From assembly GCA_021297855.1 (NCBI GenBank), contig JAJTHM010000001.1:1-44353 (forward strand): a stretch of 44,353 bases of DNA. Direction: 5' to 3'. A program made the position numbers and the translations under genes. Of this stretch, positions 1 to 44,353 are shown in pieces (within the stretch, counting starts at the first letter, position 1; every line of letters starts with the position of its first letter). Source of the DNA: Sphingobacteriales bacterium. Its GTDB lineage: Bacteria; Bacteroidota; Bacteroidia; Chitinophagales; JADJOU01. The notes below the pieces were generated by a model. The model did not search any database. It was not told where the DNA came from and worked only from the letters and a program-made list of their open reading frames with translations.

Positions 1-25
1 AATTTGCTATTTGAGAAAATAGGTG

Positions 26-133
26 CTGTCCGAAATAATTTGTACTTTTGTTCATGGTTTTAAAAGTGTAGGAACTTGCAAAACTAAAAAAGCTGACCTT
101 TTTCGGAAGGTCAGCTTAATTTATCTCGGACAA
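26..133. repeat. Small inverted-repeat-bounded element (MITE-like or IS-end remnant, tentative)
   Basis: Positions 26-38 (CTGTCCGAAATAA) and the reverse complement of 121-133 (TTGTCCGAGATAA) match at 11 of 13 positions. They bound a 108-bp stretch that contains a TACTTTTG promoter-like box (43-50) and a strong hairpin (91-116). No transposase fragment is visible, and target-site duplications were not established. It could be a miniature element, the end of an insertion sequence, or chance symmetry around a terminator. Confidence 0.3.
91..116. terminator. Intrinsic terminator hairpin
   Basis: A perfect 10-bp stem, AGCTGACCTT (91-100) with AAGGTCAGCT (107-116), closes a TTTCGG loop. A-rich sequence lies on the left and TAATTTAT on the right, so it could terminate in either direction. 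It isolates the XRE gene at 165 from whatever lies to the left. Confidence 0.75.
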
Positions 134-164
134 CAATGTTTACAAACAAAATAATTACTAAAAT

Positions 165-527
165 ATGGATTTGGTCTTAGAGAACATAGTCAAATATAGA
201 AAAGAAAAAGGATTTAGTCATGAAGTTATGGCTAACCTGCTAGAAATAGCTCAACCAACATATTATAAAATAGAAAGCGGTAAAACGGAGCTTAGTATAC
301 GGAGGCTTTATCAGATAGCAATTGCATTGGAGATAGGAGTAGAGAGATTATTAGGTATAGATGCCAAGCAATTAGTTAATCAAGTTAGTGATAGTGCCAT
401 CGGTATTCAAAATATCGAAAATCAATATAATCAAACTATAGAAGCTTATGAGCATCACATCGCCTCTCTCAAGGAGGAGATAAATTATCTAAGGACTCTC
501 TTGAGTGGAAAATCAGACACAGTATAG
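165..527 (+). CDS. XRE-family helix-turn-helix regulator with C-terminal coiled coil
   Basis: This is a 120-residue Cro/CI-type DNA-binding protein, probably a transcriptional regulator. Residues about 7-62 form the HTH domain: KYRKEKGFSHEVMANLLEIA, then QPTYYKIESGKTELSIRRL, with the usual YxKIExGKxxLSI recognition-helix context. The rest (about 75-115) is helical and Glu/Gln/Asn-rich, ending in a heptad-like stretch (HIASLKEEINYLRTLLSG) that would allow dimerisation through a coiled coil. It stands alone after a terminator, and the next gene, parE, runs the opposite way. Its target is not evident. Standalone XRE proteins of this shape are common in Bacteroidota and often lie beside mobile DNA. 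Confidence 0.85.
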   Translation: MDLVLENIVKYRKEKGFSHEVMANLLEIAQPTYYKIESGKTELSIRRLYQIAIALEIGVERLLGIDAKQLVNQVSDSAIGIQNIENQYNQTIEAYEHHIASLKEEINYLRTLLSGKSDTV

Positions 528-580
528 TGAAAAGACTCTCTCTAGCTAAAAAGTCATTCAAACTGTCATAGATTCGTTCA

Positions 581-736
581 AATTCGCACCTGCTTCTGTC
601 AGATAGGCATGGTTGCTAATCACTATTGACTTGTCGCTGTTCTTTTTTCAGTTGTCGCTGTTCTTTTTTCGAATTTCTTCTGTCAAATAGTCAATAGTAT
701 TTATCATATTCGCTTGCGCTCCTGTCAGATAGGCAT
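581..736. repeat. Degenerate direct repeats in the 528-822 gap
   Basis: The 295-base gap between the XRE gene and the end of parE holds no credible gene. It contains two copies of CTGTCAGATAGGCAT (596-610 and 722-736), each preceded by a related ATTCGC-rich stretch. Between them is a 19-bp tandem repeat, TTGTCGCTGTTCTTTTTTC, at 631-649 and 652-670. The pattern suggests a decayed tandem duplication. No hairpin strong enough to call as the parE terminator was found. Confidence 0.6.
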
Positions 737-822
737 ATTCACTGGTCGATTTTCGCTGAGCGCTCATCATTCTTGCATTGTATCCGCTCATTCTTACTAT
801 ATATTATGTCGTAAGCCTCTTT

Positions 823-2691
823 CTATACCTCCATCTCTTCTTCTACTTCATCGATTTCATAAATCAAATTGTCGAGGATGAAGCGCTGTCTTTCTTTATC
901 GTTGCCACCCATATAGTATTTGAGTAGTTCTTGGATTTTGATAGTATCATTCAGAATGATAGGAAGTAGGCGCATGTCTTTTCCTATGAACAAGGCAAAC
1001 TCATCTGGTGATATTTCTCCTAAACCTTTGAATCGTGTGATTTCTGGCTTCCCGCCTAGTTTACGCATGGCATCTTTTTTCTCCTGTGCAGAGTAGCAGT
1101 AGATGGTTTCTTTCTTATTTCGAACACGGAAGATGGGTGTTTCTAGAACTTTGATATGTCCGTTGATAACGAGTTCTGGGAAAAACTGTAGGAAGAAAGT
1201 CAAAAGCAATAAGCGTATGTGCATACCATCATGGTCAGCATCTGTAGCTATAATGACATTATTATATCGCAAATTTTCTATACCTTCTTCTATATCTAGC
1301 GCGTGCTGAAGGAGATTGAGTTCTTCATTCTCATAAACGATTTTTTTCTTCATCCCGAAACAATTCTGCGGCTTTCCTTTGAGTGAAAATACAGCTTGCG
1401 TTTCGGCATTTCTCGATTTGGTCATAGAACCTGAAGCTGAATCCCCTTCTGTTATAAAAATAGTTGTTTCTTTATTCTGCGCATATTTTTCGTCTGTATA
1501 GTGGTATCGGCAGTCACGCAGCTTCTTATTGTGTACGTTGGCTTTCTTCGCTCGCTCTTTAGCTATTTTACGAACCCCTTCCATATCTTTTCGCTCGCGT
1601 TCACTATTCTGTATTTTTTTCAAAAGTGCTTCCGCTACTAAAGGATTTTTATGCAAGAAATTGTCCAAATGCTGCTTCATAAAGTCCGCGACAAAGGCTT
1701 TCATGGATCCACCATCGCCTTCTAGAGTTACTGTACCTAGTTTCGTTTTTGTCTGAGATTCAAACATGGGTTCTTGTATTCGCACACAAATAGCACCTAC
1801 TATGGACATGCGTATATCCGATGCATCAAAATCTTTTTTGTAAAAGTCACGAATAGTTTTCACTATAGCTTCTTTGAAAGCGGTCAAGTGCGTGCCTCCC
1901 TGCGTAGTAAATTGTCCATTGACAAATGAGTAATACTCTTCACCATATTTTGATGAATGCGTAAAGGCCATTTCTATTTCATCGTTTTTGAGATGGATAA
2001 TAGGGTATTGCTGAGAATCGGCATCAATTTTTTTATTAATCAAATCTTTCAATCCATCCTTAGAACTAAATTCTTGGCCATTCAGAATGATTTTGAGGCC
2101 TGAGTTTAGGTAGGCATAGTTCCACAATTGCTCCTGCACATAGTCTGGAATAAAACGGTAGTTATGAAAAATGGTGTTATCAGGCCTAAACCAAATGGTA
2201 GTGCCATTGACATCTTTCGACGCTTGAATTTTGGTTTCCTGTTTGAGTTTACCTCCTTCAAATTCCGCTACTTTTTCTTTTCCTTCGCGAACAGATTTTA
2301 CTTTGAAATAGGAAGAAAGGGCATTGACGGCTTTAGAGCCTACACCATTCATCCCCACTGATTTTTTAAATGCTTTAGAATCAAATTTTCCTGAAGTATT
2401 CATTTTGGAGATGGAATCAACCACCTTTTCTAAAGGGATGCCACGACCGAAGTCCCGTATCATGACCTCAGTGCTATCTAAAGCTATTTCCACTTTCTTA
2501 CCATGTCCCATGATATATTCATCGATGGCATTGTCCATGATTTCTTTCAGAAGGATATAGATTCCATCGTCTTGTGAAGTACCATCGCCTGTTTTACCTA
2601 TGTACATTCCTGGGCGCAAGCGCATGTGTTCTAACCAGTCCAGGGTTTTAATGTCGTCTTTGGAGTATTCCAATTCTAAATCGCTGCTCAT
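823..2691 (-). CDS. parE: DNA topoisomerase IV subunit B (ParE-type)
   Basis: This is the ATPase subunit of a type IIA topoisomerase, which with ParC decatenates chromosomes. The 622-residue product carries a GHKL ATPase domain (E50 and N54 in [19 protein letters not shown] at 80-87, [10 protein letters not shown] near 116) and a transducer domain. A TOPRIM domain follows, with [10 protein letters not shown] near residue 416 and [10 protein letters not shown] near 483, then RFKGLGE near the C-terminus. ParE rather than GyrB is favoured by [20 protein letters not shown] and [19 protein letters not shown], the form seen in Bacteroidota ParE. The ATG at 2691 is chosen because the 19 codons upstream of it look non-homologous. 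No parC lies in the window. A near-consensus -7 box (CATCTTTG on the minus strand) sits at 2783-2790. Confidence 0.93.
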
Positions 2692-2832
2692 ATCTAATTC
2701 TAAATTTCTTAAAGCAAATTTGATAGAAAAAAAATGAATTGGAAACATTGAGTATTAACATAGTTTTTTTTGCAATTAGATACAAAGATGTGGCAGGGTA
2801 ATAAAGATGACATAATTTGCTGATTTATTGTG

Positions 2833-2840
2833 TATTTTTG
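2833..2840 (+). promoter_or_regulatory. Bacteroidota -7 promoter box (TATTTTTG)
   Basis: TATTTTTG matches TAnnTTTG. It ends seven bases before the ATG at 2848, so the transcript would start at or very near the start codon, giving a leaderless or nearly leaderless mRNA. No clear TTG -33 element lies at standard spacing. Confidence 0.6.
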
Positions 2841-2847
2841 CTTTAAT

Positions 2848-5613
2848 ATGACAAAAACATGGTCATTTTTAGTTCTGATTCTTTGGCAATTTGAGACTAT
2901 CCATTCGCAAAATAACTGTGTCAATTACATTCAGGTTTGCGGAAATCAATCTATTAGCCTAAATGTAGCTGGAGGAGGAACTCAAGAAATTAGTAACGCG
3001 AGCTGGTGCTTTTCTTCAGAAAACAATTCACTATGGCTGCGATTTACCATTTTATCTGGAGGTACATTAGGTTTTAATTTAATCCCAACCAGTACTAATA
3101 TTATAGAGGATTATGATTTTATGATTTTTGGACCTAATGTCACATGCACTAATAAAGGATCACCCATTAGATGTAGTTCGACTAATCCTCAAGCAGCGGG
3201 GTCAGCAAATAATCATACTGGTATGCGGGCATCTAGTACGGATGTATCTGAAGGCCCGGGAAATTTAGGGGATAATTGGATTCAATGGTTAAATGTAACG
3301 GCTGGAGAATCCTATTTTCTTCTTATAGATAGACCAGCAGGTAACTCTTCCTTTACCCTGAATTGGACTGGAACTGCTCAATTAAAAAAAACGGATGCGG
3401 GTCCTGACTTAAATGCATGTAAAGGAAAAACAGCGACCATGGCAGCCACAGAGACAGGCAGTTGGGTACAACACGCAACCAATCCAGCTACGGTCACATT
3501 TTCATCCCTAACCAACCCTAATGCGACTGTTTCGGGATTGAACACAGTAGGTATTTATCGATTTACATGGAGTTCATTGGGTTGTGCAGATACTATGCAG
3601 ATTACAGTAAATAATACTTCGACTTCAAATCAAAGTAAATCTATCTGTCAAGGTCAAAGCTTTAATGGGCACACTGCCACCGGTACATATGTAGATACGT
3701 TTAAAAACAAAGCGGGCTGTGATAGTATTGTGACCTTAAATTTAACTGTACTAAATAATAGTAACTCTACTATTGCAAAGTCTATCTGCCAAGGGGAGAG
3801 TTTTCTAGGTAGATCCGTGGCCGGTACTTATGTAGATAAATTGGTCAGTGCTAATGGCTGTGATAGTTTACGAACGCTCATACTCATCGTAAATCCTAGC
3901 CATAATCCTGTTATGAATAAGTCTATCTGCGATGGGGAAAGTTTTATGGGGAAGTCGACTAACGGGACGTATACTTTTAATTATAAAAATAGCTTTGGTT
4001 GTGACAGTATTTTGACCTTAAATCTCAAAGTAAATAATTATTCCAATGTAGTCATCAATACAGCTATCTGTCAAGGGCAATCCTATAATGGTAAGACAGT
4101 GGCGGGAACCTATACGGATAGCTTTAAAAGTATCGAAGGCTGTGATAGTATTCGTACCTTAAATCTTACCGTGAATCAGCATAGTTTTAGTACTATTTAT
4201 GATACGATTTGTCAAGGAAAATCTTCTGGAGGACATACAACTTCTGGTACATTTGTGGATGTTTTAAGAAATGCTAAGAACTGCGACAGCACTCGAACAC
4301 TTCATCTAGTCGTCAAACCCAATTCTTTCTTTACGATTAATAAAAAGATTTGTCAAGGAGATGTATTTTTGGGACGGAATACTACTGGAAATTACTCGGA
4401 TATTTTTCTCAGTGCTAATGGTTGTGATAGCACTCGCTTTCTTAACTTGTGGGTATCAAATAAGGTCACTGTTCCAGTCATAAAAAAGATTTGCGAAGGT
4501 GATGTATTTATGGGAAAAACCGTATCAGGATTTTATATAGATACTTTGCGCAATGATATCGGTTGTGATAGTATTATTACACATCTGACTTTGCGTGTCA
4601 TACCGAAAGATTCTTTCTTGCAGAAAACGATTTGCGAAGGGGAGAGCTTTCTAGGCTATGATTCCACGGGAGTTTATTTCGACAATATAATAGATGAAAA
4701 TGGATGTCCTCGTCTGAGAAGATTAGACTTAACAGTTCACCCAATTACTTATGGAAGTGAGGATACAATTATTTGTTTTGGGGAAAGTTATAAGGGTAAA
4801 AATAAGACTGGAAAATATACTATCAAATACACGAATGTGAAAGGATGCGATAGTTTCTTTAGTTTGGATTTGACGGTAAAACCAGATTTTCTGGCTAAGC
4901 CCCTTCGTGATACAAATACCTGCACTGGAAATCCAATAATCCTCAAAGTCAAAGGTGGGTATAAAGCCTATGCATGGAGTGATGGAGAATTAGATTCTTT
5001 TCGCAATGTTTTTAACTCAGGAATATATACAGTCACTGTCACTAATCTGGATGATTGTTTATCAACCGATGATGCCAAGGTTTATTTCTATCCTCTTCCT
5101 GAAGTGGAGATCGGAGAGGATAGTCTTATTTATGATGGTGAAGTTTTGCGATTTGAGCCTAAAATTTCCGGAAAAATCAATTACAATGGACTTCGCTGGA
5201 CTCCTAAGGGTTTATTTAAATGCGATTCCTGCCTCAAACAATGGTTAGAAACTTCATTGAATACCTTTGTAAAGTTAGCTTATACCGATGACTTAACCTG
5301 TTACAACCAAGACTCAATATACATAAATGTACTTCCAGTTCAGAATGTAGGTTTCCCAACAGCATTCTCGCCAAATGGCGATGGTGAAAATGATTATTTC
5401 GAACTGAATGGAGGCCCTGTGCGAAGCTTGACTTTATCTGTTTACAATCGATGGGGAGAAAAAGTTTATGATTATGCTGGAAAGACACCAATGTGGGACG
5501 GAAATTACAAAGGAGAACCTTCGCCAACTGGAGTTTATACTTATTTCGTCCGCTTCAATTTATACAAAGGCGGCATTCAAGAAAAAATGGGAACACTTAC
5601 CATTATTCGTTAG
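2848..5613 (+). CDS. Secreted repeat protein with T9SS type B (gliding-motility-associated) C-terminal domain
   Basis: This large exported protein (921 residues) is probably a surface adhesin or matrix protein carried by the type IX secretion system. The ATG at 2848 opens a signal peptide (MTKTWSFLVLILWQFETIHS); a GTG six codons earlier would overlap the promoter box. An N-terminal beta-rich domain (about 20-190) holds several Cys. After a spacer come nine tandem repeats of about 47 residues (DNA about 3631-4890) of the form K-x-IC-x-G-x-SF-x-G-x5-GTY-x8-GCDS-x-x-TLNLTV. Each has one Cys near the start and one in GCDS, except that repeat eight reads GCPR. The last about 85 residues (FPTAFSPNGDGENDYF, YNRWGEKVYDY, WDGNYKGEPSPTGVYTYFV) match the type B sorting/CHU_C domain. 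Ligand unknown. Confidence 0.9.
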   Translation: MTKTWSFLVLILWQFETIHSQNNCVNYIQVCGNQSISLNVAGGGTQEISNASWCFSSENNSLWLRFTILSGGTLGFNLIPTSTNIIEDYDFMIFGPNVTCTNKGSPIRCSSTNPQAAGSANNHTGMRASSTDVSEGPGNLGDNWIQWLNVTAGESYFLLIDRPAGNSSFTLNWTGTAQLKKTDAGPDLNACKGKTATMAATETGSWVQHATNPATVTFSSLTNPNATVSGLNTVGIYRFTWSSLGCADTMQITVNNTSTSNQSKSICQGQSFNGHTATGTYVDTFKNKAGCDSIVTLNLTVLNNSNSTIAKSICQGESFLGRSVAGTYVDKLVSANGCDSLRTLILIVNPSHNPVMNKSICDGESFMGKSTNGTYTFNYKNSFGCDSILTLNLKVNNYSNVVINTAICQGQSYNGKTVAGTYTDSFKSIEGCDSIRTLNLTVNQHSFSTIYDTICQGKSSGGHTTSGTFVDVLRNAKNCDSTRTLHLVVKPNSFFTINKKICQGDVFLGRNTTGNYSDIFLSANGCDSTRFLNLWVSNKVTVPVIKKICEGDVFMGKTVSGFYIDTLRNDIGCDSIITHLTLRVIPKDSFLQKTICEGESFLGYDSTGVYFDNIIDENGCPRLRRLDLTVHPITYGSEDTIICFGESYKGKNKTGKYTIKYTNVKGCDSFFSLDLTVKPDFLAKPLRDTNTCTGNPIILKVKGGYKAYAWSDGELDSFRNVFNSGIYTVTVTNLDDCLSTDDAKVYFYPLPEVEIGEDSLIYDGEVLRFEPKISGKINYNGLRWTPKGLFKCDSCLKQWLETSLNTFVKLAYTDDLTCYNQDSIYINVLPVQNVGFPTAFSPNGDGENDYFELNGGPVRSLTLSVYNRWGEKVYDYAGKTPMWDGNYKGEPSPTGVYTYFVRFNLYKGGIQEKMGTLTIIR
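3631..4890 (+). repeat. Nine tandem about 47-codon repeats inside the adhesin gene
   Basis: Each unit begins near an ATCTGYSAAGG-type sequence encoding IC(Q/E/D)G and ends after the TLNLTV strand. The spacing of the paired Cys (IC...GCDS) is nearly constant, about 30 residues, consistent with one disulfide per repeat. Nucleotide identity between units is visibly lower than protein identity, so the expansion is not recent. Confidence 0.85.
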
Positions 5614-5817
5614 ATTTCTAATGTCATTTTGACTTTGTTTTAATTTTCATAACCAGCCATTTAGTCTTCTAATTGTCTTAAAGTCACAGATTAATGATTA
5701 ATTGAGTTCTGCCTCTGCCATAATGTTCATTTTAATAAATTGGAATAGAGATTGAAGGAAGTCAATTGAGAAGAGAATATATTAAACATTTAAAATTCAA
5801 AATTAAGCATTAATCTA

Positions 5818-8415
5818 ATGGACATAAAAAAACTAACGATTAAATCGCAAGAGCTTATTCAGAAGGCTCAAAACAAAGCTATAGAGGCGACCAATCAGGC
5901 TATAGAGACGCAGCATATTGCCATAGCTATACTTGAAGATGAGGAGAATCTCGTACCACAAATTGTGAAAAAATTGGGAATACAACCTTCTCCAATTGTG
6001 AAAAAACTGGAAGAATCGATGTTGAAAATTCCCAAAGTTTCAGGAACAGAACATGGTCAGTATCTCAGTCGCACGGCTCAGACTGCAATGGTAAAAGCGG
6101 AATCTTTGATAAAAGAATTTGGCGATAGCTATGTGAGTCCAGAATTAATTTTTATTTCACTGCTCATGCAGAGCGATGACACTTCTAAGCTCTTGAAAGA
6201 ATATGGGCTCAAAGAATCTGAAGTGCGCAAAGCGATGAAAGAACTTCGCGGCAGTCAAAAAGTAGATTCGAATACGACGGAAATGACTTATGATGCCTTA
6301 GGGAAATATGCCATTAATCTGAACGAACAAGCTGAAAAAGGTAAGCTAGATCCTGTGATAGGCAGAGATGAAGAAATAAGACGAGTACTGCACATTTTAT
6401 CTCGTAAGACGAAAAATAATCCAATGCTCATAGGCGAACCTGGTGTAGGTAAAACTGCCATAGCAGAAGGTATAGCCAAGCGAATCGTGAATGGTGATGT
6501 CCCAGAAAATTTATTGGATTTAAAAGTATTTGCCTTGGATATGGGCTTACTTATTGCTGGAGCTAAGTACAAAGGTGAGTTTGAAGAACGTCTGAAAGCA
6601 GTTATCAAAGAAGTCGTAGATAGCGAAGGAAAAATTGTTTTATTTATCGACGAAATACATACGCTCATTGGCGCTGGAAAGTCTGATGGAGCTATGGATG
6701 CTGCCAATATTCTTAAACCGTCGTTAGCCAGAGGAGAGTTGCGCGCTATCGGAGCGACTACCCTCGATGAGTATCAAAAATACTTTGAGAAAGATAAAGC
6801 CATGGAGCGAAGATTTCAGAAAGTTTTGATTGATGAACCAGATGAAGAAGCGGCTATCTCCATTTTAAGAGGCTTAAAAGAACGCTACGAGAGATATCAC
6901 AATGTGGAGATAAAAGATGAAGCCATCATATCAGCCGTTACACTTTCCCAGCGGTATATCACCGATCGTTTTTTACCCGATAAGGCCATAGACTTGATAG
7001 ATGAAGCTGCAGCTAAAATGCGTCTAGAAATCAATTCAGTTCCAGAGGCGCTGGATGAATTGAATCGAAAAATTATGCAACTTGAAATAGAGCGAGAGGC
7101 TATACGCAGAGAAAAAGATGAAGTGAAACTAAAGAATATTGAAGAGCAATTGTCGAAGTGGAGTATGGAACGCAATGAGTTCAAAGCTAAATGGGACAAG
7201 GAGAAATCTATCGTAGATAAAGTTCAGGATGCTAGATCTAAATTAGAATCCTTAAAGCTAGAAGCTGAGCAGGCGGAGAGAGCTGGAAACTATGCCCGAG
7301 TAGCTGAGATTCGCTATGGGATGATGGCTTCCACACAGGCTGAAATCGAGGCTTGTGAAAAAGAGCTTAAATCTATTGAAGGAGGAGAAAAATTGATGAA
7401 AGAATATGTCACTTCCGAAGATATAGCAGAGATAGTCAGCAAATGGACAGGCGTTCCAGTTCAGTCAATGCTGCAATCGGAGAAAACGAAACTGCTTCAT
7501 CTCGATGCTGAGCTAAGAAAACGAGTGGTCGGACAAGAAGAGGCTATAGAAGCTGTATCCAATGCCATATTGCGCAGTCGTGCAGGCCTTCAGAATCCAA
7601 ATCGACCTATAGGATCCTTTCTTTTTCTTGGAAGTACAGGAGTAGGGAAGACGGAATTGGCTAAGACCTTGGCTGAATATTTATTCAATGATGAAAACGC
7701 TTATATCCGTATCGATATGAGTGAATACTCGGAGAAGCACAGCGTGAGTCGCCTAGTAGGCGCTCCTCCGGGATACGTTGGTTATGAGGAGAGTGGTCAG
7801 CTCACCGAGGCTGTGCGAAGACGACCTTATTCAGTTGTTTTATTAGACGAAATTGAAAAAGCGCATCCAGATATATTTAATATTCTCTTGCAGATGTTGG
7901 ATGATGGACGACTGACGGATAACAAAGGACGACTAATCAATTTCAAGAATACAATTATTATCATGACATCCAATATGGGATCGGATATAATACTGAATGG
8001 ATTTGACGATGTAGAAGATGAAAATGTAGCGAATGTAGCACCCGTAGTCAAGCAAAAACTTGTGGCACATCTCAAGACTATGATAAAGCCAGAGTTCATC
8101 AATCGTATCGATGATATCGTTCTCTTCCTTCCATTGAGAAAATCAGTGATTAAAGCAATCGTATCTATTCAGCTAAAGCAAATAGAAGAGCTACTAACGC
8201 AGCAAGACTTGAAATTGGAAATATTGCCCGCAGCTATTGAGTATTTAACAGAGCATGGATATGACCCTGAATTGGGAGCTAGACCTTTGAAGAGACTGAT
8301 TCAGCGCGATATTATTAATCTCATTTCAAAGAAAATAATAGCTGGTGAGTTCACCAAAGGTATGACTGTTTATATCGATGCGGTAGATGATATTTTAGCA
8401 GCGTATACAAAATAG
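5818..8415 (+). CDS. clpB: ATP-dependent disaggregase chaperone ClpB
   Basis: This is a hexameric AAA+ disaggregase that works with DnaK/DnaJ/GrpE to resolubilise aggregated protein in the cytoplasm. The 865 residues match the family length and order. An N-terminal Clp repeat domain (1-145) precedes AAA-1, with Walker A GEPGVGKTA near 206 and Walker B VLFIDEIHTL near 274. A long coiled-coil middle domain (about 400-530, rich in E/K/R) separates ClpB from ClpA and ClpX. AAA-2 has Walker A GSTGVGKTE near 605 and Walker B VLLDEIEKAH near 672. The C-terminal domain includes GARPLKRLIQ. The ATG at 5818 lacks a Shine-Dalgarno sequence. A stem-loop follows directly, and the M16 peptidase gene converges on it. 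No CIRCE-like heat-shock operator was seen upstream. Confidence 0.97.
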   Translation: MDIKKLTIKSQELIQKAQNKAIEATNQAIETQHIAIAILEDEENLVPQIVKKLGIQPSPIVKKLEESMLKIPKVSGTEHGQYLSRTAQTAMVKAESLIKEFGDSYVSPELIFISLLMQSDDTSKLLKEYGLKESEVRKAMKELRGSQKVDSNTTEMTYDALGKYAINLNEQAEKGKLDPVIGRDEEIRRVLHILSRKTKNNPMLIGEPGVGKTAIAEGIAKRIVNGDVPENLLDLKVFALDMGLLIAGAKYKGEFEERLKAVIKEVVDSEGKIVLFIDEIHTLIGAGKSDGAMDAANILKPSLARGELRAIGATTLDEYQKYFEKDKAMERRFQKVLIDEPDEEAAISILRGLKERYERYHNVEIKDEAIISAVTLSQRYITDRFLPDKAIDLIDEAAAKMRLEINSVPEALDELNRKIMQLEIEREAIRREKDEVKLKNIEEQLSKWSMERNEFKAKWDKEKSIVDKVQDARSKLESLKLEAEQAERAGNYARVAEIRYGMMASTQAEIEACEKELKSIEGGEKLMKEYVTSEDIAEIVSKWTGVPVQSMLQSEKTKLLHLDAELRKRVVGQEEAIEAVSNAILRSRAGLQNPNRPIGSFLFLGSTGVGKTELAKTLAEYLFNDENAYIRIDMSEYSEKHSVSRLVGAPPGYVGYEESGQLTEAVRRRPYSVVLLDEIEKAHPDIFNILLQMLDDGRLTDNKGRLINFKNTIIIMTSNMGSDIILNGFDDVEDENVANVAPVVKQKLVAHLKTMIKPEFINRIDDIVLFLPLRKSVIKAIVSIQLKQIEELLTQQDLKLEILPAAIEYLTEHGYDPELGARPLKRLIQRDIINLISKKIIAGEFTKGMTVYIDAVDDILAAYTK

Positions 8416-8436
8416 AAGGTGCCTAGTAGCACCTTC
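8415..8436 (+). terminator. Terminator of clpB
   Basis: GAAGGTGC (8415-8422) pairs perfectly with GCACCTTC (8429-8436) around CTAGTA. The clpB stop codon TAG lies at the foot of the stem, and a run of eight T follows about 25 bases later. It separates the convergent clpB and M16 peptidase genes. Confidence 0.7.
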
Positions 8437-8499
8437 CTAAATGGGGCATTCTTAAATTGATTTTTTTTGAATAGCGGTTTATTCGCTGCTGCGAATGGT

Positions 8500-11214
8500 T
8501 TACTTTTTAGACTTGAAATCGCCAGAGTATATCAGGATGAAATTCTCCATATTGATGTATTTCTTTGCGGCGTCATTGACTTCTTGGAGTGTAATTTTTT
8601 GAATCTTATCGCTAAACTCATCGTAATACTTCAAATCTTTTTTCTGCTCCATATATCGATTGAATAGGCTAGCAAGAAAACTATTGTTTCCCAAGCCTAA
8701 TTTTCTCTCCTGAATTTGACTTCCCTTTATATCGGCAAGTTCTTTTGTGCTAAAACTGCCTTGGCTTCCTTTGGTCAATTCTTCCAATAGGGCACTGTTT
8801 AATTTTTCTTTAAAACTAGGATTGAAAAAAGCGTAGGTACCAAAACTTCCAATCTTCTCCTCAAAATCTGCAGATATAAATGAGCCTGCACCATAGCTCA
8901 TACCTTCAGCCTCGCGCAATCTCTGGGCAATTCTCGAATTGAGAAATGCACCTCCACCTAATATTTCATTCGCCACATACATGGCAGGAAAGTCGGCATC
9001 CTTTTCAGAAAGTGTTATATTTAGAGTTCCAGCTGAAACTGCATTCGTTTTGTCATCTATCTGAATGGTCTCATTCTGCTTGGTCGTAGCCTTATGAAGC
9101 TTTTTGATTTTGACATAGGGGGTTTTAGCATTCCACCCACTAAATATATCTTTGAGTGCTTGTGAAGCTGCATCAGGCTCTACGGCACCGACAAATGATG
9201 CATACCCTTCATTGAGTCCTATAAAATTCATGTAAAAGTCTTTGACGTCCTGAATATTTGCCTTCGAAAAACCCTCTATTTGTTCGTCAATCGTCATCGC
9301 GCCAAGCGGGTGTCCTTTTGGATAAGCATTCGTTTTTACACTTAGCAGTGTAAAAGCGACATTTTGAGGGTCATTTTTATAGGACTCATACATGGTCTTA
9401 TTTTCGAGTACTACCTTTTCAAATTCATTTTGATTGAAGGATGGATTGCGGAGAATATCTTTTAAAAGACTCATTGCCGCTTGCATATTGTCTTTGTCGG
9501 TACTGATGGAGATTGATAGGAAGTTAGCTCCAAAGCCTACATTAATATCAGATTTTAATTTATCCAATTCATCTTTAATTTGGGTTCTGTTCTTCGACGT
9601 GGTTCCCGATTTCAGTACAGATCCTAATAGCATGGCAGCGATATCTGTGTGCATTAGTTTTTGTTCATCTCCAGCAAAAATTTTGATTCTTCCAACGATT
9701 TTATTATTTTTTGTTGGTTTTTTCAAAACAGAAAATTGCAGTTTTCCGTCAATTTCTCCTCGAACTATATTGCGCTTGATATTATTTATGGAAGCATCAA
9801 ATTCTTGGAGTGTTTGTGTTTGTTGCTTGCCTTTATAATCCTTCACCAATGCACTGATATCTGGTCTTTCATCCACTTTAACTCTATCTGTGGTTTTATC
9901 AGGAATAAATTGTCCCCATGTACGATTGGATGGTCGATAATATTTGGCAGCCACACGTTCCAAATCGGCCAAAGTTATCTTCTCTATATCATCTCTATAC
10001 ATATATATGAGTCTATAATCTCCTGATGCAATAATCTCGGTAAGGAAAATTCCAAAATTAATTGTATTGCTCATAGATCTGTCCACTTGTTTCGTGAGAG
10101 ATGCCTTAGCGCGTTGCAATTGTTCTTCAGTAAATTTAGTTTGAGGTAGTCCATCGAGCACTTTCCACATTCTAGCTTTAGGCTCATCTATGGACTTATC
10201 CATAGGTATATTCATAGAGAAATAAGTGTACCCTGGATCATAAAGAGACATAGAATAGCCATAGACAGAGGTAGCTAGTTTAGAGTCCATAAGTTCCTTA
10301 TATAGAAGGCCTGAACCTTCGGCAGTTAAAATTTCAATTAATGCATCATTGGCAATATAATCTTTATCAGAGCCTGCGGGTGTATGATAAGCTAGAGCGA
10401 CAATGCGTTCGTCACCATTTCTTCTGAGTTCTACGTAGCGTTCGCCATCTTGAGGGGGTTCGACTGTATAGGTAGGTTGAAGTACTCTCGTGGGCTTAGG
10501 CAGTATAGATAGATTCTTAGCTATATACTCCAAGGCTTTCTTTTCGTCAAATTTTCCTGCAATAATAAGTGTGGCATTGTCTGGTTGATAATATTTTTTG
10601 TAAAAAGCTCTCAGGTTTTCTACCGGAACTCTTTCTATATCCTCTCGGCTCCCTATGGTCGAATTGCCATAATTATGCCACAGATACATAGTAGAGATAA
10701 TACGTTCATTGATTACACCGCCAGGGTTGTTTTCTCCTATCTCAAATTCATTGCGCACAACGCTGAATTCCTTCTCGAGTTCTTCCTTCAGAATTTTGGC
10801 ATTTAGCATTCTATCTGCCTCCATTTCGATCGCCCATTTTAAATTGCTATCTGCTGCAGGGAGAATTTCATAATAATTTGTTCGGTCATACCAAGTGGTG
10901 CCATTGGCGCTAGCCCCTCTATCGCCTATCGCCTTTTTAATATCTTTAAATTTTTTACATGACTTGAAAAGCATATGCTCCAGTAAATGGGCCATTCCTG
11001 TTTCGCCATAACCCTCATGTCTAGAACCGACATGGTAAACGATATTGACTAGAAGGTTGCTCTGAGATGGATCTTCAATCAATAGAACTTTGAGGCCGTT
11101 ATCGCATTTGAATTCCTTGATTCCTTCTATCGTTCTGACAGGGGTGGGAAGTTTGATTTGGCTGTTCATAAATTGTGCAGTGAGTAATAAAACTGCAATT
11201 AGTATTTTTTGCAT
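8500..11214 (-). CDS. M16 family zinc peptidase, tandem two-domain, exported
   Basis: This is a pitrilysin/insulinase-superfamily metallopeptidase of 904 residues, likely periplasmic. The ATG at 11214 starts a signal peptide (MQKILIAVLLLTAQFMNSQ); an upstream in-frame start at 11241 would extend it without adding a recognisable motif. The first half is catalytic: inverted zinc motif HLLEH at 76-80 (H76, E79, H80) and third ligand E156 in VVRNEFE, at the family's usual 76-residue spacing. The second half (about 480-904) is the non-catalytic M16_C-type partner domain, with RLREAEGMSYGAG typical of this fold. Together the halves form the closed-chamber peptidase that degrades short unfolded peptides. 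The substrate is unknown. A TACATTTG box lies 25 bases upstream. Confidence 0.93.
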   Translation of the reverse strand: MQKILIAVLLLTAQFMNSQIKLPTPVRTIEGIKEFKCDNGLKVLLIEDPSQSNLLVNIVYHVGSRHEGYGETGMAHLLEHMLFKSCKKFKDIKKAIGDRGASANGTTWYDRTNYYEILPAADSNLKWAIEMEADRMLNAKILKEELEKEFSVVRNEFEIGENNPGGVINERIISTMYLWHNYGNSTIGSREDIERVPVENLRAFYKKYYQPDNATLIIAGKFDEKKALEYIAKNLSILPKPTRVLQPTYTVEPPQDGERYVELRRNGDERIVALAYHTPAGSDKDYIANDALIEILTAEGSGLLYKELMDSKLATSVYGYSMSLYDPGYTYFSMNIPMDKSIDEPKARMWKVLDGLPQTKFTEEQLQRAKASLTKQVDRSMSNTINFGIFLTEIIASGDYRLIYMYRDDIEKITLADLERVAAKYYRPSNRTWGQFIPDKTTDRVKVDERPDISALVKDYKGKQQTQTLQEFDASINNIKRNIVRGEIDGKLQFSVLKKPTKNNKIVGRIKIFAGDEQKLMHTDIAAMLLGSVLKSGTTSKNRTQIKDELDKLKSDINVGFGANFLSISISTDKDNMQAAMSLLKDILRNPSFNQNEFEKVVLENKTMYESYKNDPQNVAFTLLSVKTNAYPKGHPLGAMTIDEQIEGFSKANIQDVKDFYMNFIGLNEGYASFVGAVEPDAASQALKDIFSGWNAKTPYVKIKKLHKATTKQNETIQIDDKTNAVSAGTLNITLSEKDADFPAMYVANEILGGGAFLNSRIAQRLREAEGMSYGAGSFISADFEEKIGSFGTYAFFNPSFKEKLNSALLEELTKGSQGSFSTKELADIKGSQIQERKLGLGNNSFLASLFNRYMEQKKDLKYYDEFSDKIQKITLQEVNDAAKKYINMENFILIYSGDFKSKK

Positions 11215-11238
11215 AGTTGAAATTTGTTTGATGAATAA

Positions 11239-11246
11239 CAAATGTA
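11239..11246 (-). promoter_or_regulatory. -7 promoter box for the M16 peptidase
   Basis: On the minus strand the sequence reads TACATTTG (TAnnTTTG). The predicted transcription start is about 20 bases before the ATG at 11214. No TTG -33 element stands at the usual distance. Confidence 0.5.
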
Positions 11247-11391
11247 CATAAATTTTTTTATTTGATTTTAAACAGACATTTCGGTATAAATAGTCCTTTA
11301 AAATAAGGCTAAAGTATACGAATTTTATATCTATGTGGTAGATATTCAGACCAATTTATTGGTATGTTAGAGATATCCATAAGGTATCAGT

Positions 11392-11790
11392 TTACTCTAT
11401 TTTGAAATTCACTGGTATGTCGAAGTAAACAGGAACGGGCTTTCCACCTTGTTTTCCTGGCTTCCATTTCGGCATTTTTTTAATGACTCTAAGTGCTTCT
11501 TCGTCGCAGCCCCCACCAATTCCTTTCGTGACCTTGACTTTGCTGATTCTTCCATCTTTTTCTACGACAAAGTTTATCATCACAATACCCTCAATATTCT
11601 TTTTGAGTGCTTTTATAGGATACTTAATATTTCGTTGAAGGAAGCTCATTAATGCATTATCACCGCCAGGAAACTCAGGCATTTGTTCGGCAAAAACGAA
11701 AGGTTCTTGCTCCGTCGAATTAGAATCTTGACCATATGAAATAGACGTACAGCCTAGGATAATAAGGAGGGCAATGGCGATTTTTTTCAT
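11392..11790 (-). CDS. Small exported protein with TonB C-terminal domain only
   Basis: This 132-residue protein has a signal sequence (MKKIAIALLIILGCTSISYGQ) followed directly by a TonB C-terminal domain (about 30-132: FAEQMPEFPGG, IEGIVMINFVVEKDG, WKPGKQGGKPVPVYFDIPVNFKIE). ILGC may act as a lipobox; otherwise cleavage after YGQ is likely. It lacks the membrane anchor and proline-rich arm of true TonB, so it cannot span the periplasm alone. Its domain is nearly the same as that of the TonB encoded 80 bases upstream, so it looks like a partial tandem duplicate given a new export signal. It has its own promoter box and is cut off from the tonB operon by a terminator. It may bind TonB-dependent receptor boxes or peptidoglycan; the function is unproven. 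Confidence 0.85.
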   Translation of the reverse strand: MKKIAIALLIILGCTSISYGQDSNSTEQEPFVFAEQMPEFPGGDNALMSFLQRNIKYPIKALKKNIEGIVMINFVVEKDGRISKVKVTKGIGGGCDEEALRVIKKMPKWKPGKQGGKPVPVYFDIPVNFKIE

Positions 11791-11809
11791 GACAATTAAT
11801 TTACTATTT

Positions 11810-11817
11810 CAAAGATA
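11810..11817 (-). promoter_or_regulatory. -7 promoter box for the small TonB-domain gene
   Basis: TATCTTTG on the minus strand lies 20 bases upstream of the ATG at 11790 and just past the tonB-operon terminator. This supports independent transcription of the small gene. Confidence 0.55.
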
Positions 11818-11821
11818 CAAA

Positions 11822-11849
11822 AAAGCCCGAAGTTTCTGCTTCGGGCTTT
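11822..11849 (-). terminator. Rho-independent terminator of the exbB-exbD-exbD-tonB operon
   Basis: AAAGCCCGAAG (11822-11832) pairs with CTTCGGGCTTT (11839-11849) around TTTCTG. On the minus strand the stem runs straight into a T-tract, the classic terminator form. It sits about 20 bases after the tonB stop codon. Confidence 0.9.
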
Positions 11850-11870
11850 ACTAAATATTTTAATCTGAGA

Positions 11871-12677
11871 TTACTCTATTTTGAAATTCACTGGTACATC
11901 GAAGTAAACAGGAACTGGCTGTCCGCCTTGCTTACCTGGCTTCCAACGAGGCATATTTCGCACAACTCTTGAGGCCTCTTCGTCACATCCACCTTTGATT
12001 CCTTTGGTTACATTAACCTTACTGATACTGCCATCCGCATTGACTACGAAGTTTACCATGACGACACCTTCGATTTCATTTTCAAGTGCAAAGGCTGGAT
12101 ACTTTATGTTTCTCTGCAAATAAGCCATGAGGGCATCATCCCCACCAGGAAACTCTGGCATTTGCTCAGCGAAAACCAATGGTTCCTCAGACCTCGGAGC
12201 TTCTACCACTCCTTTATCATCTCCTGCATCAAGATCCATATCAGTCACCCCAGCTACAGTAGCCGTTGATATTTCAGCTTTTGATTCTTTGATTTCATCT
12301 ACTGTTTTAATCTCTTCATCAGGTGGTGCTACCTCTACAATTTTTGGAGGTACAAACTGTATGGTGGCTTTTACTGGCGGCGGCGGTGGTGGCGGTGGTG
12401 GCGGTGGCTGGGTCTCATCTAATGGTGGTGGAGCTTTTAGTTCCGTTACTTTGCGAATAGGTTTCTCTGTATTGAAAACTACCTTGTCCTTGAGTTTATC
12501 GTAAAGTACATAAGCTGCTACTATTCCTAGTACAAGGAATAAAAATATGACCAAAGACTTCTTAAGATGCTGTGGATAGCTTTTTCTGAGGTCATAGGCG
12601 CCATAGGATTTATTTTTCCCTCTAAAGAGAAGGTCGTCCAATGAGCCTTTGATGGCGATTACTTGATCTAAATTCAT
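11871..12677 (-). CDS. tonB: Energy transducer TonB
   Basis: TonB carries proton-motive energy from the inner-membrane ExbB/ExbD complex to outer-membrane TonB-dependent receptors. The 268-residue protein starts with a cytoplasmic segment (GKNKSYGAYDLRKSYPQHL) typical of Bacteroidota TonB. One membrane helix follows at about 40-60 (LVIFLFLVLGIVAAYVLYD), then a periplasmic arm with a run of 11 prolines near residue 92. The C-terminal domain (about 170-268) has the FPGG, VNFVV and WKPGKQGGQPVPVYFDVPV motifs. It is the last gene of the operon, 14 bases after exbD, and ends at a strong terminator. Confidence 0.95.
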   Translation of the reverse strand: MNLDQVIAIKGSLDDLLFRGKNKSYGAYDLRKSYPQHLKKSLVIFLFLVLGIVAAYVLYDKLKDKVVFNTEKPIRKVTELKAPPPLDETQPPPPPPPPPPPVKATIQFVPPKIVEVAPPDEEIKTVDEIKESKAEISTATVAGVTDMDLDAGDDKGVVEAPRSEEPLVFAEQMPEFPGGDDALMAYLQRNIKYPAFALENEIEGVVMVNFVVNADGSISKVNVTKGIKGGCDEEASRVVRNMPRWKPGKQGGQPVPVYFDVPVNFKIE

Positions 12678-12691
12678 GTCTAATTTCTTAA

Positions 12692-13282
12692 TTATTTTTC
12701 TACCACTTTTTTCATTGAATTATCTACCAATACCTTCTCTGGGTCAGAAATAGGAAGGATAGCATAAAACTTGATATCCGCTATATGCATTTCATCTAGC
12801 ACATCTACCATATTTCCATAGACTGACGAATCCACGGCTTTGATAAGAACCATTGTTTTATTATTTTTCTTGGAATCAAATCCTAAATTATCTGGTAAAG
12901 CGGCTACAGCTTTTTTCTTATCCAAAATGACTTTTCGAATTCCACTTTCTTTATCAAACGTTGTTGATTTTATACCATTAGGGTCTGCGGCAGCTTTTTC
13001 TGGAGAACCGAAGTAGTACAATACAACATTTTTAGGTGCAAGTAATACGGTCATAACCACATCGTCATCCACTGGAGGCTGATCAATTATATCTTGCGGA
13101 TCAGTTTCAGGCAGCGCTATTTCCATCGCCTTGGGTTTGGATAGGGAAGTGGTTAGCATGAAGAAGGTGATGAGTAGAAATGCTAGGTCTACCATGGGAG
13201 TTAGGTCTACACGGGGCGAGGCTTTTTTACTTCTTCCTTTTTTTCCTCCCCCGCCCTGGGGGTTTTCTGCTATTTCAGCCAT
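12692..13282 (-). CDS. exbD: ExbD/TolR-family biopolymer transport protein (copy 1)
   Basis: This proton-channel subunit partners ExbB to energise TonB. In the 196-residue protein a basic, Gly-rich cytoplasmic N-terminus leads into a single membrane helix (VDLTPMVDLAFLLITFFMLT, about 25-44). The Asp in PMVDLAFLL corresponds to the essential proton-carrying Asp of ExbD. The periplasmic domain follows. The gene lies between the second exbD and tonB. Two different ExbD copies per operon is a common Bacteroidota layout, and the two are presumed to form a heteromer. Confidence 0.93.
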   Translation of the reverse strand: MAEIAENPQGGGGKKGRSKKASPRVDLTPMVDLAFLLITFFMLTTSLSKPKAMEIALPETDPQDIIDQPPVDDDVVMTVLLAPKNVVLYYFGSPEKAAADPNGIKSTTFDKESGIRKVILDKKKAVAALPDNLGFDSKKNNKTMVLIKAVDSSVYGNMVDVLDEMHIADIKFYAILPISDPEKVLVDNSMKKVVEK

Positions 13283-13328
13283 ATCTTTATCTCTTTTTTT
13301 TCAGTTATTACCTACTTAATATAATTTT

Positions 13329-13946
13329 TTAATCTCTAGAACCTTGTGATGTCAATAGACTAAATCGGCTGACACCTTGGTTTTCTAATGTCTTCATCAC
13401 CTGCTTAATAATAGCATAAGGCGCTTTTTTATCGCCTTTGACTACGACTACTGCTTTTTGATTCGCCGCTCTCGCATTGTATATCCACCATCTCAGCTCA
13501 TTGGCATCAGAATTTTCTACATCCGCAGGTATTCCTTTGGTTGTTTCTATCATTTTCTTTTTGGCTTCTGCATCAGCGGCTAGAAAAGTTGGAAGTTCCT
13601 TAGCGGATACAGGTATGACCCCACCATTGATGAAGTTATTTACCTGATCAGGAGCGGTGATATTCATCTTGAATTGCGTATTGAGATTGTCTAACCAGCG
13701 CTGACGTGAGCCATCGATATTATCCATTCCCATAAAAATACGACCTGCTTTATCTACCATAATAGTTATGACATTGACGTCTGGTACAGGTATTTCTACT
13801 ATTGAAGATGGTGTCATGACCTCTACAGGTTCTACAGGTTTAGCTTTGGCCGTAAGGATAAAGAAGGTCAGTAGTAGAAAAGACACGTCGCACATGGCGG
13901 TCATATCCACAAATACTGAGCCTTTTTTTACTTGGATTTTTGGCAT
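13329..13946 (-). CDS. exbD: ExbD/TolR-family biopolymer transport protein (copy 2)
   Basis: The second ExbD-like subunit has 205 residues. Its membrane helix (VDMTAMCDVSFLLLTFFILTA, about 13-33) keeps the channel Asp in AMCDVSFLL. The N-terminus before the helix is only about 12 residues. The periplasmic domain is larger than in copy 1, with an insert around residues 75-140, and ends in VVVVKGDKKAPYAIIKQVM, the conserved strand-helix of the family. It sits 39 bases after exbB and 46 bases before the other exbD, in one transcription unit. Confidence 0.92.
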   Translation of the reverse strand: MPKIQVKKGSVFVDMTAMCDVSFLLLTFFILTAKAKPVEPVEVMTPSSIVEIPVPDVNVITIMVDKAGRIFMGMDNIDGSRQRWLDNLNTQFKMNITAPDQVNNFINGGVIPVSAKELPTFLAADAEAKKKMIETTKGIPADVENSDANELRWWIYNARAANQKAVVVVKGDKKAPYAIIKQVMKTLENQGVSRFSLLTSQGSRD

Positions 13947-13985
13947 CTTGATTTATTTTCTTATTGAAAAATCTAATTTTAACTT

Positions 13986-14780
13986 TTAGTTTCTAGAAGC
14001 AAAGGTCTGAGAAATCAAGAACTGAGCTTCATCCATTTTATAAGTCATACCATCTATATTCGAGTTGAAATAGTTGTAAAACAAGATAGCGAAGAAGGAA
14101 GTACCGATACCTAAAGCGGTATTGATTAGGGCTTCTGAGATACCTACCGCAAGTTGAGTCTGGTCAGGAGCACCTGCAGCACCTAGAGCCGCGAAAGACT
14201 TGATCATACCGATTACCGTTCCGATAAGAGCCGCAAGTGTTGCTATAGTAGCTATCGTAGATAGAATAGACATGTTTTTACTCAACATGGGAACCTCTAG
14301 AGCGGTAGTTTCTTCCATAGATTTTTGAATAGAAAGAACTTTATGTTCTGTATCCAAATGTGAGTTTTTAGACATTTCATCATACGCATCTACCCCAGAT
14401 AGTGTGACATTAGCTATTGTACCTTTTTGTACATCACATAGTCTTCTTGCTTCTTCTATATCATTGCTCTCTAGTGACTGTACGATTTTCTTTAAGAAAC
14501 CATCTACATCTTTGCCGCCAGCTGCTTTAGCTAGAGATAGAGCTCTTTCAATAGTGAATACGAATGTTGAAATTAATAGTGTAAAAAGCACTGGTACCAC
14601 AAATCCTCCCATGTAGATCATTCCCATATAATTACCTGGTTTAGCATGTCCATGCTCATCTAGATTACTCTTAGCTCCAAAGACGAAGAAGAATAGTAAT
14701 AAGGCTACTCCGAAAATTAGCAGGAATACAATAGCATTAGATATTGGTAATACGCTTCCTTGATTTTTTTGTGTACTCAT
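13986..14780 (-). CDS. exbB: ExbB/MotA/TolQ proton channel protein
   Basis: This is the channel subunit of the TonB energising complex in the inner membrane. The 264 residues include a first hydrophobic helix at about 15-32, a second at about 52-72 (FVVPVLFTLLISTFVFTIER), a cytoplasmic helical region, and two C-terminal helices. The diagnostic MotA_ExbB signature is there: TIATLAALIGTVIGMIKSF, then GISEALINTALGI. It is the first gene of the operon exbB-exbD-exbD-tonB. A TATCTTTG box stands 66 bases before the ATG. Confidence 0.95.
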   Translation of the reverse strand: MSTQKNQGSVLPISNAIVFLLIFGVALLLFFFVFGAKSNLDEHGHAKPGNYMGMIYMGGFVVPVLFTLLISTFVFTIERALSLAKAAGGKDVDGFLKKIVQSLESNDIEEARRLCDVQKGTIANVTLSGVDAYDEMSKNSHLDTEHKVLSIQKSMEETTALEVPMLSKNMSILSTIATIATLAALIGTVIGMIKSFAALGAAGAPDQTQLAVGISEALINTALGIGTSFFAILFYNYFNSNIDGMTYKMDEAQFLISQTFASRN

Positions 14781-14845
14781 TGTTTTATTAATTTTAAAAT
14801 TTAATTTATGATATTTATTTGGTTAATTCCGATATTTATCTAACA

Positions 14846-14853
14846 CAAAGATA
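14846..14853 (-). promoter_or_regulatory. -7 promoter box for the exbB operon
   Basis: TATCTTTG on the minus strand predicts a start near 14840 and a leader of about 60 bases before exbB. The leader is AT-rich with no obvious hairpin. No Fur-box-like palindrome was recognised. Confidence 0.55.
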
Positions 14854-14914
14854 TATTTTTTATTTTATCGATTGTAAAAAAACTGGGTTTAACATTTTGG
14901 TAATACTGTTTTTT

Positions 14915-14955
14915 AGCACTCAGAATATAGAATGTAGAATATTAGAATGAGTGCT
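14915..14955. repeat. Short ATTCT heptamer array between inverted ends
   Basis: AGCACTCA (14915-14922) and TGAGTGCT (14948-14955) form an 8-bp inverted repeat. On the minus strand the loop is a tandem of ATTCTAN units (four ATTCT cores). The unit is related to the longer array at 15347-15469 but in the opposite orientation, so the two arrays flank the four-helix-bundle gene as inverted repeats. Confidence 0.6.
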
Positions 14956-14961
14956 GGTAAT

Positions 14962-15327
14962 TTATGGTTTATTATTAAGAATAGCTTTAGAATAGGCTTC
15001 TAGAAGTTTACTTACTTCTGTCATTCTATCTTGCGATTTAGTGACTTCGTCATAGCCTAAATCGCGAGTTAAAATTAGGAAGTATCTGCATTCTTCCAAT
15101 GAGCCTTGAGAAATATTGAGAAATCGACGTTTATCTGCATTTCCTCTTTTCTTAAAACCTTCCGCAATGTTAGCGGCTATAGAAACAGCAGCTCGTCTGA
15201 ATTGGGATGTTAGCCCGTAAATCTCATGTTGCGGAAATTTCCCCGTTATTTCATATACTTCCAACACAAATTGATGTGCTTTTTGCCATACAATCAAATC
15301 TTCAAAAGTCTTTGCAGGTTCTCTCAT
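14962..15327 (-). CDS. Four-helix-bundle protein (23S rRNA intervening-sequence / S23 family)
   Basis: This 121-residue protein belongs to the four-helix-bundle family first seen in 23S rRNA intervening sequences. The signature is present throughout: FEDLIVWQKAHQFVLEVYEIT, FPQHEIYGLTSQFRRAAVSI, AANIAEGFKKRG and FLNISQGSLEECRYFLILTRDLGY. Four amphipathic helices cover nearly the whole chain. Members assemble as small oligomers with a basic surface and may bind nucleic acid; related folds include Avd of diversity-generating retroelements. No rRNA gene is nearby. The gene lies downstream of nuoN but behind a heptamer array, and is flanked by arrays of the same kind in inverted orientation, which suggests it moved as a unit. 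Confidence 0.88.
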   Translation of the reverse strand: MREPAKTFEDLIVWQKAHQFVLEVYEITGKFPQHEIYGLTSQFRRAAVSIAANIAEGFKKRGNADKRRFLNISQGSLEECRYFLILTRDLGYDEVTKSQDRMTEVSKLLEAYSKAILNNKP

Positions 15328-15346
15328 ATACTTATAAAGTTGAAAA

Positions 15347-15469
15347 ATTCTGTATCCTAATATTCTGTATCCTGTATCCTGTATTCTCTATTCTCTATTC
15401 TGTGTCCTGTATTCTGTATTCTCTATTCTGTTGTATTCTGTTGCATTCTGTATTCTCTATTCTGCATCC
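15347..15469. repeat. Heptanucleotide tandem array (TATTCTG/TATCCTG/TATTCTC)
   Basis: About 17 units of a 7-bp motif run head to tail, with variants TATTCTG, TATCCTG, TATTCTC, TGTCCTG and CATTCTG and a few 3-bp interruptions (TTG). The array fills the gap between the nuoN stop (15486) and the ATG of the four-helix-bundle gene (15327). Such a simple array could vary in length by slippage and change the distance to any promoter. Confidence 0.85.
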
Positions 15470-15485
15470 TATTACATCCCCCAAA

Positions 15486-16871
15486 CTACGCTAAAAAATA
15501 CTTATGTATCCCTTGGAGTAAAAGCTCAGGAAGTGTGCCTAGAATAAGAATCATGATGGATAAAATAACCATAATTACCACCAAGTAAATATTCTTAATT
15601 GCAAAATTTTCTTGATTATTTTCATAAAAAAAGATACGATTCAAGGTCTTGAGATAGTAGCCCGCAGCTACAGCACTAGAGAGAAGGCCGATGGCGAACA
15701 TCCAACCATTAATCTGGTATATTCCTGTCAAAACGCGATATTTCGCTATAAAGCCGCCAGTGAATGGGATTCCTGCCATTGATAAAATACCTATGGCAAA
15801 GGCGACCGCTAATAAAGGTTGATGTTTACTAAGGCCATTTAAGTGGTCAAGAAACACCGCATTTCCATTTTCGATGTAATCAAGGATAGAGAATACGATA
15901 AGACTCGATAGGGTATAGGTCAATAGATAGAATACAAACAAGGACATATCCTGCAGCGCGATTCCCAAAATGATTCCAGTCAGAACAAAGCCAATATGCG
16001 ATATACTGGAATAGGCCAACATGCGCTTGACGTTATTTTGTGCTAAACCTAATATAGCGCCCAGCAAGAATGATACGCAGATGATCGGAAGCAGAAACTT
16101 GAAGTAATTGTCAAACTGATGGCGAAAATAACCTACCAAGATATAGTACATGGTTACCGAAGAACCTAGTTTGACTAATGTAGTCATAAATGTGGTGACC
16201 ACCGTAGGAGAGCCATCATAGACATCTGGAGACCAAAAATGAAAAGGAGCCACTGCCATCTTAAACAAAATGGCTATGATAATAAAAATATAACCTATGT
16301 GGAAATAGGCTGGTAATTGAACTCCATTGATATTCTGAATATGGATAATTTCATTCATGACAAAACTGCCCGTAGTACCATAGACCAAGGCTATACCGAA
16401 TAGGAGAAATGCACTAGCAAAGGCTCCTAAGATGAAATATTTCAATCCTGCCTCCAAGGATGCCGCTTGAGTTTTCTTGCTTGCGGCTAACACATAAAGT
16501 GGTATGGACATAATCTCTATTCCCAAAAAGAGGATTAATAAATTTTGCTGACCAAGGAGTAAAATAACTCCACAGGTACTAAAAAGCATCAATGAATAAA
16601 CTGCAGACCAGTCATAATCTTTTTCATACTTTCTCTGTAAAATAAATAGGATAAGGATTAAGAATAATGCTATAACCGTCATAATCCGAGTCAGAGGAAA
16701 CATAGTAAAGAAAGCAGGAAAGTCGAGCCCTAAGCCTAATCTGAGGTGTAAGGTAACTAAGGCAATCAAAATGCCAAGAATACCTAAATACTTTGGAAGG
16801 GCTTTATTCGGATGTAAGCTCGCAAACATGGTGCAGAGCCCTGTGATAAATAGAATAAGGATAACTAACAT
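15486..16871 (-). CDS. nuoN: NADH-quinone oxidoreductase subunit N
   Basis: This is an antiporter-like proton-pumping subunit of the complex I membrane arm. It has 461 residues, almost all in hydrophobic helices, a normal length for NuoN. The conserved helix-5 Glu lies in LILFLGIEIMSIPLYVLAA. Other family signatures are KMAVAPFHFWSPDVYDGSP (channel Lys and the H-x-W-x-P-D motif) and MLAYSSISHIGF. It is the last gene of the nuoIJKLMN run, 9 bases after nuoM. Confidence 0.95.
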   Translation of the reverse strand: MLVILILFITGLCTMFASLHPNKALPKYLGILGILIALVTLHLRLGLGLDFPAFFTMFPLTRIMTVIALFLILILFILQRKYEKDYDWSAVYSLMLFSTCGVILLLGQQNLLILFLGIEIMSIPLYVLAASKKTQAASLEAGLKYFILGAFASAFLLFGIALVYGTTGSFVMNEIIHIQNINGVQLPAYFHIGYIFIIIAILFKMAVAPFHFWSPDVYDGSPTVVTTFMTTLVKLGSSVTMYYILVGYFRHQFDNYFKFLLPIICVSFLLGAILGLAQNNVKRMLAYSSISHIGFVLTGIILGIALQDMSLFVFYLLTYTLSSLIVFSILDYIENGNAVFLDHLNGLSKHQPLLAVAFAIGILSMAGIPFTGGFIAKYRVLTGIYQINGWMFAIGLLSSAVAAGYYLKTLNRIFFYENNQENFAIKNIYLVVIMVILSIMILILGTLPELLLQGIHKYFLA

Positions 16872-16880
16872 AGGTCTTTC

Positions 16881-18332
16881 TTAATTATTTTTTAACTCTA
16901 ACAAGTTGGTCAAATACTGAGAGCCATTGGCTGAGATATCTAATATAAACTGCGGATATATACCCAACACTAAAACTAGTAGTGCTATAAAGCCAAGTGC
17001 AGTTAAATCAAAAGCCGATACAGCTTTAAAATTGGAAACGTGCTCGGAAACCTCACCCATAAAGGCTCTTTGATATACCCTAAGCAAATAAGCCGCCCCA
17101 AGGATAATGGTCGAACCCGCCAGAATACCGAGTATAGGATTATACAAAAATACAGACATGAGAAGCAAAAACTCTCCAGGAAATCCATTCGTAAGAGGAG
17201 TCACTGCGATAGTGCCGATTATAATAATTAACGTAAGTGCGCTAAAAAGAGGCGATTTTGATGAAATTCCTCCGAGATCCGATAGATAGCGGGTCCCAGT
17301 GCTCCGCTCTATGATATCGAAAATGTATAGTATCCCGACTATATTGATACCATGCACCAGCATCTGAAATGCAACACCTTGAAATCCAACAAATTTGTAA
17401 GCGAAAATTCCTGCTGTGATTAATCCTACGTGAGATAATGAAGAAAAGGCAGCTATGAGCTTCAAGTCATTTCTTCTTAAAGCAATGATGGCTCCATATA
17501 CTGTGCCAATGATGGCCAAGATAATAACTACTTTTTGGATAATTGGTAGCGCATCATCTTGAAATGGGACCAACCATCTAAGTAAGCCAAATAAACCCAT
17601 TTTAAGCATAATCCCTGATAAAAGAACTGTGCCTTCTGCTGGAGCTTTCCTATAAGTTGAGGGTTGCCATGAATGCAAAGGGAAAATGGGAATTTTAACC
17701 CCAAATCCAATGAGTAAGAATATTGTGTAGAGAATTTGCGTCTTTCCGGTGAGTGAGTTCTTGGCCATTTCTGTAATCTCAAAACTACCTGATTTAGTCT
17801 CAACAGCAAACAAGATAAAGGCAGCTAGAATAAATAAACTACCCACAAATGTATATATGAAGAAGCGAACAAATGTTTTATTCAATTCTTTTCCATTGCC
17901 CCATTTATATACAATGTAATAAATGGGTAACAATGCCAATTCCCAGAAAAAGTAAAATAAAATGGCATTTAAGCTTGCGAAAACCCCAATCAAGGCGAAC
18001 TGCATAAGAAATACACATCCATAAAATGAACGAGTATATGTCTTTTCCCAGGCCATGATGTTTACATAAAAAATAACAAAATTAGTCAAGGCAAACATCA
18101 TAACTCCAATACTATCTAATCCGATATGAAGACTGCCGCCTGTTCCGACGAGAAAAGTTTCGTTATAATATATAAAGTTATAATAATTGAGAGGGTCGTA
18201 CTTGAAAAGCACATAGAGTGATAAAAGAAAAAATGAACCAGAAAAGGCTAAACTAAATTCTTTAACCAATTTATTAGGCATAAAGAAGGCTACAAGAGCT
18301 ACAATTAGGGGTAATATTAATATCAGTTGCAC
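16881..18332 (-). CDS. nuoM: NADH-quinone oxidoreductase subunit M
   Basis: This is the second antiporter-like pump subunit of complex I, with 483 residues and about 14 helices. Recognisable elements are FFWELALLPIYYIVYKWG near residue 125 (conserved Glu), GFGVKIPIFPLHSWQPSTY (channel Lys then H-x-W-x-P) and KLIAAFSSLSHVGL. It is separated by 18 bases from nuoL and 9 from nuoN, so the three are cotranscribed. Confidence 0.95.
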   Translation of the reverse strand: MQLILILPLIVALVAFFMPNKLVKEFSLAFSGSFFLLSLYVLFKYDPLNYYNFIYYNETFLVGTGGSLHIGLDSIGVMMFALTNFVIFYVNIMAWEKTYTRSFYGCVFLMQFALIGVFASLNAILFYFFWELALLPIYYIVYKWGNGKELNKTFVRFFIYTFVGSLFILAAFILFAVETKSGSFEITEMAKNSLTGKTQILYTIFLLIGFGVKIPIFPLHSWQPSTYRKAPAEGTVLLSGIMLKMGLFGLLRWLVPFQDDALPIIQKVVIILAIIGTVYGAIIALRRNDLKLIAAFSSLSHVGLITAGIFAYKFVGFQGVAFQMLVHGINIVGILYIFDIIERSTGTRYLSDLGGISSKSPLFSALTLIIIIGTIAVTPLTNGFPGEFLLLMSVFLYNPILGILAGSTIILGAAYLLRVYQRAFMGEVSEHVSNFKAVSAFDLTALGFIALLVLVLGIYPQFILDISANGSQYLTNLLELKNN

Positions 18333-18350
18333 AATGCTGTAATTTAATAT

Positions 18351-20276
18351 TTAGAATACAAACAAAATAGAAGTCAAAATAATCACAACAGCTACAGCTA
18401 TATAGGCTAAATAGTATTCTATATTGCCATTTTGCGCAGTGCGAAGAAGCTGCCCTACACCGTAAAATAATCTCGTACTCCCGAATACTATGGGCTGAAT
18501 GAAATAATGTTCTACGTAATAGAAACAAAAATCAGACATAGATTCCATTGGTTTAACTACTAGATTGTGATACAATTCATCGACATAAAACTTTTTCTCG
18601 CCCCAAAGAGAAAATCCAAAACGAGGCTTGACTAGTTGATCATTTGTTTGTTTTTTGAATTTGAGAAATGCAAAACTACCGAGCACTAGGACTACAGCAG
18701 TGGCTATGAGCATGAGCATAATCTCCGTGCTATGTGATAAATGACTTGTGTGAGGGGGTAGGACTTTGAGTGAGTTTATATTGGATAACCAATAAGCCAT
18801 TTTTTGACTTAAACCACCTCCTAGTATATGGGGCAAATTGAATAGACCACCAAAAATAGAAAATATGGCAAGTATGATTAAAGGCAAGGTCATAGAACTA
18901 GGGCTTTCATGTAGGTGGGATTCTTGCTCCTGACTACCTCTAAATTTACCCCAAAATGTCAACGTATAAACCCGAACCATATAAATAATGGTTATCGCCG
19001 CACTGGCCAAGGCAAATCCCCAAACCACAGGCGAATGATTGTATAACTTCTCTAATATTTCATCTTTGGAAAAGAACCCCGACATAAACGGTGCACCTAT
19101 TATGGCTAGAGTTCCGATGGCGAAGGTTAAATGAGTCAATTTAATTTTATTTCTCAAGCCTCCCATGCGCAAAATATCTTGTTCTCCACTCATAGCATGT
19201 ATAACAGAGCCCGCTCCAAGGAATAGCAATGCTTTAAAAAAGGCATGTGTAGTCAAATGAAACATAGCCGAAGTATAAGCGCCTACGCCGAGTGCCACAA
19301 ACATAAGTCCAAGTTGAGAAACGGTAGAATAGGCTAAGACTTTTTTAATATCATTTTGAAACAATCCTATCATAGCACCTAGGATAGAGGTAGCCATACC
19401 TATGACTAAAATTGTATTTAAAGTAAATGGAGCTAATTCAAACAAGGCAGCATTGCGAACCACAAGATAGATACCTGCTGTCACCATGGTGGCCGCATGA
19501 ATCAATGCTGATACAGGGGTAGGTCCCGCCATAGCATCGGGTAACCAAGTGTATAATGGTATCTGAGCACTCTTACCCATAGCACCTATAAATAGGCAAA
19601 GAGTAATGGCAGTGTAAATATAAGGTTGATAGAGACCAAGTTGTCCAGATGCTTTAAGCGCTAGGTCTCCAGCAGCTATTGAATTGATTTCATTGAAATT
19701 AATCGTGCCAAAGTTCTGAATGCAAAGAAATAAACCCATAAGAAGACCTAAATCCCCTATTCTGTTCATTATAAAGGCTTTTCGAGCCGCATGTCCATAT
19801 TCTACATTCTTAAACCAAAATCCAATGAGTAGATACGAACATAATCCTACACCTTCCCAACCTACAAAAAGCATGATGAAATTCCCCCCTAGGACAAGCA
19901 TCAACATGGAAAAAATAAATAGATTTAGGTAAGCAAAGAATCTACCTATGCCTTTGTCATGAGACATATATCCAATAGAATATAAATGAATCAAGGTACC
20001 TATCCCTGTAATAATGAGCATCATCCATGAACTCAACTCATCTACCCAAAGGGAAAAACCAATATGAAGAGTAGATATATGCATCCAGGTGAAAAAAGGA
20101 ACTTCGTAGGCACCGTCACTCACCACTTTTTGGTACATAAATATCGCACAGATGAAGGAAATTAATACCGCAACTGTTCCCAGAATGCCAGAGGCTTTTC
20201 CTAGCTTTTTCCCTAGTATAAGGTTTATCAGAAATCCTACTATAGGAGATAAAATCAATATTTTGGCTAAAATCAC
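18351..20276 (-). CDS. nuoL: NADH-quinone oxidoreductase subunit L
   Basis: The largest antiporter-like subunit of complex I, at 641 residues, forms the distal pump and carries the long lateral helix that runs back along the membrane arm. Signatures are FVGWEGVGLCSYLLIGFW (conserved Glu), MGKSAQIPLYTWLPDAMAGPTPVSALIHAATMV (the most diagnostic block, with the channel Lys) and KKVLAYSTVSQLGLM. The C-terminal part after residue about 480 (lateral helix and last TM) is intact. The nuoK stop lies 17 bases upstream. Confidence 0.96.
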   Translation of the reverse strand: MILAKILILSPIVGFLINLILGKKLGKASGILGTVAVLISFICAIFMYQKVVSDGAYEVPFFTWMHISTLHIGFSLWVDELSSWMMLIITGIGTLIHLYSIGYMSHDKGIGRFFAYLNLFIFSMLMLVLGGNFIMLFVGWEGVGLCSYLLIGFWFKNVEYGHAARKAFIMNRIGDLGLLMGLFLCIQNFGTINFNEINSIAAGDLALKASGQLGLYQPYIYTAITLCLFIGAMGKSAQIPLYTWLPDAMAGPTPVSALIHAATMVTAGIYLVVRNAALFELAPFTLNTILVIGMATSILGAMIGLFQNDIKKVLAYSTVSQLGLMFVALGVGAYTSAMFHLTTHAFFKALLFLGAGSVIHAMSGEQDILRMGGLRNKIKLTHLTFAIGTLAIIGAPFMSGFFSKDEILEKLYNHSPVVWGFALASAAITIIYMVRVYTLTFWGKFRGSQEQESHLHESPSSMTLPLIILAIFSIFGGLFNLPHILGGGLSQKMAYWLSNINSLKVLPPHTSHLSHSTEIMLMLIATAVVLVLGSFAFLKFKKQTNDQLVKPRFGFSLWGEKKFYVDELYHNLVVKPMESMSDFCFYYVEHYFIQPIVFGSTRLFYGVGQLLRTAQNGNIEYYLAYIAVAVVIILTSILFVF

Positions 20277-20293
20277 TTTATGTTCGTTTTAGT

Positions 20294-20602
20294 TTATCCT
20301 TTTAAATTATCTAAGAAGCTACTATCTATCGTCTTGAATTTTCTATAAATCAATACGATCAAAGCCAGACCCACTGCTACTTCTGCAGCAGCTACCAGCA
20401 TGGAGAAGAATACAAATATATGTCCGTTCATCTGTCCAAACATTTTAGCAAATACCACTAAGAGAAGATTGGAGGCATTGAGCATGAGCTCTATACACAT
20501 GAGAAGTATGATGACATTTCTGCGAACCAATGCGCCCAGCAAACCAATGCAAAAGAGCGCCGATGCGAGCCATAAATAATTTTCAAATCCTATTAAGTTC
20601 AT
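20294..20602 (-). CDS. nuoK: NADH-quinone oxidoreductase subunit K
   Basis: This small three-helix subunit of the complex I membrane arm is related to MrpC. The ATG at 20602 gives 102 residues, the family length. An upstream start at 20659 would add 19 unrelated residues and overlap nuoJ. The conserved membrane Glu lies in [15 protein letters not shown], with a second acidic site in [11 protein letters not shown]. It sits 34 bases after nuoJ and 17 before nuoL. Confidence 0.95.
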
Positions 20603-20636
20603 GCTAGTTGGTATAGTTTGTGTGATGCCCAGGGAT

Positions 20637-21176
20637 TTAGTTGTCAGTTCTTTTTTCACGGCTACCGAGGAATACCGCGCCCACCATAGCTGCTATGAAT
20701 AGAATGGATGCTATCTCAAAAGGGAAGACATAGTCAGTAAATAACATTTTACCCAGCGGTTTTACATAGCCGAAATCTGGGGGCAAGGCTGCGCCTAAAG
20801 CACTGTTATTGGTGGGTTGAATAGGTATGTCCCCCATATTTTTAAGGTAGATCACCAATAGAGTAATCAGAGTCCCGCCAGAGATGAAACCAGCGAGTAC
20901 TTTCCATAATAAGGATTTATTAGGTTCATTGCTCGCATTCATATTCATAAGCATGAGTACGAAGAGGAAAAGAACCATGATAGCCCCAGCATACACGATA
21001 ATATTAATCACGGCTATGAACTGTGCTTGCAATAAGACATAATGCCCCGTCAGGCTAAACATAGTGAGAATTAAAAAAATGACACTGTAAATTGGGTTTC
21101 TAGCCAAGACTACCATGAGCGCACAAATGAGCGTGATGGCTGAAAAGGCGATAAAAGCAATATTGGTTAAATCCAT
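20637..21176 (-). CDS. nuoJ: NADH-quinone oxidoreductase subunit J
   Basis: This five-helix subunit of the complex I membrane arm has 179 residues. The NuoJ signature [33 protein letters not shown] is in the third helix region, and [16 protein letters not shown] lies in the first. It starts 3 bases after nuoI ends and is followed by nuoK, the normal order. Confidence 0.95.
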
Positions 21177-21179
21177 AGA

Positions 21180-21782
21180 TTAAGATTGTATTCCTTCGAA
21201 AACTTGATTATGCTTATGTTTTTTATCATTTTTAAATTCTAAAACTTCTGGCGTTTGTCTCTTACTCACATCCACAGGTTTATCCATAGATTCTACTAAT
21301 ATTTCTTTCCCATAGATGAAATCTTTACGCATAAATTCTGCATCTACGATTCTATCTGTGAGGAAAATAGCCTCTTTCGGACAGGCATCCTCACACAAAC
21401 CACAAAAAATACATCGAAGCATATTGATTTCGTAGGTAGCTGCATATTTTTCTTCGCGGTACAAATGCTTCTCATCAGACTTTCTCTCCGCAGCCTCCAT
21501 CGTGATAGCTTCTGCAGGGCAAGCTAGGGCGCATAGTCCACAGGCTGTGCATCGCTCTGCTCCTTTCTCATCTCGCTTCAATACATGCTGACCTCTATAT
21601 ATTGTTGAGAATTCCCTTGTCTCCTCCGGATAGCGAACAGTAGCCGGTTTTCTAAAAAGGTGACTAATTGTAGTGGCCATACCTTTAAAAATAGCAGGCA
21701 GATATAGGCTCTCCATGAAACTCATCTTGGTTTCTGTGACTACTTTCTTTCGTTTGGAAAGATTAAAATACTGTTCGTCCAT
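21180..21782 (-). CDS. nuoI: NADH-quinone oxidoreductase subunit I (two 4Fe-4S ferredoxin domain)
   Basis: This peripheral-arm subunit carries clusters N6a and N6b, passing electrons toward N2 and quinone. Two 4Fe-4S motifs are intact: CTACGLCALACP near residue 80 and CIFCGLCEDACP near residue 125. Its 200 residues are slightly longer than usual because of an N-terminal extension (about 20 residues, basic). It is the first gene of this nuo run: upstream lies an unrelated opposite-strand gene remnant, so nuoA-H must be elsewhere. No TAnnTTTG box was found in the upstream gap (21783-21920). Confidence 0.96.
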   Translation of the reverse strand: MDEQYFNLSKRKKVVTETKMSFMESLYLPAIFKGMATTISHLFRKPATVRYPEETREFSTIYRGQHVLKRDEKGAERCTACGLCALACPAEAITMEAAERKSDEKHLYREEKYAATYEINMLRCIFCGLCEDACPKEAIFLTDRIVDAEFMRKDFIYGKEILVESMDKPVDVSKRQTPEVLEFKNDKKHKHNQVFEGIQS

Positions 21783-21900
21783 TTCTCAATCTTGAAAGTG
21801 CAAGTTTAACGAATAATTGATAATTAGGAATTAATAATTTTAGTGAAAAATTGACATTATCATAAACAATTGTGACTTTGAGAATTTAGTGAATATTACA

Positions 21901-21928
21901 TTGCCGTAATTCCTTATTTTTACTTTTG
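21901..21928 (+). promoter_or_regulatory. Full Bacteroidota promoter (TTG -33, 17-bp spacer, TACTTTTG -7)
   Basis: TTG at 21901-21903 and TACTTTTG at 21921-21928 are 17 bases apart, the best complete promoter match in the window. It drives only the broken T9SS cargo gene, so a promoter survives in front of a decayed gene. Confidence 0.6.
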
Positions 21929-22265
21929 AAATTCAATACTTTGAGATTTATTTATATTCTTATTATTTCATTTTTATTTAGCTCTAGTTTATGGGGTCAG
22001 AGGACTTTTGCGAGTAGAGCGCTGGATTATAAATGGATTTATTCTTATTCTAGTTGGGGAAATATTGTCAGTAAGAATATCCTTCAAATAGATACATCTT
22101 TTCTCCATTAAAAAAGAATTTAGAATATCGAATAGCTATGGCGCACTCGTTTTAGAAGGGGAATGCGAGGGGACTATTGATGTCGCTGGTTTGATGAAGG
22201 GTATTTATTTTCTAAATATTCAAACAAGAGACAACGCTCTTTACACTAAGTTTCTGAAAGAATGA
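21926..22265 (+). pseudogene. Remnant of a secreted protein with T9SS type A sorting domain
   Basis: Two reading frames carry the ends of one gene. The first (TTG at 21926 or 21941, stop at 22111) encodes a signal peptide (FNTLRFIYILIISFLFSSSLWGQ) and about 40 more residues. A second frame, open from 22092 to the stop at 22263-22265, encodes FRISNSYGALVLEGE, then TIDVAGLMKGIYFLNIQTR and YTKFLKE. This is the typical Por/T9SS type A C-terminal sorting domain (G.LV..G, D..GL..GIYFL.I, ..KFLK). The frames meet with a shift around 22092-22109, and almost no passenger domain remains. The gene was therefore shortened and frameshifted; a functional product is unlikely. Confidence 0.7.
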
Positions 22266-22281
22266 CTTTTTTTAAACCCAA

Positions 22282-22309
22282 AATCCGTCCCGTACATACG
22301 GGACGGATT
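22282..22309. terminator. Near-perfect palindrome, terminator-like
   Basis: AATCCGTCCCGTA (22282-22294) and TACGGGACGGATT (22297-22309) form a 13-bp perfect stem around CA. It lies 17 bases after the sorting-domain stop codon and is the first of a run of palindromes. Confidence 0.6.
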
Positions 22310-22316
22310 CGTATAA

Positions 22317-22385
22317 GAGTTTTATGGTCAATATTTTAGAATATCTGACCAAAACTCTATCACGTCTCGTTTTTTTGAACGAGAC
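22317..22385. repeat. Two further stem-loops
   Basis: GAGTTTTATGGTCAATATT pairs imperfectly with AATATCTGACCAAAACTC (22317-22357). GTCTCGTT (22364-22371) pairs perfectly with AACGAGAC (22378-22385) around TTTTTG. They continue the palindrome cluster between the T9SS remnant and the SLC13 gene. Confidence 0.6.
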
Positions 22386-22470
22386 CACCTATCGCACTAT
22401 CCTTTTCCTTCGTCAAAGTCTATTGCGTAATGTGGGTTAAAATGTATTGTCAACATAAAACGGTGCTTTA

Positions 22471-22534
22471 GAGGGCGAAGCCCTCTCCCCCGTGCACTCG
22501 GCAGGAAAATTCGCTTGCGAATTTTCCTGCCGAG
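22471..22534. repeat. Strong tandem palindromes downstream of the SLC13 permease gene
   Basis: GAGGGC-GAA-GCCCTC (22471-22485) is a perfect 6-bp hairpin. CTCGGCAGGAAAATTCGC (22497-22514) and GCGAATTTTCCTGCCGAG (22517-22534) form an 18-bp perfect stem with a TT loop. These lie 72 bases after the SLC13 stop on the minus strand and may end or stabilise its mRNA. The higher GC of the stems against the AT-rich surroundings suggests a dispersed palindromic element. Confidence 0.75.
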
Positions 22535-22606
22535 CCATATAGATTTTGAAAAAAATATGAGTTTCCGCCATCTCAAAATAGTTGATAGCTATACAACCAG
22601 ATCTGC

Positions 22607-24070
22607 TTAATACATATAATTCATAAATATAGGTATCAAATACCAACAAAAAACCGAAATCAAGATAATCGAAACAATATTCATAATGAAGCCGGAATAA
22701 GCCATTTGTTTGAGTTTGATATGACCGCTAGAGAACACAATAGCATTGGGTGGAGTTCCCATAGGCAGCATACTCGCGCAGCTAGCCGCCATAGTCATAG
22801 GGATGCCTAGCATCAATGGATTCATCCCTACGGCTATAGCCAGACTAGATACCACAGGCGCGAAGATGATAACCTGAGCGACATTGCTCGTTAGTTCGCT
22901 GATGAAAATAGATAAGGTTGTCACTATCACCACAAGAAGAAACCCTTGCACATGATAGCTCGCCAACCAATTTCCAAGCATTTGAACCAGCTTAGCTTCT
23001 TCCAATCCTTTTCCCAGAGCGATTCCTCCGCCAAACAAAAGTAAAATTCCCCAAGCCATTTTCTTCGAATCTTCCCAATCCAGAAGATTTTCGTTTTCAT
23101 TTTCTATTTTTCGAACTCCAGATGGAATAGCAAATAAGAGTATGGTTGACATCAATGCGATAATCGTATCATCCAATTGAAAATTTGGACTGATTTTATT
23201 GATCAAATCTTTCGTAATCCAAAGTATAGAGGTGGATGTAAAAATGATAAACACTCTTTTTTCTGCCGTTGAGAATTTCCCCAATTCCTTGTACTGATCA
23301 TGAATCAAGGCTTTGGTATCTTTATTAGATTTGATATGATTTGGATAGAGCCATTTAACCAAAATCAAATACATCGCTACCATCAAGGCAATCGATAAAG
23401 GCGTGCAAACCATCATCCAGTCCATAAATCCGATTTGATGATTGAACTGTGCTTTGATATGACCCACATAAGCGATATTGGGAGGTGTGCCGATGATAGT
23501 TCCTACACTCATATTGGATGCCATGGCGATGACGAGTAGTAAGACCAGTGAAAAATTAGCTAAATTGCCTTCTCCTGAATGATTCTGTTTCATCACATGG
23601 ATAATGGATAACGCTATGGGAAGCATCATAATTGTCGTAGCCGTATTGCTTAGCCACATACTCAGTAGCCCTGTAGCAATAATAAATCCTATTATAATTC
23701 GATCACCACTCGTTCCTGTCAGTTTCACTATACTCAATGCAATTCTGCGATGTAAATTCCATTTCTCTATCGCTAGTCCCAACATAAATCCACCCAGAAA
23801 TAGAAAGATAATCGGATTCGCATACGCTTCAGCTGTCTTCTCTATACTCAAAATCTTCATCAACGGAAATAGAACCAAAGGAATTAAACCTACCACTGGC
23901 ATAGGAAGCGCTTCTGTAATCCACCAGCTTATCATCAATATAGCTACAAACAACGCTCGATTAGCAAGCTCAGAAATAGCTAGTGGATTGAAAGTATAGA
24001 AAAGAATTGCTAAGAATAAACCGATGAGAATTTTTGCAGATGGGGACTTTATAATTTCTAGAATAATCAT
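22607..24070 (-). CDS. SLC13/DASS-family anion:sodium symporter
   Basis: This inner-membrane transporter of the divalent anion/sodium symporter family has 487 residues and imports dicarboxylates, citrate, sulfate or phosphate. Two inverted halves each carry the family's SNT-type motif: LSNTATTIMMLPIALSI near residue 155 and ELTSNVAQVIIFAPVVSSL near 395. MPMGTPPNAIVFSSG follows near 440. FLFLGGFMLGLAIEKW and LLFGGGIALGKGLEE are the matching reentrant-loop regions. The precise substrate cannot be told. It stands alone; a TAAATTTG box lies about 90 bases upstream and a palindrome cluster follows. Confidence 0.9.
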   Translation of the reverse strand: MIILEIIKSPSAKILIGLFLAILFYTFNPLAISELANRALFVAILMISWWITEALPMPVVGLIPLVLFPLMKILSIEKTAEAYANPIIFLFLGGFMLGLAIEKWNLHRRIALSIVKLTGTSGDRIIIGFIIATGLLSMWLSNTATTIMMLPIALSIIHVMKQNHSGEGNLANFSLVLLLVIAMASNMSVGTIIGTPPNIAYVGHIKAQFNHQIGFMDWMMVCTPLSIALMVAMYLILVKWLYPNHIKSNKDTKALIHDQYKELGKFSTAEKRVFIIFTSTSILWITKDLINKISPNFQLDDTIIALMSTILLFAIPSGVRKIENENENLLDWEDSKKMAWGILLLFGGGIALGKGLEEAKLVQMLGNWLASYHVQGFLLVVIVTTLSIFISELTSNVAQVIIFAPVVSSLAIAVGMNPLMLGIPMTMAASCASMLPMGTPPNAIVFSSGHIKLKQMAYSGFIMNIVSIILISVFCWYLIPIFMNYMY

Positions 24071-24159
24071 GAGATTTTTATTGATTTTATCTTAGCTTTT
24101 GGATCATAATTTTCAAACCATGCTAAGTATTGATATATTTGGAAAGATAAGAAATAAGG

Positions 24160-24167
24160 CAAATTTA
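24160..24167 (-). promoter_or_regulatory. -7 promoter box candidate for the SLC13 permease
   Basis: TAAATTTG on the minus strand lies 90 bases before the ATG at 24070. There is no TTG at standard -33 spacing. Confidence 0.4.
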
Positions 24168-24424
24168 AGAGGTTGAATTCTTTTCCGTTTACAGGCATTT
24201 TGATGTTTTACTTAACTCGTTGGTTTTAAATTAAAAATAAACTTATAGAATCACAGAGTAGGGGTAAATTATTTATAATTAGGATACAAAGTGGGGGTAA
24301 AAATAATGCTGAATTTTGAATGTTTGATTGAAATACTTTTTATATGACAATTTCGTGTCTTATAATATGGTATCAATATGAAAACACCTAGATAGGCTAA
24401 TATCTAGCTGAAAAATAAACAAGT

Positions 24425-24460
24425 CACAGAGACCGCTATCGCTTAAATCAGCTAGAAGGG
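24425..24460. repeat. Left imperfect direct repeat bracketing rloAB
   Basis: CACAGAGACC, G, CTATCGCTTAA, a 7-base variable part and AGAAGGG recur at 26441-26477 in the same orientation with one indel and a diverged middle. The copies flank the rloA-rloB pair (24474-26277), which would fit insertion by recombination between repeats or a dispersed intergenic repeat. Confidence 0.6.
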
Positions 24461-24473
24461 AAAATTAGTTGGT

Positions 24474-25028
24474 TTATTTTTTAATTTTATCTAACTCGTC
24501 TATAAAAATATGAAAACTGGTAGACGGATTATCGAACACTTTTAGCGTCTTTGATCGCTTGATTGCATCGCAGATTTTTTCTGTCAATTTGAATTCTAGT
24601 TTGTTGTCAATCTTACCTTTTTTGTAAATGTTGCTATTTCTATTAGAAAGTTCTCGTATACATTTCTCTACTGTAATATTAGCTGTTTCGGCTTTATAAT
24701 GCAAAAGAAACCAAAGCTCAATGGAAGGATTTGAGCCAATAATAATGGCTGAATTTATGCTCTGTAGTCTAGCTAAAATATCAGAATTGTCTATATCATA
24801 GACTAGAAAGGTTTTGTCGTTTTCGTGTAAAAACTTATCTCTTTTATAGGCATTTATAAATCTATTATCAATGCTTAAATGAGCGACTTTCGGGATAATC
24901 TCTAATGAAGAAAATCTATATTTTCGTCTTAATAAACTGATGTATGCCTCTTCCGTTTCTCCTTCACAAAATACCCAAAACTTAGGATTGATAATTTTTC
25001 CTTTAGACGGATTTCTTCTACTTTTCAT
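24474..25028 (-). CDS. rloB: RloB-family (TOPRIM-like) protein
   Basis: RloB-domain proteins pair with an AAA ATPase (RloA) in phage-defence cassettes and probably provide the nuclease half. The 184-residue protein keeps the family pattern: FWVFCEGETEEAYISLL (EGETE at 22-26), FLVYDIDNSD (D78, D80), IIGSNPSIELWFLLHY (100-111) and a C-terminal FDNPSTSFHIFIDEL. The acidic EGxTE and DxD sites suggest a metal-binding TOPRIM-like active site. The gene overlaps the end of rloA by 11 bases, so expression is coupled. RloA/RloB were named from genes linked to Campylobacter type I restriction loci; here too a restriction enzyme lies nearby. Confidence 0.88.
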   Translation of the reverse strand: MKSRRNPSKGKIINPKFWVFCEGETEEAYISLLRRKYRFSSLEIIPKVAHLSIDNRFINAYKRDKFLHENDKTFLVYDIDNSDILARLQSINSAIIIGSNPSIELWFLLHYKAETANITVEKCIRELSNRNSNIYKKGKIDNKLEFKLTEKICDAIKRSKTLKVFDNPSTSFHIFIDELDKIKK

Positions 25029-26277
25029 CCATTATAGATTTAAAATTAGAACTAGATTCATCTATCAAAGGAATGGCATCAAATCTGCCTTGTAAATAAG
25101 CTTTTTCTACATCCATTGTATCTCTAAAATCACTGTAGTCATATAATGAATATAAATCAGTGGAGCCATTGATTTTTTTATTAACAAAATATATCTGGTC
25201 TCGTCTCATTTTTTTGAGATTTAACGGAATCGTATTATGCGTAGTACAAAGCAATTGAGCTTGACTCCCTGCATTAAACATATTGAATATATATTCAATG
25301 ATTTTTGGGTGTAGACTCTCTTCTATTTCATCTATCAATAATATTTTATCATGTCTGATAATATCGAGAATTGTCAACATGATAAAAAATAACTTTTTAG
25401 TTCCCTCTGATTCTTCAGTTAGAAAATCAAATGCAATACTCGGATTGGCTCTATGAAAGGTTTTGATTTGAATGTGGTCTTGAACGATATCTTCAACACT
25501 CAATGTCATATTGGTCAAATCTGCATTAATACTTTTGGTAGGTTTTTTTAGTACCTTCACCTGTACATCTACAATATCACTATCGGCTATTTTTAATGTC
25601 TGAATTAATTGATTTTTATTGATAGTAGAGAAATGCTCGATAGCAGAAATTCCAAAATTAAGATAATTTAAGATAAACTTACTATGAAAATAATTGAAAA
25701 TATCCTTAGCTATTACTCTATCCATCTGACTAGCTCTAGATATGAATAGGGTTTTATTGGAAGTACTTTCGGCTACATCCATCGGTCGTTTGATCAAGTC
25801 ATTGAAAGTGTATTTGTCCGACTTTGATTTACCTTTGGACTCCTCTCTAGTGAAGATTTCTTTAATTCTACCTTTAGGATAATAATGCAAAGTCTCTGTA
25901 ACAATTTTATCTTGATATAGTGCAAAGGCATATTCATATTCAATATCATGTAGCACAAATCGTATAAAATATTTGCTCGGTTTATTGGCTTGTTTATCAA
26001 ATTTGAATGGAACAAAATTGAATTTCGTATTCTCATTGTGTAAATGAGACTGGAATATCATCGAATGGCAATATCGAATCGCTTTGATAATATTGCTCTT
26101 GCCAGAGGCATTGGCTCCATACATAACTATGGTCTTAAGAATATTGCCATGAGAAGTTTCAAAAATATTATTACCTAATGCTTTGGCATTGGCTGATTTG
26201 ATATTGGCCGCTCTGAAGTCTAGGACAACTTCGTCTTGAATAGAGTAAAAATTGCTTATTCTGATTTCTAATACCAT
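25018..26277 (-). CDS. rloA: RloA-like AAA ATPase (ABC/SMC-type, OLD-like)
   Basis: This 419-residue ATPase of the AAA_15/21 class is found in defence pairs. Walker A is GANASGKSN at 54-62, with an N-terminal strand ISNFYSIQDEVVLDF typical of RecF/SMC-like heads. The second half has EESEGTKKLFFIM (signature-like), KILLIDEIEESLHP (Walker B with catalytic Glu, near 311-320) and AQLLCTTHNTIPLN (D-loop/H-loop, with the switch His). It is the first gene of the pair, and rloB overlaps its end. A TATATTTG box and a 9-bp palindrome lie just upstream. Related designs are lactococcal AbiL and the PARIS ATPase-TOPRIM pair; RloB identity of the partner makes RloAB the best name. Confidence 0.88.
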   Translation of the reverse strand: MVLEIRISNFYSIQDEVVLDFRAANIKSANAKALGNNIFETSHGNILKTIVMYGANASGKSNIIKAIRYCHSMIFQSHLHNENTKFNFVPFKFDKQANKPSKYFIRFVLHDIEYEYAFALYQDKIVTETLHYYPKGRIKEIFTREESKGKSKSDKYTFNDLIKRPMDVAESTSNKTLFISRASQMDRVIAKDIFNYFHSKFILNYLNFGISAIEHFSTINKNQLIQTLKIADSDIVDVQVKVLKKPTKSINADLTNMTLSVEDIVQDHIQIKTFHRANPSIAFDFLTEESEGTKKLFFIMLTILDIIRHDKILLIDEIEESLHPKIIEYIFNMFNAGSQAQLLCTTHNTIPLNLKKMRRDQIYFVNKKINGSTDLYSLYDYSDFRDTMDVEKAYLQGRFDAIPLIDESSSNFKSIMDEK

Positions 26278-26289
26278 TTTTAATTGCCT

Positions 26290-26312
26290 TATTTGTAATT
26301 ATTTTACAAATA
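26290..26312. promoter_or_regulatory. Palindromic operator candidate over the rloA promoter
   Basis: TATTTGTAA (26290-26298) and TTACAAATA (26304-26312) form a 9-bp perfect inverted repeat with a TTATT spacer. The right arm overlaps the minus-strand -7 box, so the centre is close to the predicted transcription start. A repressor bound here would block rloAB transcription. Confidence 0.45.
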
Positions 26313-26314
26313 TA
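26307..26314 (-). promoter_or_regulatory. -7 promoter box of rloA-rloB
   Basis: TATATTTG on the minus strand ends 30 bases before the rloA ATG at 26277, predicting a leader of about 24 bases. Confidence 0.6.
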
Positions 26315-26440
26315 AGGATTAAAAAGGATAGTAGGTCGATTTAAATATGAAATTTAGTCTAAAAATAGCGGTTTATGTCCATTTTTGATATCAACGAAGG
26401 ATAGAAGATAGGTTTTAAGGTATGGATTTAAACGAAAAGG

Positions 26441-26477
26441 CACAGAGACCCTATCGCTTAACTCTGCGCCAGAAGGG
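26441..26477. repeat. Right imperfect direct repeat bracketing rloAB
   Basis: CACAGAGACC (26441-26450), CTATCGCTTAA (26451-26461) and AGAAGGG (26471-26477) match the copy at 24425-24460. It lies just past the 3' end of the retron RT, between the two defence modules. Confidence 0.6.
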
Positions 26478-26503
26478 GTTTTTTTAAAGAGATTTTTTGA
26501 AAT

Positions 26504-27358
26504 TTAGGCTCTTAATTTCTTAGTTTTTAATACACTTCTCTCATAGTTTGAAATAGGTTTTAAATCTAAATTAAAATCTTGCTCAAATTTAACTTTTTCC
26601 TTATGCCTGTCAGATAATTCAAGTTTATTTCTCTTTACAATAATACCTGTAATCAACTGGTCTTTAGCATAATTAGTTTTTCTATTGTTGACTTTAAATC
26701 CATTTGATTTCAAAATGTTGGAAATATTAGGTGTAAGGTGTTTGAAGTCTTTTTGGGAGCTAAATGTTAAGTCATCTATATATCTAGAATAAGTAATGTT
26801 ATTCTCTTTAGACAATTGAATTAACTCGTTATCTACTTTATAAAAAATTAGGTTGGAAATATAAGAACTTGTTCTTGCTCCTTGTGGGACACAATTGTTC
26901 CAAGTAGTCAATTTTGTTAAAACACTCGCAGAATAACTTGAATATTTTAAAAAAAGAAAAGCATTATAAACTTGTTTGTTTGATATATTAGGAAAAAAGT
27001 CTTGCAAATCTGTAGTAAACTGATAAGTATTTCCTTGGTGTGCTTTAGCGTTTGTCATATTACTACGACCTTTAACACTACCGTGTATATTAATTGGCAA
27101 AGCAATTTTACTTAAAATTCTAACATTTATCTTTCTTTGAATTTCTTTTAGCTCTTTCAGAGAAGGACTAATCGTTCGAACTTTTGGGTCGCCATTTTTA
27201 TACAATTTAGGGTTCCCTTTCGAATCAATTTTTTGTTCAGTTCGAGAAGTATAATAATTGTCGATATTTGATAAAACTTCTTTTAAAAGAATTGAATTTA
27301 CTCCTAATAAATAAGACAATCTTTTCAATTCACTATTTTGATACTCCAAAGAATTCAT
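26504..27358 (-). CDS. Retron-type reverse transcriptase
   Basis: This 284-residue reverse transcriptase lacks maturase or endonuclease domains. Retron hallmarks appear in order: IHGSVKGRS (91-99), NAKAH (103-107, the NAxxH motif), FTTDLQDFFPNIS (catalytic D117), VPQGARTSS (157-165), YIDD (193-196, catalytic Asp pair), VNNRKT (223-228) and ITGIIV (236-241, in place of the usual VTG). All catalytic residues are present, so the enzyme should be active and make msDNA from its cognate RNA. The ATG at 27358 is preferred to a TTG at 27364. The start lies inside the preceding regulator gene (26-base overlap), so translation is probably coupled. A candidate msr-msd RNA lies about 620 bases upstream on the same strand. 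Confidence 0.92.
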   Translation of the reverse strand: MNSLEYQNSELKRLSYLLGVNSILLKEVLSNIDNYYTSRTEQKIDSKGNPKLYKNGDPKVRTISPSLKELKEIQRKINVRILSKIALPINIHGSVKGRSNMTNAKAHQGNTYQFTTDLQDFFPNISNKQVYNAFLFLKYSSYSASVLTKLTTWNNCVPQGARTSSYISNLIFYKVDNELIQLSKENNITYSRYIDDLTFSSQKDFKHLTPNISNILKSNGFKVNNRKTNYAKDQLITGIIVKRNKLELSDRHKEKVKFEQDFNLDLKPISNYERSVLKTKKLRA

Positions 27359-27629
27359 TGACAAAAGTATTTATTGAAGGATTGATTATTTCAAATGCTT
27401 GTCTTTTCTCTACAGGAATATCAGTCTCGCTTAATGCTAGAAAAAATAATATTGGGAGAGGTAGAGCTAAATGAGTGCTTATTTTTTTTAAAGTAGATAA
27501 ATTCGGCTCTCTTACATCATTTTCTATCTGAGACAAATAAGTTTGTGTAATGCCAACAACAGAGGCAAACTCAATTTGAGATTGCCCTTTTTGTTGTCTA
27601 ATTTTTTTTATTGTAACTCCTAGATTCAT
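27333..27629 (-). CDS. Cro/CI-type HTH protein of the retron operon
   Basis: This 98-residue protein has an N-terminal HTH_3 domain: IKKIRQQKGQSQIEFASVVGI, then TQTYLSQIENDVREPNLSTLKKIS (about 7-60), the classic XRE pattern. The C-terminal part (LALPLPILFFLALSETDIPVEKRQAFEII) is hydrophobic and may be a dimerisation or effector region. It overlaps the RT gene by 26 bases. HTH proteins accompany RTs in some tripartite retrons (recalled as type VI in one published classification; not checked here). It may regulate the operon through the inverted repeat at 28194-28229, act as the effector, or both. Confidence 0.85.
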   Translation of the reverse strand: MNLGVTIKKIRQQKGQSQIEFASVVGITQTYLSQIENDVREPNLSTLKKISTHLALPLPILFFLALSETDIPVEKRQAFEIINPSINTFVNEFFGVSK

Positions 27630-27692
27630 AAACTTAAATTTTAAAAATTTTAAGGTGTGTTCGGTAGACTTATCGTTGAATTGTTTATCGTG

Positions 27693-27911
27693 TTACTTAA
27701 AGAACTTCAAAAGTTTTGAACAAACAAAAGAAATTGTATTCTCAATTTCTTTGTATGTTTTTCCTTTCTTTTTCTTAAGTCGATTCAACTCATCAATCGA
27801 TTCAGCTAAAATATTTCTATCTTTAACCGAAAGAGAACTTTGGTTCTCTGAGACAAGAGTAATACTATGTATTATCTCGTCAATAATTTGATTTTGTCTT
27901 TTTCTTGACAT
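27693..27911 (-). CDS. 72-residue helical protein of the retron operon, unknown function
   Basis: No family was recognised. The product is short, highly charged and predicted all-helical: RKRQNQIIDEIIHSITLVSE, then SVKDRNILAESIDELNRLKKKKGKTYKEIENTISFV, ending CSKLLKFFK. It has no signal peptide, membrane segment or catalytic motif. It sits 70 bases after the candidate msr-msd RNA and 63 bases before the HTH gene, same strand, so it is probably the first protein of the operon. It might be a toxin/effector, an antitoxin, or an RNA-binding accessory. Coding status rests on position, a clean ATG and sensible composition. Confidence 0.6.
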   Translation of the reverse strand: MSRKRQNQIIDEIIHSITLVSENQSSLSVKDRNILAESIDELNRLKKKKGKTYKEIENTISFVCSKLLKFFK

Positions 27912-27930
27912 AATTAAAAATTATAGAGTG

Positions 27931-27966
27931 ATTGCAATATTGCTTGTATCTTGTCAATAATGCAAT
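27931..27966. repeat. Stem-loop between the retron RNA and the 72-residue gene
   Basis: ATTGCAATATTG (27931-27942) and CAATAATGCAAT (27955-27966) pair at 11 of 12 positions with a 12-base loop. On the minus strand it lies between the a2 end of the candidate retron RNA and the ATG at 27911. It might separate or process the RNA from the mRNA; there is no immediate T-tract. Confidence 0.5.
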
Positions 27967-27981
27967 TACACTTAGAATTAG

Positions 27982-28169
27982 GTTAATAAAACAATCGCGT
28001 AAACAAAGTCCCCATTCACACCTTAAAAATCCTTGTATCAAGAAAGAAAACAAGTCAATAACAGTTTGGTTTTAATCATATAGATAGTTGCCTTTCTGTT
28101 AAAAATACCTTTTCAGGTTGCTATTTGTTATAATAGCTATAAATAGATTGCTCCGATTGTTGTATTAAC
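27982..28169 (-). ncRNA. Candidate retron msr-msd RNA
   Basis: Read on the minus strand, the region starts with GTTAATACAACAATCG (28169-28154, a1) and ends with CGATTGTTTTATTAAC (27997-27982, a2). These pair at 15 of 16 positions over a 188-base span, the size and geometry of retron a1/a2. Directly after a1 comes GAGC, supplying the AGC whose G is the usual branching residue. Two msr-like stem-loops follow: CTATTT/AAATAG (28146-28121) and ACCT-GAAA-AGGT (28118-28107). The rest (28080-27998) is the msd candidate; its base can form a bulged TAAAACCAAA/TTTGTTTA stem and an inner CTTGT/ACAAG. Promoter box just upstream, retron RT downstream on the same strand. Boundaries are inferred from symmetry alone. 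Confidence 0.72.
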
Positions 28170-28193
28170 ATCAAATCATTTTTTCAAAGAACT

Positions 28194-28229
28194 AACTTGA
28201 GTGCAAATATAGTAATATAACTCAGAGTT
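28194..28229. promoter_or_regulatory. Inverted repeat flanking the retron promoter (operator candidate)
   Basis: AACTTGAGT (28194-28202) and ACTCAGAGTT (28220-28229) are reverse complements apart from one extra base. They sit on either side of the -7 box at 28204-28211. This is the layout expected for an operator bound by a dimeric regulator such as the XRE protein of the same operon. Confidence 0.4.
28204..28211 (-). promoter_or_regulatory. -7 promoter box of the retron operon
   Basis: TATATTTG on the minus strand predicts initiation near 28198, about 30 bases before a1. One promoter could thus transcribe the RNA, the 72-residue gene, the HTH gene and the RT. Confidence 0.6.
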
Positions 28230-28300
28230 AATAAAAAAAAGTTAGTTATTAACTTTGTATTGTTGATATTTAACTTTATTTAAGAATATATGTATCTGTT

Positions 28301-31216
28301 TTATCCATTCTCCACAATCTTTATCTCCTCCTCCGTCAAGTCATACAGCTTATAAACGAGCTCATTGATTTTATCTTCGAAGTGGTCTATCTTGCGCTTG
28401 ATTTGCTCTTTTTTCGATTCAAGGGTCTCGGCTTGGAGGTCCTTGTTTAGTTGCAGAAGTTGGTCGACAGAAGAAACGATTTGGTCATAAGATTCAACTT
28501 CTTTTTTGTTTGTGAAGTCGATTTCTTTAAATGGTAATGCTTCAAGTTCATTTGTACCGACATTATTATTAGTACTAGTTAATTTAAAGCGCCATTGAAA
28601 CAATTTCGAATTTATTATACTGAGCAAATACTTTAAATCATATTTAGAATCTGTACTTAAGTGAATTGAATTTGTAGAATCTGCAAAAAACGATTTTGGT
28701 TCAACTATTGTTGCAACTAACCTAAGTTTTTCATCTATACCTGTTATTCGTTGAGTTGCGATTCTTCGAAAATTTGATATTTCTCTTTTTGAGTTATTTT
28801 TTAAAAATTTATTCTCATTAAACCATTCTATTTTCCCTTGGCTCAATATCTTATTAAATTTATATTGACCTATTTGAACACCTTTTATTAGTCTTTCATT
28901 ATTCGATAAATTTTCTTCGATATATTCTTTAAATATTGTTTGATTAATTTCACCTCGCCGGATAATAAAGTCATTAATAAATCCTAAATTTCTTATGCCT
29001 TGTTTTGAGTGAATATTTTTTAATATTTCCCAATTCATTTTATCTATTAAAGGAATTGGTATATTATTTGGATCTATATTACTTAACTCTTTAATATCTA
29101 TTTCACATTTTTTATGTGCATCTTGAAATGAATTCGATGGGTAAGTTCTGATAATGAATTTACGAATTTTATCATTAGTTTTCTCCGACTTAACTCCAGT
29201 AAATATTGTTGTTGATAGTTTTGCATCTTCAAAAATTCTTTTTGTTGGATTGTCTTTTTGAGGGAAGCAGTCAAGCTCTAGGTCTTTAGAATATTCTAGC
29301 AAGAATTTTCTTGTACTAGTACAGCTTTTATCTGCAAGAATAGATGAAGGAATAATTAGTCCAAATCTACCGTTTAATTTAGCAAGTTGAATAGTTTTAA
29401 CAACAAAAAATCTATACAAGTTAAGTTTACCTCCTAATGCATTTTTAAAACTATTGTTTCTAAGAATATAATTTTGTAAAGCAATATGTGGATTTATCTC
29501 ACCTAATCTTTCTTTTTCTAAAACATCATACGGCGGATTCCCAATGACAACATCAAAGCCGCCATTTTTAAATACAGTTGGAAATGCTTTTTGCCAGTTA
29601 AAAGGTTTGATTTTCCGCTCTTCGAATTCTATCATGCCATCGTAGAAGTCCGTATCGATAAGCGAGTTGCCCGATTTTATATTATCGTCAAGGGTAGGCA
29701 GAACTCGTTCGTTGAACATAGTCATCTGATGCGCGATACTGGCTTGGGTTTCGCCCTCCATACATTTGAGAAGTAGGGATAGTTTGGTGACTTCTACTGC
29801 ATTGGTGTCTATGTCCACACCATAGATATTATTGAGCAGGATTCGCTTTTTCTCGCCAGTGGTGAGATTACCTTCGGGGGTGAATACCTCCCCAACCCCT
29901 CCAGAAGAGGGGCTTTTGCCAGTTCCTCGCCGAGAGACTGGGGGATTGGCTAGATAGTAGTCCTTGTGCCAGTTGAGCAGATACTGATATGCCCCCAGAA
30001 GAAAGCTCCCAGAGCCACAGGCAGGGTCACAGATTTTGAGCTCAGAGGCTTCTGTAGGTTTTTTGTTTTCGAGTAGTTTACCCACCGTATTTTCTACGAT
30101 ATAGTCCACGATATATTGCGGTGTGTAGTAGACTCCTCCTGCTTTTCTTATTTCGGGTTTAAGTTCTATGATGGCTTTGCCCCGATTGTTTATCGTGATG
30201 GTTTTGCCTAGAAACTGCTCATAAGCCGAGCCTAGTATCTCTACCGAAATCACATCGAAGAGATAAGGACTCTTGGGGTAATACATCTCTGAGACTATCT
30301 CCTTGATGACTTTATTGTCTATCTCTAGCTCTGTGGTGGTAGTGTCTTTGGTCGGGTCGAATAGTCCTGAATTGTAGCGATTGTTTGCATTGGTAAATAC
30401 GCCTAGAATGTTTCGGTAGTAGTTGTCGCCCGAGAGCTGTGCCGAGAGATTTCCATAGGGTTCTATATTTCTATCTTCGGCTATTCTTAGAAAAATAAGT
30501 CTATCTATAATCTGCTGAACGGAAAAATTGAGCTGGTCTTCGTCTATTTCATTCTTATTTCGCAGAGAGATATTTTCGGCTAATTGAGTTCGCCATTTGT
30601 CGAGAGAAATGAGAAATTCTTTGTCCACCGTATCTTTTCCACGCTTGATTTTTTTAGAAGCGAACTGATCTATACTTCCTCCGAAAACAGCATCTCGACT
30701 GAATGTATCCCACAGGAAATCGAAGTTCTTCTCATAGTCCTTATAAGTCATGTATTCGAGCCGTGCCGTGCGCACAGTGTCGGTTTCTTTTGGCTTTTTG
30801 GTGCAATCGTATAAGCCGAATTCTTCGAAGTCTGATAGAATGCTGATACTTAAATTTCCATTCCATCCATAGGTTCTGGTCTGTAGGGCATGGGCATTGT
30901 TTTCCTTTATATTCTCAATAGGCTTTTTGGCTTCGAGATAGAAAAATCGTTTGTCTTTGCTTTTTCTAAAACAGTAATCAGGTGCTCCTCTAAGGTTTTC
31001 GATTTTGAGCGTGTCTTCTTGCTCTACTTCTTTGTAGGATTGGGGTAGTCCTTTGGTATTGTGAATATCCCAGCCCAAGGCTTCCCAGAAGGGATTGAGA
31101 TATTCTTGTCTTAGATTATGCTCTTTATATTTTCCGCTTTTGAGCGCAGGAAGATGCTCCTCAAATCGAGAGACGAGTTCTTTAATTTTTTCTAAAGCAA
31201 TTTCTTTTGTAGTCAT
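28301..31216 (-). CDS. Type IIG restriction-methylation enzyme (Eco57I-like, single chain)
   Basis: This 971-residue enzyme combines cleavage, N6-adenine methylation and target recognition. The N-terminal domain is a PD-(D/E)XK nuclease: E38 in RQEYLNPFW, D80 in GAPDYCF, E95 and K97 in FYLEAKKP. A helical connector follows. The methyltransferase has motif I DPACGSGSFLLGAYQYLL near 396 and motif IV GNPPYDVL near 558, with NNIYGVDIDTNAVEVTKLSLLLKCMEG between. The C-terminal target-recognition domain (about 700-930) ends in a coiled coil. An extra segment (NPPVSRRGTGKSPSSGGVGEV) between motif I and NNIYGVDID derives from a palindromic repeat read in frame (29887-29955). The frame and catalytic residues are intact. 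A BRO-N gene ends 6 bases upstream, implying one transcript. Confidence 0.92.
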   Translation of the reverse strand: MTTKEIALEKIKELVSRFEEHLPALKSGKYKEHNLRQEYLNPFWEALGWDIHNTKGLPQSYKEVEQEDTLKIENLRGAPDYCFRKSKDKRFFYLEAKKPIENIKENNAHALQTRTYGWNGNLSISILSDFEEFGLYDCTKKPKETDTVRTARLEYMTYKDYEKNFDFLWDTFSRDAVFGGSIDQFASKKIKRGKDTVDKEFLISLDKWRTQLAENISLRNKNEIDEDQLNFSVQQIIDRLIFLRIAEDRNIEPYGNLSAQLSGDNYYRNILGVFTNANNRYNSGLFDPTKDTTTTELEIDNKVIKEIVSEMYYPKSPYLFDVISVEILGSAYEQFLGKTITINNRGKAIIELKPEIRKAGGVYYTPQYIVDYIVENTVGKLLENKKPTEASELKICDPACGSGSFLLGAYQYLLNWHKDYYLANPPVSRRGTGKSPSSGGVGEVFTPEGNLTTGEKKRILLNNIYGVDIDTNAVEVTKLSLLLKCMEGETQASIAHQMTMFNERVLPTLDDNIKSGNSLIDTDFYDGMIEFEERKIKPFNWQKAFPTVFKNGGFDVVIGNPPYDVLEKERLGEINPHIALQNYILRNNSFKNALGGKLNLYRFFVVKTIQLAKLNGRFGLIIPSSILADKSCTSTRKFLLEYSKDLELDCFPQKDNPTKRIFEDAKLSTTIFTGVKSEKTNDKIRKFIIRTYPSNSFQDAHKKCEIDIKELSNIDPNNIPIPLIDKMNWEILKNIHSKQGIRNLGFINDFIIRRGEINQTIFKEYIEENLSNNERLIKGVQIGQYKFNKILSQGKIEWFNENKFLKNNSKREISNFRRIATQRITGIDEKLRLVATIVEPKSFFADSTNSIHLSTDSKYDLKYLLSIINSKLFQWRFKLTSTNNNVGTNELEALPFKEIDFTNKKEVESYDQIVSSVDQLLQLNKDLQAETLESKKEQIKRKIDHFEDKINELVYKLYDLTEEEIKIVENG
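29887..29955 (-). repeat. Palindromic element inserted in frame within the type IIG gene
   Basis: CCCCTC (29896-29901) and GAGGGG (29907-29912) pair around CAGAA, followed by CTTTT. Next to them CCAGT/ACTGG forms a second, weaker stem. GC-rich hairpins of this wording (CCCCTCC...GAGGGGCTTTT) are familiar as dispersed intergenic repeats in Bacteroidota (from general knowledge, not searched here). Here the repeat is read through as about 22 residues in a variable loop of the methyltransferase. Confidence 0.55.
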
Positions 31217-31222
31217 AAATAT

Positions 31223-32053
31223 TTACTCTAATTTTTTCTTCTTAGGCGGCAAATAATTGTCCTTAGTAATCACTTTTTTTCCCGTTTTAGCTTCTAGCTC
31301 TAATCTAGCATTTTTGGCTATTTTACCACCCTTCTTGCTAGCATCAGCATTTTCTTTCAATCCTAGGGCTTCATCCACTTCTGCTATTTGTCTAGTAGAG
31401 AGCTCCGCCAATGCAGTAAAAATCAACTCTGCCTCAGACATGTGATCTCTCAAGTTTTGACTTTTCAGTCCTTTGATTTCTTTATGTTGTTTTACGGATA
31501 ATCCTGTCCATTCTTGATGAATAATATTGGTTAAAAAAGCAAATTCTTTATTCTCGCTTATTCCTGATTCTTTCCAATAGTCAGTCAGCTTATTTCTAGT
31601 TTCTTGACCCGTCATTCTCTGTTGAATCCATTTCTCAGAGCGCCCCATGGTTTTCCAATTGTCTCTCGCTCTATCCATACTGAGGCTCGGATCTTGAATT
31701 TCTTGAATTCGTTCATGACCCACTTTGGCTAGCCATTGTTTAAATGGCTCAGCTTTTGGACTGGGGATGGATTGAACTAATCTAAAAATATCTTCTACAG
31801 TGCCTACATCTGTTAGTCGCATTTTACCATCTTCGGCAACCATTTTCAACTGGTGACAATCTGTCACCGTTTCATTTCCTTCTGCTTTGAGTCGTTCTTT
31901 TAACTTATTCCAGTACTTTCTAGATTTTTGAAAATCAGTTTGTTCAGTTAGTATTGTTATGATGTCAACTATTGAAAAATACCAAATTTCATTCTCAGAA
32001 TCATACTGAGTCCGTACTTTCCTATTTTCAAATAATTTTATGCTTTCACTCAT
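31223..32053 (-). CDS. BRO-N domain protein (phage antirepressor-like)
   Basis: This 276-residue protein has an N-terminal BRO-type domain: LFENRKVRTQYDSENEIWYFSIVDIITIL, then RKYWNKLKERL. This DNA-binding fold comes from phage antirepressors. The middle and C-terminal parts carry MRLTDVGTVEDIFRLVQSIPSPKAEPFKQWLAKVG, then WTGLSVKQHKEIKGL, and a basic Lys-rich tail (LPPKKKKLE). Proteins of exactly this shape are often encoded beside type I and type IIG restriction genes and are annotated as virulence or antirepressor proteins. It is first in a two-gene unit, 6 bases before the restriction enzyme. It may regulate the enzyme or act in defence; its role is unproven. Confidence 0.8.
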   Translation of the reverse strand: MSESIKLFENRKVRTQYDSENEIWYFSIVDIITILTEQTDFQKSRKYWNKLKERLKAEGNETVTDCHQLKMVAEDGKMRLTDVGTVEDIFRLVQSIPSPKAEPFKQWLAKVGHERIQEIQDPSLSMDRARDNWKTMGRSEKWIQQRMTGQETRNKLTDYWKESGISENKEFAFLTNIIHQEWTGLSVKQHKEIKGLKSQNLRDHMSEAELIFTALAELSTRQIAEVDEALGLKENADASKKGGKIAKNARLELEAKTGKKVITKDNYLPPKKKKLE

Positions 32054-32067
32054 TTTTATAATTTATT

Positions 32068-32075
32068 CAAAAATA
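32068..32075 (-). promoter_or_regulatory. -7 promoter box of the BRO-N / type IIG unit
   Basis: TATTTTTG on the minus strand lies 15 bases before the ATG at 32053, so the leader would be under 10 bases. A 13-bp palindrome, GACAAATATTGTC, sits just upstream at 32088-32100 and might be an operator. Confidence 0.55.
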
Positions 32076-32167
32076 AACAAATAGCTAGACAAATATTGTC
32101 GTTTATTGCATATTTTGGATGACAAAATTATTCAAAATTCAAAATTAATCATTCAACATTGCGCAGC

Positions 32168-33649
32168 TTAATGCGCCCGCGCAAACAACACTCTATGGCT
32201 CGTCTCCTTGCCCGTATAGATACATTTTCCGGCGGTCTGCTCGTAGTCATATGGAATACATCGGATAGTAGCTTTTGTTTCTTCTTTGATTTTTTCTTCC
32301 GTTTCGGCAGTACCATCCCAGTGGGTGATAACAAATCCTCCTTCGGCTATTTTGGATTTGAAGTCTTCGTAGTCGGTGCATTCGCGGGTTCTCGAATTTC
32401 TAAATTCTTTGGCTCGGTTGTAGATATTCGATTGAATATCGGTCAATAACTGCTCTACATGATCGACCAATTTATCTTGAGAGATAGATTCTTTGGTTAA
32501 GTTGTCTCGACGAGCGACTTCCGCTACATTTTCTTCTAAGTCACGTGGTCCGAACACGATTCTGACAGGAATTCCTTTGAGCTCATGCTCTGCAAACTTA
32601 AACCCAGGGCGTTTCATTAAGTCTGTGTCTATGATACAGCGGATCCCTTTGGCTTTAAACTGAGTCACGAACTCATTGCATTTATCAATTAAGATTTGAT
32701 TTTGTTCTGGTTTTTTTTCATGAAGAAATGGAACAAATACTACCTGATGCGGAGCTACTTTTGGGGGCATCACAATACCGTTATCATCCGAATGGGTCAT
32801 CAATAGGGCTCCAATTAATCGTGTCGAAACTCCCCATGACGTAGCCCAGACGTATTCGTCCTTTCCTTCCGTATTCTGATATTTGACATCAAATGCTTTG
32901 GCGAAATTCTGCCCTAGGAAATGAGAAGTACCGCATTGTAGCGCTTTGCCATCTTGCATCAAGCCTTCTATGGTATAGGTATCGTCCGCTCCTGCGAAGC
33001 GTTCAGACTCTGATTTCACTCCTTGATATACTGGTATAGCCAACCAGTTTTCTGCAAAATCAGCATAAACGCCTAACATTTTTTTCGTTTCTTCTAGTGC
33101 TTCTGCTTGCGTAGCATGTGCAGTGTGTCCTTCTTGCCAGAGAAATTCCGCTGTACGGAGAAATAGTTTCGTCCGCATTTCCCATCGGACTACATTCGCC
33201 CATTGATTGATCAATAATGGCAAATCTCGATAGGACTGAACCCAGGTCTTATAGGTATTCCAGATGACCGCCTCGGATGTAGGGCGCACCACGAGCTCTT
33301 CTTCTAGCTTGGCTTCTGGATCTACGATGAGTTTCCCCTTATTATCAGGATCATTTTTTAGTCTATAATGAGTCACGACAGCGCATTCTTTTGCAAATCC
33401 CTCTGCGTTTTTCTCCTCAGCCTCAAATAAACTCTTAGGAACAAATAATGGGAAATAGGCATTTACATGGCCTGTGTCTTTGATCATTTTGTCTAAAGCA
33501 TCGCGCATGTTTTCCCACAGAGCATAGCCATAGGGCTTGATGACCATACAACCTCGCACATCGCTATAGTCTGCTAAATTTCCTTTGATGACCAAATCAT
33601 TGTACCATTGATTGATATCGTCTGCTCGTTTTGTAATAAAATCGCTCAT
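32168..33649 (-). CDS. proS: Prolyl-tRNA synthetase, eukaryote/archaeon-like type
   Basis: This class II synthetase charges tRNA-Pro. The ATG at 33649 gives 493 residues starting [20 protein letters not shown]; the longer reading adds 25 hydrophobic residues that overlap the promoter region. Family features are [18 protein letters not shown] near residue 33, [26 protein letters not shown] (motif 2 region), [25 protein letters not shown] and [24 protein letters not shown] (motif 3). The anticodon-binding domain follows, then a short C-terminal extension ending in FARAH. There is no editing insertion. This is the type used by many Bacteroidota. It shares a divergent promoter region with corA. 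Confidence 0.96.
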
Positions 33650-33675
33650 TTTGCCTTGATATAAAATAAAAGAGA

Positions 33676-33683
33676 CAAAGATA
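33676..33683 (-). promoter_or_regulatory. -7 promoter box of proS
   Basis: TATCTTTG on the minus strand is 27 bases before the proS ATG at 33649. It lies back to back with the corA box (33693-33700), ten bases away. Confidence 0.55.
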
Positions 33684-33692
33684 AGAAAATAG

Positions 33693-33700
33693 TATTTTTG
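33693..33700 (+). promoter_or_regulatory. -7 promoter box of corA
   Basis: TATTTTTG ends 17 bases before the corA ATG at 33717, giving a leader of roughly 10 bases. Polymerases at this box and the proS box would overlap, so the two genes may compete for initiation. Confidence 0.55.
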
Positions 33701-33716
33701 ATATTTTAAAGTTTGC

Positions 33717-34616
33717 ATGGCCATAACAGAATACTCTATAGATAACTCAAAATTTCAATGGATAGATGTGTTATCTCCCAATGAGTCAGAACTCCTAGCA
33801 TTAGGTCAGCGATTTTCTATTCATCCTTATTCTATTAAGGACTGCCTGGAGCCTGAACATTTACCGAAGTTTGAAAGCCAAGAAGGTTATCACTTTATCA
33901 TTTCTAGATTATTGATAGAACATCAAACTATATCTAAAGTACATACGATACAGCAAGCTACCTCTAAGTTAGCTATTTTCTATAATGAAAAATTTATTAT
34001 TACAATTCACCGTCTTCATTTGGACTTTATTCAAGAGGTGAAACTAAAATATTTTGATACTCATAGATGTCATGCCCCCAGTGATATGGCGGTGAGACTT
34101 TTGTGGCACGTGCTGAAGTCATATGACAACCCATCTCTGAAGTTAGCAGAGGAAATTGATATTTATGAGGAACAAATTTTTCTAAAAAGTCTTTCACCGC
34201 TACTTATGAAAAATTTATATTTTCTAAAGCGCCGTACTCATATAGCTCACAAGTTACTTCAAATGACAACCAATGTGGTGCAGTCTCTCCAGTCAAAAGA
34301 TAAAGTAGCCCTTCAGGATCTCAGGGACACACAAATCCAGCTACAATCCGTCTATGCCCAATGTTTGGAAGATGTCAATAATTTATTGCATTTTTATATG
34401 TCCATTTCTTCGCAAAAGACCAATGAAGTCATGCGAATTTTGACCGTGTTTTCAGCATTTTTCTTACCATTAACCTTTATCGTTGGTATATACGGTATGA
34501 ATTTTAAGTTTATGCCAGAACTAGAACACATTCATGGTTATAAGTTAACTTGGATTTTGATGATACTAATCACCGTGATTATTTTTCAGTGGTTTTGGAG
34601 AAAAAAATGGCTGTAA
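33717..34616 (+). CDS. corA: CorA-family magnesium/divalent cation channel
   Basis: This pentameric inner-membrane Mg2+ (or Co2+/Ni2+) channel has 299 residues. The N-terminal cytoplasmic domain includes [18 protein letters not shown], then [21 protein letters not shown] long stalk helix follows, and two C-terminal membrane helices. The family's pore signature GMN lies in [15 protein letters not shown] near residue 260, and the loop after it is acidic as usual. The final KKWL tail is basic and cytoplasmic. An Nramp-like transporter gene follows on the same strand after 64 bases. Confidence 0.93.
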
Positions 34617-34680
34617 GGAAAAAACTTAATTTTATTGTAGGTAGAAATAAACGTCTCCTTAATTACATATTTAGCGCAAA

Positions 34681-35946
34681 ATGAAAGGAGAAATGAAAAT
34701 GTATAAAAAAATAAGAGGATATCTTAAATTAATTGGTCCAGGATTGGTAACAGGTGCTAGCGATGATGATCCATCAGGAATAGCCACCTATTCGCAAGCG
34801 GGTGCCATGTTTGGTTTGAGTACCTTATGGACATCTGTTCTGGCGTTTCCCTTGATGGCAGCTATACAACAAATGTGCGCTAGAATAGGTTTGGTAACCT
34901 CCCATGGGTTAACCAGAACATTAAAAATTCATTATCCTAGGCCGATTCTATATTTAATGCTTCTATTTAGTGCGCCGGCTATTGTGCTGAATATAGGTTC
35001 AGATATTGCTGGAATGGGTGCGGTCGGCAATTTATTGTTTCCTAGTATTGATGCAGCTGTATTCAGCTTTTTCTTTACTGGCTTATTAATTGTTTTAATC
35101 ATTTATCTACCCTATAGAAAAATTTCTAGCATTTTAAAATGGCTATGTTCGGTTATGATTGTTTATTTAATAGTGCCTTTTTTTTATAAGCAAGATATTT
35201 GGTATATTTTAAAATCCACCTTTGTTCCCAAAATTATATGGGATAAAAATTTTCTATTGGTCCTGGTGGGCATACTGGGTACGACGATTTCACCCTACTT
35301 GTTTTTTTGGCAGACCTCTGCGGAGGTAGAGGAGATGCGACAAAGTAAGAAACTTATAGTAGTCGATAAAAAACTAATAAGTGATGTAAACATGGATGTA
35401 GATTTTGGCATGATTTTTTCTGGAGTTATCATGTTTTTTATTATCCTCACTACAGGTACAGTCTTATTTGACCAAGGGATTCATAAGATTGACACAGTAG
35501 AGCAGGCGGCACTTGCCTTGAAACCTGTAGCAGGAAATCTAGCCTATTTATTGTTTTCCATAGGAGTGATTAGTACAGGTTTGATTGCTATTCCCGTTTT
35601 GAGTGGTTCTCTTTCGTATATTTTTGCCGAATCATTTGGATGGGAAGAAGGATTGGATAAAAAATTTCATGAAGCGAAGGGCTTTTATGCTATAATTATT
35701 GTTTCGCTCATTGTAGGTCTTGGTATTAATTTTATTGGTATTTCACCTGTCAAGGCATTGATATATACGGCAGTTTTATATGGTATATCCGCTCCTGTAT
35801 TGATAGGTATTATTCTCCATATTGCAAATAATAAAACGATTATGGGTGAATACACAAATGGATTCTGGGCAAACTTACTAGGACTATCTAGTTTAGTTAT
35901 AATGCTTTTAGCTGCCATCGGGTTATTATATTTTCAATTTAATTAA
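34681..35946 (+). CDS. Nramp-family divalent metal transporter (variant metal site)
   Basis: This 421-residue membrane protein has about 11 helices and the Nramp/MntH fold. The helix 1 signature reads GASDDDPSGIATYSQAGAMFG, where classical Nramp has DPGN; the Asp-Pro is kept but the metal-binding Asn position is changed. In helix 6 the region GTTISPYLFFWQTSAEVEE lacks the Met of the classical transition-metal site. Such changes are known in Nramp-related Mg2+ transporters and other outlying Nramp clades, so Mn2+/Fe2+ specificity should not be assumed. Its place directly after corA is consistent with divalent-cation transport. Start: the ATG at 34681 is chosen, but Met at codons 5 and 7 are alternatives. 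Confidence 0.85.
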   Translation: MKGEMKMYKKIRGYLKLIGPGLVTGASDDDPSGIATYSQAGAMFGLSTLWTSVLAFPLMAAIQQMCARIGLVTSHGLTRTLKIHYPRPILYLMLLFSAPAIVLNIGSDIAGMGAVGNLLFPSIDAAVFSFFFTGLLIVLIIYLPYRKISSILKWLCSVMIVYLIVPFFYKQDIWYILKSTFVPKIIWDKNFLLVLVGILGTTISPYLFFWQTSAEVEEMRQSKKLIVVDKKLISDVNMDVDFGMIFSGVIMFFIILTTGTVLFDQGIHKIDTVEQAALALKPVAGNLAYLLFSIGVISTGLIAIPVLSGSLSYIFAESFGWEEGLDKKFHEAKGFYAIIIVSLIVGLGINFIGISPVKALIYTAVLYGISAPVLIGIILHIANNKTIMGEYTNGFWANLLGLSSLVIMLLAAIGLLYFQFN

Positions 35947-35971
35947 GGTTTTTTTTAATGGGTATTTGACA

Positions 35972-37117
35972 ATGCAAACTTTTCACAGATTCAATATTGT
36001 AGTTTTTTGTTTTTTGTTTTTTGGACAGCCAATGGCTTCCCAGCAATTCAGTGTTCTGACCTGCAGCCGAGGAGACGAGATTTATAGCACTTTTGGTCAT
36101 TCGGCGATTCGATATCAAGACTCAAGTCAGGGTATTGATTGGGTTTACAATTATGGTCTCTTTGATTTTCACGACCCCAATTTTATCCCTAAATTCTGTA
36201 TGGGGAAATTGGACTATATGGTGGGAAAGGAAACTATGAATGACTTTATGGGGCAGTACGTTTATCAGCAACGAGAGGTTAAGGAACAAGTTTTGAATCT
36301 GTCCTTAGAACAAATAGATAGTTTATTCCAGTTTTTAGAATGGAATATTCGAGATGAAAATAAATACTATCGCTATGATTTTTTATTTAATAATTGTGCG
36401 ACAAAAATAATCGATGTCATAGAGCAAAACTGTAAAGGAGTGCAGATGAAATATTTCGAGGAAGAGGATAAGAAGACTTTCCGTGAGCATATTCATAGCA
36501 ATGCAAGTAGCTCTGTCCCTTGGATAGACTGGGGAATGGATCTAGCAATAGGTATGCCCGTAGATAGAAAATCCACGGCAAGAGAGTATTGTTTTTTACC
36601 GGAGTTTGTCGCAAAATCTATAGGGTTAAGTCAGAATAAAGATCAATCTCTAGTATCAAGTGAGTCTATTTTGATACCAGAAACACCAAGATTAAAGTCA
36701 AGTTTTGCTTGGATTTGGTCACCGACTGCGATTGCATTTTTTTTATTGATTATAGTTGTTTACCTGAAATTTAGACCCACTACCTGGACGCCTAGTTTCT
36801 TCGGACTATTTTTTGTAATTCTAGGCATAGGAGGTTTAGTTATAGGTTTTGAATGGTTTTTTACAGAGCACTCTGTAACGAAAAATAATTGGAATTTACT
36901 CTGGCTCAATCCACTTTTTATCCCTTATGGATTCGCATTATTTCGAAACAAGGAGTGGATAAATTATAAAAAAATAGTAGGTCTCTGCTTGGCTTTGTCC
37001 CTCATTAATGCCATTTTTGAGTTTCAAGCTATTCATGCAGCTAGTAAAATATTGATAGGTATCGCTTTCCTTATTTCCAATGTAACAATAAAAACCAAGA
37101 CTAATACATCATTTTAA
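35972..37117 (+). CDS. DUF4105 (Lnb N-terminal-like) membrane protein
   Basis: This 381-residue protein has a signal peptide ([24 protein letters not shown]), an exported DUF4105 domain (about 28-180) and a C-terminal block of about four membrane helices (about 250-375). The domain shows [29 protein letters not shown] and [18 protein letters not shown]. The conserved His in FGHSAIR and Cys in NNCATK suggest a Cys/His papain-like (NlpC/P60-related) active site, which is inference. The ATG at 35972 is preferred to the TTG at 35966. The family is frequent in Bacteroidota; its substrate is not established. The ppa gene follows after 10 bases. Confidence 0.85.
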
Positions 37118-37127
37118 TTTCAATTTT

Positions 37128-37678
37128 ATGCAAATAGATAAAACTAATCCCTGGCATAAAGTCAGTCGCGGAAATACAGAGCCGTATAGAGTAAATGGCC
37201 TCATTGAGATTCCGAAGGGAACACGTGCTAAATACGAAGTGGATAAGGAAAGCGGTTTGCTGCGCCTAGATAGGGTTATCTACTCTTCTATGTATTATCC
37301 AGCCAATTATGGTTTCATACCACAAACCTACTGCGGGGATAGAGACCCTTTAGATATTTTGATTTTAACTCAGATAGAAGTAGTGCCACTTTGTATAGTC
37401 CCTGCCAAGGTCATCGGTGTCATGCGCATGGTGGACAGTGGAGATACAGATGATAAAATTATCGCCGTCTGTGCTGGAGACCCTAGTGTCAATCATATTC
37501 AAGATATTTCCGAATTACCCGAATATTTCATACTAGAGCTTAGAAATTTCTTTGAAGAATACAAAAAACTAGAAAAAAACATGTGGTGGTAGCAGATTTT
37601 CTAGATCGAGAGGCGGCTATGGAAATCGTGGAAGAGAGCTTTGAGATGTATGATGAGTTATTAGACGCAAAGATTTAA
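37128..37678 (+). CDS. ppa: Inorganic pyrophosphatase, requires -1 frameshift (or is frameshifted)
   Basis: This family I soluble pyrophosphatase hydrolyses PPi to phosphate. Frame 0 runs 37128-37592 (154 residues) with the catalytic signatures [22 protein letters not shown] and [10 protein letters not shown], then stops after KKLEKNMWW. The last about 30 family residues continue in the -1 frame from CAT at 37580 to the stop at 37676-37678: [20 protein letters not shown] and then [12 protein letters not shown]. Joining them gives about 183 residues, the normal length. The break falls exactly on A AAA AAC (37574-37580), read in frame 0 as GAA AAA AAC, a classic -1 slippery heptamer. Options are programmed frameshifting, a lost A in an A-run (mutation or sequencing error), or a functional short form. 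All active-site residues are upstream of the break. Confidence 0.85.
37574..37580 (+). other. Slippery heptamer A AAA AAC in ppa
   Basis: In frame 0 the codons are GAA AAA AAC. Slipping back one base re-pairs both tRNAs on AAA AAA and resumes at CAT, the frame that encodes the conserved C-terminus. No strong downstream hairpin or upstream Shine-Dalgarno-like stimulator was recognised, which weakens the programmed-shift reading. Confidence 0.6.
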
Positions 37679-37735
37679 ACGAAATTTAATTAATGGCTTA
37701 GGTATATCATGTTATCTTAGCGTAAAAATTAAATT

Positions 37736-38437
37736 ATGTCAAGAATACTAGTACTTTGTTTTCTTCTTTTTGGAAGTATTTCTTTTTCAGCCCAGACTGC
37801 TGAAGATATTATTGAAATGAATCTAAAAGCTAGAGGTGGAAAGGAGAAAATCTTAAGTTTGAAAAATATGAAAATGGAATGCATTTCCAATCGACAAGGG
37901 ATGGAATTTCCATTGACCTTGACTTTTTCCCATAAACAAGGATTCCGAATGGATATGCAGATAATGGGGATGGATTGTTTTATGCTGATCAATAATAAAG
38001 CTGCTTATAGTTATTTTCCAATGCGCGGTCAAGCTAGCCCAGAGGCTATGCCGGACGAAATGCACAAGACCATGTTGTCAAGATTGGATCTGCATGGCGA
38101 TTTTATAGACTATGATGCCAAAGGAATTCAATTTACTGTTCTACCAGAAGAAAAGATAGATGAGAGAGTTTGCTATGTTTTACTTTCAAAGTCCAAAGAA
38201 GGTAAGGAAAAAACAATTTATCTAGATAAAGAAACCAAATTAGTAGTGAAGGAATTATCAAAAACAGAAGTAGAGGGTGAAGAAAAAGAAGTAGCCGCTA
38301 CCTATTCTGATTATAAAACAATAGATGGTTATGTATTGCCTATGGCTATGACGAGCCCTATGCAAGGCGAGTTAAAAGTATCTAAATATACAATAAACGC
38401 TGAGTTGAAACCAGAGCTGTTTGAATTGAAAAATTGA
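37736..38437 (+). CDS. LolA-like outer-membrane lipoprotein-sorting family protein
   Basis: This exported protein of 233 residues has a signal peptide (MSRILVLCFLLFGSISFSAQ) and a LolA/LppX-like half-barrel fold. Recognisable parts are AEDIIEMNLKARGGKEKILSLKNMKME at the N-terminus, strands with GFRMDMQIMGMDC, and KEKTIYLDKETKLVVKEL, then YSDYKTIDGYVLPMAM. This pattern is common in Bacteroidota proteins named for lipoprotein sorting, but a direct role in lipoprotein transport is not shown. It begins 57 bases after the full-length ppa stop, preceded by a TATCTTAG sequence (37713-37720) that is one base from the -7 consensus. The sulfatase gene follows after 33 bases. Confidence 0.8.
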   Translation: MSRILVLCFLLFGSISFSAQTAEDIIEMNLKARGGKEKILSLKNMKMECISNRQGMEFPLTLTFSHKQGFRMDMQIMGMDCFMLINNKAAYSYFPMRGQASPEAMPDEMHKTMLSRLDLHGDFIDYDAKGIQFTVLPEEKIDERVCYVLLSKSKEGKEKTIYLDKETKLVVKELSKTEVEGEEKEVAATYSDYKTIDGYVLPMAMTSPMQGELKVSKYTINAELKPELFELKN

Positions 38438-38470
38438 ATTTAGCGGCATTACGGACGTAATAATCAACTT

Positions 38471-40324
38471 ATGAAGTTTCTTTTTTTATTGATTAGATTA
38501 TTAGTCTTAGAGCTGCTTTTCTGTCAATTTTTTCGGGTTACATTCGTTCTCCTTTCCCCTTCCAAATTCGATCTGACTCTGCTTTTTGGATGTATGCGCG
38601 CAGGCCTAGATTTCGATTTGGGAATAAGTCTTCTTGTTTTATTTCTACTAATTAATATTCATTGGATTTTATCGTTTGTAACTCCAAATTTTAGAGATAC
38701 TATATTTTATCTTTTTTTCTTCGTCCTGATACTAGTGCAGTCCATTGCTGCAGTCGGAGATATTATACTGTATAAATATTGGGATAGCATTTTTAGCGTT
38801 CGAGCCTATCCATATTTAAAGGATTTAGAAGAACTCACAAAGAATGTTTCGTCGTTCAATATAGTTTTTGTGGCTTTTTATTTTGGGTTAATAAGCCTAT
38901 TGTTTTTTTATGCGCGAAAGATAGTGGGCACTTCAATCAACCTAAATCCAAGATGGTATGTTCGACTCATACTGATACTTATATTGGCTCCTGCATCTAT
39001 TCTGTGCCTTAGAGGTGGCTTTCGTGAGATTCCAAGAAATCAGAGTGACGGCTTTTTCTGTGATCAGAGAACTTATAATATAGCTTCAATCAATAGTACG
39101 TGGAATTTTTTTAATGTTTTGATAGAAAATAAAAAATTCCTAGACCACAACCCATATCTTAAATTATCCGATGATTTGATGTTGGAAAAAATTAACGAAA
39201 TGCAAAGGTTAGGTGTAAATAGACAAATGGAATTGTTTTCGTTTACGTCTGCCCCTAATGTTGTTTTAATAACAATGGAGGGAGTGAGTGCGGAAGTTTT
39301 TAAACTGCATAATGGATATAATAGCTATTTGCCATTGCTTGAATCTTTGTTGGATTCTTCCTATTATTTCACAAATGCATATTCTGTTGGTTCGCGCACA
39401 GAACAAGGGTTGGGTGCTTTCTTGACAGGTTCTTTGGCTACACCTTTTAACAGTGTTACAGATAACGTCAGCACTCTTCCAGACTTGCCGAGTATTCTCA
39501 CTTCTTTTAATGATAGAAAATACCATACTCGATTCGTTTTTGGAGGTAATGTTGAATTTGCTAATATGCGCGCGTATTTAAATGAAATAGGATTTGATAC
39601 TGTAATAGACATTCAGCATTTTCCAAAAGAAAAACAACAACAGAGCCTAGGGGTACCTGATGAATTTTTGTTTAATGAATTAATTCGGCAATTTAGAAAA
39701 ATGAAATCTCCATTCTTTCTTCATACATTAACATTGAGTACTCATGAACCATTTGATGTACCTGAATTAAAAACCTATGCATCGGAGAAAAAGATGTATT
39801 TACAAAGTGTTCGATATTTAGATAGACAGTTGGAACGTTTTTTTAATCAGATTCGAGGAGACAAAAAATTTGAGAATACCTTATTCATCATTACTTCAGA
39901 CCATTCGCATAAATTACCAAATGATTGCGATATTGCTAGTAAAGAACGCTATCATATTCCATTGATAATTTATTCCCAACGATTAAATCATCTGTATAAA
40001 GGGTATAGGGATTCCTCTCTTTTTGCTCAACACAATTTTCCAGCAACATTATCCTATTTGATGAAATGGAAGGAGAAGAATTATTTGAAATTTTCGAGGA
40101 ATCATTTTTCTGATATGAATCGATACGCAATGAGTTCCTTTGTAAATGGCTATTTATATCAGACAGATACTTCTTCCATATCTTATGATTATGTATGGAG
40201 GCCTTATGATACCACCAATGTATCATTGGTCAAGCAACATAGCTATCCTCAAGCTATTTTGCAGTATTTAGCTGATCAAATTCGCGGAGTAAGACCCATC
40301 AAGGAATCAAGGTCGTTTAGATAG
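38471..40324 (+). CDS. LTA-synthase-type membrane sulfatase / phosphoglycerol transferase
   Basis: This 617-residue protein has about five N-terminal membrane helices (1-165) and an extracytoplasmic alkaline-phosphatase-superfamily domain, as in LtaS and other phosphotransferases. The domain begins NVVLITMEGVSAEVF (metal-ligand Glu near 270). It continues with YSVGSRTEQGLGAFLTG, whose Thr (near 309) stands where LtaS has its catalytic Thr, then LHTLTLSTHEPFDVP and TLFIITSDHSHKLPND (DH metal ligands near 478). Gram-negative members transfer phosphoglycerol or phosphoethanolamine to glycans or lipids; the acceptor here is unknown. It converges on the glycosyltransferase gene. Confidence 0.88.
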   Translation: MKFLFLLIRLLVLELLFCQFFRVTFVLLSPSKFDLTLLFGCMRAGLDFDLGISLLVLFLLINIHWILSFVTPNFRDTIFYLFFFVLILVQSIAAVGDIILYKYWDSIFSVRAYPYLKDLEELTKNVSSFNIVFVAFYFGLISLLFFYARKIVGTSINLNPRWYVRLILILILAPASILCLRGGFREIPRNQSDGFFCDQRTYNIASINSTWNFFNVLIENKKFLDHNPYLKLSDDLMLEKINEMQRLGVNRQMELFSFTSAPNVVLITMEGVSAEVFKLHNGYNSYLPLLESLLDSSYYFTNAYSVGSRTEQGLGAFLTGSLATPFNSVTDNVSTLPDLPSILTSFNDRKYHTRFVFGGNVEFANMRAYLNEIGFDTVIDIQHFPKEKQQQSLGVPDEFLFNELIRQFRKMKSPFFLHTLTLSTHEPFDVPELKTYASEKKMYLQSVRYLDRQLERFFNQIRGDKKFENTLFIITSDHSHKLPNDCDIASKERYHIPLIIYSQRLNHLYKGYRDSSLFAQHNFPATLSYLMKWKEKNYLKFSRNHFSDMNRYAMSSFVNGYLYQTDTSSISYDYVWRPYDTTNVSLVKQHSYPQAILQYLADQIRGVRPIKESRSFR

Positions 40325-40369
40325 GAAATACGAATACTGCGTGAGACACTTAGTATGGCGAACTGCAAT

Positions 40370-40399
40370 GGTTCGTGTTCCTGCGAACCAAACACGAAC
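40370..40399. terminator. Stem-loop between convergent sulfatase and glycosyltransferase genes
   Basis: GTTCGTGTT (40371-40379) pairs with AACACGAAC (40391-40399). An alternative inner stem is GGTTCG (40370-40375) with CGAACC (40384-40389). There is no T-tract, so its efficiency as a terminator is doubtful. Confidence 0.5.
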
Positions 40400-41463
40400 T
40401 AAACGACATTGACTAGGGAATAATAAATGTCTAAAATATGGGGGTATAATTTACTTCCTTCAAAACTTTTTAATCGTGATTGCGCTTTTTCGATTGGATA
40501 CTGAAGGGCACCTGAGTTTACTTGTATCATTTTCTCAGCTAAATCTTCTATTGAATTCTGAATAAAATAAAGTCCACCATCCGCAGCTACTTCTCTATGT
40601 ATCGGGGTATCGCTAAGGATAATTGGCTTATTCATCTGAAATGATTCTAAAATGGGTATGCCAAAACCCTCGCATTGACTGGGATAAACAGAAAATAAAC
40701 AATGGTTTAAGTAGTTGATTTTTTCACTATCATTTAATTCTGTTAGGAAATGAATTCTATCAGAATACTTCGTTTTTATAGCTAAATCCTTGACAAGGTT
40801 TAATCGTTTTCCTGAGCCGATGAATACTAGGTCGAATGAAACTTGATCTGCAATTCTTTGAAATGCTTTGACAAGAATATCTTGATTTTTTCTACCTAAA
40901 AAGGATGATATACAAATGATGTAATCCTTGGGGTGCGGCTTTTCATCGGAAAGAATTGGTAGAATTGGCACTGCGTTTGGGATAACACTAATTTTTTCTG
41001 AGGAAATATTATAAAAATCAATTATATTCTTTTTAGTAACTTCACTAATAGCTATAATACTATCCGCATTCTTACAAGCATATTTAGCCTTAATGTTATA
41101 AATCAATCTATCAATCCATGGATAGTCATTTGGAAATTGAAGAAATAAGAGATCATGTATTGTAACGATTGTTTTTACTGAGCTCGGGATGAAAAATGGA
41201 AGTTCTCCAGCTAGACCATGATAGACGTCTATTTTATGTTTTACTAGGTCAAAGTAAATAAAAAAACTACGCCATAAAGCACCAAAAATATTTGTCACGG
41301 TGAGTAAGGACGATTGCCATATTTTCTTCTTTGGAGTAAAAAGTATAATATCTAGATTCGGAACATTTTTTTCTAAATATTCTATCAGACTTCTACTATA
41401 GACGCCTAATCCAGAGTGATTATTAAATGCACGCTTAGCGTCAAGACCTAGTTTGAATGCCAC
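40399..41463 (-). CDS. Glycosyltransferase family 4 (GT-B fold)
   Basis: This 354-residue cytoplasmic or membrane-associated retaining glycosyltransferase uses an activated sugar to extend a cell-surface glycan. The N-terminal domain has KLGLDAKRAFNNHSGLGVYSRSLIEYL and DVYHGLAGELPF. The donor-binding domain has SVIPNAVPI, FLGRKNQDILVKAF and the EX7E motif in CEGFGIPILESF. VAADGGLYF follows, typical of GT4 mannosyl/glucosyl transferases. Donor and acceptor are unknown. The PIN-toxin gene ends 4 bases upstream, so it appears to be the last gene of the antitoxin-toxin-glycosyltransferase transcript. Confidence 0.9.
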   Translation of the reverse strand: MAFKLGLDAKRAFNNHSGLGVYSRSLIEYLEKNVPNLDIILFTPKKKIWQSSLLTVTNIFGALWRSFFIYFDLVKHKIDVYHGLAGELPFFIPSSVKTIVTIHDLLFLQFPNDYPWIDRLIYNIKAKYACKNADSIIAISEVTKKNIIDFYNISSEKISVIPNAVPILPILSDEKPHPKDYIICISSFLGRKNQDILVKAFQRIADQVSFDLVFIGSGKRLNLVKDLAIKTKYSDRIHFLTELNDSEKINYLNHCLFSVYPSQCEGFGIPILESFQMNKPIILSDTPIHREVAADGGLYFIQNSIEDLAEKMIQVNSGALQYPIEKAQSRLKSFEGSKLYPHILDIYYSLVNVV

Positions 41464-41467
41464 GAAT

Positions 41468-41836
41468 TCACGGTTGAACTAAATATAACCCTTTAATATT
41501 TTTAAAGCTAGTGTCATAACTAATTAAATGTAAGTCATTAATAATTGCCGTAGCTGCTATTATAGCGTCGGGTGTTTTGATTTTATATTTTCGTCTAAGT
41601 CTAACAGTTTCCTTGACTACAGAAGAATCTAACTCATGTACAACAGCATCGGAAATAAACTCGTTAATTATTGATATTTCATCTGTCGAAAAACCAGTAT
41701 AGGATAGCAGCTCAATTTGGGTAATAACAGAAATTTCTGGGACTAAATTTTCAATCAGACTAGTAATATTTTCTTCTAACTGATTACAAAAGTATTTACT
41801 AACAATATTGGTATCGAGAAGGTATCTTATTCCCAT
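41468..41836 (-). CDS. PIN-domain toxin (VapC-type ribonuclease)
   Basis: This 122-residue PIN nuclease is expected to cleave RNA as the toxin of a type II toxin-antitoxin pair. Acidic catalytic positions are present: D8 in YLLDTNIVS, a Glu in ITQIELLSY, Asp in TPDAIIAATA and Asp in LISYDTSFKNI. Length and motif order fit VapC/FitB-like proteins. It overlaps the antitoxin gene by 10 bases, which couples their translation, and is followed after 4 bases by the glycosyltransferase. Confidence 0.9.
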   Translation of the reverse strand: MGIRYLLDTNIVSKYFCNQLEENITSLIENLVPEISVITQIELLSYTGFSTDEISIINEFISDAVVHELDSSVVKETVRLRRKYKIKTPDAIIAATAIINDLHLISYDTSFKNIKGLYLVQP

Positions 41837-42054
41837 TCATTGCGCATTTCAGAGAGGTAATGGTTAAATTTTTCCTGTTTTTTTGAATCAAAATTAAAAA
41901 TCCCTCTATATTTTTTTAATGCTATTTTGTCTCTTTCACCTAAAGTCACTTCGTCTAGTGCAAGAAAACTAATCTCTATTTTTTTTCCTACATATTCATC
42001 GGGTAGGATTATAACACATTTATTTTCAGAAGGAGTAATAACAGTCCGTATCAT
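41827..42054 (-). CDS. Antitoxin of the PIN-domain toxin
   Basis: This 75-residue protein is encoded directly before the PIN toxin. The N-terminal part (MIRTVITPSENKCVIILPDEYVGKKIEISFLAL) has the strand-rich look of an AbrB/SpoVT-like swapped-hairpin DNA-binding domain. The C-terminal part (FDSKKQEKFNHYLSEMRNEWE) is helical and acidic, the likely toxin-neutralising tail. The -7 box ends six bases before the ATG, so the mRNA is probably leaderless. The antitoxin role is inferred from gene order and architecture. Confidence 0.78.
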   Translation of the reverse strand: MIRTVITPSENKCVIILPDEYVGKKIEISFLALDEVTLGERDKIALKKYRGIFNFDSKKQEKFNHYLSEMRNEWE

Positions 42055-42059
42055 GAATA

Positions 42060-42067
42060 CAAAAATA
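42060..42067 (-). promoter_or_regulatory. -7 promoter box of the toxin-antitoxin operon
   Basis: TATTTTTG on the minus strand ends six bases before the ATG at 42054, placing the transcription start on or next to the start codon. Confidence 0.6.
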
Positions 42068-42119
42068 GAAATAATTAAATTTAAACTCCACTAAAATTGC
42101 AGCAGGATAACTTTCGTGG

Positions 42120-43481
42120 CTACCTCCCCATTTCCTCATAAAAGCAGCACAGCGTTTCTATTCCTTTCAAATAATTCCAAACGTGATAATGCTCATTAGG
42201 TGAGTGGATCGCATCGGTATCCAAGCCAAATCCAAGGAGAACCGTGTCAATTCCTAATACGCGTTTAAACATAGTCACTATAGGTATAGAACCTCCCGTT
42301 CTCAATGGTATAGGTGTTTTTCCATAAGTAGTTTTTACTGCTTTTTCCGCTGCCTTATAGGCTTTGCTGTCTGTCGGTGTTACCGCTGGTTCACCACCGT
42401 GGTGCGGAGTTACTTTTACTTTTACATAAGGGGGAGCGATAGAAGTAAAATGGACTTCAAATAGTTTTGAAATTTCATGATAATCTTGATTAGGAACTAG
42501 GCGCATGGATATTTTAGCAAAGGCCTTGGAAGGTAAAACCGTCTTCGCTCCCTCGCCGATATAGCCACCCCAGATACCATTCACATCGAGAGTCGGTCTG
42601 ATACTCACTCTTTCTAAAACGGAATAATCTCTTTCTCCAAAAACCTCGTTAATGTCCAAATGTTTTTTGTATTCTGTCATATCAAATGGAGCTTTGGACA
42701 TGGCTGCTCGCTCCTCTGCGCTGACTTCTACTATTTTGTCATAGAAATTGGGAATGGTAATTGAACCATTTTCATCTTGTAGAGAAGCTATCATTTTACA
42801 AAGAGTATTGATAGGATTACCTACCGCACCTCCATAGACTCCAGAGTGTAAATCTCTGTTAGGGCCTGTTACCTCCACCTCCATATAAGCCAAGCCTCGA
42901 AGTCCTGTGGTGATAGAAGGGTGTTCATTGGAAATCATAGAGGTATCTGATATGACTATACAGTCGCTTTTCAATTTATCTTTGTATTGATTCACGAATT
43001 CCTCCAGGTGCTCAGAGCCTATTTCCTCCTCACCCTCAATGATGCATTTGATATTACAATTCAATTTATTTTCTGATAATAAAATATCCAATGCTTTGAA
43101 GTGCATATAAAACTGTCCCTTGTCATCCGCAGCCCCACGCGCATAAATTTTGCCATATTTGATTACTGGTTCGAATGGGGGAGATGTCCAAAGATCTATC
43201 GGGTCAGCGGGTTGAACATCGTAGTGCCCATAAACCAAAATGGTCGGTTTAGTGCTATCTATCATTTTTTCTCCATAGACCACGGGATAGCCTTTGGTGG
43301 GAATGATTTCCACGTTGTCTAAACCTATAGCCATCATTTTATCTGAAACGAACTGCGCGCAATTCATAACATCTCCTTTATAAGCAGCATCTGCAGATAT
43401 GGATGGAAATTTTAATAAGTCTATTAATTCTTGAAGATAAGTTTCTTTGTTCTTTTCGACGATGGATTGGTAATCATTCAT
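42120..43481 (-). CDS. M20-family dipeptidase
   Basis: This two-zinc cytosolic peptidase of 453 residues probably hydrolyses dipeptides or short peptides. Zinc and catalytic residues are visible: H86 and D88 in LVYGHYDVQPADP, bridging D120 in ARGAADDKGQ, E152-E153 in IEGEEEIGSEHL, Asp in IVISDTSM, and the C-terminal His in TDAIHSPNEHYHVW. A dimerisation (lid) domain lies between about 195 and 350 (LHSGVYGGAVGNP). The ATG at 43481 (MNDYQSIVEKNKE) is chosen; a longer reading to 43526 would overlap the preceding gene and adds nothing recognisable. It follows the unknown secreted-protein gene by 10 bases. Confidence 0.94.
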   Translation of the reverse strand: MNDYQSIVEKNKETYLQELIDLLKFPSISADAAYKGDVMNCAQFVSDKMMAIGLDNVEIIPTKGYPVVYGEKMIDSTKPTILVYGHYDVQPADPIDLWTSPPFEPVIKYGKIYARGAADDKGQFYMHFKALDILLSENKLNCNIKCIIEGEEEIGSEHLEEFVNQYKDKLKSDCIVISDTSMISNEHPSITTGLRGLAYMEVEVTGPNRDLHSGVYGGAVGNPINTLCKMIASLQDENGSITIPNFYDKIVEVSAEERAAMSKAPFDMTEYKKHLDINEVFGERDYSVLERVSIRPTLDVNGIWGGYIGEGAKTVLPSKAFAKISMRLVPNQDYHEISKLFEVHFTSIAPPYVKVKVTPHHGGEPAVTPTDSKAYKAAEKAVKTTYGKTPIPLRTGGSIPIVTMFKRVLGIDTVLLGFGLDTDAIHSPNEHYHVWNYLKGIETLCCFYEEMGR

Positions 43482-43491
43482 GTGGATGGTA

Positions 43492-44145
43492 TTAATTAAT
43501 TTTAAAATTAGCATAGTTGAACCCAAGTTCTTTACTTAATTTTTTTATCGTACGTTTACCTTTATTGGTAAATCCATAAAAGGTATATTCATCTTCTTTT
43601 CCTTCATTAACTTTATTATGAAATTGGGTTGGAATTTTATAGGTTGAAATGAGGAAGTTACAATCCATGCAAATATCAATACTATTAACAAAAGTTGTGT
43701 CTTTATAAAATACTAAAGCCATGTGTGGTTCAAAGCATGCAGCTGTCGCATTTCCATAATTTTTCTTATTAGTTAATTCATATACTATAAAGTTTACTTG
43801 ATTTTGATTTAAACTTTTCTGATTATAAACCAACTTGGAAGTAATAGAATAAAATTTTTCTTTTTCCATTGTAACTTGATGACTGCCTTCATAGTCATAA
43901 GCAATAATCTTATTATAGGTTAGTTTATCAAAAGGTGTATAAATGTTTTTTCCTTTTGGGGCTAGAATTGTATCAGCCTTTGCAAGATAACTAAAGACAT
44001 CTTTTTGTGAGATAAATTTAATAGAGTCTATTAATAATTTTGTTGGTTTATAATTTGAATTGCTAGTATCACTTTTTTGACTTTGACAAAATAAGAAGCT
44101 AATTTGAAAGAATGCTATTGAAATTATAATAAAAATTACTTTCAT
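43492..44145 (-). CDS. Unknown exported protein, 217 residues
   Basis: No family was recognised. An N-terminal signal peptide (MKVIFIIISIAFFQISFLFCQ) predicts export; the Cys near the end might serve as a lipobox but the context is poor. The mature part is polar, with strands and a pair of Cys in DICMDCNFLISTYK. It ends in a helix (GKRTIKKLSKELGFNYANFKIN). The start codon overlaps the stop of the 54-residue gene in an ATGA arrangement, and the dipeptidase follows after 10 bases. Confidence 0.75.
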   Translation of the reverse strand: MKVIFIIISIAFFQISFLFCQSQKSDTSNSNYKPTKLLIDSIKFISQKDVFSYLAKADTILAPKGKNIYTPFDKLTYNKIIAYDYEGSHQVTMEKEKFYSITSKLVYNQKSLNQNQVNFIVYELTNKKNYGNATAACFEPHMALVFYKDTTFVNSIDICMDCNFLISTYKIPTQFHNKVNEGKEDEYTFYGFTNKGKRTIKKLSKELGFNYANFKIN

Positions 44146-44306
44146 TGTATATCCTTATTTTCTTCCCATAATTTATCAAACTCTTTTGTTGCTTTCTCGG
44201 CAAAATACTTGGCAAGAATTTTTTTAATATCAATAAGCTGGTTGTCATCTAATTTAAACTGATAAAGTTTTAAAATCTCAAGTTGTAAATTACTCAATTT
44301 CTCCAT
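44142..44306 (-). CDS. Small helical protein, 54 residues
   Basis: The gene starts at the ATG at 44306 and encodes MEKLSNLQLEILKLYQFKLD, then DNQLIDIKKILAKYFAEKAT and KEFDKLWEENKDIQ. Its TGA stop overlaps the ATG of the next gene (ATGA, 44142-44145), strong evidence that it is translated. Short proteins of this pattern (LSNxQLELLKLY...LLAKYFAEKA) are widespread in Bacteroidota and often precede PIN-domain toxin genes, so an antitoxin origin is plausible. Here the partner is an unknown exported protein instead. A TAAATTTG box lies 23 bases upstream. Confidence 0.75.
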   Translation of the reverse strand: MEKLSNLQLEILKLYQFKLDDNQLIDIKKILAKYFAEKATKEFDKLWEENKDIQ

Positions 44307-44328
44307 ATAAGAATTTAATCTAATACCA

Positions 44329-44336
44329 CAAATTTA
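44329..44336 (-). promoter_or_regulatory. -7 promoter box of the 54-residue gene operon
   Basis: TAAATTTG on the minus strand predicts a leader of about 16 bases before the ATG at 44306. It would drive the 54-residue gene, the exported protein and the dipeptidase. Confidence 0.5.
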
Positions 44337-44353
44337 ACGAAAATCAAATTGAA

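Follow-up and report, generated by a model that had tools for sequence, protein, structure and literature searches.

One gene between short inverted repeats, together with gene-less dispersed copies, is the arrangement known from REP/REPIN sequences with RAYT, and tandem heptamers are known as simple sequence repeats (SSRs), STRR being a further example. In the account of the 23S rRNA intervening sequence (IVS) of Coxiella burnetii, the IVS is presented as a selfish element of 428 nt that contains an S23p gene, has complementary borders and is excised by RNase III; tandem GACAGAT heptamers, two or three depending on the strain, precede the start codon of S23p, which is suggested not to be expressed (PMC4990558). 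The same account states that, over 25 years since IVSs were discovered, their function and origin are still unclear (PMC4990558). IVP ORFs can also be found in rRNA insertions of CPR bacteria (PMC11270868). The family PF05635 is described as resembling Avd of diversity-generating retroelements, and the structure of XCC0516 is cited under a title that speaks of five four-helix bundles (PMC10053308). In Arthrospira, four-helix-bundle genes unique to one strain are reported, one of them with its best match in Chloroflexi (PMC8700078). Heptamers are described as the most abundant class of longer simple repeats in most surveyed bacterial genomes, with slippage offered as their cause (PMC4679880; PMC4692102); examples are TAACTGA in Beggiatoaceae (PMC4679880) and G-rich units in Xanthomonas and Nostoc (PMC4692102). 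A repeat-binding protein, whose identity is left open, is proposed as a possible mobile element (PMC4679880). In the open-access PMC literature, which leaves most subscription papers and bioRxiv outside, no link of IVP genes to inverted heptamer arrays or to mobility outside rRNA was found among the matches listed.

The window, i.e., the whole 44,353-nt stretch of a Sphingobacteriales bacterium contig that was analysed (JAJTHM010000001.1, positions 1 to 44,353), harbors an inferred element at 14910-15485 on the minus strand, with boundaries approximate to about 10 bp either way. On the gene strand it consists of a 5' array, a gene and a 3' array, in this order. The gene (14962-15327, minus strand) encodes a 121-aa four-helix-bundle protein matching PF05635 (23S_rRNA_IVP) with E=1.5e-36 and 125.3 bits, against a cut-off of 33.8, and TIGR02436 ("four helix bundle protein") above its curated cut-off; solved chains related to it by profile are 2gsc_A (XCC0516) and 2rld_A. 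As the gene is on the minus strand, the large array lies 5' of it and the small one 3'. The 5' array (15347-15470, minus strand) comprises about 16 heptamers reading CAGAATN on the gene strand, i.e., ATTCTNN on the plus strand, and is returned by TRF as 15.9 copies of ATTCTGT at 15347-15464; the window contains 11 copies of ATTCTNNATTCT, where chance would give 0.36, and none of 100 shuffles reaches 11. The 3' array (14922-14948, minus strand), with about four heptamers reading ATTCTAN on the gene strand (TRF: 3.9 copies of AGAATGT at 14922-14949), lies within the 8-bp inverted ends AGCACTCA (14915-14922) and TGAGTGCT (14948-14955). Since the gene strand reads CAGAATN in one array and ATTCTAN in the other, the arrays face opposite ways, and the two flanks have an inverted score of 17 (p 0.005). 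A sequence-only reading had described a four-helix-bundle gene between oppositely oriented heptamer arrays, with the 3' array inside 8-bp inverted ends, and both statements are confirmed by TRF, pattern counts, the PF05635 match and the sequence of the ends.

The element lies outside rRNA, between two host genes assigned by profile match. The upstream neighbour (15486-16871, minus strand; Proton_antipo_M) is an antiporter-type subunit of NADH:quinone oxidoreductase, for which nuoN is a reading from operon context, and the downstream neighbour (13986-14780, minus strand) belongs to the MotA/TolQ/ExbB family. In Pfam and NCBIfam, the window protein matches IVP/four-helix-bundle and sub-threshold Avd-like families alone (Avd models NF033474, 25.8 bits vs. 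a cut-off of 80, and bAvd PF22296, 24.2 vs. 40), and no nuclease, recombinase or Y1 (HUH) transposase. Its relatives can be found in 35 of 72,556 plasmid records and, at E 1e-5, in none of 50,697 phage records. Elsewhere in the window, the stretch 24474-31216 (minus strand), likely a defence island, carries a retron-type RT, an HTH protein, an AAA_21 ATPase, a RloB-like protein and an Eco57I-like methylase. The RT (26504-27364), whose best NCBIfam match is retron_St85_RT, below cut-off, is the only RVT_1 match of the genome, and genomes G001-G003 have none.

The arrays were also looked for beside other copies of the gene, as the sequence-only reading had proposed, and they were found there. 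The window's own genome has ten PF05635 matches; when the upstream flank is compared with the reverse complement of the downstream flank, seven of these IVP genes (genes of the PF05635 family) reach p<=0.01 and nine p<=0.02, with a direct match equal to or better than the inverted one at two loci (L002 and L004). In other genomes of the genus or family, 7/12 IVP genes have inverted flanks at p<=0.01. Units read by eye include ATTCTNN, AAAGTNN, GAGATNN, TAAGTNN and AATTTNA. Relatives were then drawn from a named species-genome collection (best 80 of 519 confirmed), from the order (family present in 88/99 genomes, 30 loci taken) and, as further loci, from the family. After duplicate removal this first set comprised 144 genes of many phyla, 138 of which have 200 bp on both sides, the other six being left out for short or long sequence. 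Within the 200-bp flanks of these 138 genes, the mean self-match is 14.2 at lag 7 and 11.7 at lag 14, vs. 4.9 for Markov-shuffled flanks at either lag, and the remaining lags between 3 and 16 hardly leave the background level, lags 8 and 16 being slightly raised; N stretches were kept in this test, and N runs downstream of L064 and L095 raise every lag and the downstream array count. At an alignment score of at least 16, inverted flanks are present in 75/138 genes, against 15/138 for direct flanks, 3/138 with a swapped partner and 1/138 with a shuffled partner. The remaining 63/138 genes fall below this threshold, i.e., inverted flanks are not universal, and at locus L043 the arrays are direct.

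A later set of 95 new genes, 90 of them usable (five left out as short, long or N-containing), was taken from three cyanobacterial and two other named genomes, from a class-level draw around Thiobacillus (family in 59/281 genomes) and from twelve genomes of the order. This set is not selection-free, most of the twelve order genomes having been picked because they showed arrays of one unit, forward or reversed; in it, inverted flanks are present in 69/90 genes, direct flanks in 12/90 and swapped ones in 3/88. Lag 7 scores at least 16 in 84/180 flanks and lag 14 in 61, vs. at most 16/180 for any other lag tested. The heptamer-flanked IVP gene is thus a real and widespread pattern of the gene family. 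An XCC0516 gene between GGGAATC arrays was also sought; 30 class-level matches were turned into loci, and none of the 29 that were read was recognisable as Xanthomonas.

Some loci have arrangements of their own. In genome G063, a similar non-repeat leader around CGTATTTAAACGTTTATAAACGTAAGT replaces, by eye, the upstream array of six IVP genes (L290, L298, L306, L315, L316 and L317), which have their repeats downstream. Seven IVP genes of the class-level draw around Thiobacillus (L250, L257, L260, L262, L263, L264 and L267) lie, by eye, between the C-terminus of ribosomal protein S9 and a tRNA gene, a junction that is possibly an insertion hotspot. In genome G360 (1.5 Mb), C1 has eleven weak scattered PF05635 matches, ten of which share one of two identical scores and three of which are below cut-off; a recent amplification is possible.

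The units differ from gene to gene, and alike proteins tend toward alike units, across phyla too. Among 2,962 cross-phylum pairs of array-bearing genes, with phylum labels taken from record titles and Balneolota, Ignavibacteriota and Chlorobiota kept separate from Bacteroidota, the share of pairs with a unit similarity of at least 0.6 rises from 6.5% at a protein identity below 25% to 40% at 65% identity or more. The rank correlation between unit and protein is 0.207, above all 500 permutations (maximum 0.148), and the later set, with all its pairs taken together, gives 0.124, above all 300 permutations (maximum 0.094); although significant, the correlation is modest. The nearest relatives of the window protein, in a list that holds the best 80 of 519 and from which records very near the window's genome may be absent, belong to other genera and mostly to other phyla (Nitrospirota, Cyanobacteria, Desulfobacterota, etc.), with about 60-74% identity, while no gene of the window's own genus in that table exceeds 43%. 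Among the relatives that are at least 60% identical and have a scored array, 15/20 have a CAGRA-type unit, and L252, from the class-level draw, combines the window's protein type with CAGAATT arrays. The suggestion that the arrays may be the target of the protein gains from this covariation an argument that is indirect.

Genes at one and the same junction can have different units in relatives. At a nuoA/nuoB-like junction, read by eye, the IVP genes of L003 and L039 have GAGATNN and AGGTAT-type units, and at a DHFR-like junction, also read by eye, the IVP genes of L058, L050 and L047 have different units, TTTGAAA vs. GATGAGA; either units turn over or different elements replace one another. 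IVP loci with exactly ATTCTNNATTCT, under a strict pattern, amounted to 2/43 loci in ATTCTNN-array genomes vs. 1/31 loci, a null result. A fixed YAG core in the unit, as in TRAP-like binding, was considered and dropped: it was present in 57/94 cases in the first set (letter-shuffled mean 25, maximum 39) and in 20/64 in the later one, where AG was present in 36/64 vs. 34 expected from composition. The sole survivor of this test is a strand bias, AG 36 vs. CT 11.

The sequence-only reading had further taken the arrays and the gene for one module placed after the nuo operon. In all four other genomes of the genus that were searched (G001-G004), the junction between the nuoN-like and ExbB-type genes is, by eye, devoid of gene and arrays; the junctions of G001, G002 and G003 were aligned, and the amino acid identities of the nuoN-like proteins are 83 (G001), 76, 76 and 47%. 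This, together with like modules around related genes in many phyla, upholds the claim. The arrays had also been taken as a possible trace of movement, which is borne out by cyanobacterial plasmids, where empty sites are clean, with a flank identity of 91-98%, and inserts contain no annotated gene besides IVP. On Nostoc plasmids, the junction of two genes, A and B, is filled by the element in three records (two with a gap of 420 bp and one of 602 bp that includes extra DNA) and measures 3 bp in five records, one of which carries, one junction further on, another IVP whose unit is of the AAAGGGG type. Two homologous plasmid records (L339 and L341), whose A-B junction holds a different small annotated gene, stand outside this count. 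Between the filled records L331 and L332, the IVP gene differs at 1/366 positions, the preceding 500 bp at 45 and the following 304 bp at 26, the tract of low divergence stopping near the edges of the element, as would be expected if the element came separately to the same site or was exchanged alone. The third copy (L340) exhibits a weaker contrast, with 97.5% identity in the element vs. 93.4% in the region.

Trichormus and Scytonema plasmids carry the element in gaps of 441 and 427 bp, and the same site in Nostoc linckia, Tolypothrix and N. carneum measures 13 bp, with no element. Trichormus and N. linckia differ at 28/1437 flanking positions (about 98% identity). The 14-bp difference between the two filled copies amounts to exactly two heptamers of the 5' array, and these copies are barely more alike (4/366) than their flanks (30/1437). 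In PCC 7003 the element is present between cmr2 and cmr3, in a gap of 428 bp vs. 12 bp and no element in PCC 7002, and in Aulosira it lies near the 3' end of a gene that is uninterrupted in homologous plasmids. Listed hits H74, H76 and H77 resemble further empty sites. At the Trichormus site, the host stop codon TAA is apparently repeated at the far end, which suggests a target duplication of TA/TAA (or GTAA); the Nostoc site is compatible with a TTCTA duplication, and the Aulosira and PCC sites are too diverged to read. Judged by these sites, where filled and empty sequences can be set side by side, gene and arrays are a real mobile module. Decayed copies at these same sites can be found as well, namely a 132-bp remnant with an array and the start of the gene (L346, Nostoc C052 pC052_E) and a copy with a shortened annotated gene and extra DNA (L340, N6 pNPM1). 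Some copies look like old residents, such as those at an apparent thiE locus, by eye, in L076, L079 and L082.

Arrays also occur where there is no IVP gene. The sample of the window's own genome, 270,660 bases (the window and 20 other stretches, one of them masked and all 20 free of IVP genes by profile), contains 15 lag-7 arrays, one at the window gene and 14 others, vs. 0-4 arrays at other lags and eight at lag 14. Among them are inverted pairs that lack the gene, such as L283:3963-4049 and L284:6424-6491. Two REPIN/MITE-like cases, gene-less inverted ATTCTNN pairs with a short loop (G000 C68:32505-32646 and C41:5401-5491; L014 and L016), have a unit identical to that of the window element. 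The solo arrays of the own genome resemble its own IVP units slightly more (0.67) than any of 300 random unit sets (maximum 0.655), the 15 rows of this test including one all-N stretch (L273) that counts zero for every set. A scan for array patterns across genomes is by itself no evidence, the reversed-pattern control being higher in some of them (G075, 413+296 vs. 0).

Arrays common throughout the genome with no link to the gene family were named beforehand as the finding that would count against the module. Common elsewhere in the genome they are, yet they are about eleven times denser in the sampled gene-bearing genomes than in gene-free relatives, which means that a link to the gene family exists. 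The comparison involved eleven IVP-free genomes of the order and eleven IVP-bearing genomes of the same family or genus, sampled unevenly (only 4,036 bases from G020), in stretches where the profile search found no IVP gene. It gave 13 gene-less arrays in 542,491 bases vs. one in 484,336 bases; this single array is of low-complexity look, and a few of the 13 are simple-looking too. The binomial p of 0.002 takes every array as independent, an assumption that may fail for arrays located in one stretch. Counted by genome, arrays are present in 6/11 IVP-bearing genomes, five having none, vs. 1/11 IVP-free ones (one-sided Fisher test, about 0.03).

When whole elements are folded, the 5' arm joins the 3' arm in the MFE structures of all five elements considered, with 34, 36, 33 and 31 joining pairs and 27 in the window element. 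Across loci, at least 20 arm-joining pairs are formed in 93/136 cases vs. 48/136 with swapped and 51/136 with shuffled downstream flanks (8/144 genes left out as short, long or N-containing). A perfect hairpin was considered and rejected: the two arms do not match in the order of their unit variants (p<0.05 in 1/43 loci; p<=0.05 in 2/42 with RNA energies), which speaks against strict selection for such a structure. As the pairing rests on shared units, which are repeated and complementary, the stem should survive their gain or loss.

We consider it probable that the locus is a compact selfish IVS-type mobile element located outside rRNA, made of two inverted element-specific heptamer arrays and one IVP/S23p gene, with no recombinase. 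The sequence-based support for this reading consists of the anatomy, the cross-phylum recurrence, the covariation, the insertion into tight gene junctions with clean empty sites, the two-unit difference and the gene-less arrays. In the mechanism that can be hypothesized, the 5' and 3' arrays are predicted by the folding models to pair in the transcript into a long stem around the gene, and RNase III would, by likeness to the Coxiella 23S IVS, cut at this stem. An insertion would then be tolerated wherever the transcript can be cut harmlessly, which would explain why elements are found in loops of rRNA or in the space from a stop codon to the start of the following gene; upstream neighbours of IVP genes are mostly on the same strand, and a same-strand open frame ends at most 600 bp upstream of 223/239 genes, with a median gap of 80 bp. 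The IVP ring would recognise its own heptamer, as RNA or DNA, serving mobility or copying.

The same parts could act as DNA, the arrays being terminal inverted repeats bound by a cognate IVP that recruits a host or other recombinase, with RNA pairing incidental. We regard this as a credible but rather doubtful alternative, to which the inverted symmetry around the gene, the clean insertions and the gene-less arrays would be suited, and covariation of unit and protein without matched unit order fits recognition of single units. However, the protein matches no nuclease or recombinase family in Pfam or NCBIfam, and the insertions are located in transcribed junctions, the upstream neighbour being on the same strand for 125/137 IVP genes (downstream, 108/131) vs. 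202/258 control pairs, which points to a role of the transcript. That strand bias would also suit a resident, immobile regulatory or operon RNA element, in which IVP binds a leader array and controls its own operon. The purine-rich upstream arrays (56/63), some with AGGAG ahead of ATG, and the long retention at some loci also speak for the regulatory element. It is nevertheless improbable: the empty sites largely refute it as the sole explanation, and relatives in other phyla, about 70% identical and with similar units, are found in very different host operons.

It is marginally less probable still that the arrays are passive satellites, i.e., heptamers arising from polymerase slippage around a gene that merely sits in tolerant intergenic space, although slippage is the published account of heptamer SSRs (PMC4679880; PMC4692102) and array lengths differ by whole units. 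Other genes of the same loci, taken as controls, have inverted flanks in only 14/170 cases vs. 75/138 for IVP genes, and units track the protein while array density depends on the presence of IVP. The least probable explanation, to which hardly any weight can be given, is a retroelement in which an Avd-like protein acts with a reverse transcriptase that writes the repeats. The distant Avd similarity and the fact that the one RT match of the host genome falls within the window are in its favor, but of the 88 genomes of the order with IVP matches, 55 give none to RVT_1, among them six in which IVP is matched 9-16 times (G043, G077, G080, G084, G097 and G099), and RT-dependent spread is rejected as a general requirement.

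If the IVS-type element is the right reading, it may explain many of the unexplained seven-letter repeats of bacterial genomes. A wider conjecture, which we hold to be somewhat more apt to fail than to stand, is that mobile elements of less than 600 bp are pan-bacterial, the rRNA IVS being a special case, and that a ring-forming four-helix bundle, their sole protein, recognises its own heptamer, moves the element and seeds gene-less arrays without a known recombinase, making them the source of the excess of 7-nt tandem repeats. The surprising points are the reach across phyla, the lack of a recombinase and the tie to genome-wide heptamer repeats. Elements so small and devoid of recombinase would point to an undescribed way of moving DNA, for which the plasmid sites are ready study material. 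The IVP-heptamer tie gives the repeats a testable origin, the protein, whose four-helix-bundle/IVP family is widespread, a cis partner, and the 23S rRNA IVS a general context.

With regard to known systems, the present elements share with REP/REPIN-RAYT the single gene between inverted short repeats and the gene-less dispersed copies, but differ in having no Y1 HUH transposase match and in having tandem heptamers instead of REP hairpins. Like heptamer SSRs, the arrays are intergenic, tandem, abundant and taxonomically scattered, whereas the repeats are not tied to a gene family in the cited parts of the SSR accounts (PMC4679880; PMC4692102). In comparison with the Avd of diversity-generating retroelements, the resemblance of the window IVP is below the Avd cut-offs, and no RT is required. 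The Coxiella IVS, as far as its published description is drawn on here, is like the plasmid elements in protein family and size (428 nt vs. 414-428 bp at three plasmid sites), and like the present elements in general in its complementary borders, in strain-variable tandem heptamers before the start codon and in its sporadic distribution (PMC4990558). Unlike it, the present elements lie outside rRNA, at junctions of protein genes, have arrays on both sides with an element-specific unit, and are accompanied by gene-less arrays in the same genomes. None of the five rRNA motifs searched for in all collected loci was matched, so that a single paper, together with the common protein family, carries the tie to rRNA IVSs. 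The window element encodes a PF05635 protein, has complementary borders able to form a closing stem, and is sporadic and horizontally acquired, as seen from the empty sites and cross-phylum relatives. Our verdict is that the module is of the IVS kind, found outside rRNA and with heptamer arrays as its element-specific ends.
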